Positions 1 to 61,020 of a stretch of DNA of 61,020 nucleotides are shown here, piece by piece. Location of the stretch: positions 82,591-143,610 of the forward strand of contig JBBECS010000036.1 in NCBI GenBank assembly GCA_040881685.1. The letters run 5' to 3'. The position numbers and the translations under genes are program-made. The notes under the pieces were generated by a model, which ran no database searches, was not told where the DNA came from, and saw nothing but the letters and a program-made list of their open reading frames with translations. The number at the start of each line of letters is the position of its first letter. The stretch's first letter is position 1. Source of the DNA: Acidimicrobiia bacterium. Its GTDB lineage: Bacteria > Actinomycetota > Acidimicrobiia > IMCC26256 > PALSA-555.

Positions 1-1112
1 CGGAGCTGGCGCACGACCTCGACGACGTGTGCGATGCCGAGGACGTAGGCGTGCGACAGGAGTCCGCCGTGCGTGTTGGTCGGGAGCTTGCCCGAGTCGA
101 AGTTGAGGCGGTCACCTTCTACGAACGCGCCACCCTCACCCTTGGTGCAGAAGCCAGAGTCTTCGAGCTGCATCAACGTGTGGATCGTGAACGGGTCGTA
201 GCACGTGTAGAGATCAACGTCATCGTGGCTGATGCCGGCCATGTCGAACGCAACCGGCGCGGCGAACACCTGCGGCGTTGACGTGAACGCCGGCTGCTGG
301 GCCCAGTGCGTGCCCGTCGACGAATTGCCGAGACCGACGCCTGCAACCTCGACGAGCGGCTTGGCCATGTCGCGCGCCCGTTCGGCCGATGTCATGAGGA
401 CCGCGCCGCCTCCGTCGGAGATCAAACAGCAGTCCTCCTTTCGGAACGGCGCCACGATCGTGGGTGACTTCGAGTACTGCTCCATCGTCAGCGGCTTGGC
501 GTGCATGACGGCGGTCGGCGTATGGTTCGCGTTCCGTCGCTGAGCTACCGCGATCGCCCCGAGCTGCTCCTGCGTGGTGCCGAACTCGAACATGTGGCGA
601 CGGGCCACGGTCGCGAAGTACACGGGCTGGGGGAACCACCCCATTGGGATCTCGAGGTTCTGCTTGAACAGCTCCTGAGCATGTGACTCGCCGGGGCCGC
701 CGACCATCTGGGATCGCTGCGTCGCCCACGCGACGCCGAACGTGTTGAGGACGACGCTGGCCTTGCCGTCGCGCAGCGCATGCGCGACTTCGTACGGCGC
801 TGCGGCCGCGTGCGTCATCCCACCGCCGCCCTTCGACTCCCACATCTCGTGGCTGGTGCCGAAGTACTCATGGAAGCCGGCGACATCGAGCTGGTCGGGC
901 ATCCCGATGTACATGAGACCATCGACGTCGGTGGGCTCGAGGCCGGCGTCGGCGAGGGCTCGCTCCACGGCCTGCCGGACGATCTCTCTCGTCGTGCGTC
1001 CTGACGCCTTCGAGTGGTCCGACTCGCCGACGCCGCAGATCGCCACTTCGCCGCTGACACTCTCGTACTCGGTCGCCCAGCCCCAGTCGACGTCGGTCGC
1101 GCGCGTGCTCAT
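1..1112 (-). CDS. SCP2-type thiolase-like protein, 3' end beyond window
   Basis: Only the first 370 codons are inside the window. The protein has the thiolase fold: an early ICGVGESDHSK strand, a long middle with CCLISDGGGAVL, and late NTHGGLLSHAYVLG, which replaces the catalytic His loop. The usual nucleophile Cys of degradative thiolases is not seen; the equivalent stretch reads VVLNTFGVAW. This is typical of the SCP2/lipid-transfer branch, some members of which act as aldolases or accessory subunits on steroid CoA esters (family knowledge). The ATG at 1112 overlaps the TGA of the upstream CaiB gene as ATGA, so the two are translationally coupled. Substrate unknown. Confidence 0.85.
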   Translation of the reverse strand, partial: MSTRATDVDWGWATEYESVSGEVAICGVGESDHSKASGRTTREIVRQAVERALADAGLEPTDVDGLMYIGMPDQLDVAGFHEYFGTSHEMWESKGGGGMTHAAAAPYEVAHALRDGKASVVLNTFGVAWATQRSQMVGGPGESHAQELFKQNLEIPMGWFPQPVYFATVARRHMFEFGTTQEQLGAIAVAQRRNANHTPTAVMHAKPLTMEQYSKSPTIVAPFRKEDCCLISDGGGAVLMTSAERARDMAKPLVEVAGVGLGNSSTGTHWAQQPAFTSTPQVFAAPVAFDMAGISHDDVDLYTCYDPFTIHTLMQLEDSGFCTKGEGGAFVEGDRLNFDSGKLPTNTHGGLLSHAYVLGIAHVVEVVRQL

Positions 1113-3433
1113 GCTCCGACCGGTCGGTCGCCGATCAGCTGGTCGGCACGCAGCTGATCGAGCTCATCATCGGTGAGGCCGAGCAGCTCGCGCAACACTT
1201 CGTCGTTGTGCTGGCCGAGTGTGGGTGATGGCCGGTGCAGCCACGCGTCGTCGTGGCGCTTGAATCGGAACGGGACGGTCGGGATGTTGTGTGGGCCCGT
1301 GACGGCGTGGTCCTCGATCTCGAAGAGACCGCGGTGGACCATCTGCGGGTTGACTGCGATGTCCCGGCCGTCGGCGACGTATCCCGCCGGCACGCCGCGT
1401 GCGGCGAGCTCTTCAGCGAGTTCGCGAGCATCGCGGTCCTTGCAGAAGCGGGCGATCTCTTCGTCGATGTGATCGTGCGCACCGCGACGACCGTCTGCGG
1501 TCGCAAGCGCGGGATCGTCGGCCCAATCGGGCGAACCCAACGCCTGACAGAGCTCGTCCCAATGCTCGTCGGTCACGACTGCGAGCGCGAGCCACTCTTC
1601 GTCACCCGCACACGCGTAGAGGTTCTGCGGCGCTCCGAGCGGCCCGCGGTTCCCGGTGCGCTCGAGCAGGTCGCCGCTCGCGCCGTGTTCCACCACTTGC
1701 TCGGCGGCAGCGTTCAGCGCGGCTTCGATCATCGTGACTTCGACGAAGCGGCCTTCCCCCCACTCCTCGCGATCACGAAGGGCGAGCATCGTGGCGAACA
1801 CCGCGTGCATCGCGGCGAGCGGGTCGCACGCGCCGCGGGGGATCACAGGCGGACCGTCGGGCCACCCGGTGACCCACGCCATGCCGGTGATCGCCTCCAT
1901 CGTCTGGGCGAAGCCGGTTCGGTCACGCCACGGGCCAGCGAGGCCGTACGCGGGCATGCGCACTTGGATCAGCCGCGGGTTCACGGCATGCATGTGCTCC
2001 CAATCGAGCTCGAACTGCTCCATCACTCGCGGCGTGAAGTTGTCGAGGATCACGTCGGCGTCCTCGGCCATGCGCAAGAGCAGCGCGCGCCCCTCGGGTC
2101 GGGTGAGGTCGAGCGTGACGCCGCGCTTCGAGTTGTTGGCGCCGTGGTAGAGAGGCGCCCACTCCCACCACTGGTCCTCGGTCGGCGGCTTCGTGCTCGT
2201 GTAGCGCATGAAGTCGGGTCGGGTGATGGACTCGACCTTGATCACGTCGGCGCCGAGGTTTCCCAGCATCGTCGTAGCCGCGGGGCCGGCCCACCACGCC
2301 GTGAGATCGAGCACACGGATCCCGTCGAGCGGGAGCGCGCGCTTCTCTGCGTTCGGCGCCGCCGGCTCGGACCACTCGATGGTTCCGCTGTGCTCATCAA
2401 GGCCGGGCGCGGCGTCGAACGGGCGTGTCGACAGGCCGGAGATCCGGTAGGGGACGCGCGGCTGCACGAAGCGCCCGCTCGGGTTCGGTACGAACGTGCC
2501 CTGGTCGACGAAGTGGTCGAAGCCGGTGACCACCGCTGCGTTACCGACCGGGCCGCAGGGGATGCGCAGTAGCGTCGCCAGCTCGAGCAGCTCAGCGGTG
2601 GTGTGCTGCGTCGTGTACGCGCGGATCAGCTCGAGCGCCGCATCGCGGCGCTTGAACCGGCCGATCGCGCTCGCGAGGTCCTTGTCGTGGTCGAGGTCAT
2701 CGCGTCCGATGAGCACGAGGAACGCGGCCCACTGGGGTGCGGAGTTGGTGGTGAAGGAGGCATATCCGTCGGCGCTCGGCTCGATCGACGGGATCTCGAT
2801 TGTGCGGATGGGTCGGCGCATGTCGGGCCAACCACCGAACTCCGCAAACACCGACGTGAAGGTGTTCATGGTCACGCTCATGCAGTCGAGCCAGGCCACG
2901 TCCACGTGCTCCCCAGTTCCGCTCTGGGCAGCCGTTCGGGCGGCGGCAACCGCGCCGACCGCGGCATAGGTGCCAGAGACCCATTCGCCAATGCGGCCGC
3001 CGGCCGCGATCGGAGGCTGCTCCGGGAGGCCGCGTGAGCTGGTCGAGCCGCACCAGCCCTGGAGCGTGAACTCGGTCGCGGCCCACCCTGACCACGGCCC
3101 GTCCTGGCCATACGGCGTGATCGAGGTGATCACGAGATCGGGACGCTTCGTGAAGAGCGCTTCGGTCGGGAACGCGCCGGGCTGGCCGCTCTCGATGACG
3201 ATGTGCGCGCGTGCGCAGAGATCGAGCACGTCGGAATCGTCCGGCGCGCCGACGATCGACCGCTTCGACGTGTTGAGGAACTCGAAGAGCGCGCCCGACC
3301 TCCAGGTGCGAAGTGGGTCACCCTCGCGCGGTTCGACCTTGACCACGTCGGCGCCGGCGTCGGCGAGCATTTTCGTGCAATACCCGCCAGAGATGCCGGT
3401 AGAGCAGTCGACGACCCGCACGCCAGTGAGCAT
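1109..3433 (-). CDS. Double-domain CaiB/BaiF family CoA transferase
   Basis: 774 residues containing two complete CaiB/BaiF (class III CoA transferase) domains, about 1-365 and 367-774; both open with the G(V/I)RV(V/L)D strand and the LG/DAGADV(V/I)KVE motif. The family moves CoA between carboxylic acids through an aspartyl-CoA thioester. In the second copy the expected Asp is present (D537 in RGACDPLAAMH). In the first the aligned position is Glu (E150 in GGRIGEWVSG), so the N-terminal half may be altered or non-catalytic. The start at 3433 was chosen because the first domain begins there; a longer frame runs upstream but would overlap the divergent gene. It is coupled to the thiolase-like gene downstream. 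Confidence 0.88.
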   Translation of the reverse strand: MLTGVRVVDCSTGISGGYCTKMLADAGADVVKVEPREGDPLRTWRSGALFEFLNTSKRSIVGAPDDSDVLDLCARAHIVIESGQPGAFPTEALFTKRPDLVITSITPYGQDGPWSGWAATEFTLQGWCGSTSSRGLPEQPPIAAGGRIGEWVSGTYAAVGAVAAARTAAQSGTGEHVDVAWLDCMSVTMNTFTSVFAEFGGWPDMRRPIRTIEIPSIEPSADGYASFTTNSAPQWAAFLVLIGRDDLDHDKDLASAIGRFKRRDAALELIRAYTTQHTTAELLELATLLRIPCGPVGNAAVVTGFDHFVDQGTFVPNPSGRFVQPRVPYRISGLSTRPFDAAPGLDEHSGTIEWSEPAAPNAEKRALPLDGIRVLDLTAWWAGPAATTMLGNLGADVIKVESITRPDFMRYTSTKPPTEDQWWEWAPLYHGANNSKRGVTLDLTRPEGRALLLRMAEDADVILDNFTPRVMEQFELDWEHMHAVNPRLIQVRMPAYGLAGPWRDRTGFAQTMEAITGMAWVTGWPDGPPVIPRGACDPLAAMHAVFATMLALRDREEWGEGRFVEVTMIEAALNAAAEQVVEHGASGDLLERTGNRGPLGAPQNLYACAGDEEWLALAVVTDEHWDELCQALGSPDWADDPALATADGRRGAHDHIDEEIARFCKDRDARELAEELAARGVPAGYVADGRDIAVNPQMVHRGLFEIEDHAVTGPHNIPTVPFRFKRHDDAWLHRPSPTLGQHNDEVLRELLGLTDDELDQLRADQLIGDRPVGA

Positions 3434-3508
3434 CGGTCCGGAGCCTAAATGCTGGCCGCGCTCGCTCGTCGCCCGGGCGACGGTCCTGCGGACTCGCTCG
3501 GCTGCTCC

Positions 3509-3514
3509 TAGATT
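3509..3514 (+). promoter_or_regulatory. Leaderless -10 box, TAGATT
   Basis: TAGATT lies 7 bases before the ATG at 3522 and no Shine-Dalgarno precedes that ATG, so transcription probably starts on the start codon. The same arrangement recurs at many genes in this window. Confidence 0.6.
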
Positions 3515-3521
3515 GACTCTC

Positions 3522-4544
3522 ATGACAGGACCTCTGCGGATCGGGACGTTGGGAGCCGCCAAGATCACGCCGATGGCGTTGCTCAAGCCCGCCGCCACCG
3601 TCCCTGAAGCCGAGATCGTTGCGATCGCCGCCCGTGACCGAAGCCGGGCCGAGAAGATGGCGAACAAGCACGGCATCCCGACCGTGCACGACACGTACGA
3701 CGAGGTCATCGCGGACCCGAACGTCCAGGCGATCTACAACCCGCTACCCAACGGTCTGCATGGCAAGTGGACGATCGCTGCGCTCGAGGCGGGCAAGCAC
3801 GTGCTCTGCGAGAAGCCGTTCACTGCCAACGCCGAGGAAGCCGAGCAGGTTGCCGCCGTCGCCACCCGAACGGGTCTCGTCGTGATGGAGGCGTTCCACT
3901 ACCGCTACCACCCGCTCGTCGACCGATTGCTCGAGATCATCAAGAGTGGCGAGCTCGGTGAGATCCACCGCATCGAGACCCGAATGTGCTTTCCGCTCCC
4001 GCCATTCGGTCCTACCGGCAAGGACATCCGTTGGCAGCTCGACCTCGCGGGCGGTGCCTTGATGGACGCCGGTTGCTACACCGTGCACCAGCTGCGCACG
4101 TTGGCGGGCGCGGAGCCCGAAGTGGTCTCGGCCGAGATGAAATGCCCCAAGCCCGAGGTCGATGGCTCGACGAACGCTGAGCTGCGCTTCTCCGACGGGC
4201 GCACCGGACGCATCGAGACCTCGATGTGGTCGAAGCGACTCTTGAGTCTGCGCGGCAAGGTCACCGGGTCGCATGGCGAGATGAACATCGTGAACATGAC
4301 CGGCCCGCAGTACTTCCACAAGGTGGTGGTGCGCACCACTGATCCGCGCTCGGGGGTGAAGGCGCGCCGCAAGGAGAAGGTGAAGGGCGAGGCCACGTAC
4401 TGGTACCAGCTCAAGGCGTTCGTGGCCGCGGTGCAAGAGGGTGCTTCCTACCCGACAACGCCAGCGGACTCGATCGCCAACATGCGGGTGATCGATGCGA
4501 TCTACCGAGCCGCAGGGCTCCACGTGCGCGAGCCCAGCGCGTGA
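3522..4544 (+). CDS. Gfo/Idh/MocA family NAD(P)-dependent oxidoreductase
   Basis: 340 residues. An N-terminal Rossmann fold begins at residue 6 (IGTLGAAKI) and carries the family's EKPF motif (97-100), whose Lys contacts cofactor and substrate. The C-terminal alpha/beta domain has MDAGCYTVH (D182, H189), matching the catalytic Asp and His region of trans-dihydrodiol and sugar dehydrogenases. Members oxidise or reduce a carbonyl/alcohol of sugars, inositols or dihydrodiols; the substrate cannot be told from sequence. The ATG at 3522 follows a leaderless -10 box. The stop overlaps the GTG of the NUDIX gene (GTGA), so the two form an operon. Confidence 0.88.
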   Translation: MTGPLRIGTLGAAKITPMALLKPAATVPEAEIVAIAARDRSRAEKMANKHGIPTVHDTYDEVIADPNVQAIYNPLPNGLHGKWTIAALEAGKHVLCEKPFTANAEEAEQVAAVATRTGLVVMEAFHYRYHPLVDRLLEIIKSGELGEIHRIETRMCFPLPPFGPTGKDIRWQLDLAGGALMDAGCYTVHQLRTLAGAEPEVVSAEMKCPKPEVDGSTNAELRFSDGRTGRIETSMWSKRLLSLRGKVTGSHGEMNIVNMTGPQYFHKVVVRTTDPRSGVKARRKEKVKGEATYWYQLKAFVAAVQEGASYPTTPADSIANMRVIDAIYRAAGLHVREPSA

Positions 4545-5248
4545 GCGACGGCACACACTTCGAGCGTTGGTTCCGCGAGGGAACCCGAGAAGAGGGCGAC
4601 CCGATCCCTGCGGCCACCGTCGTCCTGGTCCGCGAAGCCGACGGCGAGCTCGAGACGCTGATGCTGAAGAAGAACTCGAAGCTCGCGTTCGGAGGCATGT
4701 GGGTGTTCCCTGGCGGCCGCATCGACGATGCCGACTGGGCAGACACCGAGAACGTTGAAGCCGCCGCGCGCCGAGCTGCAGTGCGGGAGGCGACGGAAGA
4801 GGCCGCACTCGTCGTCGACGAGGACTCGTTGGCGTTCATCTCGCATTGGACACCGCCAGGGTTGGCGCCGAAGCGCTTCGCGACGTGGTTCTTCGTCGCT
4901 CCGGCGCCGGAAGGTGCAGTCACCATCGACATGGGGGAGATCCATGACGAAGCATGGATGCGTCCGAGCGACGCCCTCGTTCGACGCGACAAGCTCGAGA
5001 TCGAGCTCGCACCACCAACCTGGGTGACCCTGCACTACCTCGCGGAGTTCGAATCGCTCGACGCGCTCATGGCTGACGCCCACGCCAGGGAGCCCGAGTA
5101 CTTCGAGACTGCGATGGGCCGCAACGACGAGGGGATGGCCGCGCTCTGGCGTGGTGACGCGGGTTACGCGTCAGGCGACCTCGACGCACCCGGTGCTCGT
5201 CACCGCCTCTACATGGTCAAATCCGGCTGGCGGCTGGAGCGCAGCTGA
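4541..5248 (+). CDS. NUDIX hydrolase
   Basis: 235 residues. The NUDIX box spans about residues 58-90: GGR at 58-60 and REATEEAAL at 82-90, with Ala where the consensus has the last Gly. This motif binds Mg and hydrolyses a nucleoside diphosphate linked to another moiety; CoA, ADP-sugar and NADH are family substrates. The upstream strand pattern (TVVLVREADGELETLML) and MWVFPGGR resemble CoA-type NUDIX proteins, which would suit a region rich in CoA metabolism, but that is inference. The GTG start overlaps the previous stop by four bases. Confidence 0.85.
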   Translation: MSDGTHFERWFREGTREEGDPIPAATVVLVREADGELETLMLKKNSKLAFGGMWVFPGGRIDDADWADTENVEAAARRAAVREATEEAALVVDEDSLAFISHWTPPGLAPKRFATWFFVAPAPEGAVTIDMGEIHDEAWMRPSDALVRRDKLEIELAPPTWVTLHYLAEFESLDALMADAHAREPEYFETAMGRNDEGMAALWRGDAGYASGDLDAPGARHRLYMVKSGWRLERS

Positions 5249-5275
5249 CCGAGGTCGCGGCGCCCTTCGACGCGC

Positions 5276-5836
5276 CTACGCCTTCGTGCCGTAGCGGAGG
5301 TGCACCACGCCGCTCGTGAAGCGACGTTCGTCGAGGAGCTCGAGCTCCACGCGGACATCGTCGGGGAGCGCACGCTTGCCGCCGCCCACGACGATGGGGT
5401 TCAGGAACAGGTGACACTCGTCGACCAGCCCGGCCGCGAACGCCTGGGCGGCGAGGTGCGCACCGCCGACCGAGAGATCACGATCGGCTCCCGCCTTCAT
5501 CTCGCGGACCGTCGCGGGGTCGAAGACGCGTTCGAGTCTCGTTTTGGCGGCGGACGCCGCGGCGAGGGTCGTCGAGTACACGACCTTGTCTGCTGCCTGC
5601 CAGAGCTGTGCATAGTCCAGCGCCACGGGTGATTGGTCGGGGAGCGTGTGCGCGGTCTCCCAGTACGCCATCACCTCGTACAGGCGGCGTCCGCAGAGAT
5701 ACGTGCCGATTGGTCGTTCGAGGTCGTTGATGAACGCGTGTACCTCCGCGTCCGGCTCCGCCCAGTCGAACTTGTTGTCCTTGTCGGCGATGTACCCGTC
5801 GAGCGATGTGATTGCGGTGTAGATGAGCTTGGCTAT
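5276..5836 (-). CDS. RibD C-terminal/DHFR-like family reductase with ATA start
   Basis: 186 residues if read from the ATA at 5836. The N-terminus AKLIYTAITSLDGYIAD, then RPIGTYLCGRRLYEVM and LFLNPIVVGGGKRALP, are the marks of the YyaP/YwjB-type dihydrofolate reductase-like family (NADPH-dependent reductases). No ATG, GTG, TTG or CTG occurs in frame between the upstream TAA and a GTG at 5674, which would delete the first 54 residues including the first beta strand. A full AGGAGG (5844-5849) sits 7 bases before ATA, so ATA is the best start, unless an ATG was mutated or miscalled. It follows the SDR by 21 bases, last in the LLM-SDR operon. Confidence 0.8.
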   Translation of the reverse strand: MAKLIYTAITSLDGYIADKDNKFDWAEPDAEVHAFINDLERPIGTYLCGRRLYEVMAYWETAHTLPDQSPVALDYAQLWQAADKVVYSTTLAAASAAKTRLERVFDPATVREMKAGADRDLSVGGAHLAAQAFAAGLVDECHLFLNPIVVGGGKRALPDDVRVELELLDERRFTSGVVHLRYGTKA

Positions 5837-5842
5837 GGGGGT

Positions 5843-5849
5843 ACCTCCT
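5843..5849 (-). promoter_or_regulatory. Perfect Shine-Dalgarno that selects an ATA start
   Basis: On the minus strand this reads AGGAGGT, the strongest ribosome binding sequence seen in the window, and it ends 7 bases before ATA. No canonical start codon lies at a workable distance in the frame of the DHFR-like protein. Confidence 0.75.
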
Positions 5850-5857
5850 GCTAGGTC

Positions 5858-6694
5858 TTACCCAGCGAACGGTCCACCATTCAGGGCCCGGACCTCCCGA
5901 CCGAGGTTAGTGAGGAACGGGCGGGAGTAGAGGATGCGCCCGGTCGTGACCGCTGGGTCGCAGGTTGCGAGCGCCAGCACCGCTTCCACGAACAACTCGA
6001 GCGGCTCGACGATGTTCGGATTGGCGTCCATCACATCGCCGACGAGCATGTCGGCACCTGGCGTGCGGACCGCGGCGACCGGCGCGAGCGAGTTCACCGC
6101 GATGTTGTCGCCGTAGACCTCCGCGGCCAAGCCGGTCGTGAACCGTTCGAGCGCAGCCTTGGACGACCCATACGTACCGGTCGTGAAACCCACCTTGAAG
6201 CCGGGATCGAAGGGCGGACCCTTCGGGTGCTTCGATGTTGCGCTCGAGATGTTGACGATCCATCCCTGTTTGCGCCGGATCATCTCGGGAAGAACGGCCT
6301 GCGCGAGGTCCATCGGCGCATGCACGTTGATCTCATACGTGAGGCGACGCCGCTTCAACGGGATCTCCGCATTCGGCATGTACATGGCGGCGGCCGCGTT
6401 GTTCACGAGCACGTCGATTGGTCCGAGTGCCGCTTCCACCTCGGGCACGATCCGAGCGCGGTCGTCACCGTCCGAGATGTCTGCCGCCACGGCGACGCCA
6501 GGTACCCCGGCGGCTCGGATCAGTTCGAGGGTTTCATCCAGCGAACCGGCGAGGTGCGCGTCGGGGCTGCTGTTCAGAGTCCGCGCCGTGATCGCGACCG
6601 CTGAGCCTTCGGCTGCGAGCCGCTGTGCGACGCCAGCACCGATCCCGCGGCTGGCCCCGGTGACGAGCGCGACCCGACCGTCGAGCTCGCCCAT
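5858..6694 (-). CDS. Short-chain dehydrogenase/reductase (SDR)
   Basis: 278 residues. The classical SDR cofactor motif TGASRGIGAG is near residue 14, NNAAAA follows, and the catalytic segment has Ser in NISSAT and Tyr/Lys in YGSSK. Members interconvert alcohols and ketones with NAD(P)H. The ATG at 6694 starts the protein right at the fold (MGELDGRVALVTG); an open frame upstream would run into the LLM gene. It starts 10 bases after the LLM stop, so the two are cotranscribed, and the LLM product is plausibly its substrate or the reverse (inference). Confidence 0.88.
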   Translation of the reverse strand: MGELDGRVALVTGASRGIGAGVAQRLAAEGSAVAITARTLNSSPDAHLAGSLDETLELIRAAGVPGVAVAADISDGDDRARIVPEVEAALGPIDVLVNNAAAAMYMPNAEIPLKRRRLTYEINVHAPMDLAQAVLPEMIRRKQGWIVNISSATSKHPKGPPFDPGFKVGFTTGTYGSSKAALERFTTGLAAEVYGDNIAVNSLAPVAAVRTPGADMLVGDVMDANPNIVEPLELFVEAVLALATCDPAVTTGRILYSRPFLTNLGREVRALNGGPFAG

Positions 6695-6704
6695 CGGTCG
6701 CTGA

Positions 6705-7895
6705 CTAGGTGACCGGGAGCTTGTCGATGGCCTTGCTGAGCTCGGTCTTCGTGCGCGGGCCGCGCTTGGCGACGAACTCCTCACGCTGACGCGTCGTGGA
6801 GTGCTTCGGGTCCTTGTCGAAGACCGGGATGATGTGCTTGCCGAAGGTCTCCGTGGCCTCGATGCACGTCTCGATCGGCATCGTGGTTGACAGCATCCCG
6901 AAGACGAGCTGGTCGGCGCCGCAGTCGGCGTAGCGCTTCACGGCTTTCTCGACTTCTTCGGGTGTCCCGATGCACACGTTGCCCGCGGCGATGTCGGCGT
7001 CGAGCTCGGCCGGCGTCGGTTCGGGGATGAGGTCCGGCCAGGCGGGAAGGCCCGGCGGGGAGGGGAACGTGTCGAGGTAGTGGAACACCAGGCTGTTCTG
7101 GTAGCGCGACGTCATGTTGACCGAGACGTCGCGAGCCTTCTGTCCGTCCTCGAGGCAGAGCATCTGACTCGTCACCATGATGTTGTTGTTGACGTACTCG
7201 CCGACGGGCTCGGCCTTCTCGATGGTGTTCTTGTAGACCTCGATCAACGGTGCGAGCTGCTCAGGTGTGCCCATCGTGAAGCACAACACACCGATGCCCA
7301 TGCGCGCGGCCATCTCGAACGTGCCTGGGTTGCCGGCCGCGACCCACATCGGCGGGTGCGGATCACTGAACGGCTTGGGCAGCACGTTGCGGGGCGGCAT
7401 CTTGAAGAACTTGCCGTCGAACTTGTACGAGTTCTCGCGCCACATCTTCTTGAACTCGGGGATGACCTCGGCGACCATCTCCTTGGTCAGCTCCGGGTCG
7501 TCGATGCCGAAGCCGCGTTGCTCGGTCGACGACGAACCGCGGCCCATGCCGAACTCGAAGCGGCCCTCGCCCAGCTTGTCGAGCATGGCCACGCGCTCGG
7601 CGATGCGGGCCGGGTGGTTCACCGGCGGCGTGACGTTGATGATGCCACTCCCGATGTGCATGCGCTCGGTCTTGGCGAGCGCGTACGACATGAACACCTC
7701 ATTGGCCGAGAGGTGCGAGTACTCGGTGAGGAAGTGGTGCTCGGTGACCCACGAGTACTTGAAGCCGGCCTTGTCGGCGGCGACCGTCCAGTCGATCTCG
7801 TTCCAGAGGCGCTGCGTCTCGACCGACCACTGGTCGTCGACGCCCTCGTACGCCTGTCGCGGCGTGTAGAGGCTGTTGAAGATCCCGAACTCCAT
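6705..7895 (-). CDS. LLM-class flavin-dependent oxidoreductase
   Basis: 396 residues, close to bacterial luciferase alpha-subunit-like monooxygenases. It opens MEFGIFNSLYTPRQ and carries WVTEHHF, GSGIINVTPPVNHP and MLDKLGEGRFEFGMGRG, the TIM-barrel strands that hold FMN (or F420). It is longer than the 280-335-residue LLM proteins elsewhere in this window and lacks their compact form, so FMNH2-dependent monooxygenation is more likely than F420 dehydrogenation (inference). AGGAG lies 6 bases before the ATG. It is first gene of an operon with the SDR and DHFR-like genes, behind a KstR-like operator. Confidence 0.88.
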   Translation of the reverse strand: MEFGIFNSLYTPRQAYEGVDDQWSVETQRLWNEIDWTVAADKAGFKYSWVTEHHFLTEYSHLSANEVFMSYALAKTERMHIGSGIINVTPPVNHPARIAERVAMLDKLGEGRFEFGMGRGSSSTEQRGFGIDDPELTKEMVAEVIPEFKKMWRENSYKFDGKFFKMPPRNVLPKPFSDPHPPMWVAAGNPGTFEMAARMGIGVLCFTMGTPEQLAPLIEVYKNTIEKAEPVGEYVNNNIMVTSQMLCLEDGQKARDVSVNMTSRYQNSLVFHYLDTFPSPPGLPAWPDLIPEPTPAELDADIAAGNVCIGTPEEVEKAVKRYADCGADQLVFGMLSTTMPIETCIEATETFGKHIIPVFDKDPKHSTTRQREEFVAKRGPRTKTELSKAIDKLPVT

Positions 7896-7930
7896 GGAGC
7901 GCTCCTACCTCGGCCCGACGAACCGGGGGA

Positions 7931-7936
7931 ATCGTA
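7931..7936 (-). promoter_or_regulatory. -10 box TACGAT of the LLM-SDR-DHFR-like operon
   Basis: TACGAT on the minus strand lies 18 bases downstream of the palindrome at 7955-7968, so a bound repressor would cover the -35 region. A leader of about 30 bases with its own ribosome binding site follows. Confidence 0.5.
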
Positions 7937-7954
7937 GCGACGGTCCCCCAAAAG

Positions 7955-7968
7955 TGCAACACGTTCTA
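7955..7968. promoter_or_regulatory. KstR-like palindromic operator 1
   Basis: TGCAACACGTTCTA fits TnnAACnnGTTnnA, the 14-base operator consensus of the mycobacterial cholesterol repressor KstR (a TetR family protein). It overlaps the stop codon of the NTF2-like gene and lies 60 bases before the LLM start. A closely related palindrome stands at 8449-8462, so the NTF2-like gene is bracketed by two sites. Confidence 0.6.
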
Positions 7969-8424
7969 GTTTTTCTTCCCGGCCTTCTTCTTGATGTCCA
8001 GCCAGCCCTTCACCATCTCGCCAAACTCGTTGGGGTTGTACATGTCCTCCTCGTAGGAGAACTGCCCGTCGCCTGCGTACCTCAGGAGCGTCCAGTTGTA
8101 CTCCCGGTGGTCGCTGCCGTCGCCGGGGTCGTCCATGACGTTCGCCACTTGGCACATGATCCAGCCGCGCTCCTCGTCAACCATGTACCAGTCGATGGGG
8201 AAGTCGCGCATCTCCGCGAACAGAGGCTCGGTCATCGTCGCCTGGATCCAGTCGTAGATCGCCTGGCGACCTTGCATCCGCCCGTAGTGGTGCTCGTAGT
8301 ACTCGGCGTCCTCGGTGAAGCACTCCGACCACTCGCGCCAGTCGCCGCTCTTGGCCGAGCGGTCGGCGGTGTCCTGGAAGTGCTGGAACGCCTTCTCGAT
8401 CTCGTCACGCGTGAACTTGGCCAC
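7966..8424 (-). CDS. NTF2-like (SnoaL-type) protein
   Basis: 152 residues with the cone-shaped NTF2 fold: an N-terminal helix (IEKAFQHFQDTADRS), the conserved WSECFTEDAEYYEHHYG loop and GRQAIYDWI, then four long strands. Steroid isomerases, limonene epoxide hydrolase and polyketide cyclases share this fold. The catalytic residues of ketosteroid isomerase are not clearly present, so I give no reaction. It is read divergently from the MFS gene across the 8449-8462 operator. G-rich sequence about 10 bases upstream of the ATG could serve as the ribosome site. Confidence 0.75.
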   Translation of the reverse strand: MAKFTRDEIEKAFQHFQDTADRSAKSGDWREWSECFTEDAEYYEHHYGRMQGRQAIYDWIQATMTEPLFAEMRDFPIDWYMVDEERGWIMCQVANVMDDPGDGSDHREYNWTLLRYAGDGQFSYEEDMYNPNEFGEMVKGWLDIKKKAGKKN

Positions 8425-8448
8425 GGGCCCCCCTCACTGCCTGATCAT

Positions 8449-8462
8449 TAGAACAGGTTCTA
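8449..8462. promoter_or_regulatory. KstR-like palindromic operator 2
   Basis: TAGAACAGGTTCTA has perfect 6-base arms (TAGAAC/GTTCTA) around AG and matches TnnAACnnGTTnnA exactly. It lies between the divergent NTF2-like and MFS genes and overlaps the MFS -10 box, a position suited to repression. Confidence 0.7.
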
Positions 8463-8466
8463 CGAT
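8461..8466 (+). promoter_or_regulatory. -10 box TACGAT of the MFS gene
   Basis: TACGAT sits 9 bases before the ATG at 8476. Its first two bases are the last two of the palindrome 8449-8462, so operator occupancy should block this promoter. The same hexamer serves the LLM operon across the NTF2-like gene. Confidence 0.55.
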
Positions 8467-8475
8467 CCGCATCGT

Positions 8476-10017
8476 ATGCCCGAGCGGAGCTCGCCGCAGG
8501 TGGTGATCGTGTTCGTCGGCCTGATGCTGGGCAACGCGCTGGCCGCCCTCGACACGACGATGGTGGCCACGGCCACCCCGACGATCGTGGGCGACCTGCA
8601 CGGCCTCCGCGACCTCTCGTGGATCACGACCGCGTACCTGCTCGGGGGCATGGCGAGCATGCCGCTCTACGGGAAGCTCGGCGACCTCTACGGGCGCAAA
8701 CGCATCTTCGCCGTCGCGATGGTGCTGTTCCTGCTCGGCTCCGCACTGTGCGGCTCGGCGCAGTCCATGACGGGGCTCATCCTGTTCCGCGCGTTGCAGG
8801 GTATCGGCGCGGGCGGGCTCGTCTCGCTCCCGATGGCGATGCTCGCGGACCTCGTGCCTGCGCGGCAGCTCGGACGGTGGATCGGCTACTCAGGGTTCGT
8901 GTTCGCGTTCGCCAGCGTCGCGGGCCCGCTCTTCGGTGGCGTATTCACTGAGCACGCGTCCTGGCGGTGGGCGTTCCTCGTGAACCTTCCCCTTGGTGCG
9001 ATCTCGCTGACGATCGTGCTGCGACGGCTCGTCCTCCCCGCGCGACGCAACGTTCATCGCATCGACTGGGCCGGTGCTGGACTGTCAGTCGGTGTGGTGA
9101 CGTGCATCGTCCTGCTGACGAGCTGGGGCGGCTCCCGCGAGCCGTGGGGCTCCGCACTCATCGTCGCCCTCGCGGTTGCAGTCATCACGCTCGTCGCCGC
9201 CTTGATCGTTCGCGAGCGGCGCGCCGTCGAACCCATCTTGCCGCCGCGCGTGTTCCGCTTGTCAGTGGCACGGGTGGCACTCCTCTCCAACGTCGCTGCC
9301 GGCCTCATCTTCTTTGCCGCGCTGTACTTCGTGTCCGCGTTCTTGCAGTTCGTGCGGGGCGTGAGCCCCTCGGACGCGGGTCTCTACCTGATCCCGCTGA
9401 TGTTCGGATCCGTGATCGGGACGATGATCGTCGGGCGGCTCATCCAGCGGTCCGGCCGGTACCGCGTGTACCCGATCATCGGTGGCGTGGTCGCAACCGG
9501 GGGTGTGCTGCTCCTGCTGCGCCTCGACGCGAGCGCAGCGGCGTGGGAAGCCTTGGCAGCAGGCGCCGTCCTCGGCTTCGGCATGGGCCTCTCGATGCAG
9601 GTCCTCATCCTCGCCATCCAGAACGCCGTCGAGCTGCGCGACATCGGCGTCGCCACGTCGATGTCGATGTTCGGAAGGCAGTTCGGCGGTGCGGTCGGGC
9701 TCGCGCTCCTCGGCAGCATCTTCAACGACCGCCTCGCGGTGTGGCTCCACCGCCTCGTGCCGGCCCGCTTCGGGCTCACGGTGGCTGAGCTGCGCGGGCG
9801 CCCCGAGACGCTTCGAGGACTCCCGCCTGGCGTGAAGCACGATGTCGCCGTGGCGTTCTCACGTTCCTTGCACACGGTGTTCCTGGCCTGCGTTCCCGTC
9901 GCGGTGATCGGCATCGTGCTCGCGTTGCTCATGCGTGAGAACCCGCTGCGCGAGCACAGCTCGGCCGACCCGGGCGACGACCTGGCCATCGCACTCGAGG
10001 GTGTGGCGCTGGAATGA
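8476..10017 (+). CDS. MFS drug-efflux type transporter (DHA2 family)
   Basis: 513 residues of alternating hydrophobic segments, probably 14 membrane helices. The first helix carries LAALDTTMVATATPTIVGDL, the DHA2 motif; motif A is GKLGDLYGRKR between helices 2 and 3; motif C-like PLFGGVF is in helix 5. The family exports drugs and lipophilic compounds with proton antiport. A shared KstR-like operator with the LLM operon suggests that it moves the compound, or a by-product, handled by that pathway (inference). LLM and cupin genes follow on the same strand within 15 bases each. Confidence 0.9.
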   Translation: MPERSSPQVVIVFVGLMLGNALAALDTTMVATATPTIVGDLHGLRDLSWITTAYLLGGMASMPLYGKLGDLYGRKRIFAVAMVLFLLGSALCGSAQSMTGLILFRALQGIGAGGLVSLPMAMLADLVPARQLGRWIGYSGFVFAFASVAGPLFGGVFTEHASWRWAFLVNLPLGAISLTIVLRRLVLPARRNVHRIDWAGAGLSVGVVTCIVLLTSWGGSREPWGSALIVALAVAVITLVAALIVRERRAVEPILPPRVFRLSVARVALLSNVAAGLIFFAALYFVSAFLQFVRGVSPSDAGLYLIPLMFGSVIGTMIVGRLIQRSGRYRVYPIIGGVVATGGVLLLLRLDASAAAWEALAAGAVLGFGMGLSMQVLILAIQNAVELRDIGVATSMSMFGRQFGGAVGLALLGSIFNDRLAVWLHRLVPARFGLTVAELRGRPETLRGLPPGVKHDVAVAFSRSLHTVFLACVPVAVIGIVLALLMRENPLREHSSADPGDDLAIALEGVALE

Positions 10018-10031
10018 AGCAAGGCGGCTGA

Positions 10032-10958
10032 ATGCGCGTCTCGGTGCAGCTTCCCGTGCATCGCGTCGAACACTTCGACGAGTTCGCGGGCGCGGCTGCG
10101 ATCGCCGAGCTGTCGATCGCGGCGGAGAGCGCGGGGTTCGACGCCGTCTTCGTCACCGAGCACCCGTTCCCAGAGGATCGCTGGCTGGCGACTGGCGGTC
10201 ATCATGCGCCGGACCCGTTCGTGTGCCTCGCGCTCGCGTCCGCGGCCACGACACGCGTCCGACTCCAGACCAACCTCTGCATCCTGGCGTATCGCAACCC
10301 GTTCCTCATCGCGAACACGGTGGCGTCCCTCGACGCCTTGTCCGGGGGTCGGGTCATCCTCGGGATCGGCGCGGGTTACATGGAAGGCGAGTTCTCCGCC
10401 CTCGGCGTGCCGTACGACGAACGCAACGACCTCACCGACGAGGCGATCACCGCGATGCGCGCCGCGTGGACGGGGCAGAGCGTCGTGATGGAGGGGAGCC
10501 ACTTCCGCGCGGCCGGCAACACGATGTTGCCGGCGCCGGCTCAGTCCGGCGGGCCGCCAATCTGGGTCGGCGGCAACTCGCGTCGAGCGATGCGCCGCGC
10601 GGTCGAGCTCGCGGATGGCTGGGTGCCCATGCCAAGCCCGGCGAAGGCCAGCGCTCGTCTGCGAACCCCGGGCATCGAGAGCGTCACCGACCTGCAGGCC
10701 CGCATCGACGAGGCGAAGGCCCACGCTGCGTCCGTCGGCCGCACGAACCCACTCGAGGTCGCGTTCATGCCGATGGGGCTGGACATGTTCACGAACGCCA
10801 AGGTGCAGCCGAATGCGGTGATCGACAACATTCAAGAGCTGTCCCGAGCCGGCGTCACCTACGCGTGCATCACGGTTCCGGGAGACACTCGCGCCGAGTT
10901 GCGCGCCGGGATCGACGTCTTCGCGAGCGACATCCTCCCCGCGGTGGCCGACGCCTGA
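10032..10958 (+). CDS. LLM-class F420-dependent oxidoreductase
   Basis: 308 residues. VFVTEHPF near residue 36, TNLCILAYRNP and SLDALSGGRVILGIGAGY are the shared barrel core of F420-dependent LLM oxidoreductases. GGPPIWVGGNSRRAMRRAVELADGW is the cofactor-phosphate region. It starts 15 bases after the MFS stop, with an A/G-rich AAGCAAGGCGG ahead of the ATG. The group transporter-LLM-cupin looks like one transcript under the operator at 8449-8462. It is the only LLM gene here without an adjacent SDR. Confidence 0.87.
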   Translation: MRVSVQLPVHRVEHFDEFAGAAAIAELSIAAESAGFDAVFVTEHPFPEDRWLATGGHHAPDPFVCLALASAATTRVRLQTNLCILAYRNPFLIANTVASLDALSGGRVILGIGAGYMEGEFSALGVPYDERNDLTDEAITAMRAAWTGQSVVMEGSHFRAAGNTMLPAPAQSGGPPIWVGGNSRRAMRRAVELADGWVPMPSPAKASARLRTPGIESVTDLQARIDEAKAHAASVGRTNPLEVAFMPMGLDMFTNAKVQPNAVIDNIQELSRAGVTYACITVPGDTRAELRAGIDVFASDILPAVADA

Positions 10959-10971
10959 CCGCTCTGGCAGC

Positions 10972-11442
10972 ATGCGCCGCATGGTGCGAAGAGTGGTGAC
11001 CGGGATCGACGATCAGGGTCGGTCGACGTTCCTGTCCGACGGCGACGCGTTCGGCGGCGATCGCTGGGCGGAGGTGTGGGTCACCGATCCGGTGAAGGGG
11101 CTCGGCGCCGTCGTCGACCCACAGGACGGGATGATGGTGCTGGAGCCACCTGCTGGCGGCACCGCGTGGCGCGTGTTCGAGGTGCCGCCCGACACACAGA
11201 TGCGCGAGGCGATGAAGAACGCGGTCGGGCAGATCGACGGGATGGAGGCCGACGGCTTCCACACCACCGAGACGATCGACTACGTGATGGTGCTCGAAGG
11301 CGAGATCAGTCTCGAGCTCGACACCGGTGAGGTCACGCTGCATCCCGGCGACTGCGTGGTGCAGCGCAACACCCGTCACGCGTGGCGTAACCGCAACGAC
11401 CACCCCGTGAAGATGGTCGCCGTGATGGTCAGCCTGCGCTAG
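10972..11442 (+). CDS. Cupin domain protein
   Basis: 156 residues. Cupin motif 1 is DGFHTTETIDYVMVLEGE and motif 2 is HPGDCVVQRNTRHAWRN, giving potential metal ligands His and Glu in motif 1 and His in motif 2. Cupins include dioxygenases, isomerases and regulators; the fold alone does not assign a reaction. It is 13 bases after the LLM stop, so probably the third gene of the MFS transcript. The ATG at 10981 is an equally possible start. Its TAG shares four bases (CTAG) with the convergent EthD-like gene. Confidence 0.8.
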   Translation: MRRMVRRVVTGIDDQGRSTFLSDGDAFGGDRWAEVWVTDPVKGLGAVVDPQDGMMVLEPPAGGTAWRVFEVPPDTQMREAMKNAVGQIDGMEADGFHTTETIDYVMVLEGEISLELDTGEVTLHPGDCVVQRNTRHAWRNRNDHPVKMVAVMVSLR

Positions 11443-11792
11443 GCCTGCACCTCGGGGGAGATCTCCTCGAAGACCATCGTCATGACCATCGGGTCGAGTT
11501 GGAGGAGATCGGGATTCACCGTGATCTTCCCGTCGGCGAAGGCCTGCATCTGGGCGTCGGCAAACGCCTGCCAGTCGTCGACCTCGACTTCGTAAAGCGC
11601 GAGGTAGCGGCGCCCGGCGGCATCATCGCCCGGCATGATCTGCACGGGTGCCAGCTTGAAGCGCCGACACGACTTCACGCCGGGGAGCGCGAGCACTTCC
11701 TTGGCGTGGACGTCGTCGTACCACTGGTTGAAGTCATCGTGAACGTCGTCGTTCGCCGCGTTCGCCAGTGCGAGGAACACTCCCTTGGGCAT
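11439..11792 (-). CDS. EthD-like dimeric alpha/beta barrel protein
   Basis: 117 residues with a ferredoxin-like single domain: FLALAN strand, NQWYDDVHAKEVLALPGV (the EthD signature WY...H..E....PGV), RRFKL, and YLALYEVEVDDWQAF. EthD-type proteins accompany P450s and monooxygenases and may be small isomerases or accessory enzymes. The ATG at 11792 has GGAG 6 bases upstream; earlier TTG/ATG codons at 11810 and 11798 sit before that site and were not used. It ends the LLM-SDR-EthD operon. Confidence 0.78.
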   Translation of the reverse strand: MPKGVFLALANAANDDVHDDFNQWYDDVHAKEVLALPGVKSCRRFKLAPVQIMPGDDAAGRRYLALYEVEVDDWQAFADAQMQAFADGKITVNPDLLQLDPMVMTMVFEEISPEVQA

Positions 11793-11816
11793 TGTCATCT
11801 CCAAGTTCAAGGGTTA

Positions 11817-12554
11817 TCAGCTGGTGGTGTGGCCGCCGTTGACCGGCAAGGTCTGGCCGGTCACCCACTCTGCCGCATCCGACGCGAGATAGCACACCGC
11901 GGCGGCGACGTCGTCGGGTCGACCCAGGCGCGCGGTCGGCGGCGGTGGGCGGCGCGCGTCGTCGGCATCCACCGCCATGAGCCCGAGCGACAGGCAGTTC
12001 ACCGTGACACCGGTGCCGATCAGCTCGGTGGCGAGATGATGCGAGAAGCCGACGGCGCCGGCCTTGGCCGCGCCGTAGATCGAGATGCCGAACCCGACGC
12101 CGATGCGGCCGGCTTCCGAGGAGATCGTGACGATGCGTCCCCATCCGCGATCGACCATCCCGTCCACGACCGAATGGATGCAGTGGAGCACGCCGTAGAG
12201 GTTGAGCCGGATGAACTTGTCCCAGTCCTCGACTGGCATCTCGCGGAAGCGGCGCAGTGCGAAACCTTCAGGCACGCCGGCGTTGTTCACGAGCACGTCG
12301 ATGGGGCCAAGCGAGCGCTCGGTGTCGGCGACCATCGCTCGGACGGCATCGAGGTCGGTGACGTCGGCGACGGCTGGCGCGGCACGTCCGCTGGCCGCGT
12401 TGATCTCGGCCACGACCCGATCCGCGCGCTCGGCGTGCACGTCGTTCACCGCGACGGCGGCACCCTCCGCGGCGAGCGCTCTCGCGATGCCGGCGCCAAC
12501 GCCTTGTCCGGCACCGGTCACGAGCGCGACGCGCCCCTCGAGCCCGGTCTTCAC
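11817..12554 (-). CDS. Short-chain dehydrogenase/reductase (SDR)
   Basis: 245 residues with TGAGQGVGAG, NNAGV, the catalytic Ser in TISSEAGRIG, and YGAAK for Tyr/Lys. The C-terminus (VTGQTLPVNGGHTTS) is that of classical NAD(P)-dependent SDRs such as 3-oxoacyl-ACP reductases. Its GTG start overlaps the stop of the upstream LLM gene (GTGA), so the two proteins are made in step. A longer open frame upstream lies inside the LLM gene and was rejected. Confidence 0.88.
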   Translation of the reverse strand: MKTGLEGRVALVTGAGQGVGAGIARALAAEGAAVAVNDVHAERADRVVAEINAASGRAAPAVADVTDLDAVRAMVADTERSLGPIDVLVNNAGVPEGFALRRFREMPVEDWDKFIRLNLYGVLHCIHSVVDGMVDRGWGRIVTISSEAGRIGVGFGISIYGAAKAGAVGFSHHLATELIGTGVTVNCLSLGLMAVDADDARRPPPPTARLGRPDDVAAAVCYLASDAAEWVTGQTLPVNGGHTTS

Positions 12555-13558
12555 GCTCGGAACCCGTCGACGACGAGCCCCAAGGTCTCGATCGGTGTCT
12601 CGTAGGGCATCGAGAGCCCGACACGGTCGACGTGACTGCCGTAGCGCGTGGCCACGAGCCCGCCGATCTCGGCCGGCTTGCCGCAAACCGCGATCGTCTC
12701 GCGCACCTCGTCATCGATCAGCGTGGGGATCACGTCCCAGCGACCCTCCTTCGTGAGCCGGTTGAGCTCGGTCTGGAGGTCGCCCCAGCCGTGCGCGTCG
12801 AGCGTGACGCGATACGACGGGGTCGATCCGTAGAAGCCAAGCAGCACGTTCACGCCGGCGACTGCGCGCTCGACTTCTTCGTCGTTGCGGCCGGTACAGA
12901 TGATGGGCGTCGCCGAGAGCGAGAACTCACCGCGCGCGCGGACGGTGTTCTTCAGCCCGGCCTCGACCGTGGGCACGACCGACTCGTGGAAGTACCGCTC
13001 AGAGTGGAACGGGTGAACGAGCAAGCCGTCGGCGGTCTCGGCCGCGGCAGCCGTCATGCGAGGTCCGAGCCCGGCGACCCACACCGGGGGAGGCCCGCTC
13101 GGATTCGGCCCCGGGTCGAAGAACGGGGTCATCAGCGTGTGCTGATAATGCTCACCGCGAAACGACAGCGGGGCACCGTCCTGCCAGGTGTGCTGGATGG
13201 CCTTGATCGCGCTCACCATCTCGCGCATCCGCGGGATCGGCGCGGTCCACGGCATCGAGTATCGGTTCTCGATGTGCGGGCGGATCTGTGAGCCAAGCCC
13301 GAGTGCGAACCGCCCACCGGAGAGTCGCTGCAGGCCGTCGGCCATCTGCGCGAGATCCATGGGGCTCCGCGCGAACGCGATCGCGATGCTCGTGAACAGC
13401 GTGGCATGGGTGGTGTGCTCGGCGGCCAACGCGAGTGAAAAGAACGGCTCGTGTGCCGCCTCGGCGGTGTACAGACCGTCGAAGCCGGCCGTTTCCAGCT
13501 CGCGCGCGACGCGCGCCGTGTCGGTGATGGCGCCGCGTAGGTGATGATCGAGCAGCAT
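12551..13558 (-). CDS. LLM-class F420-dependent oxidoreductase
   Basis: 335 residues. GFDGLYTAEAAHEPF near the N-terminus, LFTSIAIAFARSPMDLAQMADGLQRLSGGRFALGLG and GPPPVWVAGLGPRMTAAAAETADGL match F420-dependent LLM oxidoreductases (TIGR03617-like; subfamily from memory). Such enzymes transfer hydride between F420 and alcohols, imines or enones. The ATG at 13558 starts just at the barrel; the frame is open for another 1.1 kb upstream, but that lies antisense to a clear thiolase gene. First gene of LLM-SDR-EthD. Confidence 0.86.
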   Translation of the reverse strand: MLLDHHLRGAITDTARVARELETAGFDGLYTAEAAHEPFFSLALAAEHTTHATLFTSIAIAFARSPMDLAQMADGLQRLSGGRFALGLGSQIRPHIENRYSMPWTAPIPRMREMVSAIKAIQHTWQDGAPLSFRGEHYQHTLMTPFFDPGPNPSGPPPVWVAGLGPRMTAAAAETADGLLVHPFHSERYFHESVVPTVEAGLKNTVRARGEFSLSATPIICTGRNDEEVERAVAGVNVLLGFYGSTPSYRVTLDAHGWGDLQTELNRLTKEGRWDVIPTLIDDEVRETIAVCGKPAEIGGLVATRYGSHVDRVGLSMPYETPIETLGLVVDGFRA

Positions 13559-13574
13559 GCGAAGGCGCGGACAG

Positions 13575-13580
13575 TAGCCT
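13575..13580 (+). promoter_or_regulatory. Leaderless -10 box, TAGCCT
   Basis: TAGCCT is 8 bases before the ATG at 13589, with no ribosome binding site between. The same hexamer serves the TetR gene (39568) and the P450 gene (54407). Confidence 0.6.
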
Positions 13581-13588
13581 CGCTCCTC

Positions 13589-15064
13589 ATGTCGATCGAA
13601 GGCCGCTATCCCGTGCTCGTCGGTGTGGGCTTCGCGATGCAGGACGTCGACGACCCCGTGCAGGCGGTCGACGTGCTCGAGCTGATGACGCAGGCCGCCG
13701 ATGCCGCAGGAGCCGATGCTGACGCGGCCAAGCTCCTGCCTGCGGTCGAGCGGATCCTGGTGCCCCGGGGAACGTGGACGTATTCGGCGCCGGGGCGGTT
13801 CGTTGCGCAGCACGTCGGTGCCGACGACGCGCACCCCGTGCGTGCCTCGCTCGGGATCCCGCAGCAGAGCCTGATCAACGAGGCGCTGCACGCAATCATG
13901 CGCGGTGACCTCGAGGTGGCGATGGTGGTGGGTGGTGAGGCCAGGCGCCGCCAGATGCTCGCCCGGCGCGCCGGGATCGATCTCCCGGAGCGCGACCAGA
14001 GCTCGATCGAGCCCGACGAGGAGCGCCCGCTCGCGGTGGCCGAGGAGCTGATGGCGCCGTCCGAACGGGAAGCACGGATCGTCCTGCCCATCCAGCAGTA
14101 CGCGCTGATCGAGAACGCATTGCGCCACGCCGAAGGGCGAACGCTCGACGAGCATCGTGACGAAGTCGCCGCCCTGTACGCCGGCTTCAACGAGGTCGCC
14201 CGAGCCAACCCGCGCGCTGCGTTCCCCGGCGAGCGCAGCGCCGCTTTCCTGCGGGAGCCAGGCCCGGGTAATCGGCCGATCGCGTTCCCCTACAACAAGT
14301 GGCATGTCACCCAGATGAACGTCGATCAAGCCGTGGCGCTGGTGTTCTGCTCGGCCCACGCGGCGCGCGCGCACGGGATCGATCCCGAGCGGTGGGTCTT
14401 TCCGCACGTGGCACTCGAGTCGACGCAAGCAGTCTCGCTTTCGCGTCGGCGCGAGATGCATGCATGGCCGGCGATGCGCACGCTGGGGCGCGTCGCGGCA
14501 CTCGGTCTCGGTCGACCGCTGGCAACCATCGAACACGCGGAGCTCTACAGCTGCTTCCCGGTCGCGGTGCGCGTACAGCAGCGTGAGCTCGGGTTCCCGA
14601 CCGACAGCGTTCCCACGATTACCGGTGGCATGGCTTTCGCGGGCGGACCGCTGAACAGCTTCGTGCTGCACGAGACTGCCGAGATGGCCGCCCGGGTTCG
14701 CGAGCACCCCGGCGACACGGGGCTCGTCGGTGCGGTGAGTGGCTTGCTCACCAAGCCCGGCTTGTCGGCGTGGTCAACCTCGCCCCGGGGCGACGGACCG
14801 GTCGTCGCCGATCTCGCATCTGAAGCGAAGGCCCAGACCGCGACGATCGACAGCATCACGAACTACCAAGGACCGGCCACGATCGCCACGTACACGGTCA
14901 TGTACGACGGCGACGAGCCGACGAGCGTGGTCGCGATCGCCGACGATCCCGATGGTCATCGGTGCGTGGCGATCGCCGAAGACGCCGAGCTCGCGGAGCA
15001 AGGCACGAAAGAAGAGCTGATCGGCATCCCGATCCGAGTGAACAGCACGACGTTCGAGGCGTAG
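13589..15064 (+). CDS. Thiolase-like acetyl-CoA acetyltransferase homologue
   Basis: 491 residues. A thiolase fold with long inserts: PVLVGVGF, AMVVGGEARR, ELYSCFPVAVRVQQ and TITGGMAFAGGPLNSF, then a C-terminal extension from about residue 400 that looks like an OB/DUF35-like beta domain. The nucleophile Cys of true thiolases is not found at the expected position; Cys in YSCFP is conserved in this actinobacterial group. It may be a non-thiolytic member or need a partner (inference). The start at 13589 is set by the leaderless -10; an in-frame GTG at 13541 lies before the promoter. Confidence 0.84.
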   Translation: MSIEGRYPVLVGVGFAMQDVDDPVQAVDVLELMTQAADAAGADADAAKLLPAVERILVPRGTWTYSAPGRFVAQHVGADDAHPVRASLGIPQQSLINEALHAIMRGDLEVAMVVGGEARRRQMLARRAGIDLPERDQSSIEPDEERPLAVAEELMAPSEREARIVLPIQQYALIENALRHAEGRTLDEHRDEVAALYAGFNEVARANPRAAFPGERSAAFLREPGPGNRPIAFPYNKWHVTQMNVDQAVALVFCSAHAARAHGIDPERWVFPHVALESTQAVSLSRRREMHAWPAMRTLGRVAALGLGRPLATIEHAELYSCFPVAVRVQQRELGFPTDSVPTITGGMAFAGGPLNSFVLHETAEMAARVREHPGDTGLVGAVSGLLTKPGLSAWSTSPRGDGPVVADLASEAKAQTATIDSITNYQGPATIATYTVMYDGDEPTSVVAIADDPDGHRCVAIAEDAELAEQGTKEELIGIPIRVNSTTFEA

Positions 15065-15070
15065 AACTTC

Positions 15071-15880
15071 TCACCAAAGTTGATCGGTATAAGTGTCGGT
15101 GCCGGGCACGGTGGCCAGGAACGGCGACGCGAACACGATCTGACCGAGCCCGGCTGCCGCGAACGAATCGCCGAGCCCGGCGAACTCCTTGTCGAACGTT
15201 GCGATCGGGTCGCTCTCCACCCACGCCATGATCAGCACGCGGTCGGCAGCCTGGGTGTCGGGTACATCGGCTGGGCGATCGCCTCGGAGCGGCAACGGCG
15301 TGCCGACCAGCGCCACGTCGCCGGGGCAGGGGAGCGCTTGGAGCCAAGCGGTCACCTTGATTGCGTCGACACCGTCGGCCATCTCGCCGATGAGGGTGAT
15401 CATCCCCGCGTACGAACGATCGAGCGCGAGCTCGACCGGCATCGTGCTCCCTGGCGCGTTTGCCTCGCCGGCGTACTCGTAGAGCCCGGTGTGGATGTGA
15501 TCGCGCTCTTCGAACATCCGGTCGTTGGCATGCAGCCAGTTGACCTGCTCGACCCCCCACACGTTCCAATCGTCGTGGTGCTCGTCGAGCACCCAGTACA
15601 CGGCGAGGTACGAGCCGATCATGGGGTCGGGCGTGACGGGCGAGTCCTTGGGGTAACGACGCTGCTTGCACTCCTTCGTTGCGATGTACCGGGCGCCCGC
15701 GAACTGCCACTTGCCGACCATGCAACCGGCATAGAAGTGGTCGCGTTCGTACCAGCGGTTGTACGCGACTTCGTGGCCCTTCCGTGGCTCGACCATCGTG
15801 TACAGCAGCGATCCGACGCGGATCTTTCGATCGTCACGAGGTACGTCCGGACGCTGGTACCGCTTCTCTGAGACGTTCAC
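15071..15880 (-). CDS. EthD-like two-domain protein, function unknown
   Basis: 269 residues. The first half has RVGSLLYTMVEPRKGHE and YNRWYERDHFYAG, the dimeric alpha/beta barrel pattern of EthD-like proteins; the second half repeats a strand-helix pattern at DRVLIMAWVESDPIATFDKEF. I read it as two fused ferredoxin-like domains. The GTG start overlaps the TGA of the acyl-CoA ligase (GTGA) and has GAGGAG 5 bases upstream. The coupling suggests that it serves the same CoA-ester pathway as the ligase. Confidence 0.72.
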   Translation of the reverse strand: MNVSEKRYQRPDVPRDDRKIRVGSLLYTMVEPRKGHEVAYNRWYERDHFYAGCMVGKWQFAGARYIATKECKQRRYPKDSPVTPDPMIGSYLAVYWVLDEHHDDWNVWGVEQVNWLHANDRMFEERDHIHTGLYEYAGEANAPGSTMPVELALDRSYAGMITLIGEMADGVDAIKVTAWLQALPCPGDVALVGTPLPLRGDRPADVPDTQAADRVLIMAWVESDPIATFDKEFAGLGDSFAAAGLGQIVFASPFLATVPGTDTYTDQLW

Positions 15881-17382
15881 GAGGTCTCCTCTTTCTGGGC
15901 CATCTCCACGAGTGCAGCCTTGTCGACCTTGAGCATGGCCGTCACTGGCAGCGCGTCCACGACGACCACTCGATCCGGTGCTTTGTAGTCCGCGATCCGA
16001 TCTAGACACCAAGCGCGCAGAGCATCGGCATCGACTGCGCCCGGCGCTGTGTTGTCGGCCGGTACGACGAACGCGACCCCGACCTCGCCGAGCACCGCGT
16101 CGGGTATACCGACGACGGCGACCCGCCCGATCAGAGGATGTTCGGTCAAGGTTCCTTCGACTTCGGACGGATGCACGTTGTACCCGCCGCGGATGTACAT
16201 CTCCTTCAGGCGCCCGACGATGCGCAGGTTGCCGTCGTCGCCGACGTACCCGAGGTCGCTGGTGTGCAGCCAGCCCTCGTCATCGATGACCGTCGCCGTC
16301 AGCTCGGGATCCCGCCAGTACCCGGTCATCATCGCGGGGGACCGGCTCAGCACTTCGCCAACTTCGCCGTCCGGGAGGGTGTGGCCGTCGGCCGGCGCAG
16401 TGATCTTCACCTCGACGTCGGGCGCCGGGCGGCCCACGGTTGTCGCGACGACGTCGTCGGAGTCGCCGATGCGCGTGCTCGTGGTGACCCCCGCCTCGGT
16501 GCTCGTGTAGCGCGTGAGTACCGGACAACCCAACGTCTCGCGCATCCGCCGGACGAGCTCCGGCGGGATCGCGGCGGCACCGAGCCCCGCGACTCGCAAA
16601 CCCGAGAAGTCGGTGATTTCGAGGTCGGGGTGCTCGAGGACGAGCTGCCACTGCGTCGGCACGCCGGTGGCCATGGTGATGCCCTCTTCGCGGATCAGCC
16701 GCAGGCTCTCGGTCGCCGACCACGGCTCGCCCGCCAGCACGACGGTCGTCGAGTTGGCCAGCTCATCCCACACGCGGGTCATGTAACCGACGTGGGGGAA
16801 CGGCAGCACGGAGAGCCGGCGATCGCCGGGTCGGGTCAGCTCGCCGATGTTGCGAGAGATCGCGGCCTGACGCTCGTGGTCGTAGACCGCGCCCTTCGGT
16901 GCGCCCGTCGTCCCACTCGTCCACACGATGCAGGTCGGGTCGGCTGCGTCGAGGTTCGGCAGCCGCGTCGGCGGATCGGCCTCGAACGCATCTTTGAGCT
17001 CCGTGACGGGGAGCACGTGACCGGGATCGGGGCCTGCAGGCAGCGACGCGCCGTCGCCGACGACCGTCACCTTCGGCTCCGCGCGGCTGATGATGCTCGC
17101 TTGCTCCGCCGGTCCCAGCCGCAGGTTCACGGCCGAGGTGATCGCGCCGACCCGAAGCGCGCCGAGGTAGCACGCCGCGAACTTCATCGAAGACGGGAGG
17201 AGCAGCACGACCACATCACCGCGGCTCACCCGGTGATCGAGGAGCGTGGCGGCGAACCCGTCAGCGGCCCGGTCGAGCCAGCCGTAGGTGACGCGCTTGC
17301 CCGCGTGCACGTATGCCTCGCGTTCGGGTTCCGCGGCCGCGGCGTCGCGCAGGAGATCGGCGACAAGGCGCGTTCCCGACAC
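15877..17382 (-). CDS. AMP-dependent acyl-CoA synthetase
   Basis: 501 residues of the ANL superfamily. A3, the ATP-phosphate loop, is VWTSGTTGAPKGAV; A5 is TRYTSTEAG; A7/A8 is WLHTSDLGYVGDDGNLRIVGRLKEM; the A10 Lys lies in TAMLKVDKAAL. It activates a carboxylic acid to the acyl-AMP and then the CoA thioester. The GTG at 17382 was preferred to the ATG at 17427 because TACAGT stands exactly 7 bases ahead and homology starts at VADLLRDAA. The EthD-like gene overlaps its 3' end. Confidence 0.9.
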   Translation of the reverse strand: MSGTRLVADLLRDAAAAEPEREAYVHAGKRVTYGWLDRAADGFAATLLDHRVSRGDVVVLLLPSSMKFAACYLGALRVGAITSAVNLRLGPAEQASIISRAEPKVTVVGDGASLPAGPDPGHVLPVTELKDAFEADPPTRLPNLDAADPTCIVWTSGTTGAPKGAVYDHERQAAISRNIGELTRPGDRRLSVLPFPHVGYMTRVWDELANSTTVVLAGEPWSATESLRLIREEGITMATGVPTQWQLVLEHPDLEITDFSGLRVAGLGAAAIPPELVRRMRETLGCPVLTRYTSTEAGVTTSTRIGDSDDVVATTVGRPAPDVEVKITAPADGHTLPDGEVGEVLSRSPAMMTGYWRDPELTATVIDDEGWLHTSDLGYVGDDGNLRIVGRLKEMYIRGGYNVHPSEVEGTLTEHPLIGRVAVVGIPDAVLGEVGVAFVVPADNTAPGAVDADALRAWCLDRIADYKAPDRVVVVDALPVTAMLKVDKAALVEMAQKEETS

Positions 17383-17389
17383 GCGCCGG

Positions 17390-17395
17390 ACTGTA
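17390..17395 (-). promoter_or_regulatory. Leaderless -10 box, TACAGT
   Basis: On the minus strand TACAGT precedes the GTG at 17382 by 7 bases. It lies inside the longer ATG-started frame, which argues for the shorter protein. Confidence 0.6.
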
Positions 17396-17463
17396 CCGGC
17401 CCATTGCCGGAGAATCTGACGAGGCATTAGATTTCGCGCCTCGACCGACGCAAGGGGGCACTC

Positions 17464-18216
17464 ATGGCGCGCTTCACCGACCGAGTGGCGATCGTCACCG
17501 GTGCTGGTTCCGGACTCGGGCGCGCGACCGCGGTCCGCCTTGCCTCTGAGGGGGCCAAGGTGGCCACCCTCGACGTCAACGAACGAGCCGCGAAGGAGAC
17601 TGCCGCCGCCATCGAGAGCGACGGTGGCTCGGGTCGGGCGTTCGCGGTCGATGTGAGCGACTTCTCGTCAGTCGAGGCGACGGTGACGGCTGCTGCCGGA
17701 GATCTCGGTCGGCCCGAGGTGCTCGTCAACTGCGCCGGTGTCGGGACCTTCGTGCGCTCGGAGGAAGAGACGGCCGAGAATTGGGCCCGCATCATCGGCG
17801 TGAACCTCACGGGCACGTTCCTCATGTGCCGCGCGGTGCTCCCGCACCTGCTCGACGGTGGGGGCGTGATCGTCAATGTGGCCTCTAACGCCGGTCTCAT
17901 GGGTCAGCCGTACTCGGCCGCCTACTGCGCGTCGAAGGGGGGCGTCGTGAACCTCACGCGCGCGCTGGGTGTCGAGTACCGCGCCCGCGGCGTGCGGGTG
18001 AATGCGATCGCTCCCGGAGGTATGAACACGCCGATGATCCAGACCTTCGGATTCCCCGAGGGCGCGACCGCCCAGGACTTCGCCGCGATCACCTCGCCGA
18101 TCGGCTACGCCGAGCCCGAGGAGCAGGCTGGCCTCATCGCGTTCATCGCATCCGAAGAGGGGCGCTACATGGTCGGCCAGATCGTCTCGATGGACGGTGG
18201 CATCACGTGCGGCTGA
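17464..18216 (+). CDS. Short-chain dehydrogenase/reductase (SDR)
   Basis: 250 residues: TGAGSGLGRA for the cofactor, NCAGV in place of NNAG, catalytic Ser in NVASNAG, and Tyr/Lys in YCASK. The AGGGGG about 6 bases before the ATG is a good ribosome site. Classical SDR, likely acting on a hydroxyacyl or a secondary alcohol. It is followed after 97 bases by an acyl-CoA ligase on the same strand; a strong inverted repeat lies between them, so cotranscription is uncertain. Confidence 0.88.
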   Translation: MARFTDRVAIVTGAGSGLGRATAVRLASEGAKVATLDVNERAAKETAAAIESDGGSGRAFAVDVSDFSSVEATVTAAAGDLGRPEVLVNCAGVGTFVRSEEETAENWARIIGVNLTGTFLMCRAVLPHLLDGGGVIVNVASNAGLMGQPYSAAYCASKGGVVNLTRALGVEYRARGVRVNAIAPGGMNTPMIQTFGFPEGATAQDFAAITSPIGYAEPEEQAGLIAFIASEEGRYMVGQIVSMDGGITCG

Positions 18217-18240
18217 TGGAGGTGCCAGAGGCGAGCGCCC

Positions 18241-18263
18241 GCGGCGCAGGTACCCTGCGCCGC
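18241..18263. repeat. Perfect inverted repeat before the acyl-CoA ligase
   Basis: Arms GCGGCGCAGG and CCTGCGCCGC (10 bases, perfect) are separated by TAC. No T-run follows, so it is not a classical intrinsic terminator. Its core GCAGGTACCCTGC is the exact reverse complement of the core of the palindrome at 54383-54395 ahead of the P450 gene, so it may be a regulator site. Confidence 0.6.
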
Positions 18264-18313
18264 AGCGAGCCGGGGCCCGAGCGGCCCGGCCCACAGGGCC
18301 AAGAGCGGAATTA

Positions 18314-19852
18314 GTGGACGAGAAGCTCGGCCTCTGGGGGATGGTGGAGGAGCGGGCGCGACTCACGCCCGACCATCAGGTGGCGGTCGACGAGGAGGGG
18401 CGTTCGTTCACGGCCAAGGAGTTCCGCGACGCGGCCGAACGCGCCGCCGCGGGGTTCCACGCGAAGTGCGTCACGACCGACACCCCGGTCTCGTGGATGC
18501 TGCCGACGTGGCTCGAGTCGGCGGTGCTCGTGGCCGCGCTCGCGCGCCTCGGCGCGGTCCAGAACCCGATCCTCCCGATCCTCGGACCCCGGGAGATGCG
18601 CTTCATCACGAACCAGACCGGCGCCAAGCTCTTCATCGTGCCGTCGGTGTGGCGCGACCGTGGATATGCCGACGAAGCGCGCGACATAGCCAGGGATCAG
18701 ATCGGCATGGAGGTGATGGTCTGCGATCGCAGCCTGCCAGAGGGTGACCCGGCGACGTTGCCGCCACCGCCCGCGCCGAGCGATCCCGCCGACGCACCCG
18801 TTCGTTGGATCTTCTACACGTCGGGCACCACCGCCGACCCGAAGGGTGCGCGCCATACGGACTACACAGTGCGCGCGTCCGCCGCCGGGATGATCGCAGC
18901 GACCGACGTGACCGCCCAAGACCGCTCCGCGATGGTGTTCCCGTTCACGCACATCGGTGGCATCAGCTGGCTGTACACGATGGCGCTCACCGGTGCCACT
19001 GCGCTGTTCGTGGAGTCGTTCGTCCCGGCGACCACCATCCCGATGCTCCAGCGAGAGCGCGTGACGTTGCCCGGCGCGGGCACGCCGTTCCACATGGCAT
19101 ACCTGGCCGCCCAGCGACAGCAACCCGACACACCGCTCTTCCCGCACGCGCGGGCGTTCCCCGGCGGCGGCGCACCGAAGCCACCCCAGCTGCACTACGA
19201 CGTGAAGGCGGAGCTGGGCGGCGTCGGCGTCCAGTCGGGATGGGGGCTCACCGAGGCACCGATCCTCACGATGAACTCGATCCACGCGACCGACGAGCAG
19301 CTCGCAGAGACCGAGGGTCCGGCGACGCCCGGCGTGGAGATCCGGGTCGTGAAGCTCGACGGCACCGAAGCCGCCACCGGCGAGGAAGGCGAGTTGCGCG
19401 TCAAGGGACCGATGGTGTGCAAGGGCTACCTCGATTCATCGCTCGACGCTGAGGCCTTCGACGAGGACGGGTTCTTCCGCACCGGCGACCTTGGCATCGT
19501 CCGAACCGACGGGCACGTACGCATCACCGGCCGCTTGAAGGACGTGATCATCCGTCACGGCGAGAACATCTCCGCGAAGGAGGTCGAGGACCTTCTCTTC
19601 ACGCATCCAAGGATTGCCGACGCCGCGGTGATCGGCCTTCCCGATCCACGCACCGGCGAGCGCGCGTGCGCCGTCGTCGTGCTCGCCGAGGGGGAGAACG
19701 CGCCGACGCTCGCCGAGCTGTTCGACTTCCTCTCCGAGAAGGGCCTGACTCGCCAGAAGGTTCCCGAGCAGCTCGAAGTCGTCGAGGCGCTCCCGCGCAA
19801 TGCCTCGGGCAAGGTTCTCAAGCACGAGCTGCGCGCGAAGTACAGCTCGTAA
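18314..19852 (+). CDS. AMP-dependent acyl-CoA synthetase
   Basis: 512 residues, ANL superfamily. A3 is FYTSGTTADPKGARH; the A8 hinge DGFFRTGDLGIVRTDGHVRI is followed by GRLKDVIIRHGENISAKEVED; the catalytic A10 Lys is in NASGKVLKHEL. All core motifs are intact, so an active ligase is expected; the acid is unknown. The GTG at 18314 starts at the fold (VDEKLGLWGMVEERA); the frame is open further upstream through the inverted repeat, but there is no homology there. It ends 19 bases before the convergent glutamine-synthetase-like gene. Confidence 0.9.
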   Translation: MDEKLGLWGMVEERARLTPDHQVAVDEEGRSFTAKEFRDAAERAAAGFHAKCVTTDTPVSWMLPTWLESAVLVAALARLGAVQNPILPILGPREMRFITNQTGAKLFIVPSVWRDRGYADEARDIARDQIGMEVMVCDRSLPEGDPATLPPPPAPSDPADAPVRWIFYTSGTTADPKGARHTDYTVRASAAGMIAATDVTAQDRSAMVFPFTHIGGISWLYTMALTGATALFVESFVPATTIPMLQRERVTLPGAGTPFHMAYLAAQRQQPDTPLFPHARAFPGGGAPKPPQLHYDVKAELGGVGVQSGWGLTEAPILTMNSIHATDEQLAETEGPATPGVEIRVVKLDGTEAATGEEGELRVKGPMVCKGYLDSSLDAEAFDEDGFFRTGDLGIVRTDGHVRITGRLKDVIIRHGENISAKEVEDLLFTHPRIADAAVIGLPDPRTGERACAVVVLAEGENAPTLAELFDFLSEKGLTRQKVPEQLEVVEALPRNASGKVLKHELRAKYSS

Positions 19853-19871
19853 CCGATCGGGACCTCGGGCC

Positions 19872-21251
19872 CTAGAACTGCTCGAAGTTGCGGCGGCGCT
19901 CCCAGTCGGTCACGACCTGGCCGAACGCCGCCCACTCCTGCTTGGCCGTGTTCACCAAATGGTGGTGCACGTCATGACCGAACGCCTTGACCGCGATCTC
20001 GCTCGCTTCGAGCTCATGGATCGCGTCGACGATGTTCCATGGCACGCGCGCCACGTCTGGAGCGTCGTAGGCGTTGCCGTCGAAGCGCGGCGGCGGCCCT
20101 TCACCGTGCTCGATGCCGTGCAGGCCCGCTGCGATCGTTGCGGCGAGCGCCAGGTACGGGTTGCAGTCGGCACCAGGGATCCGTGACTCCACGCGGTAGC
20201 CGGCGCCGTGGCCGACCACTCGAAAGCCGCACGTTCGGTTGTCGCGTCCCCACGCGAGGGCGGTCGGTGCCCATGACCCGGGCTGGTAGCGCTTGTACGA
20301 GTTGACCGTGGGCGCGAACAGCCATGCGAGCTCCCCGCTGTGCGCGACGAGCCCCCCGAGCCAACCGCGGAACACGTCGGAGAGGTGGTCAGCGCCATCG
20401 TCGCTCCACATCAACGACGTCGTGCCGTCCGCATCCCACACGCTCGAGTGCACATGGCAGGACGAACCGCATTCATTCATGTCGTACTTAGCCATAAAGG
20501 TGACGGCGCGACCCTGCAACGCCGCGATCTCCTTGACGCCGTTCTTGTAGATCACGTGGCGATCAGCCATCTCGAGTGCGTCGGCGTATCGGAGGTTGAT
20601 CTCGTGCTGGCCGCGGCCGGCTTCGCCCTTCGAGAACTCCACCGGGACGCCCGCGTCGTCCATGCCGTTGCGCATGGCGCGGATGAGGTACTCGTCTCGG
20701 GTCGTCTGGAAGATGTGGTAGTCCTCGATCACCGCTGAGTGCGCGTCGAGGTTCGAGTACCCCTTTGCAGCCGCTTCCTCGTACGAGTCGCGGAACAGGA
20801 AGAACTCGAGCTCGGTCCCGCAGTTGATCGTGTAGCCCATCGCCGCCGCACGCTCGATCTGCTTGCGCAACATTCGGCGGGGCGAGACCTCGACCGCAGC
20901 GCCGTCTTCAGTCTCGAGGTCACACAGGACGAGCGCGGTCTTCTCGAGCCACGGGATCCGACGCATGGTCCCCAGGTCAGGGCGGCAGACGAAGTCGCCG
21001 TAGCCCTGCTCCCAGCTCGTGTACTCGTAACCGGACAGAGGGGTCATGTCGATGTCGACGGCCAGGAGGTAGTTGCACGCCTCGATGCCGTCGTCCAAGA
21101 CGTGGTCGCAGAAGAAGTGTCCGGTGACGCGCTTGCCGATGAGTCGGCCTTGGAGGTCGGGGAAGCAGACGAGGACGGTGTCGACGTCACCGTCGGCGAC
21201 CAGCCGTGTGATCGTTTCGGCATTCAGGCGCCCGCGAGATTGGTTGGTCAT
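19872..21251 (-). CDS. Glutamine synthetase family gamma-glutamyl ligase
   Basis: 459 residues. The beta-grasp N-terminal part has VCFPDLQGRLIGKRV; the catalytic part has ELEFFLF, GEAGRGQHEINL, SCHVHSSVW, NSYKRYQPGSWAPTALAWGRDNR and ESRIPGADCNPYLALAA. The ATP, glutamate and metal motifs are all present. The N-terminal FPDLQGR form and length are those of GlnA3/PuuA-type enzymes, which glutamylate amines rather than ammonia (family knowledge). The ATG overlaps the stop of an SDR (ATGA), making it the last gene of LLM-SDR-SDR-ligase. A role in taking up or detoxifying an amine made by this pathway is inference. Confidence 0.87.
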   Translation of the reverse strand: MTNQSRGRLNAETITRLVADGDVDTVLVCFPDLQGRLIGKRVTGHFFCDHVLDDGIEACNYLLAVDIDMTPLSGYEYTSWEQGYGDFVCRPDLGTMRRIPWLEKTALVLCDLETEDGAAVEVSPRRMLRKQIERAAAMGYTINCGTELEFFLFRDSYEEAAAKGYSNLDAHSAVIEDYHIFQTTRDEYLIRAMRNGMDDAGVPVEFSKGEAGRGQHEINLRYADALEMADRHVIYKNGVKEIAALQGRAVTFMAKYDMNECGSSCHVHSSVWDADGTTSLMWSDDGADHLSDVFRGWLGGLVAHSGELAWLFAPTVNSYKRYQPGSWAPTALAWGRDNRTCGFRVVGHGAGYRVESRIPGADCNPYLALAATIAAGLHGIEHGEGPPPRFDGNAYDAPDVARVPWNIVDAIHELEASEIAVKAFGHDVHHHLVNTAKQEWAAFGQVVTDWERRRNFEQF

Positions 21252-22042
21252 TCCAGGTCCTCCGGGGTCACGTACGCGGCCGTGATGCCACCGTCGACGA
21301 CGAGCGCGGAGCCGGTCATGAACGAGGACTCGTCGGACGCGAGGAACAGCGCAGCCTTCGCGATCTCGTGGGCCTGCCCGAGCCGCCCCATCGGGATGTG
21401 CACAAACCGCCGCGCCCGCTGGGCGGGCTCGCTGAGCAGCTCCGCGAGCAGGGGAGTGTCGATCGGTCCCGGGCAGAGGGCGTTGACGCGAATCCCTTGG
21501 CGGGCGTACTCGACGGCAACCTCGCGGGTCATCGCGAGCACTCCACCCTTGCTGGCGGTGTACGCGATTTGAGCGGTGGCCGCGCCCATGAGCGCGACGA
21601 TCGAAGCCGCGTTCACGATGGAACCACCGCCCGACTCCAATATCGCGGGGATTCCGTGACGGCAGCCGAGCCAGACGCCACGCAGGTTCACGCCCATCAC
21701 GCGGTCCCATGTGGACACGGTTGTCTCGGTGGTGCCGCCGTCATCGGCGGGCATGATGCCGGCGTTGTTGAACAGCACGTGGATCGCGCCGTACGTCTGC
21801 ACCGTGAAGTCGACCATCGCCCGGGCCTGATCTTCGTCGGACACGTCGGCCGCTACGAATGCCGCGTCACGACCATCGGCGCGCAGAGCTTCGACGGCGC
21901 TCGGCCCGTTCTTCGTGTCGGCGTCGGCAACCACGACGCGTGCACCTTCAGCCGCGAAGAGCTTGGCCGTCTCGAATCCGATCCCACCCGCCGCGCCGGT
22001 GACGAGCGCGACCTTGCCTACGAGACGTTCCATCGACCCCAT
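21248..22042 (-). CDS. Short-chain dehydrogenase/reductase (SDR)
   Basis: 264 residues: TGAAGGIGFE, NNAGI, VNAASIVALMG carrying the catalytic Ser, and YTASK. The end MTGSALVVDGGITAAY is typical of classical SDRs. The ATG at 22033 (MERLVGK) is an equally possible start; ribosome-site spacing does not decide. Its stop overlaps the start of the glutamine-synthetase-like gene, and 15 bases separate it from the SDR upstream. Confidence 0.86.
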   Translation of the reverse strand: MGSMERLVGKVALVTGAAGGIGFETAKLFAAEGARVVVADADTKNGPSAVEALRADGRDAAFVAADVSDEDQARAMVDFTVQTYGAIHVLFNNAGIMPADDGGTTETTVSTWDRVMGVNLRGVWLGCRHGIPAILESGGGSIVNAASIVALMGAATAQIAYTASKGGVLAMTREVAVEYARQGIRVNALCPGPIDTPLLAELLSEPAQRARRFVHIPMGRLGQAHEIAKAALFLASDESSFMTGSALVVDGGITAAYVTPEDLE

Positions 22043-22057
22043 GCTCCCGCGGATCGG

Positions 22058-22882
22058 TTAGGGATTGCGAGGGCGGTTCGTCCACCGGCCCCGCTCGAAG
22101 GTGCGGAACCAGCCGCCGGCAACGACTGTGCCGCCGTCGGTGGGGATCACATGCCCGGTCACGAACCGCGACATGTCCGATGCGAGGAAGAGCACTACGT
22201 CAGCGTTGTCGGGAGGGGCGCCGACGCGACCCATCGGAACCCAGATCGGCCAATGGTCCTCGAGCTCAGGCGGGACGAACTTCGAGTAGTCGACCTGGGT
22301 GGTCTGGGTGACGTCAGGTGCGATGGCGTTGACGCGCACCCCTCGCGGTGAGGTCTCGAGCGCGAGGCAGCGAGTGAAGTGGATGACCGCGGCCTTGTAC
22401 GCGCCGTAGACGGGATCGGGTGGATACCCGCGGATGCCTTCGACGGACGAGACGTTGACGACCGAGCCTGACCCTTGTTCCACCATGCCGGGCACGACGG
22501 CTCGGCAGCACCGCATGACGTGCAGGAAGTTGATGTCATGAAGCGCGGTCCAATGGTCTTCGTCGCTTGCGACGAACGGTTTCGCGCCGAGGTAGTGCCC
22601 GACGTTGTTGATCAGAATGTCGATTCGGCCCGTTGCCTTGCACGCGGCTTCGGCCATGTGCGCGACCGCGTCGCCATCACGGACGTCGGCGACAATGGCC
22701 TCCGCGCTCCCGCCCGCGGTCTGGATTGCCGCCACTCGTGTGGCAGCGAGGTCGCCGTCGATGTCGACGACCACCACGTGAGCACCTGCGCCGGCGAGCA
22801 CGTCGCTGACGGCGCCGCCGATCCCGTCGGCTCCACCCGTCACGATTGCCACGCGGTCGTCGAGCCGGATCTCCACGCTCAT
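22058..22882 (-). CDS. Short-chain dehydrogenase/reductase with GGW tail
   Basis: 274 residues: TGGADGIGGA, NNVGH, catalytic Ser in NVSSVEG and Tyr/Lys in YGAYK. The C-terminus DMSRFVTGHVIPTDGGTVVAGGW resembles that of the SDR at 46023 (DMSRFVSGTTIHVDGGNLVAGGW), and both are coupled to an LLM gene. Its ATG overlaps the LLM stop (ATGA). The extra C-terminal tail after GGW, about 16 residues, probably covers the active site (inference). Confidence 0.87.
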   Translation of the reverse strand: MSVEIRLDDRVAIVTGGADGIGGAVSDVLAGAGAHVVVVDIDGDLAATRVAAIQTAGGSAEAIVADVRDGDAVAHMAEAACKATGRIDILINNVGHYLGAKPFVASDEDHWTALHDINFLHVMRCCRAVVPGMVEQGSGSVVNVSSVEGIRGYPPDPVYGAYKAAVIHFTRCLALETSPRGVRVNAIAPDVTQTTQVDYSKFVPPELEDHWPIWVPMGRVGAPPDNADVVLFLASDMSRFVTGHVIPTDGGTVVAGGWFRTFERGRWTNRPRNP

Positions 22883-23787
22883 CGCGTGCCACCCAAGCGT
22901 TGGCCGAGCTCATCGAAGAAGCGATCTGTGCTCGCCTCGTCAGACGCGAAGGAAGTGAACGTCAGGTACACGTCGTTGACGCCAACATCGGCAAGCGCGT
23001 CCATGCCGTCGAGGGTGGCGCCGAGGGAGGGCTTCTTGTCTGCACCGCGCGCGATCGGGAGAGGTGCGCGCACTCGTAGATCGCCAGGAGCGCGACCGGC
23101 AGCGGTGTACGCTCTCCGCAGCGTTTCGATGCCGGAGGCGATGCCCTCGGTGGTCTCGCCCATGATCGGGATCCAACCGTCACCGAGATTCACGATCCGA
23201 TCGAGGTTGCGCTTCGTCAGCGTGCCGGAGAACAGGATCGGGGGACCTCCGGGTCGCAGCGGCTTCGGCACCGACCACACGTCTTCGAACGAGACCGATG
23301 CCGAGCGGAACGTGGCCGGGCTGTCGGTCCAGAGCGCGCGGCACGCGGCTATGTGGTCGGTCAAGACCTGGCCCCGCTTCGCCGGGTCGATGCCTTGCGC
23401 GGTCAGCTCTTCCTCCTGCCATCCGGTGCCGACGCCGAGTTCGACTCGACCGCCCGAGAGGACGTCGAGGGTTGCGATGGTCTTCGCGAGCAGGGGTGCA
23501 GGGCGCAAGGGCACGATCAGGATGCCGGTGGTGAGCTTCAAGCGCTCGGTCACGACCGCGATCGCGGTGAGCACCGTGATCGGCTCGAGCCACGGCGCGT
23601 CCGACGGGAACGGGAACGTGCCCCACGGATAGCGGTCCACGTGCTTGCCGAGCAGGACGTGATCGGCGAGCACGACGCCGTCGACGCCGGTCCGCTCCGC
23701 CCGTCGAGAGAGGTCGACGAGCGCGCGAGGGTCGTCACCGAACCGGTGTGTGCCGACTGGCAACGAGATGAGAACTCCTGGCTTCAC
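22879..23787 (-). CDS. LLM-class F420-dependent oxidoreductase
   Basis: 302 residues: VVLADHVLLG, GILIVPLRPAPLLAKTIATLDVLSGGRVELGVGTGWQEEE, and ILFSGTLTKRNLDRIVNLGDGWIPI are the signature of the TIGR03619-like F420 oxidoreductases. The GTG at 23787 is set by the -10 box TAGGTT 7 bases upstream; the longer frame to 23820 would include the promoter. First gene of the operon LLM-SDR-SDR-glutamyl ligase (23787 down to 19872), all joined by short gaps or overlaps. Confidence 0.87.
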   Translation of the reverse strand: MKPGVLISLPVGTHRFGDDPRALVDLSRRAERTGVDGVVLADHVLLGKHVDRYPWGTFPFPSDAPWLEPITVLTAIAVVTERLKLTTGILIVPLRPAPLLAKTIATLDVLSGGRVELGVGTGWQEEELTAQGIDPAKRGQVLTDHIAACRALWTDSPATFRSASVSFEDVWSVPKPLRPGGPPILFSGTLTKRNLDRIVNLGDGWIPIMGETTEGIASGIETLRRAYTAAGRAPGDLRVRAPLPIARGADKKPSLGATLDGMDALADVGVNDVYLTFTSFASDEASTDRFFDELGQRLGGTR

Positions 23788-23794
23788 GCGCTGC

Positions 23795-23800
23795 AACCTA
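23795..23800 (-). promoter_or_regulatory. Leaderless -10 box, TAGGTT
   Basis: Minus-strand TAGGTT, then 7 bases, then GTG at 23787. It drives the four-gene LLM-SDR-SDR-ligase operon. Confidence 0.6.
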
Positions 23801-23854
23801 ACCGTTCGCCATCCAGGCATTCTGCGACGCGCTGGAGTTCGTGAGCACGGCGCA

Positions 23855-23860
23855 TACGCT
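23855..23860 (+). promoter_or_regulatory. Leaderless -10 box, TACGCT
   Basis: TACGCT lies 8 bases before the ATG at 23869. No ribosome binding site is seen. Confidence 0.55.
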
Positions 23861-23868
23861 CGCCACTG

Positions 23869-25341
23869 ATGCGCCGTCTTGGTCCGTTCCTCGTTGTCGT
23901 CGCGTGCTGCCTCGCCGCACTCGTTCCGGTGGCCGACGCGGGCGTGCGGTCGAGTGCAGCATCAGGGGGACAGTCATCGCTCACATGGGAGCCATGCGAG
24001 GGAGATGCGGAGTGCGCGCTGCTACCCGTGCCGCTCGACGACACGGTGCAGGACGGACCGACCATCGACATCGCGCTCGTGCGCTACTTGGCGCGTGACC
24101 CCGACCGGCGCATCGGTGCGCTCCTAGTCAACCCGGGCGGCCCGGGCGCATCCGGCGTCGACTTCGCCGGCGCCATCGCGTCGTCATTGTCCGACGAGAT
24201 CCAGGAGCGATTCGACATCGTCGGCTTCGATCCTCGCGGTATCGGCCGGAGCGCCGAGGTCGACTGCACGGAAGATCTCGACCCGTTCTTCGACGTCGAG
24301 TGGGCGCCTGACAACCGTCAAGAGCGCGAAGACCTCCTCGCCGAGGTGGCCCGGCTCGTTGCGGCATGTGAGCGGTCCGAGGGCGCCGTCCTCCCGTACC
24401 TCCAGACCGAGCGCGTGGCACGGGACATGGATCGGATCCGCCGCGCGCTCGGCGAGCCGAAGCTGACCTACCTCGGGTACTCGTACGGCACGCTGCTCGG
24501 GGCTTGGTATGCCGAGCAGTTCCCCGACCGGGTTCGCGCGCTGGTCCTCGACGGCCCGATCGACCCGGCACTCGATGGGCTCGCGTTCCAGGTGGAGCAA
24601 TCGGTGAGCTTCGAGCGCAACCTCGATGCCTTCCTCGACGACTGTTCCCAGCGCCGCACGTGCGCGTTCCACCACAACGAACGGTCGGAGCGGGTCTACG
24701 ACCAGCTGCGCGCGAAGGTGGGGGCCGAGCCTCTCGTCGTCCAGCAAGGCGAGGAGGAGCGCAGCCTCAACGGCACGCGCTTCGACCTCGCGGTCACTCA
24801 GCTCTTGTACGACGGACGCGCAGAGTGGGACAGCCTCGCGTTTGCGCTCGAACGCGCCGCACGCGGAGACGGGTCCGAGCTCCTCTTCTATGCCGATTTC
24901 TACACCGGCCGAGAGGGTGGAGGGCAGTACGAGAACACGCAGGAGCAGTTCATAGCGATCGGATGCGCGGACGGTCCGCCCGTGGGGGGCGTGGACGGGA
25001 TGCGCGCGATCGAAGACGCGGCGGCCGAAGCCGCACCTCGATTGGGGCGATCGATCGTCAACGGGAGCTTGCCGTGTGCACTCTGGCCGGTCATGCCCGC
25101 GCCCCCGCGTCAGCTTCGAGCAGGGGGCGCCGCGCCGATACTCGTGATCGGCGTGACCCGCGACCCGGCAACGCCGTTCCCGTGGGCGAAGGCACTTGCG
25201 AGACAGCTCGAGTCGGGAGTGCTGCTCTCGGTCGACGGTGGACGGCACACGTCCTTCGACGCAGGGAACCGTTGCGTCGATCGCGTCGTCGAGCAGTATC
25301 TCGTGCGCCTCGACGTCCCCGACAAGGGGACGAGCTGTTAG
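23869..25341 (+). CDS. Secreted alpha/beta hydrolase, tripeptidyl aminopeptidase type
   Basis: 490 residues. A signal peptide is visible at 1-24 (two Arg, a hydrophobic core, then VADA/G). The mature part has the oxyanion segment NPGGPGASG, FDPRGIGRS, the nucleophile elbow GYSYGT (S205), an Asp in GVTRDPATP and a His in GGRHTSF. These are the marks of the Streptomyces SlpD/SlpE and Tap group, which release N-terminal di- or tripeptides outside the cell. Several Cys residues could form disulfides. No lipobox is seen. Its stop overlaps that of the convergent membrane protein. Confidence 0.88.
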   Translation: MRRLGPFLVVVACCLAALVPVADAGVRSSAASGGQSSLTWEPCEGDAECALLPVPLDDTVQDGPTIDIALVRYLARDPDRRIGALLVNPGGPGASGVDFAGAIASSLSDEIQERFDIVGFDPRGIGRSAEVDCTEDLDPFFDVEWAPDNRQEREDLLAEVARLVAACERSEGAVLPYLQTERVARDMDRIRRALGEPKLTYLGYSYGTLLGAWYAEQFPDRVRALVLDGPIDPALDGLAFQVEQSVSFERNLDAFLDDCSQRRTCAFHHNERSERVYDQLRAKVGAEPLVVQQGEEERSLNGTRFDLAVTQLLYDGRAEWDSLAFALERAARGDGSELLFYADFYTGREGGGQYENTQEQFIAIGCADGPPVGGVDGMRAIEDAAAEAAPRLGRSIVNGSLPCALWPVMPAPPRQLRAGGAAPILVIGVTRDPATPFPWAKALARQLESGVLLSVDGGRHTSFDAGNRCVDRVVEQYLVRLDVPDKGTSC

Positions 25342-25757
25342 CGCTTGCGGAAGGCGCGCGCCTCGAGCACGGCCAGGATCGCGAGCCCGGCGGCCGTGAG
25401 ATCGAAGATCCACGAGCCGAGCGAGCCGCTGCTCGGAACACCGGGATCGTCGGAGAACACCCAGACGGAGATGACGACGAAGCCGATGGCGTCCATCAGC
25501 GCCAGCCCGCGCGCAACGAATCGCGTCTGGCCTTCGTCTCGAGCCGCCTGCCACGCGACGTAGGCGAGCCCAACCAGCACCGCACCAAGCAGCTGTGCGT
25601 ACACCCAGGGTCGCGGCACCGGGATGTCGAGCTCGGCGTAGAGGTCCTCCCAGGTCGCCGCGAGCATGAGAACGCCGAAGACCAACGACACGAGCGCGTT
25701 GGCCTTCAGCACCACCGCCATCGGGATGCGTGTGCTGCTCGTCGCCGTCGAGACCAT
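25338..25757 (-). CDS. Four-helix membrane protein of unknown function
   Basis: 139 residues with four hydrophobic segments, about 15-35, 49-68, 84-102 and 112-130, and charged ends (EARAFRKR at the C-terminus). I do not recognise a family. AAGGAGGAAGAC precedes the ATG, a strong ribosome site. The gene is convergent with the peptidase and divergent from the acyl-CoA dehydrogenase operon; it seems to be a single-gene unit. Confidence 0.7.
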   Translation of the reverse strand: MVSTATSSTRIPMAVVLKANALVSLVFGVLMLAATWEDLYAELDIPVPRPWVYAQLLGAVLVGLAYVAWQAARDEGQTRFVARGLALMDAIGFVVISVWVFSDDPGVPSSGSLGSWIFDLTAAGLAILAVLEARAFRKR

Positions 25758-25821
25758 GTCTTCCTCCTTGGGAGTCGCGTCATTGTGGTTCCGGGACGAG
25801 CGCGTCGAGCGGATGACCAGA

Positions 25822-25838
25822 GGCGTCCTAGAGACGCC
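25822..25838. promoter_or_regulatory. Palindrome in the acyl-CoA dehydrogenase promoter
   Basis: GGCGTC-ctaga-GACGCC, 6-base perfect arms, stands 4 bases upstream of the -10 box at 25843 between divergent genes. The position suits an operator; no regulator gene is adjacent. Confidence 0.4.
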
Positions 25839-25842
25839 CGCC

Positions 25843-25848
25843 TACACT
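25843..25848 (+). promoter_or_regulatory. -10 box TACACT of the acyl-CoA dehydrogenase operon
   Basis: TACACT precedes the ATG at 25859 by 10 bases, slightly longer than at other leaderless genes here. No ribosome binding site is visible. Confidence 0.45.
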
Positions 25849-25858
25849 CCGGCACCGG

Positions 25859-27010
25859 ATGGACCTTCGGTACTCGGAGACCGACGAAGCGTTCCGCGCC
25901 GAGTTGCGCGCCTGGCTCGCGCGCGCGTTGCCCGACCTCCCGAGTCCGCCGGCCCGCGACGACTGGCCGGCGCGGGTCCGCTTCGACACCAACTGGCAAC
26001 GATTCCTGTACGACGCCGGATATGCCGGCATCTCGTGGCCGAAGGAGTACGGGGGGCGCGATGCGTCGCCGAGCGAGCAGCTGGTCTTTCTCGAGGAGAC
26101 GACCCGCGCTCGCGCGCCGTACGTGGGCGTGAACTTTGTGGGCACGCTGCATTGCGGCCCGACGCTCATCGCCGAAGGATCCGACGCGCAGAAGACCGCG
26201 CACCTCCCGAAGATCCTCAAGGGTGAGGAGGTGTGGTGCCAGTGCTTCTCCGAACCGGATGCCGGCTCGGATCTCGCCGGGTTGCGCACCCGGGCTGAAC
26301 GCGACGGCGACCACTATGTCGTGACCGGGCAGAAGGTCTGGTGTTCGTTCGGACACATCGGCGACTTCGGCGAGCTCCTCGTCCGCACCGACCCGGATGT
26401 CCCCAAGCATCGAGGCATCACTTGGCTCATCCTCCCGATGGATCTGCCCGGCATCGACGTCAGACCCATCGAGACCGTCCTCGGGTCGTCGGAGTTCTGC
26501 GAGGTGTTCCTCGACGAGGTGCGCGTGCCCGTCGAGAACCGGGTCGGCGACGAGAACGACGGGTGGCGGGTCACGAACGTCACGCTCTCGTTCGAGCGCG
26601 GCACGGCGTTCGTGAGCGAGATGGTTGATGCGCTCCGGATGGCCGAAGAGCTGGCCCCCGACGTCCACGACCCGACGGAGCGGCGCGAGCTCGCTCACGT
26701 CGTGGCCGAGCTGGACGCGCTGTGGGCGCTGACGAAGCGGAACGTGTCGCAGGCGGCACGCGACGGGAGTCCTGGGCAGGGCGCGTTCATGTTGAAGCTC
26801 GCGTACTCCGAGGCGCGTGACCGGCTCGGCGAGCTGTGCATGCGCGTCCTCGACCGTGCCGCCTTCGACGTTCACGACGAGCGCGTCGAGGAGCGGCTCC
26901 GCACGTTGTCGATCCCGATCGCGGCGGGTACGTCACAGATCCAGCGGAACATCATCGGTGAGCGCGTGCTCGGGCTCCCCAAGGAACAGCCCTGGGCAAA
27001 GGTGCCATGA
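25859..27010 (+). CDS. Acyl-CoA dehydrogenase, large-type subunit
   Basis: 383 residues. CFSEPDAGSDLAGL with VTGQKVWCS is the FAD and substrate segment, GISWPKEYGG the N-terminal helix cap, and IAAGTSQIQRNIIGERVLGLP the C-terminal arm. It is followed by a smaller acyl-CoA dehydrogenase with ATGA overlap. In actinobacterial steroid degradation such pairs (FadE26/27, FadE28/29) form alpha2beta2 enzymes; the same architecture is inferred here. An acyl-CoA carboxyltransferase gene follows the pair. Confidence 0.88.
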   Translation: MDLRYSETDEAFRAELRAWLARALPDLPSPPARDDWPARVRFDTNWQRFLYDAGYAGISWPKEYGGRDASPSEQLVFLEETTRARAPYVGVNFVGTLHCGPTLIAEGSDAQKTAHLPKILKGEEVWCQCFSEPDAGSDLAGLRTRAERDGDHYVVTGQKVWCSFGHIGDFGELLVRTDPDVPKHRGITWLILPMDLPGIDVRPIETVLGSSEFCEVFLDEVRVPVENRVGDENDGWRVTNVTLSFERGTAFVSEMVDALRMAEELAPDVHDPTERRELAHVVAELDALWALTKRNVSQAARDGSPGQGAFMLKLAYSEARDRLGELCMRVLDRAAFDVHDERVEERLRTLSIPIAAGTSQIQRNIIGERVLGLPKEQPWAKVP

Positions 27011-27927
27011 ACTTCGACTTGAGCGAGGATCAGCTCGCGCTTCGCGACGGCATCCGAGCACTGTGCCGCGGTCGGTTCACGAGCGAGCGAATCCGCAAGG
27101 GCTTCGACCAGGCGATGCACGAGGAGCTCGAGAGCACTGGCGTCTTCTCGCTCCGCGCCGATGGCTTCGGATGGGCCGAGGCCGCGATCACGTTCGAAGA
27201 GCTCGGGCGGGCCGTGGTGCCGGGCCCGCTCGTGTGGACGCACCTCGCTCACGGCGTCGCCGACGGCACGATCTCGGGTTTGGCCCGTCCAGAGCCGGGC
27301 GCTGCGGCATTCATCGAGCATCTCGTGACGGCCGACGTGATCGCGGTGCTCGACGATGACGGCGTATCGCTGGTGCCGACGGACGCGATCCGCGAAGCCG
27401 CCGCACTGGATTGGCCGCTCGACCCGCTCACTCCGGTGCACCGCGTCGAAGCGCTCCCCGCGGGAGAGCGGGTGGCCGGCGCCGACGTGGCTGCGATGTG
27501 GCGACGCGGTGGAGGTGTGCTCACGGCCGCGTTCCAGATCGGCATGGCTCAGGCGTGCACCGATGCCGCAACGGAGTACGCGCTCGCTCGGCGGCAGTTC
27601 GATCGCCCCATCGGGTCGTTCCAAGCGGTGAAGCACTTGTTGGCAGACATGGTCGTGCGAGCCGAGGTGGCGCGCGCTGCCGTGCACGCGGCCGCGGTCA
27701 CGCTGGACGATCCCGGCGTCTGCGACCTGGACCGAGTCCTCGCGGGCGCGCGACTGCTAGCCGCGGAGGCCGCGCTCAAGAACGCCAAGAGCTCGATGCA
27801 GGTTCATGGCGGCATGGGCTTCACGTGGGAGTCCGACGTGCACCTGTTCCTCAAGCGGGCCTGGGTGCTGAACACCGCATTCGGAAGCGCGAACGAGCAC
27901 GCCGACGCGCTCGCGGCGCGACTCTGA
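27007..27927 (+). CDS. Acyl-CoA dehydrogenase, small-type subunit
   Basis: 306 residues, shorter than stand-alone family members (about 380), with a reduced beta domain. Core motifs are YALARRQFDRPIGSFQAVKHLLADM and HGGMGFTWESDVHLFLKRAWVL. Start and stop codons overlap the large subunit (ATGA). It probably completes the FAD site or the substrate pocket of the neighbour, as in ChsE-type heterotetramers (family knowledge). Confidence 0.87.
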   Translation: MNFDLSEDQLALRDGIRALCRGRFTSERIRKGFDQAMHEELESTGVFSLRADGFGWAEAAITFEELGRAVVPGPLVWTHLAHGVADGTISGLARPEPGAAAFIEHLVTADVIAVLDDDGVSLVPTDAIREAAALDWPLDPLTPVHRVEALPAGERVAGADVAAMWRRGGGVLTAAFQIGMAQACTDAATEYALARRQFDRPIGSFQAVKHLLADMVVRAEVARAAVHAAAVTLDDPGVCDLDRVLAGARLLAAEAALKNAKSSMQVHGGMGFTWESDVHLFLKRAWVLNTAFGSANEHADALAARL

Positions 27928-27936
27928 GGGTTGGAG

Positions 27937-29460
27937 ATGGCCGGCTCGGATTGGAAGCTGCTGCTCGAGGATCTGGCCGCGCGCCGCGAGGCCGCGCGGG
28001 CGATGGGTGGCACGGAGCGGCTCGAGCGACACCGCGCGGGTGGGCGTCTCGACGCGCGCCAGCGCATCGATCACCTCTTCGACCCCGGCACGTTCGTCGA
28101 GCTCGGTTCGCTCGTGGGATCCGTCCACCGTGGCGTCACGCCTCCGACGCCGGCCGACGGCTTGGTGGCCGGGCACGGGCTCATCGACGGGCGCCCGGTC
28201 CTCGCGGCCGCGGAGGACTTCACGGTCATGGGCGGTTCGATCGGTCTCGGCACAACGGCCAAGCGCCAGCGGCTCGCCGAGCTCGCGCGGCAGGAGCGTG
28301 TGCCAATCGTGATGCTGCTCGAAGGCGCCGGTGAACGCACGCAGAATGCGTTCGAACGACGCGGCCGGGCACCGAACGATCTCCAAGCCCTCGCACGGCT
28401 CTCGGGCTTGGTGCCGATGGTGTGCGTGGTGATGGGCCCTTCGGCCGGCCACGGCGCGCTGACCGCGCCACTGATGGACTTCGTGGTGATGGTCGAAGGC
28501 GCGGCGCTGTTCTCGGCCGGGCCCCCGTTGGTCCGCTCATCGATGGGAGAGGAAGTCACCAAGGAGGAGCTCGGCGGCACGGCCGTGCACACCGCCGCGA
28601 GTGGTGTCGCGCACAATTCCGCCTCCGACGATCCAGCGGCCATCGACCTCGTGCGCCGATATCTCTCCTACTTTCCATCGAACGCATGGGAGCATCCTCC
28701 CGGCTTGCTTGGTGCCGAAGATCTCGGGCCGCGGGACGTCCCCGAGCTGATCGATCTCATCCCGGCCGATCCCCGCAAGGGCTACGACATCTCTCCGCTG
28801 CTGAGCGCGACGTTCGATGCCGCGTCGGTGCTGGAGCTTCAGCCCGCGTTTGCTCGACCGATCGTCACCGCGTTGGCCCATCTCGGCGGCACCGCGGTGG
28901 GTGTGGTGGCCAACCAACCTGCCGCCAAGGCAGGGTCGATCGACGCCGACGCCGCCGACAAAGCCGCGCACTTCCTCGAGGTTGCGGATGCCTTTCACCT
29001 GCCGGTGGTCTTCTTCGCCGACAACCCTGGGGTTCTCGCGGGCCGCGCGTCGGAGCGCGCCGGGATCCTTCGCCATTCCGCGCGCATGTTCGCGGCCCAG
29101 GCGCGCCTACGAACGCCGAAGCTGCACGTGACGCTGCGCAAGGCCTACGGCTTCGGCTCGTCGTTGATGGCGATGAACCCGTTCGACGCGCAGACCGTGA
29201 CCTTGGCGCTTCCCGGCGCGCGCCTCGGCGCCATGCCGGCCGACGGCGGTGGCCAGGCGGCTGGCCTCGAAGCCGACACCCAAGCGCTCCTCGAGCACGC
29301 CGAGCTCGGTGGGGCGTACTCGTCGGCTGACACCATGGGCTATGACGACGTCATCGAGCCCGGTGAGCTGCGCAACGCGCTCCTCAGCGCACTCCGACTC
29401 ACGTCTGCGCGCCGACGTGCTCCAGTCGAGCCCGCAGCCCACCACTCGATCCGACCGTAG
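27937..29460 (+). CDS. Acyl-CoA carboxylase carboxyltransferase subunit
   Basis: 507 residues with two crotonase-like halves. GRLDARQRIDHLFDPGTFVELG begins the N half; MLLEGAGERTQ and GAALFSAGPPLV mark its CoA/biotin site; the C half has FFADNPGVLAG and KAYGFGSSLMAM. This is the beta subunit of biotin carboxylases such as acetyl-, propionyl- or geranyl-CoA carboxylase. No biotin carboxylase or carrier gene is in the window, so it would need a partner encoded elsewhere. The ATG at 27937 has GAGGG 6 bases upstream and follows the dehydrogenase pair by 9 bases. Confidence 0.86.
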   Translation: MAGSDWKLLLEDLAARREAARAMGGTERLERHRAGGRLDARQRIDHLFDPGTFVELGSLVGSVHRGVTPPTPADGLVAGHGLIDGRPVLAAAEDFTVMGGSIGLGTTAKRQRLAELARQERVPIVMLLEGAGERTQNAFERRGRAPNDLQALARLSGLVPMVCVVMGPSAGHGALTAPLMDFVVMVEGAALFSAGPPLVRSSMGEEVTKEELGGTAVHTAASGVAHNSASDDPAAIDLVRRYLSYFPSNAWEHPPGLLGAEDLGPRDVPELIDLIPADPRKGYDISPLLSATFDAASVLELQPAFARPIVTALAHLGGTAVGVVANQPAAKAGSIDADAADKAAHFLEVADAFHLPVVFFADNPGVLAGRASERAGILRHSARMFAAQARLRTPKLHVTLRKAYGFGSSLMAMNPFDAQTVTLALPGARLGAMPADGGGQAAGLEADTQALLEHAELGGAYSSADTMGYDDVIEPGELRNALLSALRLTSARRRAPVEPAAHHSIRP

Positions 29461-29507
29461 ATCTCGCTCGCTCTCTGCGGTCCGGGATACCCGGCCCGCG
29501 GGCGTTC

Positions 29508-29522
29508 GCTCGCTAGGCGAGC
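29508..29522. terminator. Hairpin between convergent genes
   Basis: GCTCGC-TAG-GCGAGC, 6-base perfect arms, lies in the 87-base gap between the convergent carboxyltransferase and OsmC genes, with CCGGG-ata-CCCGG about 30 bases before. There is only a weak TTCTTC after it, so terminator function is a guess from position. Confidence 0.4.
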
Positions 29523-29547
29523 TTCTTCGCTCCGCTCAGTCGCCGCG

Positions 29548-30015
29548 TCAGTCCGCGAACACGAACTCGGGTTCGAGGACGATCTCGGTCGTGAGGCTGT
29601 TGGCGATGAAGCACTCGTCGTGGGCCACCTCGCACAGGTGTCGGAGACGCTCTTCGCTCACGTCAGTGCGCACGGTGATGCGAGGGCGGAGCTCGATGCG
29701 CGTGATTCGCATCGGCCGAGGATCCTCGGGCATGACGCCGTGGGCTTCGTCCACGTAGCCGACGACATCGACGCGTGCCTTCGAGGCCACCGCGAGGAAC
29801 GACAGCAGCTGACATGAGGCCGCCGCGAGTACGAGCAGCTGCTCTGGGTTCAGCAACTTCGGGTCCCCCCGGAAGACCGGATCGGAGCTCAGGTCGAGCG
29901 TCGCGGCGGCGGGCGACGCAGTGCCGCGGTGACTGCGGTCATACGCTTCGTAGCCAACCGCGGTCGAACCGGTCCACGAGCAGGTGACCGAATACGTGTG
30001 CTGGGTGGCACTCAT
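29548..30015 (-). CDS. OsmC family protein
   Basis: 155 residues. LLNPEQLLVLAAASCQLLSFLAVA is the OsmC helix with the redox Cys, and EVAHDECFIANSL holds the second Cys. The N-terminal strand (YSVTCSWTGST) and RGTASPAAATLDLSSDPVFRGDP are typical of OsmC-like peroxide reductases. The two Cys support organic-hydroperoxide reduction. The ATG overlaps the stop of the methyltransferase (ATGA). Confidence 0.86.
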   Translation of the reverse strand: MSATQHTYSVTCSWTGSTAVGYEAYDRSHRGTASPAAATLDLSSDPVFRGDPKLLNPEQLLVLAAASCQLLSFLAVASKARVDVVGYVDEAHGVMPEDPRPMRITRIELRPRITVRTDVSEERLRHLCEVAHDECFIANSLTTEIVLEPEFVFAD

Positions 30016-30758
30016 TGCTTGCGCACCACCCAGATCTCCTCGGCTGGCCACTGCCGCGCCCATTCGAGCGGTACGAAGTCGTTGTACGTGGTGGAAGCAT
30101 CAGCAGGCGGCTGAATCTCGAGCAGATCCTCGACGATGAGACCGTTCGTCCGAAACAATCGGATCCACTCGCCATATGGGATCTGGAAGTCGACGGTGCC
30201 CTCGCCGAAGTAAGAGATGCGACTCCCAAAGTACGGACGCTGCAAGCGGGCGACCTGTCGCTCCTTCTTTTCGTCGTAGCAGAGTGCGTAGAGGATCGTG
30301 GCCTTGTTGAAGATCAGCCGTCCTCCTGAACGCAGCACGCGTGCCACTTCAGGGACAGAACGTTCCGGGTCGCAGAACGACATCGCCCCGTGGTCGCAGA
30401 ACACAAGATCGAATGAGCCGTCGGCGAGCGGGAGCGACTCGCCGCTCGCACACACCAACAGGATGGATTGGGCGGCGGTCGAGACATTCCGGGTTGCATG
30501 TGCGAGCTGGGACCAAGACTGATCCAGCGCCACCACATGGGCACCGTCGTGCGCAAGCGGGATCGAGCGCTGTGCACCGCCGCACCCGTACTCGAGCACG
30601 TCGAGGCCCGTGACGTCGCCGAAGAGCGCGAGCTCGGTCTCGGGGCGCCCCCACACGCCCCAACCATTGCGAGCGATCTGCTCCGCGTGCGCCGCCTGGT
30701 AGTCGTCGGCGTCGGCGTCCCAGAACTCGCGGTTCGTCCGCTCGTGCTCGGACGTCAC
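30012..30758 (-). CDS. Class I SAM-dependent methyltransferase
   Basis: 248 residues. Motif I is VLEYGCGGAQRSIPLA, motif II is VVALDQSWSQL, and FDLVFCDHGAMSF is the motif IV region. It belongs to the Methyltransf_11 fold; the substrate is unknown. The GTG at 30758 (VTSEHERTNREFWDADADDY) was chosen over 30818, because the family starts with the ..N..FWD..A..Y segment and CAGACT lies 7 bases ahead of the GTG. It is coupled to the OsmC gene. Confidence 0.84.
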   Translation of the reverse strand: MTSEHERTNREFWDADADDYQAAHAEQIARNGWGVWGRPETELALFGDVTGLDVLEYGCGGAQRSIPLAHDGAHVVALDQSWSQLAHATRNVSTAAQSILLVCASGESLPLADGSFDLVFCDHGAMSFCDPERSVPEVARVLRSGGRLIFNKATILYALCYDEKKERQVARLQRPYFGSRISYFGEGTVDFQIPYGEWIRLFRTNGLIVEDLLEIQPPADASTTYNDFVPLEWARQWPAEEIWVVRKQ

Positions 30759-30772
30759 GAGCGGAAGTCTGA

Positions 30773-31171
30773 CTACTTGCCAAGAAGCTTCTGGCGCGCG
30801 TCGCGCGCCTTGCGCCACTCGTCGAGGAACGCCTCGCGGCCCTTGTTGGCAGCCGAGCCCGCGGCACCCGCGGCGGACTGCACCTCGCCGGCGAGCTTCG
30901 AGAATGCGTCACCGAGGTCTGACACCACCGACTCGGCCTGTTGTGCGACTGACCTCCAAGCGCCCGCGCCGGCCTTCTGCGCCTCGTCGAGCTTGGCCTT
31001 GGCTTCGCCCTGGCGCTTGCGGAGCGCTTCGACGCCTTGTTGGAGACGATCGCGCGCTTCGGCCTGGGCAAGGTCGGCCTGCACGCGCAATTCGTCGATC
31101 TGGGTCTTGATCTTGTCGAGCGCGGACTGCGCTTGCTCCTGGTATGTGGTCTGGTCGGCCGCGTCGGCCAT
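30773..31171 (-). CDS. Coiled-coil protein, function unknown
   Basis: 132 residues, almost wholly helical with heptads (ALDKIKTQIDELRVQADLAQAEARDRLQQGVEALRKRQ) rich in Ala, Gln, Lys and Glu; no membrane helix or Cys. It resembles apolipoprotein- or phasin-like amphipathic helices, which would suit a lipid-storing or stress role, but I cannot assign one. GGAGGA lies 3-8 bases before the ATG. Upstream of the methyltransferase by 14 bases on the same strand. Confidence 0.75.
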   Translation of the reverse strand: MADAADQTTYQEQAQSALDKIKTQIDELRVQADLAQAEARDRLQQGVEALRKRQGEAKAKLDEAQKAGAGAWRSVAQQAESVVSDLGDAFSKLAGEVQSAAGAAGSAANKGREAFLDEWRKARDARQKLLGK

Positions 31172-31194
31172 GGCTCCTCCTTGGGTTGCGGTGT

Positions 31195-31908
31195 TCAGGG
31201 CCCGGCCAGCTCGATCAGCAGGTCGGCCACGAGCTCGGGTCGAGAGAGGAATGGAGAGTGACTCGTCGGCCACTCGATCGTACGGGTACAGCGGCGCGCG
31301 AGCACCCTTTGGAGCCCTGGACCGACGGCTCGGTCCCGCGTGCAGATCACGTACGTGCTGGGGATGTCGTGCCAAGCCGCCCGGGTGGCCACACTGCGGA
31401 GCTCGGCGATTGCCTGCGGACCGAGGCGAGCCACGGCCTTGGCTGCATCGTCGGGCTCGCAGTCCGCGTACAGACCACGGATTGCCTGTTCGGGGTCCAG
31501 CGTGAAGGTGCCGTCCTCATGGGAGCGCATGGCGTTGACGAGCTCGGATGCTCCGTCCTCGCGTGTGGCGTCATCCACGGCCGCGTGCGCGAGGGACTCG
31601 CCCGGCGCGAGCGGGAAGGCGGCGAGGAACACGAGGTGGCGTGCCGCGGGATGGCCGGCGGCGCCCTCGCTCACGACGGCGCCACCGAACGAGTGCCCGC
31701 ACACGACCGCGTCGTCGACCGTGTCGAGCACGGCTCGCAACGCCGCGGCGTCGCCGGCCAGATCGGTCAGTGGTGCCGAGCTGTCGCCGTGACCCGGCAG
31801 GTCGAAGGCGATCGAGGGGATGCCGGCGCGGTCGAGCAGCGGCACGACCTTCTCCCAGCACCAAGCCCCGTGCCACGCACCGTGCACGAGGACTGCCGTC
31901 GCGCTCAC
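31195..31908 (-). CDS. Alpha/beta hydrolase, esterase type
   Basis: 237 residues. VLVHGAWHGAWCW carries the oxyanion hole, FDLPGHGDS follows, the nucleophile is in GHSFGG, the acid in CTRDRAV and the His in SHSPFLSRP. The size and the HGAWHG motif are those of plant-type methyl-salicylate or PNAE esterases and their bacterial homologues. The GTG at 31908 is preceded by TAGGCT with 6 bases between. The coiled-coil gene follows after 23 bases. Confidence 0.85.
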   Translation of the reverse strand: MSATAVLVHGAWHGAWCWEKVVPLLDRAGIPSIAFDLPGHGDSSAPLTDLAGDAAALRAVLDTVDDAVVCGHSFGGAVVSEGAAGHPAARHLVFLAAFPLAPGESLAHAAVDDATREDGASELVNAMRSHEDGTFTLDPEQAIRGLYADCEPDDAAKAVARLGPQAIAELRSVATRAAWHDIPSTYVICTRDRAVGPGLQRVLARRCTRTIEWPTSHSPFLSRPELVADLLIELAGP

Positions 31909-31914
31909 GCGGTC

Positions 31915-31920
31915 AGCCTA
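31915..31920 (-). promoter_or_regulatory. Leaderless -10 box, TAGGCT
   Basis: Minus-strand TAGGCT, 6 bases before the GTG at 31908, heads the esterase, coiled-coil, methyltransferase and OsmC set. Confidence 0.55.
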
Positions 31921-31982
31921 ATGACAGCCATGGCTCCTTCGGCCGGGTCAAGGGGAGGAGTGAGCGTGCCGATCCAACTGCC

Positions 31983-33218
31983 ATGGCACGCCGGCGGACG
32001 TCACGGAGATCTCGCGCGCTCCGAGCGGCTTGCGGATCGATGGTGCTCGGTGTCGGGCTCGCGGCCGTCGCTGCGGCCGGTGCGGGTGCGCAGGCCCCGA
32101 CGCCGCCAACCGCTCCGGCGGAAGGCGCGGGTCTGCTCCCCGGTCTCGACGCCCGACTCGTCGGTGTCGGCCTCGAGTACGCGACGTCGTCCGGGGACCT
32201 CACCGCGCTTCGAGCGGCGCAGGTGCGTCTCGACGCACTGGTTGCCGAGCAAGCGGCGCTGCACGTCCGTCAGCTCGAGTTGGAGCAGCGCCTCACCTTC
32301 CTCACGAACGCGCAGCAGAAGGCGGCGCGCGACCTGATCGCGGCGGAGCTCAACCTCGATCGCTTGACCGCGCTCGTCTACATGAAGGGCAACACCGGTT
32401 GGTCGACGACCCCCTTCCTCGCGATCGAGGATGCATTCGCGGCGGAACGGGTCGACCAGATCGGAACGACGCTGACGGCCGAGCTTGTCGCGGCCCAGGA
32501 GCGCGCCCGCATCCTGCGGAAGCAAGCGTCCGCGTTCGCCGCCAAGGTGGCCACCCAACGGGTCGAGGCCGACACGCGGCTCCTCCAAGTCGAGGTCGTC
32601 GAGCTGCCGGGAGCCCAGCGCGAGGTTCAGGCGCTCAGCGTGAGCGCGGCCGCCACCCTGGCTGGAGCGTCCGTGAACGGACTCGGCATCCCTCTGGCAA
32701 CGATCGACGCGTACCTGCGCGCCGAAGCTTCGCTGGCCCGGGAGCGTCCCGAGTGTGCGCTCCAGTGGTGGATGCTCGCGGGCATCGGGCGCGTGGAGTC
32801 CAACCACGGCCGGTATGGAGGAGCGCAACCCGGTCTGCGCGGGAACGTGACGCCGCGGATCGTCGGGATCCCGCTCGATGGTTCCCCTGGCATCGCGGCG
32901 ATCCACGACACCGACGACGGCACATGGGACGGTGACGCGACCTGGGATCGAGCGGTCGGCCCGATGCAGTTCATCCCGTCGACGTGGCGGCGGTATGCGG
33001 TCGACGGCAACGGCGACCGTGCCAGCGACCCGAACAACCTCTACGACGCGGCCACGGGCGCGGGCAGGTACCTGTGTTCCGCGGCGGGGCATCTTGGCAA
33101 CGACGGCTCGTTGACCCGGGCGTACCTCGCGTACAACCACTCCGACGTGTACGCCGCGCGAGTCCTCGAGCTCGCGCGTGGCTATCAGGCGCTCGGGCTT
33201 CCGCCCCCGGTCGCATAG
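31983..33218 (+). CDS. Secreted lytic transglycosylase with coiled-coil stalk
   Basis: 411 residues. A twin-arginine-like, Arg-rich N-terminus and a hydrophobic stretch to about residue 36 (AGAGAQA) form a signal peptide. Residues about 70-210 are long coiled coil. The C-terminal domain is an SLT-type lytic transglycosylase: GIGRVESNHGRYGG holds the catalytic Glu (E272), followed by AVGPMQFIPSTWRRY and NLYDAATGAGRYLC. It cleaves peptidoglycan outside the membrane. The ATG at 31983 precedes the signal peptide; the frame is open for 435 bases upstream, antisense to the esterase, and was rejected. Confidence 0.88.
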   Translation: MARRRTSRRSRALRAACGSMVLGVGLAAVAAAGAGAQAPTPPTAPAEGAGLLPGLDARLVGVGLEYATSSGDLTALRAAQVRLDALVAEQAALHVRQLELEQRLTFLTNAQQKAARDLIAAELNLDRLTALVYMKGNTGWSTTPFLAIEDAFAAERVDQIGTTLTAELVAAQERARILRKQASAFAAKVATQRVEADTRLLQVEVVELPGAQREVQALSVSAAATLAGASVNGLGIPLATIDAYLRAEASLARERPECALQWWMLAGIGRVESNHGRYGGAQPGLRGNVTPRIVGIPLDGSPGIAAIHDTDDGTWDGDATWDRAVGPMQFIPSTWRRYAVDGNGDRASDPNNLYDAATGAGRYLCSAAGHLGNDGSLTRAYLAYNHSDVYAARVLELARGYQALGLPPPVA

Positions 33219-33436
33219 CGACGGGCCAGTGCTCGCTCTTCCGCGCGGCGCGTGAAGGGTGCAGCCAGCAAGCCGAGGAGGCCGGCGACCCCGAGGATCA
33301 CCCAGATCGAGACGCTGAAGACGAGCAGCACAACGACGAGCACCAGGAATGCGATCGCCGCGTCGGCGGCGACGTGCACGCCGAGCGGTCGTGGCTCGCG
33401 GGGCGGAAGGTCGTCGTGCGGTTCCTCAATGCTCAC
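33185..33436 (-). CDS. Small two-helix membrane protein
   Basis: 83 residues with one long or two close hydrophobic segments, about residues 25-58, flanked by an acidic N-terminus and RRAEERALARR at the C-terminus. No family recognised. The GTG start overlaps the stop of the amidohydrolase upstream (GTGA), which supports it as a real gene, and its 3' end overlaps the transglycosylase by 34 bases tail to tail. Confidence 0.55.
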   Translation of the reverse strand: MSIEEPHDDLPPREPRPLGVHVAADAAIAFLVLVVVLLVFSVSIWVILGVAGLLGLLAAPFTRRAEERALARRYATGGGSPSA

Positions 33437-34674
33437 ACTCGCGGCCGGGCCATCGCCTTGGGCTCGGTGTCGACCCCGATCGCACCGGCGCGCAGCGCCT
33501 TGACGGTGCACTCCTCGCGGGGGAGCACCGAGAACGGGTCGTAGGAGAACTCCCGCATGGCGTTGAGGTGCGTGATCTTGTTGATCTCGTCGTCCGTGAG
33601 CCCGGCGTCGGTGCACTCAGCCATGATGCGCTCGGGAGCACGCGGCCACGTGGTGTCGGAGTGCGGGTAGTCGATCTCGACGGTGACGTGGTCGACGCCG
33701 ATGTGGTCGCGCACCAGCTTCAGGCCGACCGGGTCGGTGATGAAGCACAGGATGACGTGCTCGAGGAAGAACTCACTCGGCATCTGGTTGCCGAAGTCCG
33801 CGTGGGTCCATGCGCGGTGCGTCTTGTAGGAGTGGTCCAGCCGCTCCAAGAAGTAGGGGATCCACCCGATGCCACCCTCGGAGAGCGCCACGCGCAGATC
33901 GGGAAACTTCTTCCAGATCGGCGAGTGCGTGAGATCGGCCGCGCACTGCACGATGTTCATCGGCTGGAGCACGATCGTCACGTCGAACGGCGCGTCTGGT
34001 GCGGTGATCGCGAGCTTCGACGACGACCCGATGTGCATGCACGCGACGGTGCCCTCGTCCACGCATGCCTGCCAGACCGGGTCCCAGTGGTCGGTGTGGA
34101 AGCTCGGCAGGCCGAGCGGCACGGGGTTCTCGGGCAGGGTGATCGCGTGGCAGCCCTTCTTCGCGACGCGCCGGATCTCTGCCGCCGTCGCCTCGGGGTC
34201 CCAGATCATCGGCACTGCGAGCGGGATGAACCGGCCGGGGAACGTGCCGCACCATTCGTCGATGTGCCAGTCGTTGTACGCCTCGGTGAGGATGCACGCC
34301 GCGACCTTGTCCTCGAGGTTGCCGAACAGGCGCCCGGCGAAGCCGGGGAGCGACGGGAAGCACAACGAGCCGAGAAGGCCGTTCGCGTTCATGTCGAGGA
34401 CGCGCTTCTCGATGTTGAAGCAGCCCTCGCGCAGCTCGTCGAACGACGTGGGGTCCATGCCGTACTCGTCGAGCGGTCGACCGGCGACCGCGTTCAGGCC
34501 GACGTTGGGCAGCTGCATCTCCATGAACTGCCACACGTCGGCGCCGTCGGATTCGCGGTGTACGACGTGGGGTGCGAAGTCCTTGTACTTGGCGGGGAGG
34601 TGTCGTTCGAAGAGGTCGGGCGGCTCGACCACGTGGTCGTCGACGCTGACGAGGATCATGTCGTCGAGGTGCAC
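33433..34674 (-). CDS. Amidohydrolase 2 (ACMSD-like) family metalloenzyme
   Basis: 413 residues. VSVDDHVVEPPDLF is the DxHxxE/P variant of the first metal motif, MHIGSSS carries the next His, ALSEGGIGWIPYFLERLDHSY is the family signature, and TVEIDYPHSDTTWP carries the last Asp/His. The family includes decarboxylases such as ACMSD and hydrolases. The variant EIDYPHSD and the RxPxxxEYGMDPTSFDELREGC loop are common in actinobacteria. It is read just downstream of a decayed gene; the small membrane protein is coupled to it. Confidence 0.85.
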   Translation of the reverse strand: MHLDDMILVSVDDHVVEPPDLFERHLPAKYKDFAPHVVHRESDGADVWQFMEMQLPNVGLNAVAGRPLDEYGMDPTSFDELREGCFNIEKRVLDMNANGLLGSLCFPSLPGFAGRLFGNLEDKVAACILTEAYNDWHIDEWCGTFPGRFIPLAVPMIWDPEATAAEIRRVAKKGCHAITLPENPVPLGLPSFHTDHWDPVWQACVDEGTVACMHIGSSSKLAITAPDAPFDVTIVLQPMNIVQCAADLTHSPIWKKFPDLRVALSEGGIGWIPYFLERLDHSYKTHRAWTHADFGNQMPSEFFLEHVILCFITDPVGLKLVRDHIGVDHVTVEIDYPHSDTTWPRAPERIMAECTDAGLTDDEINKITHLNAMREFSYDPFSVLPREECTVKALRAGAIGVDTEPKAMARPRV

Positions 34675-34719
34675 GGCGTCCCCTTACGCTCGTGAGCTCC
34701 AGGCGGGCTCCTCGACGAG

Positions 34720-34931
34720 GGTACCCCTGGCGCTGGCGCGTGCACATCCGCAACCACTCGGACGAGAAGAACCAAGACCGACAACGGGATTCGCGTCACC
34801 GACGTGTGGAAGACGAAGGAAGTGTTCGAGAAGTTCGGTGAAGAGAAGATCGGGCCGATGACGGCGCAGGTCGGCCTGTCCGAGCCGAAGATGACCTTCT
34901 CGAGGTGCACCGCTACCTCACCGCGGGGTAG
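34720..34931 (+). pseudogene. Decayed small-protein gene
   Basis: Between two minus-strand amidohydrolases the plus strand reads TDNGIRVTDVWKTKEVFEKF then GEEKIGPMTAQVGLSEPKMTF, after which homology-like sequence moves to another frame as EVHRYLTAG and stop (34929-34931). One base appears to be missing near 34900. Upstream of 34771 the frame degenerates (EGTPGAGAC remains). The pattern is that of the C-terminal half of a small dimeric alpha/beta barrel protein. No start codon or promoter survives. Confidence 0.5.
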
Positions 34932-34952
34932 CGCAGTCCTTCGGCTGGTCGA

Positions 34953-36644
34953 TCAGCCCCGGAGTACCTCGCCGGGCGTCGCGCCCGTCCACACGCCCTC
35001 GTCGAGGAGTACCTCACCGTTGACGATGACGGCGCGGTAGCCCTCGGCGTCCACGACGTAGCGACCCGAGTTGGCAGGGAAGTCGCGCACGTAGCGCGGC
35101 GCATCGGGCGTGCTCAATCGGTCCCGCTCGATGAGGAGGATGTCAGCGGCCATACCCTCGGCGAGTACGCCGCGCCCTTCGATGCCGGTCGCGCGTGCCG
35201 GGATCGACGTGATGCGAGCGATGGCCTCCTCGAGGCTCAGGACTTCGGGCACCCACTCGGTCAGCAGTCGCGTCGTGTAGTCGGCGCCGCAGAACGAGAG
35301 GAGGTGCGCGCCACCATCGGACGAGCCGGCCATCATGACCGGCGACCGGATCATCCGCTCGACCGCCTCCTGGCGCGAGCGGCTGGGTGGGCCGGCCAGC
35401 ACGAACTGTGTCTCGAGCCCTTCGTCGAGCGAGAGGTCGAGGAAGGCGTCGAGGGGGTCGGCGCCGGTTGCCTCGGCAACGTCGCTCACTGACTTTTCGA
35501 GCCAGCGCTCGTTCTCTGGCTTCACGACCTGCTCGACCTTGAGCACCTGCCACACGAACACGAACGATCGGCCGCGCGGGTCGGCGATCTCGCCGCGCAT
35601 CTGCTCGCGCAGTGCCGGGTCGCGCAGCCGCTCCTCGCGGGCGGGGGAGGGGAGCGTGAGCGTGTCGCGGAAGCTCGGCATCTCGTCGAACAGGAACGTC
35701 GAGCCGAGCGAGAAGTGCGCCCCTTGCCGGTTGCTCGCGAACATCGGGTGGATCTCGAGGCCGTCCCCTGCCGCCGTCTCCGCGAACTCGAGACTCCGTG
35801 ACCAACCGTCGGGTGCGTGCGGCATCATCGTCAACGTGTTCACGTGGACCGGTCGGCCCGACGCCCGCGCCATCGCGAGCATCAGCTCGCGGTCGTCATC
35901 GTCGTAGCCGTTGAGGAACGTTCGGGGGATGAACTCGATCGACCCTCGACCCCGCTCCGCGAGCACGGACGCCAGCGCCACGAGCTCATCAGGCGACGCG
36001 TAGTTCGACGGCACGCCGCGGCCGTCGTGGGCCACGTGGAGCTCGAGCTGCGACGACGTGAACCCCACCGCGCCGTCGGCCAGCGCGTCGCGCACGAGGA
36101 CCTGCATCGCCGCGACCTCATCGTCGGTGGCCACGCGCTCGGATGCGTCGTCGCTCATCACGTGGCGGCGGACGGCGCAATGTCCGACGTTGGCGCCCAC
36201 GTTCACACCGACCCGACCCTCGAGTCCCGCGAGGAAGTCGCCGAGGCTCCCGCCCTTGAACGTGACCCCTTCGCTGAGCGCGTCCGACGACATCCCTTCG
36301 ACCCGACTCAGCATCTGGAGCAACCACGGGAGGTCTTCGGGCTTCGACGGCGCGATGGTGAACCCGCAGTTGCCGGTGAGGAGTGTGGTCACCCCGTGCC
36401 ATGACGCGGGGGACGCGGTCGGGTCCCAATGAAGCTGTGCGTCGTAATGCGTGTGCACGTCGACGAATCCGGGGGTGATAAGGAGGCCGTCTGCGTCGAG
36501 CTCTCGCTCCGCCCCGGCGTCGAGCTCTCCGACCGCGACGACGCGCCCAGCGCGAACTCCGACGTCGGCCGTGCGCGCTGGCGCACCGGTGCCGTCGACG
36601 ACGGTACCGCCGCGGACGATCAGGTCGAACGGCTGCTCGCTCAC
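34953..36644 (-). CDS. N-acyl-D-amino-acid deacylase-like amidohydrolase
   Basis: 563 residues. FDLIVRGGTVVDGTG begins the beta-sandwich, PGFVDVHTHYDAQ is the HxH metal motif, GNCGFTIAP the bridging-Cys/Lys region, HVNTL a further His, SSDGGAHLL the catalytic Asp, and a C-terminal sandwich strand follows in GMAADILLIERDRL. This is the D-aminoacylase/dihydroorotase-like superfamily. It is likely cytosolic, hydrolysing an amide; the substrate is unknown. The ATG overlaps the stop of the upstream amidohydrolase gene (ATGA). Confidence 0.87.
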   Translation of the reverse strand: MSEQPFDLIVRGGTVVDGTGAPARTADVGVRAGRVVAVGELDAGAERELDADGLLITPGFVDVHTHYDAQLHWDPTASPASWHGVTTLLTGNCGFTIAPSKPEDLPWLLQMLSRVEGMSSDALSEGVTFKGGSLGDFLAGLEGRVGVNVGANVGHCAVRRHVMSDDASERVATDDEVAAMQVLVRDALADGAVGFTSSQLELHVAHDGRGVPSNYASPDELVALASVLAERGRGSIEFIPRTFLNGYDDDDRELMLAMARASGRPVHVNTLTMMPHAPDGWSRSLEFAETAAGDGLEIHPMFASNRQGAHFSLGSTFLFDEMPSFRDTLTLPSPAREERLRDPALREQMRGEIADPRGRSFVFVWQVLKVEQVVKPENERWLEKSVSDVAEATGADPLDAFLDLSLDEGLETQFVLAGPPSRSRQEAVERMIRSPVMMAGSSDGGAHLLSFCGADYTTRLLTEWVPEVLSLEEAIARITSIPARATGIEGRGVLAEGMAADILLIERDRLSTPDAPRYVRDFPANSGRYVVDAEGYRAVIVNGEVLLDEGVWTGATPGEVLRG

Positions 36645-37780
36645 GTAGGGAGGGGGATGCCGTACATCTCGAGCGCGTTCAGGCCGTAAAGACCCTTGCG
36701 GGCGTCGTCAGGCAGGTCGTCGTTGTGCTCGCGCAGCTCGTCGACCACCCCCGGGTACTTCGCGTCGTTGTGCGGGAAGTCCGACGCCCAGATGTATCGG
36801 TCGGTACCGACCAGCGCGGCGAGTGGCCCGGGCGTCCGCTCGCCGGGATCGAAGCTGATCCAGCACTGGCGCTTGAAGTACTCCTCGGGCGACAGCGACA
36901 TCGGGGCCGCGGCCCACCGGTAGCTCTCCTCGAACTCGTTGAGGCGGTCCATCCAGTGTGCGATCCAACCGCCGCCGCTTTCGAGCACCACCACCTTGAG
37001 CGTGGGGTGCCGCTCGAGCACGCCGCCGTACACGAGGTTCGACAGCGTCATCATCTGGTCGATCACAGGAATCAGTGCGTGGTGCGTGCCGGGTGCCATG
37101 AGGTGGCGCATCGCGAGTGACGCGCCGGGCATATCGGCGAGCCCGGCGATGTGCAGTCCGAGCGGGAGGTTCGTCTCCTCGAGCGCCTCCCACACCGGTG
37201 TGTAGTCGTAGTGGTGGAACGGCTTGTCGTTGTACGCGTTCGGTCGCACGAACGTGCCGACGAGTCCGAGCTCGCGCACTCGGCGGGCTTCGTCTGCGGC
37301 CGCCTTCGGGTCCTGGAGCGGAAGCGCGCCGGCACCCTTGAGACGGTCGGGCGCGGTGGCGCACCACTCGGCGAGCCAGTCGTTGTAGACCTTGCACGAC
37401 CACACCGCGAGCTCTGGGTCTTTGATGCCGCCGAGCTTGAGACCGAGTCCGGGGTACATCACGGACAGGTCGATCTCTTCGGCGTCGAGAACCTTCACGC
37501 GCTCGCGAGGGTCAAAGCCCGCCGGGTTCAGCTCCTCGTAGTGCCGGCCGCGCCCGAAGTCATCGAAGCTCTCGCCCGCGTTGCCGAGGCCGACGAGGCC
37601 GCGGTCGGTGGCCATGCCGTCCTCCACATGGCACTCGTCGTACCCGGTGCTCTCGTTCCAGCGCAGCCGGATGCCGCGATCCGCCAGATCGGCGGGGAGG
37701 TTCCTCTCCCAGAGGTCGGCGGGCTCGCAAACATGCCCGTCGGCATCGACGATGTAGTCGTTGGCTGACGCTTGTGTCAT
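36641..37780 (-). CDS. Amidohydrolase 2 (ACMSD-like) family metalloenzyme
   Basis: 379 residues. YIVDADGHVCEPADLW is the metal motif, LHIAGLADMPG holds the next His, VVVLESGGGWIAHWMDRL the signature, and YIWASDFPHNDAKYP the last Asp/His. It is similar in architecture to the 413-residue protein at 33433, so the two are likely paralogues with different substrates. Coupled to the D-aminoacylase-like gene, and 31 bases after the SDR, so these genes form an SDR-hydrolase-hydrolase operon. Confidence 0.86.
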   Translation of the reverse strand: MTQASANDYIVDADGHVCEPADLWERNLPADLADRGIRLRWNESTGYDECHVEDGMATDRGLVGLGNAGESFDDFGRGRHYEELNPAGFDPRERVKVLDAEEIDLSVMYPGLGLKLGGIKDPELAVWSCKVYNDWLAEWCATAPDRLKGAGALPLQDPKAAADEARRVRELGLVGTFVRPNAYNDKPFHHYDYTPVWEALEETNLPLGLHIAGLADMPGASLAMRHLMAPGTHHALIPVIDQMMTLSNLVYGGVLERHPTLKVVVLESGGGWIAHWMDRLNEFEESYRWAAAPMSLSPEEYFKRQCWISFDPGERTPGPLAALVGTDRYIWASDFPHNDAKYPGVVDELREHNDDLPDDARKGLYGLNALEMYGIPLPT

Positions 37781-37811
37781 GAGCGCAGGATTCCCGTCTC
37801 GCCGTCGCCCG

Positions 37812-38609
37812 TCAACTTCCCGGGCGCTCCAAGGCCTGCGCGGGGCCGTAATCGCCGACCGGGGGTTGGGGTTGCACCTCGATCGTGTCGAGCAGCACGC
37901 CGGGTGGCGCGCTGACGGCGACGATGACGGCGTGCGCTACCGCCTCCGCATCGAGCACATGGGCGTGGCGCCCGAGACCGAAGCGCGGCCAATAGCTCAT
38001 CAGGTCCTCGAGCTCGTCCATCGGCCACCCGAACCCGAACTCGCTCAACGTCGGCCCGACGCGAACCGTGATCGAGCGGATCCCGGTACCTTCGAGCTCA
38101 AGCGAGAGCGTGTGGGCGAGGGTTTCGACGCCGGCCTTGGTAGCGGAGTAAGTGGTGAGGCGAGGGCGAGGGTTTCGCGTCGCGTCCGACGTGATGAACA
38201 CCACGTCACCGCGGGCGTTGCGTGCACGCAACGACGTGATCGCAAGTCGCGACATGAGGATCGGACCAAGCAGGTTGGTCGCGACCTCCCGTTGCAGGGC
38301 GCCGACCGGTACCTCATGGAACCAACCCGGGGTGGCGACTGCGGCGTTGTTGATCAGCACGTCAACCGGTCCGACGGCCTCCTCGGTGGCGGCGAAGAAC
38401 GTGGCCGCCGAGTCCGGGTCGGACACGTCGAGCGCGTGCACGAATGGCTCACCGCCTGCAGCGCGCACCGCGGCGGCTGTCTCCTCGAGTCGCTCCACGC
38501 GGCGGCCCCCGAGCGCGACTCGCCACCCGAGCCGCCCGAGCTCGGTGCCGATCGCGGCGCCGATGCCCGAGCCCGCGCCGGTCACGATGGCTGTCCGCGG
38601 GTCGTCCAC
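37812..38609 (-). CDS. Short-chain dehydrogenase/reductase (SDR)
   Basis: 265 residues: TGAGSGIGAA, NNAAV, catalytic Ser region ITSDATRN (Ser present), Tyr/Lys in YSATK. The C-terminal part (PPGVLLDTIEVQPQPP) resembles SDRs of steroid and lipid metabolism. The GTG at 38609 is set by TAGTGT 8 bases upstream; the frame to 38648 would contain that promoter and the stop of the next gene. Confidence 0.86.
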   Translation of the reverse strand: MDDPRTAIVTGAGSGIGAAIGTELGRLGWRVALGGRRVERLEETAAAVRAAGGEPFVHALDVSDPDSAATFFAATEEAVGPVDVLINNAAVATPGWFHEVPVGALQREVATNLLGPILMSRLAITSLRARNARGDVVFITSDATRNPRPRLTTYSATKAGVETLAHTLSLELEGTGIRSITVRVGPTLSEFGFGWPMDELEDLMSYWPRFGLGRHAHVLDAEAVAHAVIVAVSAPPGVLLDTIEVQPQPPVGDYGPAQALERPGS

Positions 38610-38617
38610 AGCGCCAG

Positions 38618-38623
38618 ACACTA
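38618..38623 (-). promoter_or_regulatory. Leaderless -10 box, TAGTGT
   Basis: Minus-strand TAGTGT, 8 bases before the GTG at 38609. Its TAG is also the stop codon of the upstream TPP-like gene, so the SDR operon has its own promoter at the very end of that gene. Confidence 0.55.
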
Positions 38624-39523
38624 GGGCGACGGATCCAGGCCACCCCACGCCACGACCTCGCCGGCCGCCTCGATGAGGAGATCAGTGTCATTGAGCGCGA
38701 TGCCGACGGTGACGATCGATGGAGCGGGAATCGCGAGCGCGGTCGCGAGGCTCGAGCGGTGGTCGGCCGGGTTACGCGCTTCGCCGGACTCGCCCCAGAT
38801 CACGACGACGAGATTCGTTGCCGCGTTCTCCTCCGCGGTGAGCATCGCCGTGGTCGGAGCATCGAGCGGCGCGGTGATCACCGCGATCGCGGGACGGCCT
38901 TGACGAGCGGCTTCGAGCGCGAGGGCTGTGACGCGCCCGGGTTCATGGTGCGCGGGAACCACAACCCGTCGAGGCTGGCCGGATTCGAGGGCAGGAGTCG
39001 GGAAGGTGCGCGCCACCCACAACCCCGGGACACCAGGCTCGGCGGTGAGGAGTCCGCCGGGTGGAAGCATCGCGCCGAGGTCAGCGACCGCGCGGGCCGG
39101 ATGCATCGGGACCTTGTCGTCGACGAATCCTGGCTGCGCGATCGCCGCGAGACGCGGGTACAGATCGTTGCGCAACGGCTCGCCCCGGAAGCTGAACTTC
39201 CCCGCGAGCCGTGCGAGCTTGCGAGGGGCAACCGTCTTGGTGGGCGCGAGTGCGTACCGGGAAGGTGGCGACTCCGCGTTGTCGATGCCGGTGGTGACGA
39301 TGAGGTCGGCGTCGGCAAAGCCGAGCAGCTCGAAGTCACGCGCTTGGAGCCCGCACGTGCCGAGGTGGTGCGGGCTGTCCCACGCGAACACACCCTTCGC
39401 GCCCCAGGTGTTGGCCACGCCGAGATCCCCGGCCGTGGCGAAGGCGCGCAGGCCGTCGATGGCGTCGTCCGCGATCACTCCCGGGCCCGCGAGCACCACG
39501 ATCTGACCCGAACGAGGTTGCAC
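38621..39523 (-). CDS. Partial TPP-enzyme-like protein (central domain)
   Basis: 300 residues. The first two thirds match the central (M) domain of acetolactate-synthase-like enzymes: GPGVIADDAIDGLRAFA, VANTWGAKGVFAWDSPHHLGTCGLQ, DADLIVTTGIDNAES. The rest is a reduced C-terminal domain. Neither the N-terminal PYR domain nor a GDGxxNN thiamine-diphosphate loop can be found, and 300 residues compares with about 550 for the family, so catalysis by TPP is unlikely as it stands. The GTG at 39523 is set by TACTGT 7 bases upstream. Confidence 0.7.
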   Translation of the reverse strand: MQPRSGQIVVLAGPGVIADDAIDGLRAFATAGDLGVANTWGAKGVFAWDSPHHLGTCGLQARDFELLGFADADLIVTTGIDNAESPPSRYALAPTKTVAPRKLARLAGKFSFRGEPLRNDLYPRLAAIAQPGFVDDKVPMHPARAVADLGAMLPPGGLLTAEPGVPGLWVARTFPTPALESGQPRRVVVPAHHEPGRVTALALEAARQGRPAIAVITAPLDAPTTAMLTAEENAATNLVVVIWGESGEARNPADHRSSLATALAIPAPSIVTVGIALNDTDLLIEAAGEVVAWGGLDPSP

Positions 39524-39530
39524 GTCGCGC

Positions 39531-39536
39531 ACAGTA
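39531..39536 (-). promoter_or_regulatory. Leaderless -10 box, TACTGT
   Basis: Minus-strand TACTGT, 7 bases before the GTG at 39523. The promoter is divergent from that of the TetR gene. Confidence 0.55.
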
Positions 39537-39556
39537 CCGAGGCATGCCGGCCTTCA

Positions 39557-39570
39557 CTACCGACCGGTAG
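39557..39570. promoter_or_regulatory. Palindromic operator overlapping the TetR promoter
   Basis: CTACCG-AC-CGGTAG, perfect 6-base arms, overlaps the -10 box of the TetR gene. Such a site is the expected autoregulatory operator. The right half with the -10 (CGACCGGTAGCCT, 39561-39573) recurs unchanged at 54400-54412 before the P450 gene. Confidence 0.65.
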
Positions 39571-39573
39571 CCT
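39568..39573 (+). promoter_or_regulatory. Leaderless -10 box, TAGCCT
   Basis: TAGCCT followed by 7 bases and the GTG at 39581. Confidence 0.6.
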
Positions 39574-39580
39574 GAGCCGC

Positions 39581-40219
39581 GTGAGCTCGGAAGTGGTCGC
39601 GCTCGACGGGCGCGCACTCGGAAAGAGAGGCGCGGCCACCAGACGGCGCTTACTGGATGCCACCGCCACGCTGCTGGAGACACGGGGCGTACGCGACCTT
39701 CGGGTGGTCGACATCGCGCGCGAGGTCGGAACGTCTCCCGCGACCTTCTACCAGTACTTCCGAGATGTGGAGGAGGCCGTGCTCGCGCTTGCGGCCGAGG
39801 TGGGGGAGGATCTCGCGCCGATCGGCGAGCTGCTCGCTCGACCTTGGCAGGGGAGTCACGGGCTCGCAAGCGCGCGGGAGCTCGTCGACGCGTTCGTCGG
39901 CTACTGGGACATGCACCGTGCGGTGCTACGCACGCGCAACCTCGCGGCTCAAGAGGGTGACCAACGCTTCCGTGCGGTCCGGAATGACGCGCTCCGGCCG
40001 TTGCGCGAAGGACTCGCGGCGAAGGTGGAGGAGGCGCAGAAATCGGGTCGGGTGTCGTCGGAGCTCACACCGATGGCCGCGGCCGCTGCGCTCGCCGCCA
40101 TGATGGAGCGCATGGCCGCGTTTCACCTCGACCTCGAGCTCTGGGGTGTCGAACGACGAGATCTCGTCGAGACGACGGCCCGGATCATCTACCAGACGGT
40201 CACTGGCTCGTCGGGCTGA
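39581..40219 (+). CDS. TetR family transcriptional regulator
   Basis: 212 residues. The helix-turn-helix is at about 20-65: TRRRLLDATATLLETRGVRDLRVVDIAREVGTSPATFYQYF, the usual TetR pattern, followed by an all-helical ligand domain with AARELVDAFVGYW- and MMERMAAFH-type helices. It binds DNA as a dimer and leaves it on binding a ligand, often an acyl-CoA in this sort of neighbourhood (family knowledge). A palindrome over its own promoter suggests autorepression. Its 3' end overlaps the convergent Ppx/GppA gene by 20 bases. Confidence 0.88.
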   Translation: MSSEVVALDGRALGKRGAATRRRLLDATATLLETRGVRDLRVVDIAREVGTSPATFYQYFRDVEEAVLALAAEVGEDLAPIGELLARPWQGSHGLASARELVDAFVGYWDMHRAVLRTRNLAAQEGDQRFRAVRNDALRPLREGLAAKVEEAQKSGRVSSELTPMAAAAALAAMMERMAAFHLDLELWGVERRDLVETTARIIYQTVTGSSG

Positions 40220-41756
40220 GGTCGCCACGCGCCGTATTCGTTCTGACCGTCAGCTCTAGGTCGCGTCCGAAGATCCTCTCGAAGAGCTCGCGCTTGCGCC
40301 GAGCGCCCCACACCTCGAGCTCCACGTCGTGGTGCGCGTGTACCTGGACGACGACCAACGACGGCCCCACGTTCACCTCGATCGTCTCGATGGCGCCGGA
40401 GCGGCCTCGGTCGAGGCCGTCGGCGATGCGGAGCAGTGCCGTCAGGCTACGGAGGCGGGATTCGTCGACCATCCCGTACTCGTCGCCCGTGACTGGAGTG
40501 CCGCGGCGGTGCCAGCGCGCGATCGCTGCGAGCAGTTGCACTTCCCCGGGAGCGAATCCACGGAGCCGACCGTTTTGCACGAGGTACGCGCCGTGCTTGT
40601 GGTGGCCCGACGGTGACACGTGCTCGCCGATGTCGTGCAGCAACGCGGCGTATTCGAGGATCTCTCGGTCCTCCGACCCGAGCTGGTGGAGCTCCTGCGT
40701 GCGGTCGTAGAGCGCCAGGGCGAGGGTTGCGACCTGGCGAGAGTGTGCCTCGTCCCAGTTGCAGCGGCGCGCCAAGCCATGCACAGACGCGCGTCGGAGC
40801 GCGCGTGGGTCGTCGGACCAGTCCTCCGGATCGTGGCGACGGATTGCGTCGAGGACGATGCCTTCTCGGAGTGCCCACTCACTGATGGTGAGCTCGTCGA
40901 ACGCGAACAGCTCCATCGCGGTAGTGAGGAAGATCGACCCCGCGGCGATGAGATCGACTCGGCGAGCTTCGAGCCCGTCGAGGCGCACTCGCTGGTCGGC
41001 GGTCGAGGCGAGGACCTCTTTGTGCAGTGGCTCGAGCTCGTCGCGGCTGACCGCGAGCTGATTGAGCGAGATCGGCACGTCTTCGGCTCGGCGGGCCGCG
41101 GCCATGTGCGCGAGATCGCCGAGGGTGCCGCTGCTCCCGACGAAGAGCTTCGGGTGGAACGCGGCGACTTCGCTCGCCACAGGAGTGAGCACGTCCACGA
41201 GGTGAGCGCGGAGCCGGCGGCGTTCGTCCTTGCTGATCGGGTCGGTGGAGACGAATTCGGCGGTCAGCCGACCGACGCCGAGGTTCTCGCTCGTGGCCCA
41301 GCGAAGGCCACCGGCGTCACCAACCATGATCTCGACGCTTCCGCCACCGAGGTCGAAGCACAGCGCCGGCGCGGGTTCCAGGAGCACGCTCGCCCGGATT
41401 GCGCCGAAGATGAGCTCCGCTTCGCGCATCCCGCTGATCACCTCGACGCCGACGCCGGTCTCGTCCTCGATGCGGTCGACGAGCGCATCACCGTTCGACG
41501 CGACCCGGATCGCGCTGGTGGCGCAAGCGTGCAGCTCGGTCGCGCCGGCCGCCTCCGCCATGCGCTTGAAGCGCCCCACGGTCGAGACCGCAGCATCGGC
41601 GGCGGCGTCGGTGATGCGACCCTCTCGGCTCACGACGTCCCCCAGCCGGAGCATCTCCTTCTCGCGCGTGATGGCCTCGAAGTGGCCGTCGGCATGCACG
41701 TCGGCGACCAGCAGGTGAAACGAGTTGGTCCCGAGATCCAGCGCCGCGATGCGCAT
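40200..41756 (-). CDS. Ppx/GppA family phosphatase with HD domain
   Basis: 518 residues. ALDLGTNSFHLLVADV and CFDLGGGSVEIMVG are the two phosphate loops of the ASKHA fold (about 1-310); VGSSGTLGDL is the third. The second half is an HD domain with LLHDIGEHVSPSGHHKHGAYL (about 355-380). Such proteins hydrolyse polyphosphate or pppGpp. The long form with an HD domain matches exopolyphosphatase rather than short mycobacterial Ppx1. TACCCT lies 6 bases before the ATG. Confidence 0.88.
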   Translation of the reverse strand: MRIAALDLGTNSFHLLVADVHADGHFEAITREKEMLRLGDVVSREGRITDAAADAAVSTVGRFKRMAEAAGATELHACATSAIRVASNGDALVDRIEDETGVGVEVISGMREAELIFGAIRASVLLEPAPALCFDLGGGSVEIMVGDAGGLRWATSENLGVGRLTAEFVSTDPISKDERRRLRAHLVDVLTPVASEVAAFHPKLFVGSSGTLGDLAHMAAARRAEDVPISLNQLAVSRDELEPLHKEVLASTADQRVRLDGLEARRVDLIAAGSIFLTTAMELFAFDELTISEWALREGIVLDAIRRHDPEDWSDDPRALRRASVHGLARRCNWDEAHSRQVATLALALYDRTQELHQLGSEDREILEYAALLHDIGEHVSPSGHHKHGAYLVQNGRLRGFAPGEVQLLAAIARWHRRGTPVTGDEYGMVDESRLRSLTALLRIADGLDRGRSGAIETIEVNVGPSLVVVQVHAHHDVELEVWGARRKRELFERIFGRDLELTVRTNTARGDLSPTSQ

Positions 41757-41762
41757 CGGTCG

Positions 41763-41768
41763 AGGGTA
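41763..41768 (-). promoter_or_regulatory. Leaderless -10 box, TACCCT
   Basis: Minus-strand TACCCT, 6 bases before the ATG at 41756. It lies back to back with the aldehyde dehydrogenase promoter; the two share the sequence GGTACCGGTAC. Confidence 0.55.
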
Positions 41769-41772
41769 CCGG

Positions 41773-41778
41773 TACGCT
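41773..41778 (+). promoter_or_regulatory. -10 box TACGCT of the aldehyde dehydrogenase gene
   Basis: TACGCT is 32 bases before the ATG; GGAGG with 6 bases of spacing lies between, so this gene, unlike many neighbours, has a leader. Confidence 0.5.
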
Positions 41779-41810
41779 CACGCCAGAACGCGAACGCCTT
41801 GGAGGAACCG

Positions 41811-43286
41811 ATGGCCGATCTGCAGGCAGAGCCGCGCATGCTCATCGACGGCAAGCTCACTGACGCCGCGTCGGGGAAGACGTTCCCCAACATCAACCCG
41901 GCGACCGAAGAGGTCATCGGGGAGGTGGCCGATGGGACCGCCGAGGACATGGACCGCGCCATCGCGTCGGCGCGCCAGGCCTTCGACGAGACCGATTGGT
42001 CGACCAACCGCGCCCAACGCAAGCGCGCGCTGGAACAGCTCAAGGCCGGTCTCGACAAGCACCGCGAGGAGTTGCGCCCGCAGATCGTCGCCGAGGTCGG
42101 AGCCCCGATCGCGCTGACCTACGCCGTGCAGCTCGACTCGTGCATCGACGACCTCCAGTGGGACATCGACCAGATCGATGCCTACGAGTGGGAGACCGAC
42201 CTCCCCGTCCACGAGTTCATGGGGATGCGGAGCGCGCGTCGGGTGCTGCGTGAGGCGGTAGGCGTGTGCGGAGCGATCACGCCGTGGAACTTCCCGTTCA
42301 TGCTCAACCTGTCGAAGCTCGGTCCGGCGCTCGCCGCGGGGAACACCGTCGTGCTCAAGCCGGCACCCGACACGCCGTGGAGCGCAACCGCGATCGCCCG
42401 GATCATCGTCGAAGAGACCGACATCCCACCGGGTGTCGTGAACATCGTGACTGCTGGCGACAAGGCTGAGGTCGGTGAGGTGCTGACTGGTGACCCGCGC
42501 GTCGACATGATCAGCTTCACTGGATCCTCGGTGACCGGTCGTCGGATCATGGCGCGCGGTGCCGACACGCTGAAGCGCGTGTTCCTCGAGCTGGGCGGCA
42601 AGTCAGCCAACATCATCCTTGACGACGCTGACTTCGCGTCCACGGTGGGCGGCGGCGCGATGACGTGCGTGCACGCCGGGCAGGGCTGCGCGATCACCAC
42701 TCGCATGTTGCTGCCCGAATCCCGCTATGACGAGGGCATCGACGTCCTGAAGGCCGCGTTCGAGGCGTTCCCGTACGGCGACCCAACCGATGCCGGCAAC
42801 ATCATGGGCCCGCTCATCAACGAGCGTCAGCGCGAGCGAGTGCTCGACTACATCGAGAAGGGCACGGCCGAGGGTGCGAAGCTGGTCGTGGGTGGCGGGC
42901 GGCCCGAGCACCTCCCGAAGGGCTGGTTCGTCGAGCCCACGCTGTTCGTCGATGTCGATCCCGACTCGACGATCGCGCAGGAGGAGATCTTCGGGCCGGT
43001 GCTCGCCGTCCTGAAGTACACCGACGATGACGACGCAGTGCGCATTGCTAACAACTCGCGCTTCGGGTTATCGGGGTCGGTGGCCTCGGCGTCGCTCGAC
43101 CGCGCGATGAACGTCGCTCGGCGCATCCGCACCGGGACGGTCTCGGTCAATGGCGGGGCGTGGTTCGGTCCCGACTCACCGTTTGGCGGCTACAAGGAGA
43201 GCGGCATCGGCCGTGAGCACGGTGTCGCCGGCTTCGAGGAGTACCTCGAGATCAAGACGCTCGGCTTGCCCGCCCCTGCGGCGTAG
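41811..43286 (+). CDS. NAD(P)-dependent aldehyde dehydrogenase
   Basis: 491 residues. GAITPWNFPFMLNLSKLGPALAAGN is the cofactor-binding start, ELGGKSANIILDDAD holds the general-base Glu, AGQGCAITTR the nucleophilic Cys, EEIFGPVLAV the NAD ribose Glu, and PFGGYKESGIGREHG the C-terminal oligomer segment. All catalytic residues are in place. It oxidises an aldehyde to the acid; the substrate range is unknown. The class II aldolase gene follows 27 bases later, so aldehyde made by that enzyme may be passed on (inference). Confidence 0.92.
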   Translation: MADLQAEPRMLIDGKLTDAASGKTFPNINPATEEVIGEVADGTAEDMDRAIASARQAFDETDWSTNRAQRKRALEQLKAGLDKHREELRPQIVAEVGAPIALTYAVQLDSCIDDLQWDIDQIDAYEWETDLPVHEFMGMRSARRVLREAVGVCGAITPWNFPFMLNLSKLGPALAAGNTVVLKPAPDTPWSATAIARIIVEETDIPPGVVNIVTAGDKAEVGEVLTGDPRVDMISFTGSSVTGRRIMARGADTLKRVFLELGGKSANIILDDADFASTVGGGAMTCVHAGQGCAITTRMLLPESRYDEGIDVLKAAFEAFPYGDPTDAGNIMGPLINERQRERVLDYIEKGTAEGAKLVVGGGRPEHLPKGWFVEPTLFVDVDPDSTIAQEEIFGPVLAVLKYTDDDDAVRIANNSRFGLSGSVASASLDRAMNVARRIRTGTVSVNGGAWFGPDSPFGGYKESGIGREHGVAGFEEYLEIKTLGLPAPAA

Positions 43287-43313
43287 CCTGGTTGTGATGC
43301 AGGAGGGTTCTTG

Positions 43314-44084
43314 ATGGCCAATGCTCTCGACGTGCTCGCGTCGTACCTACCGACATTCGACACGGTCGAAGAGGAACGCCAGCACCGCAAGGAGCGACTC
43401 GCGGCTGCGTTCCGCCTCTTCGGCCGCTTCGGGTTCGACGAGGGAGTCGCCGGGCACATCACTGCCCGCGACCCCGAGCACGCAGACCACTTCTGGGTGA
43501 ACCCGTTCGGCATGTCGTTCAGCCACATCCGGGTGTCCGACCTGATCCTCGTCAACGACAAGGGTGAGGTCGTCGAAGGCTCGGCGGCGGTCAACACGGC
43601 GGCGTTCGCCATCCACGGGCAGGTGCACGCGGCGCGCCCCGACGTGGTCGCGGCGGCGCACGCGCACTCCATCTACGGCAAGTCGTGGTCGACGCTGGGT
43701 CGCCAGCTCGACCCGCTCACCCAAGACGCGTGCGCCTTCTACGAAGACCACGCCGTGTTCGACGACTACACGGGCGTCGTGCTGGACCCCGAAGAGGGCA
43801 AGCGCATCGCCCACGCGCTCGGCGAGAAGAAGGCGGTCATCCTTCGTAACCACGGGCTGCTCACCGTCGGCCACTCGGTCGACGAAGCCGCCTGGTGGTT
43901 CATCACGATGGAACGTTCGTGTCAGGCACAGCTCCTCGCCGAGGCCGCAGGCACGCCTGTCCACATCGACGGCGAGCGCGCCCGCCTCACCGCGAGGCAG
44001 GTGGGCGGCCACCTCGCCGGTTGGTTCAGCTTCCAGCCCATGTACGCCAAGATCACCAGAGAGCAACCCGACCTGTTGGAGTAA
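43314..44084 (+). CDS. Class II aldolase/adducin family protein
   Basis: 256 residues. VAGHITARDPEHADHFWVNPFG is the substrate-phosphate region, HGQVHAARPDVVAAAHAHSIYG carries metal-binding His residues, and RNHGLLTVGHSVDEAAWWF the C-terminal His. The group includes L-fuculose-phosphate aldolase and decarboxylases; this ~250-residue form without a strict phosphate loop is common near dehydrogenases. GGAGG stands 7 bases before the ATG. Immediately after its stop comes the first of two hairpin repeats. Confidence 0.85.
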   Translation: MANALDVLASYLPTFDTVEEERQHRKERLAAAFRLFGRFGFDEGVAGHITARDPEHADHFWVNPFGMSFSHIRVSDLILVNDKGEVVEGSAAVNTAAFAIHGQVHAARPDVVAAAHAHSIYGKSWSTLGRQLDPLTQDACAFYEDHAVFDDYTGVVLDPEEGKRIAHALGEKKAVILRNHGLLTVGHSVDEAAWWFITMERSCQAQLLAEAAGTPVHIDGERARLTARQVGGHLAGWFSFQPMYAKITREQPDLLE

Positions 44085-44090
44085 CCACAT

Positions 44091-44131
44091 TTGCGTCGCT
44101 GCACCGGAATAGTCCCGGAGCAGCGACGCAA
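44091..44131. repeat. Hairpin repeat copy 1, left of the AbiEi/DUF559 gene
   Basis: TTGCGTCGCTGC and GCAGCGACGCAA are perfect 12-base arms around 17 bases that hold a second, inner stem (CCGG/CCGG). From 44093 on, about 45 bases match the copy at 45111 at 40 positions, in the same orientation. It could also terminate the aldolase transcript, but near-identity of the two copies needs another explanation. Confidence 0.8.
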
Positions 44132-44170
44132 GAGCGTGGGGTGTCACACCCTGGTGATGGCATTTCCGCC

Positions 44171-45091
44171 ATGTCCAAGCCTGACGTTCGCCTCGCCGAG
44201 TTCGCGGCTCGAAATCACGGCACGTTCTCCACAACTCACGCCCGGTTGCTGGGCTTCACCGATGACCTGATCGAGCACCGATTGGCAGCGGGTCGGTGGA
44301 CCGCGCTGTACCTGAACTCGTACCGGCTTGCCGGCGTGCCACCGACGTGGCAGGGCGATCTGCTCGCGGCATGTTGGGCAGGTGGCTTCCGTGCCGTGGC
44401 TTCGCATCGGTCCTCCGCCGCGCTCTGGGGTCTACCGGGCGGTCGAACCATGCCGGCCGAGATCACCACGCCTCGGTGGTTACGCGCTCGGCACCCCAGC
44501 GTCGAGGTGCACGAGACCATGGCCGTCGAGGGAGTTGACCTGGCGTCGGTCGACGGGATCCCAGCCACGAGCGTGGAGCGCACTCTCCTCGACCTTGCCG
44601 CCGTGAGCGGCGACCGAACCGTGGAGCTCGCGCTCGATGCTGCCGAGAGACGACGGCTGACGACGGCGGCTGCGGTCCGGGCGACGCTGATGCGATTGGC
44701 GAAGCCCGGGAGACGTGGCGTGCAGCGTCTCCGACGGGTGTTGGACCTCTACGCTCCCGAGAAGGGCATGTCGGAGAGCGAGGCTGAGAGGCTCCTAGTT
44801 CGCGTGCTGCGCGAGAACGGGCTTCCTGCGCCGGTGCTGCAGCACTCCATCCATAATGGCTCCACGTTTGTCGCCAGGGTTGACGCGGCGTACGTCGATC
44901 TGAAGATCGCCATCGAGTACGACAGCTACGAGCATCACACGGGTCGCCTCGCGCTCGTACGCGACAGCGCCCGCAGAAATCGGCTCGTGTCGCTCGGCTG
45001 GGCGCCGATCACTGCGACCGCCGCCGATCTCCGGAACGGTGGTTTCGTTCTGACCGCGGCGATCCGCGCAACCGCACGACTCGCGTCGTAG
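44171..45091 (+). CDS. AbiEi-type antitoxin domain protein with DUF559/Vsr-like nuclease domain
   Basis: 306 residues. The N-terminus (RLAEFAARNHGTFSTTHARL, then LLGFTDDLIEHRLAAGRWTAL) is the winged-helix domain of AbiEi antitoxins; ASHRSSAALWGLPGG and TSVERTLLDLAAVSGDRTVELALDAAERR follow. The C-terminal part (about 205-306) has the DUF559/Vsr nuclease pattern: RVDAAYVDLKIAIEYDSYEHH (D238, E249, D251), then RDSARRNRLVSLGW. Such single-gene fusions are widespread in actinobacteria without an AbiEii toxin, and none is found here. The gene is framed by two near-identical hairpins, so it may be a mobile or defence cassette. Confidence 0.82.
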   Translation: MSKPDVRLAEFAARNHGTFSTTHARLLGFTDDLIEHRLAAGRWTALYLNSYRLAGVPPTWQGDLLAACWAGGFRAVASHRSSAALWGLPGGRTMPAEITTPRWLRARHPSVEVHETMAVEGVDLASVDGIPATSVERTLLDLAAVSGDRTVELALDAAERRRLTTAAAVRATLMRLAKPGRRGVQRLRRVLDLYAPEKGMSESEAERLLVRVLRENGLPAPVLQHSIHNGSTFVARVDAAYVDLKIAIEYDSYEHHTGRLALVRDSARRNRLVSLGWAPITATAADLRNGGFVLTAAIRATARLAS

Positions 45092-45110
45092 TGCAACGCA
45101 AGCGCTCTTT

Positions 45111-45148
45111 CGTCGCTCAACCGGAATGGTTCCGGAGCAGCGACGCAA
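45111..45148. repeat. Hairpin repeat copy 2, right of the AbiEi/DUF559 gene
   Basis: CGTCGCT/AGCGACG outer arms and a perfect inner stem CCGGAA-tgg-TTCCGG. Compared with copy 1 the differences are two adjacent bases in the left arm and three single transitions; the inner-stem changes preserve or improve pairing. The same orientation as copy 1 makes the pair direct repeats 1018 bases apart. Confidence 0.8.
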
Positions 45149-45159
45149 GAGTGTGTTCC

Positions 45160-45954
45160 TTACCGCTCCGATTCGACTTGGGTGGCGTACGACTTGGTGC
45201 CGGCGATGAACGCGTCGGGGTCTTGGAACTTGTTGGCGGTGACGTCCTTGAACCAGTCGGGGACGTAGCCCTCGATCGTGCCGGAGTCGAGCATCGCAAC
45301 CACCGGCTCCACGATCGTCTCGACCGGCACCATGATGTCGGTGCTGTGGAACCCCTCCTCGTTGTCGGGGAGGTGGAACAACTCGGTGTCGAGCACGCCC
45401 GGGTTCACGATGTGCACGCCCACGCCGGTGTCACGCAAGTCCACCGCCATCGACTCGCTGAAGGCGGTGAGCGCGGCCTTGCTGGCCGCGTAGCACGACT
45501 CGATCGGTGGGCCGAGCCGAGCAGCGACCGACGAGATGTTCACGATGTGTCCCTTGCGCTCGATCAGCCCGGGAAGCAGCGCGATCGTCAGCCGGACAGG
45601 CGAGAAGTAGTTGATGCGCATGACCGTCTCGGACTCGTCCGGAGTGAGGCGCGTCACGTGGCGGCGCTTGGGGATGCCGGCGTTGTTGATGAGCACGTCG
45701 ACACCGCCGAGCTCCTGCTCGACCTTCGCGGCAAAGGGAGCGATGCCGTCGAGGTCACTGAGGTCGATCGCCCACGAACGCGAATCGGGGGCGTGCTTCT
45801 GCACGCGCTCGAGCACCTCGGCGAGGCGGTCGGTGCGCCGTCCGCAGATGCCGATGGTCGCGCCACGTTCCGCGAAGCCCTCCGCGAGCGCCGCGCCGAT
45901 GCCCGCCGATGACCCGGTGACGAGAACCTTCTTGCCTTCGAGTGAGTACGTCAT
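45160..45954 (-). CDS. Short-chain dehydrogenase/reductase (SDR)
   Basis: 264 residues: TGSSAGIGAA, NNAGI, catalytic Ser in NISSVAARLG, Tyr/Lys in YAASK. The C-terminal third (STDIMVPVETIVEPVVAMLDSG, WFKDVTANKF) is that of SDRs acting on long-chain ketones such as the 3-ketosphinganine reductase/DltE-like group. The ATG at 45954 starts the fold directly. It is convergent with the AbiEi/DUF559 gene across hairpin copy 2. Confidence 0.87.
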   Translation of the reverse strand: MTYSLEGKKVLVTGSSAGIGAALAEGFAERGATIGICGRRTDRLAEVLERVQKHAPDSRSWAIDLSDLDGIAPFAAKVEQELGGVDVLINNAGIPKRRHVTRLTPDESETVMRINYFSPVRLTIALLPGLIERKGHIVNISSVAARLGPPIESCYAASKAALTAFSESMAVDLRDTGVGVHIVNPGVLDTELFHLPDNEEGFHSTDIMVPVETIVEPVVAMLDSGTIEGYVPDWFKDVTANKFQDPDAFIAGTKSYATQVESER

Positions 45955-46008
45955 GGCGGCATGCTCGCACAACCCTGACGTGGGCGTCAGCCCGTCCGAC
46001 CACCGGAC

Positions 46009-46014
46009 TAGGGT
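46009..46014 (+). promoter_or_regulatory. Leaderless -10 box, TAGGGT
   Basis: TAGGGT, 8 bases before the GTG at 46023, heads the SDR-LLM pair. Confidence 0.55.
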
Positions 46015-46022
46015 TCGCCGCC

Positions 46023-46826
46023 GTGCCGCTCGACCCATCGACTGCGCTGCTCACCGACCGTATTGCGATCGTGACGGGTGCAGCGGTCGGGATCGGCGAA
46101 GCGATTGCCACGGCATTCGCTCGCTTCGGTGCACACGTCGCCATCTGTGACCGCGACGTCAAGAACATGGACAAGACCGCGAGCGTGATCGAAGGCGAAG
46201 GGCGACGTGTCGTCGCGGCTGAGCTGGACGTGCGAGAGGGCGACGCGGTCACAGGTTTCCTCGAGACCGTCCATGCCGAGCTCGGCGCAGTCGACGTTCT
46301 CGTCAACAACGCCGGCGGCGGCTTCTACGCCAACTTCATGGACGTCAACGCGAAGGGTCAGGACTCGCTCATTCGAGAGAACTTCGTGAGTGTCACCCAC
46401 TTCATCCGCGGCGTCGTGCCGCTCATGCCGCAGGGGGGTGGATCGATCATCAACCTCACGTCGATCGAGGCGCATCGGGCTGCACCGGGCTTCGCCGTCT
46501 ACTCGGCCATGAAGGCGGCGGTCGCCAGCCTCACGAAGAGCCTCGCCCTCGAGCTCGGGCCTCAGCACGTGAGGGTCAACTGCATCGCGCCTGACGTGAT
46601 CCCGACGCCGGGCATCGGCGGTGAGATGGGTGTACACACGCCGCTCCCGGTCGAAGGTCACGTCGACGACATCGCCGCCGCCGCGGTTTACCTCGCGAGC
46701 GACATGAGTCGATTCGTGAGCGGCACCACCATCCATGTCGACGGCGGCAACTTGGTCGCGGGCGGCTGGCACCGCAACGACGATGGCAGCTACCTCACGC
46801 ATCCAGCGATGAGGCCCGGCGCGTGA
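46023..46826 (+). CDS. Short-chain dehydrogenase/reductase with GGW tail
   Basis: 267 residues: TGAAVGIGEA, NNAGGG, catalytic Ser in NLTSIEAHRA, Tyr/Lys in YSAMK. The tail DMSRFVSGTTIHVDGGNLVAGGWHR is nearly that of the SDR at 22058, which is also joined to an LLM gene, so these are probably paralogues of one SDR-LLM module. The stop overlaps the GTG of the LLM gene (GTGA). Confidence 0.88.
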   Translation: MPLDPSTALLTDRIAIVTGAAVGIGEAIATAFARFGAHVAICDRDVKNMDKTASVIEGEGRRVVAAELDVREGDAVTGFLETVHAELGAVDVLVNNAGGGFYANFMDVNAKGQDSLIRENFVSVTHFIRGVVPLMPQGGGSIINLTSIEAHRAAPGFAVYSAMKAAVASLTKSLALELGPQHVRVNCIAPDVIPTPGIGGEMGVHTPLPVEGHVDDIAAAAVYLASDMSRFVSGTTIHVDGGNLVAGGWHRNDDGSYLTHPAMRPGA

Positions 46827-47665
46827 AGTTCGGCATCGCGCTCGGTGCGCTGCACCACAAGGCGTTCGTCGAGGCCACACTCGTGGCCGACGAGGTCGGT
46901 TACGAATCCGTTTGGTTGCCCGAGCACCTCGTGCTCACTGCACAGATGAGCCGCTCACCGCATCCGGGTGAAGAGCACCCTCCAGTGCCGCCGAACGTGC
47001 CGATCTACGACGCATTCGCGTACCTAGCGTTCCTCGCGGCCCAGACGGAGCAGATCCGCCTCGGCACGCACGTCTACAACATCGGCCTCCGTCATCCCTT
47101 CACGACGGCGCGTGGCGTGCAGACGCTCGACATCCTCTCGGGCGGTCGCGTCGAGTTCGGCATCGGCGCGAGCTGGCTCGAAGAGGAGTGGAAGACCGTC
47201 GGTCTTGACTTCAAGTCGAGAGGTCGGCGCGTCGACGAGGCGATCGAGGTCTGCAAGAAGCTCTGGACGCAACAGGAGATCAGCCACGAGGGAGAGTTCT
47301 TCCAGTTCGACACGGTCATGTTCGAACCCAAGCCGGTGCAGAAGCCGTGGCCGCCGCTTCTCATCGGTGGCGAGAGCAAGGCTGCGCTCCGCCGGGCCGC
47401 CAAGCAATGCGACGGCTGGATCGGCATGCAGAGCGACTTCGAACGCGGCGCAATGCTGATCGGGCAGCTCCGGGAGCTCCTCGCCGAGAGCGGGCGCGAC
47501 GACACCAACTTCCAGTTCTGCCTCGGCGGGCGGGTGGCTTCGCGCGACGACGTGAAGCGTTGGGAGGACATCGGCGTCACCCGCATGGTCGTCAGCCCGT
47601 GGCGTCGTTCCCGCGAGGCCATCGACGGAATCCGCCGCTTCGCGGACGAGATCGGACTCGGCTAG
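46823..47665 (+). CDS. LLM-class F420-dependent oxidoreductase
   Basis: 280 residues. SVWLPEHLVL, THVYNIGLRHPFTTARGVQTLDILSGGRVEFGIGASWLEEEW and PLLIGGESKAALRRAAKQCDGWIG identify the TIGR03619-like F420 group. Coupled by GTGA overlap to an SDR. In this order (SDR first) it is the reverse of the LLM-SDR arrangements at 6705 and 12551. Confidence 0.88.
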   Translation: MKFGIALGALHHKAFVEATLVADEVGYESVWLPEHLVLTAQMSRSPHPGEEHPPVPPNVPIYDAFAYLAFLAAQTEQIRLGTHVYNIGLRHPFTTARGVQTLDILSGGRVEFGIGASWLEEEWKTVGLDFKSRGRRVDEAIEVCKKLWTQQEISHEGEFFQFDTVMFEPKPVQKPWPPLLIGGESKAALRRAAKQCDGWIGMQSDFERGAMLIGQLRELLAESGRDDTNFQFCLGGRVASRDDVKRWEDIGVTRMVVSPWRRSREAIDGIRRFADEIGLG

Positions 47666-47671
47666 CCGCGC

Positions 47672-48427
47672 CTACGGTCCGTCCTTCAGCAACGCCGAAG
47701 GATCTGCATCGAAGTCCCGGATCGTTCCCTTGTTCCGGAGCGCGACCGCGATCTGCTCGGGCTGCATCGAGTAGCAGATGCCGGCCATGAGTGGCTCCAG
47801 CTCCGTCGCCGCCTCGACCGCGTCGAGGTCCATGCCCCGTCCGATGCCGATGTCACACCCGCGCCGAAGCACGATCACTGGCTCCGACTCTTCCGGTGGG
47901 AACGTCTTGTCGGCCCAGCGGAGGAAGCCACCGCGCCACTGCGCCTCCGAGAACGGTGGTGGTGCGAGGCACGTGCGCCCTTCCACGGTCCAGGTGTGGA
48001 GGAGCTCGTCGTCACGCCAGAGCCGGATGTCGATCCGTTCGCCTTCGAGCCCGCCGGCAGGCACCTCGACGTCGTATTGACGTGACGTGCCGACCGGGCC
48101 GCCACGCGCCGCGTGAGCCACCGCCAGCCCAGCGAGATCGAACATGTGGGTGCAGTTCTGCTTGGGATCGGCGTGCTCGCCGATCGCGAGACACCGAAGT
48201 GACAACGGCATGCCCGCGACCGTTCGCAGCGGGCCCGCGGCGTCGGGGCAGGTGGTCCATGGCCACCGCTCGGCACCCGCTTCTGCTGCCGTCACGCGCT
48301 CACCGTCGTGACGAAGCGTGACCACGAAGTGGTGGAAGTCGTCCTCGAGGCCGCCTTCGACGACACCGGGTGCGGTGACAACCAGGCGGATCCGCCGACG
48401 GTACGCGCCCTCGGGGAAATGCGTCAT
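47672..48427 (-). CDS. DUF2889 family protein
   Basis: 251 residues. RRRIRLVVTAPGVVEGGLEDDFHHFVVTLRHDGERVTAAEA and RWPWTTCPDAAGPLRTVAGMPL, then CTHMFDLAGLAVAHAARG, are the marks of DUF2889, a family without known activity. Conserved His (DDFHH), Cys (TTCP, NCTH) and Asp (MFDLA) could bind a metal or CoA. The ATG overlaps the stop of the acyl-CoA ligase (ATGA), fourth gene of MaoC-VOC-ligase-DUF2889. Confidence 0.83.
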   Translation of the reverse strand: MTHFPEGAYRRRIRLVVTAPGVVEGGLEDDFHHFVVTLRHDGERVTAAEAGAERWPWTTCPDAAGPLRTVAGMPLSLRCLAIGEHADPKQNCTHMFDLAGLAVAHAARGGPVGTSRQYDVEVPAGGLEGERIDIRLWRDDELLHTWTVEGRTCLAPPPFSEAQWRGGFLRWADKTFPPEESEPVIVLRRGCDIGIGRGMDLDAVEAATELEPLMAGICYSMQPEQIAVALRNKGTIRDFDADPSALLKDGP

Positions 48428-49983
48428 GCGCTGCGAACCCGCCCACCCGGATAGTTGCCCCCACCGAAGCGCTCGTCGAGCGCGTCGTAGTCGATGGCAA
48501 AGCCACCGATCTTCGGCAGTTCGCTTACGAACTCCACACTGCGTGGCTTCTTGAACGACGCGATCTCCACGCGGCAGTACTCGATGATCTCGTTCTCGGT
48601 GACCGACGCGCCCTCGTGACAGACGACGATTGCCTTCACGCTCTGTACCCACTTCGGGTCGGGGATGCCGATGACCGCGCACTCGGCGACCGCGTCGTGC
48701 GAAGCGATGCAGCGCTCGACCTCGATCGGGTAGATGTTCTCGGCTGCGGACTTGATCATGCGGGTCTTGGGTCCCACGAAGCTGAGTGATCCGTCGGTCT
48801 CGCGGCAGCCGAGGTCGTTCGTGTGGTGCCAACCGCCGCGACCGCGTGCCGCGTTCTCCTCGGGACGGTTCCAGTAGCCGCTCATCACCGTCAGGCCGCG
48901 CGTCACGATCTCGCCGGTCTCACCCGTCGGAACGTCCTCGTCCTCCTCGTTTACGATGCGGATCTGCACGACCGGCGACGGGCGTCCGTGTGTCCCGATC
49001 GCGTCCAGGCCGAGGCAGGTGAACGTCATCATCCCCATCGTCTCGGTCTGCCCGTAGCCGCCGGGCGCGGCGGCCCACGGGCTCTCGTCAGGGCTGCACA
49101 TCGCGTCGAGCTCACGCCGGCCGCGGGGGAGCCGCAAGCTCGACAGGTCGTAGCGACCGTCGGCGTTCAGCTCCACGAGCTGGTCCATCATCGGTCCGAC
49201 GAGGAACGCGCCCGTGCACCGTTCCTCAGCGATGACGCGGCACAGCTCCTCGCCCTCCACCCGCCGTAGGAAGACGTTGGTACCCCCGGCGACGAACACG
49301 GAGAAGGTGTTCATCAGCGTGCCGAGATGGAAGAGGGGTCCGCTGTTGAGGAAGATCGACTCGCCGGTCGTGCCGGTCATGGGGCCGTACACCATGCCCT
49401 GCGTCATGCACGCCGTATGGCTGAGCATGGCGCCGTTCGGTCGTCCACCGAAGGCGGCGGTGTAGATCACGAGCGCCGCGCTCGTTGGATCGACGGGGAT
49501 CTCAGGGTCGGCAACGTCGCCGGAGGCGAGGAACGCCTCGTAACCCTCAGGGCCGGTGTCGTCGTGCTGGATCCAGTGCGCCGCGGTCGTGGCCCGTTCC
49601 TGACCCGCGCGCACCGTGTCGCCGACCTCTTCTTCCTGCCAGAAGACGACACGCGCCGCGAGGTCGTCGATCACGAAAGCGAGCTCGTCGGGGCTCTGGC
49701 GCCAGTTGGCCGGGCAGAACATCGCGCCGAGCTTCGAGCACGCCAGCAGCAGCTCGAGGACCCGGAACGAGTTCTGACCGAGCCAGAGCACGCGCTCGCC
49801 CGCGGCGACACCCTCGCTGGCGAGCGCGTTCGCGACCCGATTGACGCGGTCATCGAGCTCCGGATACGTCAACCGCCAGTCACCGTCGACGGCGCCGAGC
49901 ACCTGCGGCCGAGCGCGGCGGTGCTCGCGGAGCTGGTCGCCGAGTGTCGCGCCGTGGAGGAGATCGATGGCGGAAGACGTCAG
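48424..49983 (-). CDS. Acyl-CoA ligase-like ANL protein with CTG start
   Basis: 519 residues when read from the CTG at 49983. The N-terminal 28 residues (SAIDLLHGATLGDQLREH and on) are typical of ANL ligases, but no ATG, GTG or TTG covers them; the first is the GTG at 49902. The CTG overlaps the VOC stop as CTGA, like the ATGA/GTGA joints elsewhere. The A3 loop is changed to YTAAFGGRPNGAML (usual TSGTTGxPKG), and the A10 Lys segment reads PKIGGFAIDYDAL with no Lys after GG. Whether it still makes acyl-CoA is uncertain; it belongs to an actinobacterial subgroup with this loop. Confidence 0.78.
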   Translation of the reverse strand: MTSSAIDLLHGATLGDQLREHRRARPQVLGAVDGDWRLTYPELDDRVNRVANALASEGVAAGERVLWLGQNSFRVLELLLACSKLGAMFCPANWRQSPDELAFVIDDLAARVVFWQEEEVGDTVRAGQERATTAAHWIQHDDTGPEGYEAFLASGDVADPEIPVDPTSAALVIYTAAFGGRPNGAMLSHTACMTQGMVYGPMTGTTGESIFLNSGPLFHLGTLMNTFSVFVAGGTNVFLRRVEGEELCRVIAEERCTGAFLVGPMMDQLVELNADGRYDLSSLRLPRGRRELDAMCSPDESPWAAAPGGYGQTETMGMMTFTCLGLDAIGTHGRPSPVVQIRIVNEEDEDVPTGETGEIVTRGLTVMSGYWNRPEENAARGRGGWHHTNDLGCRETDGSLSFVGPKTRMIKSAAENIYPIEVERCIASHDAVAECAVIGIPDPKWVQSVKAIVVCHEGASVTENEIIEYCRVEIASFKKPRSVEFVSELPKIGGFAIDYDALDERFGGGNYPGGRVRSA

Positions 49984-50426
49984 TGGCCGGCCTCGAGGCT
50001 GTCGCGGTAAGTCAACGGGAGCAGCTCGATGAGCTGGCCGTCGGGATCCTTCACGAACACGCCGAAGCCGATGTTGGTGTCTTCGAGCACCTCGCCGCCG
50101 AAGTCACCGATGCGGGCACAGATGTCATCGACGGCGACGCTCACAGAGATGTGCGTGAGCCCCGGCTCGTTCATCGCCCGCTCGCGTGGCGGCAGCGCCT
50201 TCGCCCCTTCGCCAGCGAAGTGCAACAGCTCGAGGATGAACCCGTCGCGCTTCAGGTAGCACGCGGTCATGCCCATCGGGTTCTTCAGCCGCAACAACTT
50301 GTTCGACGGGTCGTCAGGCGGGTTGATCTCACGCAGGAACTCGAACTTCAAGAGCTCCTCGTAGAAGCGACGCGACCGCCCGAGGTCGGCGACGCAGTGC
50401 CCGAGGTGGTTGAAGACGACCGGCAC
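49980..50426 (-). CDS. VOC (glyoxalase/dioxygenase fold) protein
   Basis: 148 residues in two beta-alpha-beta-beta-beta modules. Possible metal ligands: His in FNHLGHCV, Glu in FILELLHF, His in LTHISVSV, and Glu in GQLIELLPL. All four positions of the VOC metal site are thus filled, which suits methylmalonyl-CoA epimerase, glyoxalase or ring-cleavage activity. It lies 6 bases after the MaoC-like gene and is joined to the ligase gene by four bases. Confidence 0.85.
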   Translation of the reverse strand: MPVVFNHLGHCVADLGRSRRFYEELLKFEFLREINPPDDPSNKLLRLKNPMGMTACYLKRDGFILELLHFAGEGAKALPPRERAMNEPGLTHISVSVAVDDICARIGDFGGEVLEDTNIGFGVFVKDPDGQLIELLPLTYRDSLEAGH

Positions 50427-50432
50427 GCTGCC

Positions 50433-50888
50433 TCAGTCCTTCGGCGGCCGCACGTTGATCGCGAGTGTGAAGATCGTCTTGCACACCGGGTCGCCGGTCT
50501 TGGCGTCCTTCCATTCCGTCTCGGTCACGTAGAACTCGAGCTTGCCGCCGCTCGACTTCTCTTTCTCGTAGACGTCGCTGATCGTGCCCGTGCCTTCGAG
50601 CACGTCGCCCACCTTTGGCCAGCGGTAGTATTCGAAGGCCTGCTCGCCGTGCAGGATCGCCCGCCCGGGTCCGCGAAGTTTCTCGATTGGCAGCCCTGCC
50701 GCGCCGCCGGTACCGATGGAACCCCAGTACGGCATCACGAACGCGAACGTGGGCGGTACGGGCGCCGCGTCCTGCTTGTAGATCTCGTCGGGGTCGAGCA
50801 GCGCCTCGGCGAACACACGCACCGGTCCGCGCTCGATGACCACCTTCTGGGTACCGGTCGCCTGGCCCTTCAACTCGGTGAGTGCCAC
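50433..50888 (-). CDS. MaoC-like (N-terminal type) hydratase domain protein
   Basis: 151 residues with a hot-dog fold: VFAEALLDPDEIY, APVPPTFAFVMPYWGS, GRAILHGEQAFEYYRWPKVGDVLEG and LEFYVTETEW. This is the MaoC_dehydrat_N type, the half that normally pairs with a MaoC domain bearing the catalytic Asp/His (as in the ChsH2-ChsH1 steroid enoyl-CoA hydratase). A partner is not seen nearby. The GTG at 50888 has GGGAGAG about 5 bases upstream. It heads a four-gene operon, divergent from the thiolase. Confidence 0.82.
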   Translation of the reverse strand: MALTELKGQATGTQKVVIERGPVRVFAEALLDPDEIYKQDAAPVPPTFAFVMPYWGSIGTGGAAGLPIEKLRGPGRAILHGEQAFEYYRWPKVGDVLEGTGTISDVYEKEKSSGGKLEFYVTETEWKDAKTGDPVCKTIFTLAINVRPPKD

Positions 50889-50905
50889 GAGAACTCTCCC
50901 TGCCC

Positions 50906-50920
50906 CTGACGCGCTGTCAG
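50906..50920. promoter_or_regulatory. Palindrome between divergent MaoC-like and thiolase genes
   Basis: CTGAC-gcgct-GTCAG has 5-base perfect arms and lies midway between the starts at 50888 and 50981. It could be an operator; short arms make chance occurrence possible. Confidence 0.35.
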
Positions 50921-50937
50921 CCGCGCAAGGTAGTCGA

Positions 50938-50943
50938 TACGCT
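50938..50943 (+). promoter_or_regulatory. -10 box TACGCT of the thiolase gene
   Basis: TACGCT lies 37 bases before the ATG; AGGAG with 8 bases of spacing lies between, so the transcript has a leader. Confidence 0.45.
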
Positions 50944-50980
50944 GGAGGACCGACCACGCCACCGGACAGGAGCACTTTCA

Positions 50981-52165
50981 ATGGGCGACGCCGTCATCGT
51001 CTCTGCGACCCGTACTGCGATCGGCACCGCGCGCAAAGGGTCGCTGGCCTCGTTCAGCGCGTTCGACCTCGGCAAGCTCGTCATAGAGGAGGCATTGAAG
51101 CGCTCCGGCATCCCCGTCGCCGACGTCGACGACATCGTGCTGGGCGAGGTGCTCCAGGGTGGTGGCGACATCGCGCGCTACGCCGCGATTGAGCTCGGGA
51201 TGATGGAAGTGCCCGGGATGGCGCACAACCGGCATTGCGCGTCGAGCCTGGCGTCGGTGCAGACCGCAGCCGCGAACATCCGCGCAGGGATGGATCGTGT
51301 AGTGATCGCCGGTGGCACCGAGAGCCTCACGCAGTCACCACAGGTGTTCAAGAAGGTGGGCGGCCCGTACTCCGGCGTGCAGCAGTGGCTCTCGCCGAGC
51401 CATCCCGAGACTCCTGACGCACCGACGATGGACATGTCCATCACCGTCGGGTGGAACACAGCCCAGAAGGCCAACGTGACACGAGAAGAGCAGGACCACT
51501 GGGCGTACCACTCGCACATGCGTGCGATCGCCGCAACCGACGACGGCCGCTTCAAAGACGAGATCCTTGCGGTCGACGTGCCGGTCGCGAAGGGGGAGAC
51601 GCGCGCTTTCGACGCCGACGAGCATCCCCGCCGCGACACCACGATGGAGAAGCTCGCCGCGCTCCCGCCGCTGCACCCTGAGATTCCTGGCTTCTCGGTT
51701 ACTGCTGGCAACTCATCAGGGCTCAATGATGGCGCGTGCGCGATGGTTGTGTGCGACGCCGAGTACGCGCAGGACCACGGCCTCGAGCCGCTCGCGATCA
51801 TTCGTTCGTGGGCGTCGGCGGCACTCCCGCCGGCCGACACCGGCCTCGGGCCGACAGTCGCGATCCCGAAGGCGCTCGACCGCGCCGGGCTGAAGGTCGA
51901 TGACATCGCGCTCGTCGAGATCAACGAGGCGTTCGCAGCGATGGCGGTCGCGTCGAGTCGAATCCTCGGCTTCCCACACGAGATCGTGAACGTGAACGGG
52001 AGTGGCTGCTCGCTTGGTCACGCGGTGGCGAGCACCGGCGCGCGCATGGTCACCACGCTCATCTACGAGCTGCGCCGGCGTGGCGGTGGTAACGCCGTCG
52101 CGAGCATGTGCGCAGGCGGCGGGATGGGCTCGGCAACCGTGTTCGAAGTGCTTCCGGCCACGTAG
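50981..52165 (+). CDS. Acetyl-CoA acetyltransferase (thiolase)
   Basis: 394 residues. The nucleophile Cys is in NRHCASSLASVQ (about residue 86), NEAFAAM holds the Asn/Glu pair, GSGCSLGHAVASTGARM the His, and MCAGGGMGSA the second Cys. The GHPxGAT loop is changed to GHAVAST, but the catalytic triad is complete, unlike the two SCP2-type members in this window. It cleaves 3-oxoacyl-CoA or condenses acyl-CoAs. Divergent from the MaoC-VOC-ligase-DUF2889 operon, which could feed it. Confidence 0.9.
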   Translation: MGDAVIVSATRTAIGTARKGSLASFSAFDLGKLVIEEALKRSGIPVADVDDIVLGEVLQGGGDIARYAAIELGMMEVPGMAHNRHCASSLASVQTAAANIRAGMDRVVIAGGTESLTQSPQVFKKVGGPYSGVQQWLSPSHPETPDAPTMDMSITVGWNTAQKANVTREEQDHWAYHSHMRAIAATDDGRFKDEILAVDVPVAKGETRAFDADEHPRRDTTMEKLAALPPLHPEIPGFSVTAGNSSGLNDGACAMVVCDAEYAQDHGLEPLAIIRSWASAALPPADTGLGPTVAIPKALDRAGLKVDDIALVEINEAFAAMAVASSRILGFPHEIVNVNGSGCSLGHAVASTGARMVTTLIYELRRRGGGNAVASMCAGGGMGSATVFEVLPAT

Positions 52166-52177
52166 GCCGTCCGGCGC

Positions 52178-52183
52178 TACATT
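52178..52183 (+). promoter_or_regulatory. -10 box TACATT in register with an ATC start
   Basis: TACATT, then 6 bases, then ATC at 52190. The same spacing as at canonical leaderless genes in this window, although no ATG or GTG is there. Confidence 0.45.
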
Positions 52184-52189
52184 CCGGCG

Positions 52190-52978
52190 ATCCCCCCCGA
52201 TCTCGAATCCGATCTCGCGCTCGCGCTCGCGCTCGCTGACGCAGCCGATGCCATCACGATGCCGCGGTTCCGCGCGCACGATCTCCACGTCGAGACGAAG
52301 CCGGATCTCACTCCGGTGAGTGAGGCCGACCGCGCCGTCGAGCAGGCGATCCGAGAGCGGTTGGCCGTCGATTGTCCCGACGACGGCATCCTCGGCGAGG
52401 AGATGGGGGAGTCGGGTGCGGGCGCGCCACGCCGGTGGATCATCGACCCGATCGATGGGACGAAGAGCTACGTGCGCGGCGTGCCGGTGTGGGCGACCCT
52501 GCTAGCGCTCGAGGTTGACGGCGACCTGGTGGTCGGTGTGGTGTCGGCCCCCGCACTGGGTCGACGATGGTGGGCAGCACGCGGACAGGGAGCGTTCGCC
52601 GACGGCGACCCGATCCGGGTGTCGAAGGTCCACGATCTCGCGGACGCGCAGGTCTGCGCGCCCAACGAGCGTGAGTTCGAGTGGCGCGAGCTCGACGCGG
52701 CGTGGCGGGAGATCGCACGACGGTGCTGGCGCCCCGTCGGCTTCGCGGACTTCTGGGGCCACATGCTCGTCGCGGAAGGTGCGGCCGACGCGATGATCGA
52801 GCCAGTGCTCGCGGTGTGGGACGTCGCGGCCCTGCGCCCGATCGTGGAAGAGGCTGGCGGGCGGACCAGCGATCTGACCGGCGACGGGTGGGCGAACGAG
52901 GCGCCGTGCGTGACCACGAACGGCTTGTTGCACGACGAGCTGCTCTCGGTGCTGAACCGCAGCGGAGTCGGCTCGTGA
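52190..52978 (+). CDS. Inositol monophosphatase family protein, apparent ATC start
   Basis: 262 residues from ATC at 52190. The first helix (DLESDLALALALADAADAIT) is a standard part of HisN/IMPase proteins and lies before the first in-frame ATG (52259); no ATG, GTG, TTG or CTG exists upstream back to the thiolase TAG. Metal motifs are complete: GEEMGES, IIDPIDGTKSYVRG, and WDVAALRPIVEEAGG. It hydrolyses a phosphomonoester, perhaps histidinol phosphate. The stop overlaps the GTG of the FGGY kinase (GTGA). The 52212-52236 stretch is a (GCGCTC)n repeat coding Leu-Ala. Confidence 0.82.
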   Translation: MPPDLESDLALALALADAADAITMPRFRAHDLHVETKPDLTPVSEADRAVEQAIRERLAVDCPDDGILGEEMGESGAGAPRRWIIDPIDGTKSYVRGVPVWATLLALEVDGDLVVGVVSAPALGRRWWAARGQGAFADGDPIRVSKVHDLADAQVCAPNEREFEWRELDAAWREIARRCWRPVGFADFWGHMLVAEGAADAMIEPVLAVWDVAALRPIVEEAGGRTSDLTGDGWANEAPCVTTNGLLHDELLSVLNRSGVGS

Positions 52979-54324
52979 GCAGCTCGGAGGTCACGGTCGG
53001 CGTCGACATCGGCACGTCTTCGGTGAAGGCGATCGCCGCGGACGGCGACGGGAATGTGGTGGCCAGCGCGCGCGTACCGCATGACGTTCACGTGCCGTCA
53101 CCCGGCCGATTCGAACACGACGCCAACGTTGCCTGGCGGCGCGGTCCGAGTCAGGCCCTGGCCGAGGTCTCGAGTGGCCTCGATGTGAAAGGCGTGAGCG
53201 TCGCGGCAATGGTGCCGTCGCTCACCGCGGTCGATGCCGAAGGCGCGCCGCTGGTTCCCGGATTGCTGTACGGCGATGAACGCGGGCGCGAGGCGACGGC
53301 CGGCAAGGATGCGGCGAAGGCGCCCACCGAACGCGGTGAGCTGCTCGGCTTCATGACATGGGCCAAGCGCGAAGCGCCGAACGCCGCTGGCTTTTGGCCC
53401 GCGCAGGGCGTGGCGAACAAGGCGCTCTCGGGTGAAGCCGTGATCGACGCGACGACGGCCGCCACGGCGCACCCGTTCTACGACTACGCGACGGGGTGGA
53501 GTCCCGACATCGGCGAGCAGCTCGGCGTCGGCACCGAGCAGATGCCGCGCGTCTTGCCGCCCGGATGGAAGGGAGGTCAGATCTACGGTGACGGTCCGCC
53601 GCTCGCATCCGGCGCGATCGACGCGCTGGCCGAGCAGATCGTGGCCGGGGCCGACAACGACGGTGATGTGCTCGTGATCTTCGGCACGACGCTGATCATC
53701 TGGGCGGTGACCACCAGCCAGGACCCCGTGCCGGGGTACTGGACGATCCCGCACACGGCACCGGGCAAGCTGCTCGTCGGCGGTCCGAGCAACGCCGGCG
53801 GGATGTTCTGCAACTGGGTCTCCGGCTGGATCGGTGACGGCGGCACAGCAGAGCCGAACCGCGTTCCGGTCTGGGCGCCATACGCGCGCGGTGAGCGCGC
53901 GCCATTGCACGACCCATCGAGGCGTGCGGTGCTCGCCGACCTCGATCTCACCCACGACGCGGCAGCCATCCGACGCGCCGCGTTCGAAGCGTCAGCATTT
54001 GTCGTACGCCGAGTGCTCGACACCGCGCGCGAACACATCGGCTTGGAGCCACGTCGCATCGTCGCAACGGGCGGCGGCGTGCGGGTCGATGAGTGGGTGC
54101 AGGCGGTCGCCGACGCGACGCAGCTCCCGATCGACTGCGTCGCCGTCCCCGAAGGCGGGGCGCTCGGGTCGGCATGGCTGGCTCGGATCGCCGCCGGTCT
54201 CGAAGACGTCACCGCGGTGACGGAAGGACGGCGTTGGGCGCGTATCGGGCGGCGCTTCGAGGCCGACAACCGGTGGGTCGCGCCGATGGAGGCTCGCTAC
54301 CGCCGCTTCCTCGACCTGTCGTAA
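52975..54324 (+). CDS. FGGY family carbohydrate kinase
   Basis: 449 residues. VGVDIGTSSVKAIAADGDGNVV is the phosphate-1 loop; LLYGDERGREAT and DVLVIFGTTLIIWAVTT follow; GGPSNAGGMFCNW and ATGGGVRVDEWVQAVAD are the adenosine part. Xylulokinases and related sugar kinases have this form and length. It phosphorylates a polyol or sugar. Coupled to the inositol-phosphatase-like gene, so a polyol phosphate may be the common substrate (inference). Confidence 0.84.
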   Translation: MSSSEVTVGVDIGTSSVKAIAADGDGNVVASARVPHDVHVPSPGRFEHDANVAWRRGPSQALAEVSSGLDVKGVSVAAMVPSLTAVDAEGAPLVPGLLYGDERGREATAGKDAAKAPTERGELLGFMTWAKREAPNAAGFWPAQGVANKALSGEAVIDATTAATAHPFYDYATGWSPDIGEQLGVGTEQMPRVLPPGWKGGQIYGDGPPLASGAIDALAEQIVAGADNDGDVLVIFGTTLIIWAVTTSQDPVPGYWTIPHTAPGKLLVGGPSNAGGMFCNWVSGWIGDGGTAEPNRVPVWAPYARGERAPLHDPSRRAVLADLDLTHDAAAIRRAAFEASAFVVRRVLDTAREHIGLEPRRIVATGGGVRVDEWVQAVADATQLPIDCVAVPEGGALGSAWLARIAAGLEDVTAVTEGRRWARIGRRFEADNRWVAPMEARYRRFLDLS

Positions 54325-54380
54325 CCTGCTTCCCGCTCTCGGCGCTGAGCGCCGGGCCGCTCAGGCCCCGGCTACCTGCA

Positions 54381-54397
54381 CCGCAGGGTACCTGCGG
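54381..54397. repeat. Palindrome ahead of the P450 gene
   Basis: CCGCAGG-GTA-CCTGCGG, perfect 7-base arms, 10 bases upstream of the -10 box. The 13-base core GCAGGGTACCTGC equals the reverse complement of the core of the inverted repeat at 18241-18263. TACCTGC is also repeated directly at 54373. Confidence 0.5.
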
Positions 54398-54406
54398 CGC
54401 GACCGG

Positions 54407-54412
54407 TAGCCT
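54407..54412 (+). promoter_or_regulatory. Leaderless -10 box, TAGCCT
   Basis: TAGCCT, 8 bases before the GTG at 54421. It is part of CGACCGGTAGCCT, identical to the promoter of the TetR gene (39561-39573). Confidence 0.6.
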
Positions 54413-54420
54413 CTGGCCTC

Positions 54421-55668
54421 GTGACGAAGGCGTCGGTCGACACGTCCGGTCAGTACGCCGACTGGGATCCGCTCGCGCAGTATCCGATCGACCCTCCTGG
54501 CGCCTGCAATCCACACCCTCGGCTGGCTGAATGTCGGCGCACGATGCCGATCGGCCGGCGCGCGGCATGGAGCGACACCGGAGAGCGAGTCGAGGCGTTC
54601 GAGGTGTACCGCTACGACGATGTGGCCGCGGTCCTGCGGGACAACGAGACCTTCTCGTCGGCGAGCATCCGCGACGGGATGAGCATCGTGATGGGCCCCT
54701 ACGTCCTGGTGGGGATGGACGAGCCGGAGCACAAGCGCTTGCGCGACCTGGTCGCGGTGCCGTTCCGCCCGAAGTCGCTCGCCCACTGGGAGGACGAGCT
54801 CGTCGTCGACGTCGTCGATCAGATGATCGACGCCTTCGCGCCTCGGGGGAGCGCCGAGCTCGTACGCGAGTTCACCTTCCGCTACCCGGTCCAGGTGATC
54901 GCGGTAGTGCTCGGCCTGCCCGTCGAAGACCACGCGCAGTTCCACGAATGGGCGAACGCGATCACCAATGTCTCGGCGGACCCGATGTACGGGATCCGGT
55001 CTTCGGAGGCCCTGCGGTCGTATCTGGCCGACATGCTCGAAGATCGCCGCCGTGCGCCGCGTGACGACTTCATCAGCGAGCTCGCGGCTGCGGAGCTCGA
55101 CGGTGAGCGTCTCGGTGACGAGGAGATCTTCTCGTTCCTGCGCTTGCTGCTCCCGGCCGGTGCCGAGACCACGTACCGGGCGACCGGCAACTTCCTGTTT
55201 GGGTTGCTCACGAACCCCGACCAGCTCGAGCGACTGCGCGCCGACCGCTCGCTGATGACGCAAGCGGTGGAGGAGGCGATCCGCTGGGAGCCGCCGCTCA
55301 TCATCACCTCACGCGTGGCGCTCCGCGACACCGAGGTTGCCGGCACGCCGATCCCCGCGGGGATGCAGCTGGTGCCGAACGTCGGCTCGGCGAACCGCGA
55401 CGAGACGCGGTGGGAGCGTGCTGACGACTACGACCTGTTTCGCGAGTCGAAGCCGATGATCTCGTTCGGCACCGGCCCTCACATGTGCCTCGGCATGCAC
55501 TTGGCGCGCCTCGAGATGCGAGTCGCCGTGAACCGACTGCTCGATCGCTGCGCAAACCTGCGCTTCGATCCGGAGGCTTTCGAGCGAGACAGCCCACACA
55601 TCCACGGGGAGACATTCCGCTCTCCGACCACGCTCCCCGTCCTCTTCGACGCTGCGGTGAGCACGTGA
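54421..55668 (+). CDS. Cytochrome P450
   Basis: 415 residues. The I-helix oxygen motif is LPAGAETTYR, the K-helix ExxR is EEAIRWEPP, and the heme loop FGTGPHMCLGMHLARLE supplies the axial Cys (C356). Soluble bacterial class I type with no membrane anchor. A 3Fe-4S ferredoxin gene 100 bases downstream is its probable electron donor; no ferredoxin reductase is nearby. It hydroxylates an unknown lipophilic substrate. A palindrome and a leaderless -10 box precede the GTG. Confidence 0.92.
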   Translation: MTKASVDTSGQYADWDPLAQYPIDPPGACNPHPRLAECRRTMPIGRRAAWSDTGERVEAFEVYRYDDVAAVLRDNETFSSASIRDGMSIVMGPYVLVGMDEPEHKRLRDLVAVPFRPKSLAHWEDELVVDVVDQMIDAFAPRGSAELVREFTFRYPVQVIAVVLGLPVEDHAQFHEWANAITNVSADPMYGIRSSEALRSYLADMLEDRRRAPRDDFISELAAAELDGERLGDEEIFSFLRLLLPAGAETTYRATGNFLFGLLTNPDQLERLRADRSLMTQAVEEAIRWEPPLIITSRVALRDTEVAGTPIPAGMQLVPNVGSANRDETRWERADDYDLFRESKPMISFGTGPHMCLGMHLARLEMRVAVNRLLDRCANLRFDPEAFERDSPHIHGETFRSPTTLPVLFDAAVST

Positions 55669-55675
55669 GCGGCCC

Positions 55676-55737
55676 GAAGGGCGGGGGGCGGGGGGGCCCC
55701 CGCCCCCGGCCCCCCCCCCCCCCCCCCCCCCCCCCCC
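55676..55737. repeat. G-run/C-run tract with 28 consecutive C
   Basis: Between the P450 and the ferredoxin the plus strand has a G-rich run with 6 and 7 G, then C-rich blocks ending in 28 C (55710-55737). G and C blocks can pair in a very stable hairpin. Such a long C-run is otherwise absent from the window; length may be wrong in the assembly. Confidence 0.85.
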
Positions 55738-55769
55738 GCGACCAGGCCAGTAGAGATCCAGGTCCGGTC

Positions 55770-55979
55770 GTGGCGCTGCGCATCGAGGTCGACCCCGAGA
55801 AGTGCATGGGCGGTGGCAACTGCGAGTTCTGGGCACCGAAGACCTTCGAGCTCGGTGACGACAACATCTCGCACGTCGTCGATCCTGCCGGCGACCCTGA
55901 AGAGAAGATCGTCCTCGCCGCACAAGGGTGCCCGACCCAGGCGATTGCTGTCTGGCGAGACGAAGAGCGGCTCGCGTAG
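55770..55979 (+). CDS. 3Fe-4S ferredoxin
   Basis: 69 residues from GTG at 55770. Cluster ligands are C12 and C18 (CMGGGNC) and C54 (GCPTQAI): three Cys, with Gly in place of the second Cys of a 4Fe-4S motif, so a 3Fe-4S cluster as in P450-partner ferredoxins. The C-terminus follows directly. It lies between the P450 and the fused acyl-CoA dehydrogenase, 4 bases from the latter. A GTG start 32 bases after the C-run is the only in-frame start before C12. Confidence 0.88.
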   Translation: MALRIEVDPEKCMGGGNCEFWAPKTFELGDDNISHVVDPAGDPEEKIVLAAQGCPTQAIAVWRDEERLA

Positions 55980-55983
55980 GCCC

Positions 55984-58173
55984 ATGCCGATCGGGATCAC
56001 CGAAGAGCACAGCGCGCTGCACGAGGCAGTACGCGGCTGGGTCGAACGCCACTGCTCGCCCGCGGTGCCGCGCGCGTTGCTTGACGCGCCGGCGGAGACG
56101 CTGCCGCCGTTCTGGAGCGAGCTCGCCGACCAGGGATGGCTTGGCCTGCACATCGACGAGGCGCACGGTGGATCGGGCTACGGGCTGCTCGAGGCCGCCA
56201 TCGTGACCGAGGAGCTCGGGCGGGCGCTTGCTCCAGGGCCGATCCTTCCAACGATGCTCGCGGCCGCGGTGATCGAGATGTCCGACAACGACGCGGCGCG
56301 CAAGGAGCTGCTCCCGATGCTTGCGAGCGGCACGTCGCCCGCGGCGGTGGCGGGGGGCGACGGCTGCGGGTTGTGGGCCGAACAGACGGCGGACGGGCTT
56401 CGAGTCTCGGGCACCGCGCGCGCAGTGCTCGGCGGCAACCTCGCGGCGCTGCTGGTCGCGCCCGCGGGGATGGAGGGTGGCGCCGCTTGGGTGGTGCTCG
56501 ACGCCACCCAGGTGACGTGTCGCGAGCTGTCCAGTGTGGACGCCACCCGCCGGGTCGCCGAGATCACCGTCGACGGGGCATTCGTCCCTGATTCGAAGCG
56601 ACTCACCGGGGTGGACGGCGCACGGGTCATCGACCTCGTGAACATCCTCGCGGCGGCAGAGGCCGTGGGCGTTGCGCAGTGGTGCGTCGACACGGCCTCC
56701 GCATACGCGAAGGAGCGGGTGCAGTTCGGTCGCCCTATCGGTCAGTTCCAAGGTGTCAAGCACAAGTGCGCCGACATGCTCTGCCGAGTCGAGCTCGCAC
56801 GCGCGGCGGCGTGGGACGCCGCTCGCGCCGCGGATGACGACGAAACGCGCTCGCTCGTTACTGCGACGGCCATCGCGCTGGCGATCGACGCCGCGTTCGA
56901 GAACGCCAAGGACTGCATCCAGATCCTCGGTGGGATCGGCTTCACGTGGGAGCACGAGGCGCACATGTACTTGAAGCGCGCCATGGTCCTTCGCAACATC
57001 CTCGGCCCGGTGAGCCGCTGGCGCGCCCGCGTGTGTTCGCTCGCACTCGAGGGCGTCCGGCGCAAGCTCACCGTTGACCTGGGTCCGGACGCGGACGCGA
57101 CGCGCGCCGAGGCGCGGGCGTTCATCGACGACGTCAGAGGGCTCGCGGGTGACGAGCAGCGCCGGGCCGTCGCCGACGCGGGCTACCTCGTCCCGGCCTG
57201 GCCGGCCCCATGGGGTCGCGGCGCCAACGCCGTGGAGCAGATCGTCATCGACGAAGAGTTCCGTCGGGCGAAGGTGGCGCGCCCCGGGATCATGGTGGGT
57301 TCATGGGCCTTGCCGCCGGTGATCCTCTATGGCACCACCGAGCAACAGGAGCGCTGGATCCCGCCGACGCTTCGGGGCGAGATCTCCTGGTGTCAGCTGT
57401 TCAGCGAGCCGGGTGCTGGCTCTGACCTTGCGAGCCTCACCACGCGCGCGACGCGTGTCGAAGGCGGCTGGATGGTCAGCGGGCAGAAGGTCTGGACCTC
57501 GATGGCGCAATACGCCGATTGGGGGATCCTGCTCGCGCGAACGAACCCGGAAGCGGCAAAGCACGACGGAATCTCGTGCTTCATGGTGGACATGAAGAAC
57601 ACCGAAGGGCTCGACATCCGCCCATTGCGAGAGCTCACCGGCGAATCGATGTTCAACGAGGTGTTCTTCGACGATGCCTTCGTCCCCGACGACTGCTTGA
57701 TCGGTGTCGAGCACGACGGGTGGCGCGCCGCGCGCACGACGCTCGCGAACGAGCGGGTGTTCATGGGCAGTGGCATGACCTTCGGGCACGGGCTCGAGGC
57801 CGCGCTCGGCGCGGTCAAGGACCGCGGGCTCGATGACGACCCTGCCGCGCTCGAGGCCGTGGGCGGTCTCGTCGTGACCGCCCACGCGCTCGCGTGCCTC
57901 GGCTTTCGCCAGACCTTGGCCACGCTCGCCGGCGCCGATCCCAACGGGTCCGAAGCGTCGGTGCGCAAGCTGCTCGGCGTCGTGCATGACCAGCGCGTGC
58001 AGGAAGTCGGGCTCGGGCTCCTCGGGATCGACGGTGTCATCGCCGACGGCGACGGACTCACCTGGAGTCGTGGCTTCCTGTTCAACCGGAACCTCACGAT
58101 CGCCGGCGGCACGAGCGAGATCCAGCGCAACATCATCGGCGAGCGCGTGCTCGGCCTCCCGCGCGATCCCTGA
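55984..58173 (+). CDS. Fused two-domain acyl-CoA dehydrogenase (FadE34-like)
   Basis: 729 residues, two acyl-CoA dehydrogenase units in one chain. The first (about 1-365) has ERVQFGRPIGQFQGVKHKCADM and ILGGIGFTWEHEAHMYLKRAMVL, the small-subunit type; the second (about 380-729) has LFSEPGAGSDLASL, VSGQKVWTSMAQ and IAGGTSEIQRNIIGERVLGLP, the large-subunit type. Mycobacterial FadE34 (ChsE3, steroid side-chain oxidation) has this length and plan. It thus combines in one gene what 25859 and 27007 encode as two. It follows the ferredoxin by 4 bases. Confidence 0.9.
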   Translation: MPIGITEEHSALHEAVRGWVERHCSPAVPRALLDAPAETLPPFWSELADQGWLGLHIDEAHGGSGYGLLEAAIVTEELGRALAPGPILPTMLAAAVIEMSDNDAARKELLPMLASGTSPAAVAGGDGCGLWAEQTADGLRVSGTARAVLGGNLAALLVAPAGMEGGAAWVVLDATQVTCRELSSVDATRRVAEITVDGAFVPDSKRLTGVDGARVIDLVNILAAAEAVGVAQWCVDTASAYAKERVQFGRPIGQFQGVKHKCADMLCRVELARAAAWDAARAADDDETRSLVTATAIALAIDAAFENAKDCIQILGGIGFTWEHEAHMYLKRAMVLRNILGPVSRWRARVCSLALEGVRRKLTVDLGPDADATRAEARAFIDDVRGLAGDEQRRAVADAGYLVPAWPAPWGRGANAVEQIVIDEEFRRAKVARPGIMVGSWALPPVILYGTTEQQERWIPPTLRGEISWCQLFSEPGAGSDLASLTTRATRVEGGWMVSGQKVWTSMAQYADWGILLARTNPEAAKHDGISCFMVDMKNTEGLDIRPLRELTGESMFNEVFFDDAFVPDDCLIGVEHDGWRAARTTLANERVFMGSGMTFGHGLEAALGAVKDRGLDDDPAALEAVGGLVVTAHALACLGFRQTLATLAGADPNGSEASVRKLLGVVHDQRVQEVGLGLLGIDGVIADGDGLTWSRGFLFNRNLTIAGGTSEIQRNIIGERVLGLPRDP

Positions 58174-59019
58174 TCAGACCGGCGGAAGCTCGAAGACCTC
58201 CCCGGGGTCGATGAGGTTCACGTCACCCGAGCGGATTCGATCGCGGTTGGCGTCGCACACGCGCACCCAGTACGGGTGGATCTCGTCCGTGGTCAACGTC
58301 GCACGATCGCGGCCGGACGTCGTTGCGATATGGCTGCCGGCGATCTCCCAGAAGTTGTCGCCGGCAACCACGGTGTGGGACGGGTTCGCGGCATTGGTGG
58401 TCGACGGAGGTGTCGGCATCGTCGGCGTCGCGTGGTCAGAGGCATCCGGCGCGGCGGGGGCCGGTCCCGTCGGGATGTTGGGCTTTGGATCCGGAGTCGT
58501 CTCGGGTGCAGTGGTCGTCGACGGCTCGAGCGGGAGCACCGGTGTCGTCAATGTCTCGGTGAGGGCGTTCGGGTCGCCGACGCGGCCCGTGCGCACCGGC
58601 AAGGTGTCGATGGTCTCCTCGATCGGCTCCGTGATCGGCTCGGGGAGCGGCTCGGGCACCGGAGGCGCGGGCTCCAGGACCTGCGCCGACGCGTCGACGA
58701 GCGGGTCGGGGCTCGGCGGCGTTCCGGCGAGGGCGGGGGAGCCGCTGACGACCAGGGCACCGGTGACGACCGATGCGGCGACCGCTCGGTCGACGCGGCG
58801 GCGAAGCGCCGGCACCGTGACCCTCGCCGCGGCGCGGATCGCGAGCGGGATCCCGGCGATGCGGGCGCCGACGTAGAGCAGCTGCGAGCTCAGCAACCAC
58901 ACCAAAGCGCCGAACGCGAGCGGGAAGCCGAGCGCCGGTTCACGGATCCCTTGGTAGACCAGGAGCACCGCGCCGGCTTGGGACGCGAGCAGGGCGATGA
59001 GCGGAAGCGTTCGACGCAT
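58174..59019 (-). CDS. LysM-domain membrane-anchored protein
   Basis: 281 residues. Two hydrophobic segments lie at about 5-24 and 32-55 and a third at 82-98 (VAASVVTGALVVSGSPALAG), then a Pro/Glu/Thr-rich linker (about 100-200), then a LysM-like domain: HTVVAGDNFWEIAG with VNLIDPGEVFELPPV at the end. It binds peptidoglycan outside the membrane or acts as a cell-envelope anchor. Stop codons of this gene and the fused dehydrogenase abut (TGATCA). Confidence 0.8.
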   Translation of the reverse strand: MRRTLPLIALLASQAGAVLLVYQGIREPALGFPLAFGALVWLLSSQLLYVGARIAGIPLAIRAAARVTVPALRRRVDRAVAASVVTGALVVSGSPALAGTPPSPDPLVDASAQVLEPAPPVPEPLPEPITEPIEETIDTLPVRTGRVGDPNALTETLTTPVLPLEPSTTTAPETTPDPKPNIPTGPAPAAPDASDHATPTMPTPPSTTNAANPSHTVVAGDNFWEIAGSHIATTSGRDRATLTTDEIHPYWVRVCDANRDRIRSGDVNLIDPGEVFELPPV

Positions 59020-59112
59020 GGGTGACCTCGCAGAGTCGGGGGACAGGTGGGGGCAGGACCCGCCACCCTCCGAAGCGTCACGACAAACCCACCTGGCGAG
59101 CCCTCCCGGTGC

Positions 59113-59118
59113 TACCTT
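59113..59118 (+). promoter_or_regulatory. -10 box TACCTT of the PuuD-like gene
   Basis: TACCTT lies 38 bases before the ATG; a run of six G 9 bases before the ATG is a possible ribosome site. This region also separates the gene from the divergent LysM gene. Confidence 0.4.
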
Positions 59119-59156
59119 CCGCGGAGTTCAAGCCGCCGACAGGGGGGTCCTGCGCG

Positions 59157-59900
59157 ATGCCGTTGGCCGAGATCCAGATCTTCGAGAAGTTCGGCGTCGA
59201 CTTCCTGTTGCGTTGGGGGCATGTCCTCGTCGGTATTGCCTGGATCGGGTTGCTCTACTACTTCAACTTCGTCCAGGTGCCTGCCTTCGCCGAGCTCGAG
59301 GCCGGCACACGGAACAGCGCCCTCGACAAGCTGGCGTCGCGGGCGCTGTGGTGGTTCCGGTGGACCGCGGTGGCGACACTGGTGTTCGGTCTCCTGCTCG
59401 CGATCCACCAAGAGTTCGACGGCGACCCGCAGCTCTTCAGCACCGATTACCTGAAGACCGCGAGCGGTCTGAGCATCACCACGGGCATGCTGCTGGGCAT
59501 CACGATGTTCCTCAACGTCTGGCTGGTCATCTGGCCCAACCAGAAGAAGGTCATCGCGAACGCGCGCAATGTGATCGGCGGAGGTCAGGCCGACCCGGGC
59601 GCCGCTGACGCAGGTCGCAAGGCGCTGCTGGCGTCGCGCCAGAACGCCGTCTTCTCGTTCGCCATGCTGCTGTTCATGGTGGGAACCGCCCACTTCTTCG
59701 GCTCGTTCGACACGTCGAGTGACCGCGGCATCTATTGGGCGATCACGCTGGTGTTGTGGGCCGGGCTCGAGGCCAACTGCCTCTTCAACCGGGGTCAGAA
59801 CATCGGCACCTGGATGTACGAGAACCACAAGCGCGCTATCGGCGCGGCGCTCGTGCTGTCCGTCGTCTGGTACGCCCTCTGGGAGATCGTGTTCGGCTAG
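59157..59900 (+). CDS. PuuD-like (urate hydroxylase N-terminal) membrane protein
   Basis: 247 residues with about six hydrophobic segments. LLRWGHVLVGIAWIGLLYYFNFVQVPAF is the first, with His; ITTGMLLGITMFLNVWLVIWPNQKKVI, MLLFMVGTAHFFGSF, and VVWYALWEI follow. This is the membrane part of the urate-oxidase N-terminal/PuuD family; the C-terminal cytochrome c domain of PuuD is absent (no CxxCH). Conserved His residues could bind heme. No purine-degradation gene is nearby, so a urate role is doubtful. Confidence 0.78.
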   Translation: MPLAEIQIFEKFGVDFLLRWGHVLVGIAWIGLLYYFNFVQVPAFAELEAGTRNSALDKLASRALWWFRWTAVATLVFGLLLAIHQEFDGDPQLFSTDYLKTASGLSITTGMLLGITMFLNVWLVIWPNQKKVIANARNVIGGGQADPGAADAGRKALLASRQNAVFSFAMLLFMVGTAHFFGSFDTSSDRGIYWAITLVLWAGLEANCLFNRGQNIGTWMYENHKRAIGAALVLSVVWYALWEIVFG

Positions 59901-61020
59901 ATCTCGAGCAAGTCGGCGATCCGGGCGCGGTGATCGGCCGCGGTGCCGAGCAGCAGGCTGTTGGTTTTGGCCCGACGCACGTACAGGTGCATGTCGTGCT
60001 CCCACGTGTACCCGATCCCGCCGTGGATCTGGATGCCTTCCTTGGACAGGAGCCGCTCGCAATCGCCGGCTGCCACCTTGGCGGTGGATGCGGCGAGCGA
60101 GCGCCGGTCGTCGTCTTCGGCGATCGTGAGCGCGGCGAAGTACACGGTGGCGCGCGCCCGCTCGAGCGCGACGAGCATGTCAGCGAACTTGTGCTTGATG
60201 GCTTGGAACGACCCGATCGGAACACCGAACTGCTCGCGGTGCTTGGCGTAGTCGAGCGTGACGTCCAGGATCGTCTGGCACACGCCCACCGTCTCCAATG
60301 CGAGTGAGACCACGGCTTCCTCGATCGCCCGCCGGACCGCGACCGCGGTCTGGGGGCCGGGCTCGCCGAGCACGCGGTCGTTCTGAATTTTCGCGCCGTC
60401 GAGCTTGATGGTTGCGAGGCTTCGGGTCGGGTCGAGCGCGTTCACCGGCGTGATCGCCAGGTCGTCGCTCGGCACCACGAAGACCCCGATGCCGTCGTCG
60501 CCCGAATTGCCCTCGACACGCGCGACGACGGCGATCTCGTCTGCGCTGACGCCGCCCAGCACTGCGGCTTTGGTGCCGCGTAGCGACCAGTCATCGCCAG
60601 TGCGCGTTGCGACGGCCCCGACATGCGCGGGATCGAGGGCGACGCCCGCCTCGGCGATAGCCAACGCTCCGGTCGACGTTCCCTCGGCGACGCCGGACAG
60701 GAACCGCCCCTGCTGCTCGGCCGAGCCCGCTTCGCGTACGACGGCGGCGAACTGGGTCACGGTCGGGAGGTAGGGGCCCGGCGCGACGACCCGGCCCAGC
60801 TCTTCGACCACCACGGCGAGCTCGATGGTGCCGAGCCCGAGACCGCCGTGCTCTTCGGCGATCGTCAATGCGGGCCACCCGAGGTCCACCATCTGCTTCC
60901 AGAGCCCGTCGGCGGCCACGCCGTCCTCGACGATCTCGCGCACGAGGCTCATCGGGCACTCGCGGACGAGCATCGAGCGCACGCCGTCGCGCAGCTCTTC
61001 CTGATCGGCGGTGAACTCCA
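59897..61020 (-). CDS. Acyl-CoA dehydrogenase, start one base beyond window
   Basis: 374 codons visible from within the start codon (61019-61021; its first base lies outside) to TAG at 59897. Core motifs: WPALTIAEEHGGLGLG, YAKHREQFGVPIGSFQAIKHKFADM and HGGIGYTWEHDMHLYVRRAKTN, of the small-subunit type. A canonical partner would be expected just upstream, outside the window. Its stop shares CTAG with that of the PuuD-like gene. Confidence 0.87.
   Translation of the reverse strand, partial: EFTADQEELRDGVRSMLVRECPMSLVREIVEDGVAADGLWKQMVDLGWPALTIAEEHGGLGLGTIELAVVVEELGRVVAPGPYLPTVTQFAAVVREAGSAEQQGRFLSGVAEGTSTGALAIAEAGVALDPAHVGAVATRTGDDWSLRGTKAAVLGGVSADEIAVVARVEGNSGDDGIGVFVVPSDDLAITPVNALDPTRSLATIKLDGAKIQNDRVLGEPGPQTAVAVRRAIEEAVVSLALETVGVCQTILDVTLDYAKHREQFGVPIGSFQAIKHKFADMLVALERARATVYFAALTIAEDDDRRSLAASTAKVAAGDCERLLSKEGIQIHGGIGYTWEHDMHLYVRRAKTNSLLLGTAADHRARIADLLEI

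Follow-up and report, generated by a model that had tools for sequence, protein, structure and literature searches.

The window, a stretch of 61,020 nucleotides from the genome of an Acidimicrobiia bacterium, contains a gene for an AbiEi-Vsr-like nuclease that lies between two copies of an imperfect palindrome of about 41-57 nt (Table 1). Gene starts and neighbours were taken from open frames and codon composition. A repeat search of the window returned two direct copies of a 48-nt sequence (44091-44138 and 45108-45155) with 88% identity and a spacing of 1017, where the first-pass annotation had given 40 of 45 bases and 1018. Both copies fold as hairpins far beyond shuffled sequences (z of -8.2 for copy 1 and -5.9 for copy 2). 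The two near-identical direct hairpin repeats that the first-pass annotation placed around the gene are therefore confirmed. The left arm of the downstream copy (copy 2) carries substitutions, and a chance occurrence of the copy-1 pattern in the window is not to be expected. The upstream neighbour is presumably a class II aldolase/fuculose-phosphate-like gene and the downstream one a gene that we take to encode a short-chain dehydrogenase (SDR)-like protein. The same two neighbours are found in genome G003, and no gene for an AbiEii nucleotidyltransferase toxin lies beside the window gene. The perfect inverted repeat that follows the upstream palindrome might be an operator; it is mostly retained in the G003 orthologue although the G003 palindrome differs.

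Table 1. Features of the framed nuclease gene and its surroundings, in positions of the window.
Feature	Position	Strand	Remarks
Aldolase-like gene, upstream neighbour	43311..44084	+	Outside the unit; defines the insertion site
Upstream palindrome copy	44085..44140 (core 44091-44131)	.	6 nt past the aldolase-like stop codon and 39 nt ahead of the nuclease gene start
Candidate operator	44139..44151	.	Perfect inverted repeat GGGTGT-C-ACACCC (GGGTGTCACACCC) between palindrome and gene
AbiEi-Vsr-like nuclease gene	44171..45091	+	306 aa
Downstream palindrome copy	45102..45155 (core 45108-45148)	.	Between the convergent stops of the nuclease and SDR genes
SDR-like gene, downstream neighbour	45160..46038	-	Outside the unit; 4 nt separate its stop codon and the palindrome

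In the predicted gene product, a nuclease of Vsr/homing-endonuclease-like type is fused to an AbiEi antitoxin fold, which is complete. Pfam matches of the window protein were below threshold; the PADLOC AbiEi profile matched it with an E-value of 1.6e-27, and the AlphaFold model (pLDDT 87) has two parts, residues 1-194 and 200-305. The first part matches the AbiEi antitoxin 6y8q (Foldseek E 4e-6, Z 12.2) and Rv2827c (1zel, Z 8.8), and it is this fold that the protein has in common with the AbiE type IV toxin-antitoxin systems. Unlike in those systems, the gene is solitary, with no adjacent AbiEii toxin gene, and carries a nuclease domain. The second part matches 3hrl (Z 10.3), the homing endonuclease I-Bth0305I of the EDxHD family (3r3p, Z 10.1) and Vsr (1cw0, Z 8.0), and the family profile also finds I-Bth0305I, a "mobile intron protein" (E 1.4e-4). 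In contrast with I-Bth0305I and Vsr, however, the window system has no intron or intein, is fused to AbiEi and is framed by full palindromes. The matches to the PADLOC profile, 6y8q, 3r3p and 1cw0 agree with the earlier description of an AbiEi-type winged helix plus a Vsr-like nuclease. Among 20 framed homologues, domain matches were obtained to AbiEi_4 (15), MTES_1575 (15) and DUF559 (11), and residues E96, S202, D237, E248 and H255 are invariant (numbered along the translation from 44174, without the Met).

We then asked how common such a frame is. A matched repeat pair surrounds 63 of 108 homologous genes from across the Actinomycetota, against 2 of 1432 control windows, at a score of at least 18; at the stricter score of at least 20, the counts are 58 of 108 and none of 1432. 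The score takes both relative orientations into account, and the control windows were shifted along mostly the same loci. The frames are direct in 35 cases and inverted in 28, and about 40% of the homologues examined have no detectable matched frame. Among 198 genomes sampled from the whole phylum, 72 have members of the family according to the profile, and frames are present in several families and classes, with Aquihabitans sp. G128 among their carriers; the genomes compared were mostly metagenome assemblies. Each framed AbiEi/Vsr-like homologue has a palindrome sequence of its own. Some Coriobacteriaceae genes of DUF559-like type without a clear AbiEi part are also flanked by repeats, a near-identical pair of about 127 bp in one case (L150) and pairs of 17-18 bp in two others (L143 and L145), so that framing may reach beyond the AbiEi fusion.

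The palindrome is not restricted to the frame. Eight copies are present in the window genome (G000, 3.1 Mb), namely the framing pair and six elsewhere (contigs C36, C27, C3, C53, C32 and C14), which adjoin unrelated genes, mostly a few bases past the stop codon. The palindrome therefore does not always border AbiEi/DUF559 genes, as had been considered. In 59 of 60 relatives the window palindrome was not found; the remaining one (G016) has a single weak match (G016:C84:512-562, L035) and also contains, on contig C86, a fragmentary homologue with 50% identity to the window protein. For other members of the family, the palindromes of 12 genes were compared with 9 genomes and those of 11 further genes with 11 genomes. 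Among the matches listed (20 genomes), each palindrome was found only in the genome of its own gene, except in the congeners G024 and G034, which have palindrome types and homologous genes in common. The dispersed places number at least 28 in G024, at least 23 in G014, at least 22 in G170, at least 18 in G026 and at least 17 in G051, while, again among the matches listed, G096 has the framing pair only and G203 one further copy only. In order-level genomes, listed pairs about 1 kb apart mark the position of a framed gene. G170 contains tandem arrays of two to four palindromes, 60-76 bp apart, which are also found at both sides of its gene (L291-L295). These arrays resemble BIME/REPIN clusters; the Y1 transposases of G170 lie elsewhere on the chromosome.

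Of 46 solo copies, the majority have a stop codon no further than about 20 bp away, a tally that rests on heuristic ORF calls and in which a handful of copies have no assigned position, and promoter positions are rare among the dispersed copies. This distribution bears on two simpler views of the palindromes. In the first, the palindromes serve as operators for the protein, which would be a transcription factor of AbiEi type. Indeed, AbiEi antitoxins bind palindromes located in promoters, as established by EMSA (PMC11062541), and one palindrome stands upstream of the gene. However, the dispersed copies sit behind stop codons and seldom at promoters, and the nuclease residues D237, E248 and H255 do not vary, and we regard such a regulon as very improbable. 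In the second, the hairpins are ordinary intrinsic terminators, alike by chance or through local duplication. They are placed like terminators, at the ends of genes and in many cases between two converging genes, but no T tract is present at the window palindromes, which thus do not match an ordinary terminator, and their sequences are near-identical and gene-specific. Moreover, the frequency of framing far exceeds that of the controls, and the hairpins are missing at orthologous gene ends. Plain terminators, already doubted on first inspection, were rejected on account of the absent T tract and the gene-specific sequences, and we give this explanation almost no credence.

The form of the palindromes is informative as to what is being conserved. 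In six families, conservation is sharp in the outer arms (about 10-14 bp) and in a core, and the mismatches between these parts are conserved as well; covariation of the arms within families is weak. In the bipartite elements of G170 and G026, the outer arms and the core are kept and the middle is unpaired and uncompensated. The conserved mismatches, together with the weak covariation, indicate that the conserved entity is a two-part, slightly asymmetric site. Such a site would be easier to reconcile with recognition of DNA, perhaps extruded as a hairpin, than with a plain stem in RNA. A comparable feature is the conserved bulge that the TnpA-REP of Escherichia coli requires, which the conserved mismatches resemble (PMC8266576). 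The statement that changes between copies keep pairing is thus correct in part only: the arms covary weakly, and several families keep mismatches. Arm covariation had also been put forward as a sign of structured RNA; it was discarded as proof of RNA structure, being weak, and the conserved mismatches oppose a plain stem. An Rfam search with the palindrome gave no match.

One could nevertheless imagine a system acting on RNA, in which the palindromes are hairpins at mRNA 3' ends, bound or processed by the Vsr-like nuclease, and the genes concerned form a post-transcriptional regulon. The position at gene 3' ends and the strong RNA folding are consistent with it, and some Vsr-like domains do act on RNA, as in FASTKD4 (PMC11879112). 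On the other hand, the unpaired and uncompensated middle of the G170 and G026 elements is not what would be anticipated, genome-specific multiplication requires a process on DNA, and the AbiEi fold binds DNA in the cases studied (PMC11062541). We consider this scenario improbable.

The more similar two proteins are, the more similar are their palindromes (Mantel r 0.58, p 2e-4, 24 loci), also when only cross-genus pairs are considered (r 0.39, p 3e-4, 31 loci); the palindromes of same-genome paralogues less than 40% identical are unrelated. Some of this correlation may stem from linked DNA having been inherited together. When sub-regions of the protein were compared as predictors of the palindrome, none was a clear winner. 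Palindromes that are gene-specific and follow the protein across genera strongly favour the earlier suggestion that the hairpins are the targets of this protein.

The palindromes frame their genes, are specific to them, are confined to the genome or genus that has the gene, and are present at some sites and absent from others among congeners. For four solo sites of the window genome (on C14, C27, C3 and C32), alignment of the flanks showed that one or more congeners lack the palindrome. Changes in the gene are paralleled by changes in its two framing copies and in the dispersed ones. The window unit is kept at the same place in G003, where the protein is 66% identical and both palindromes are of the G003 type, and at the C53 site G003 again has a palindrome of its own type. 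Similarly, at two sites common to G024 and G034, the G034 palindrome is of the type of G034's own gene, unlike that of G024, and two other G024 sites have no palindrome in G034. A clean target-site signature was not obtained from the comparison of congeners because the intergenic DNA between them is too diverged.

The turnover of these sites leads us to another possibility, a homing-type element. Here, the palindrome-gene-palindrome set, or the gene with one palindrome, would be a mobile unit that cuts palindrome sites and inserts there, and the solo palindromes would be its targets or the scars of gene loss through recombination between the flanks. The nuclease is indeed nearest to the homing endonuclease I-Bth0305I. 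At C14:26397, a solo palindrome in the window genome and a site with nothing in G002, the congener G001 has a complete palindrome-gene-palindrome unit exactly there, between the same two genes; in addition, G001 lacks the unit at the window site. However, the palindrome types of G000 and G001 differ at C14:26397, and the empty window site of G001 has no palindrome at all between the two genes, so that no intact target is present there. The latter result also gives no support to the ideas that the unit was inserted beside one pre-existing hairpin at the window locus and that the empty locus would hold exactly one copy. Furthermore, among the matches listed there is at most one framed gene per palindrome type and genome, whereas solo copies number up to about 28, and a search for homologues on plasmids or phages gave no match. 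Homing of the whole unit therefore seems unlikely to us, albeit less so than action on RNA.

We rather propose, with a probability of about two in three, a REP-like two-part system in which a gene-specific palindrome of about 45-57 nt occurs both at the two sides of the gene and at scattered places in the genome, and in which the protein recognises the palindrome, cuts it and thereby spreads it. A single chromosomal gene would provide both a DNA-recognition module, the AbiEi fold, and a Vsr/homing-endonuclease-like nuclease. The protein would bind its cognate palindrome, as a duplex or as an extruded hairpin, and nick or cut it; repair or strand transfer would then copy the palindrome to new sites and homogenise the old ones. 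The multiplying entity would be the palindrome and not the gene. Insertion at gene 3' ends would be tolerated, and the hairpin may there have an additional effect on the ends of transcripts. Recognition, cutting and mobilisation by the protein are what we infer from this pattern; to our knowledge, a PD-(D/E)XK-like nuclease alone is not known to insert DNA, which counts against the proposal, as do the homologues without a matched frame and the scarcity of copies in G096 and G203.

REP sequences have so far been tied to one transposase superfamily. As in the "REPtrons" formed by REP palindromes and RAYT (TnpA-REP), a single-copy enzyme gene lies between two palindromes (PMC2817692, PMC8266576), and the palindrome is gene-specific and dispersed in the intergenic DNA of the same genome (PMC2817692). 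Conserved stem mismatches and the clusters seen in some genomes are also REPtron-like, and the location at gene 3' ends, which REPs prefer (PMC3733652), is common to both. The differences are nonetheless substantial. The enzyme here is an AbiEi/Vsr-like nuclease instead of an HUH Y1 transposase, the palindromes are longer and number a few to tens of copies, not hundreds, and the frames occur in either relative orientation and not in the inverted one alone. In the flanks of six families, no GTAG tag was evident at the foot of the palindrome. A hidden RAYT/IS200 mobiliser was also rejected: a Y1 transposase (PF01797) was not found in 17 of 19 genomes (the window genome and 16 of 18 further ones). 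The CGTC-tagged REPs are likewise short palindromes dispersed at the ends of genes, with no known transposase of their own (they "lack a dedicated transposase", PMC3733652), and several families here contain GCGTC. In those REPs, however, the CGTC tag consists of four unpaired nucleotides at one end, whereas GCGTC here is inside the paired arms, and many of our families do not contain it; the word Actinobacteria is absent from PMC3733652.

The only case known so far of a framed gene with a private dispersed palindrome is that of a transposase, unrelated to this nuclease, in other bacteria. In the open-licence PMC papers, which were the scope of our search, no published description of an AbiEi-Vsr/palindrome system was found, in accordance with the initial impression that no such framed unit had been described. 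We lean, less firmly than for the two-part system itself, towards the broader view that dispersed palindromes are propagated and kept uniform by dedicated AbiEi-Vsr nucleases throughout the Actinomycetota, independently of RAYT and REP; the REP way of life would then have a second, non-homologous origin. If true, "one enzyme, one dispersed palindrome" would be a general strategy, reached convergently with an unrelated nuclease, and a function could be given to a very common uncharacterised actinobacterial family (AbiEi_4 with MTES_1575/DUF559). Many natural protein-DNA pairs would also become available for the study of recognition, and the propagation of palindromic repeats without RAYT becomes a testable question.

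The window genome has two further homologues. The second AbiEi/Vsr-like gene (C28:63333-64181, L120) stands in an inverted frame of an unrelated palindrome, AGCAAGTGACGC...GCGTCACTTGCT, the outer arms of which are common to a G002 homologue (L131). The third (C16:33394-33972; L026, L134) is seemingly frameshifted or truncated, has a palindrome upstream, GTGCGTCCC...GGGACGCAC, and is possibly a decaying unit.
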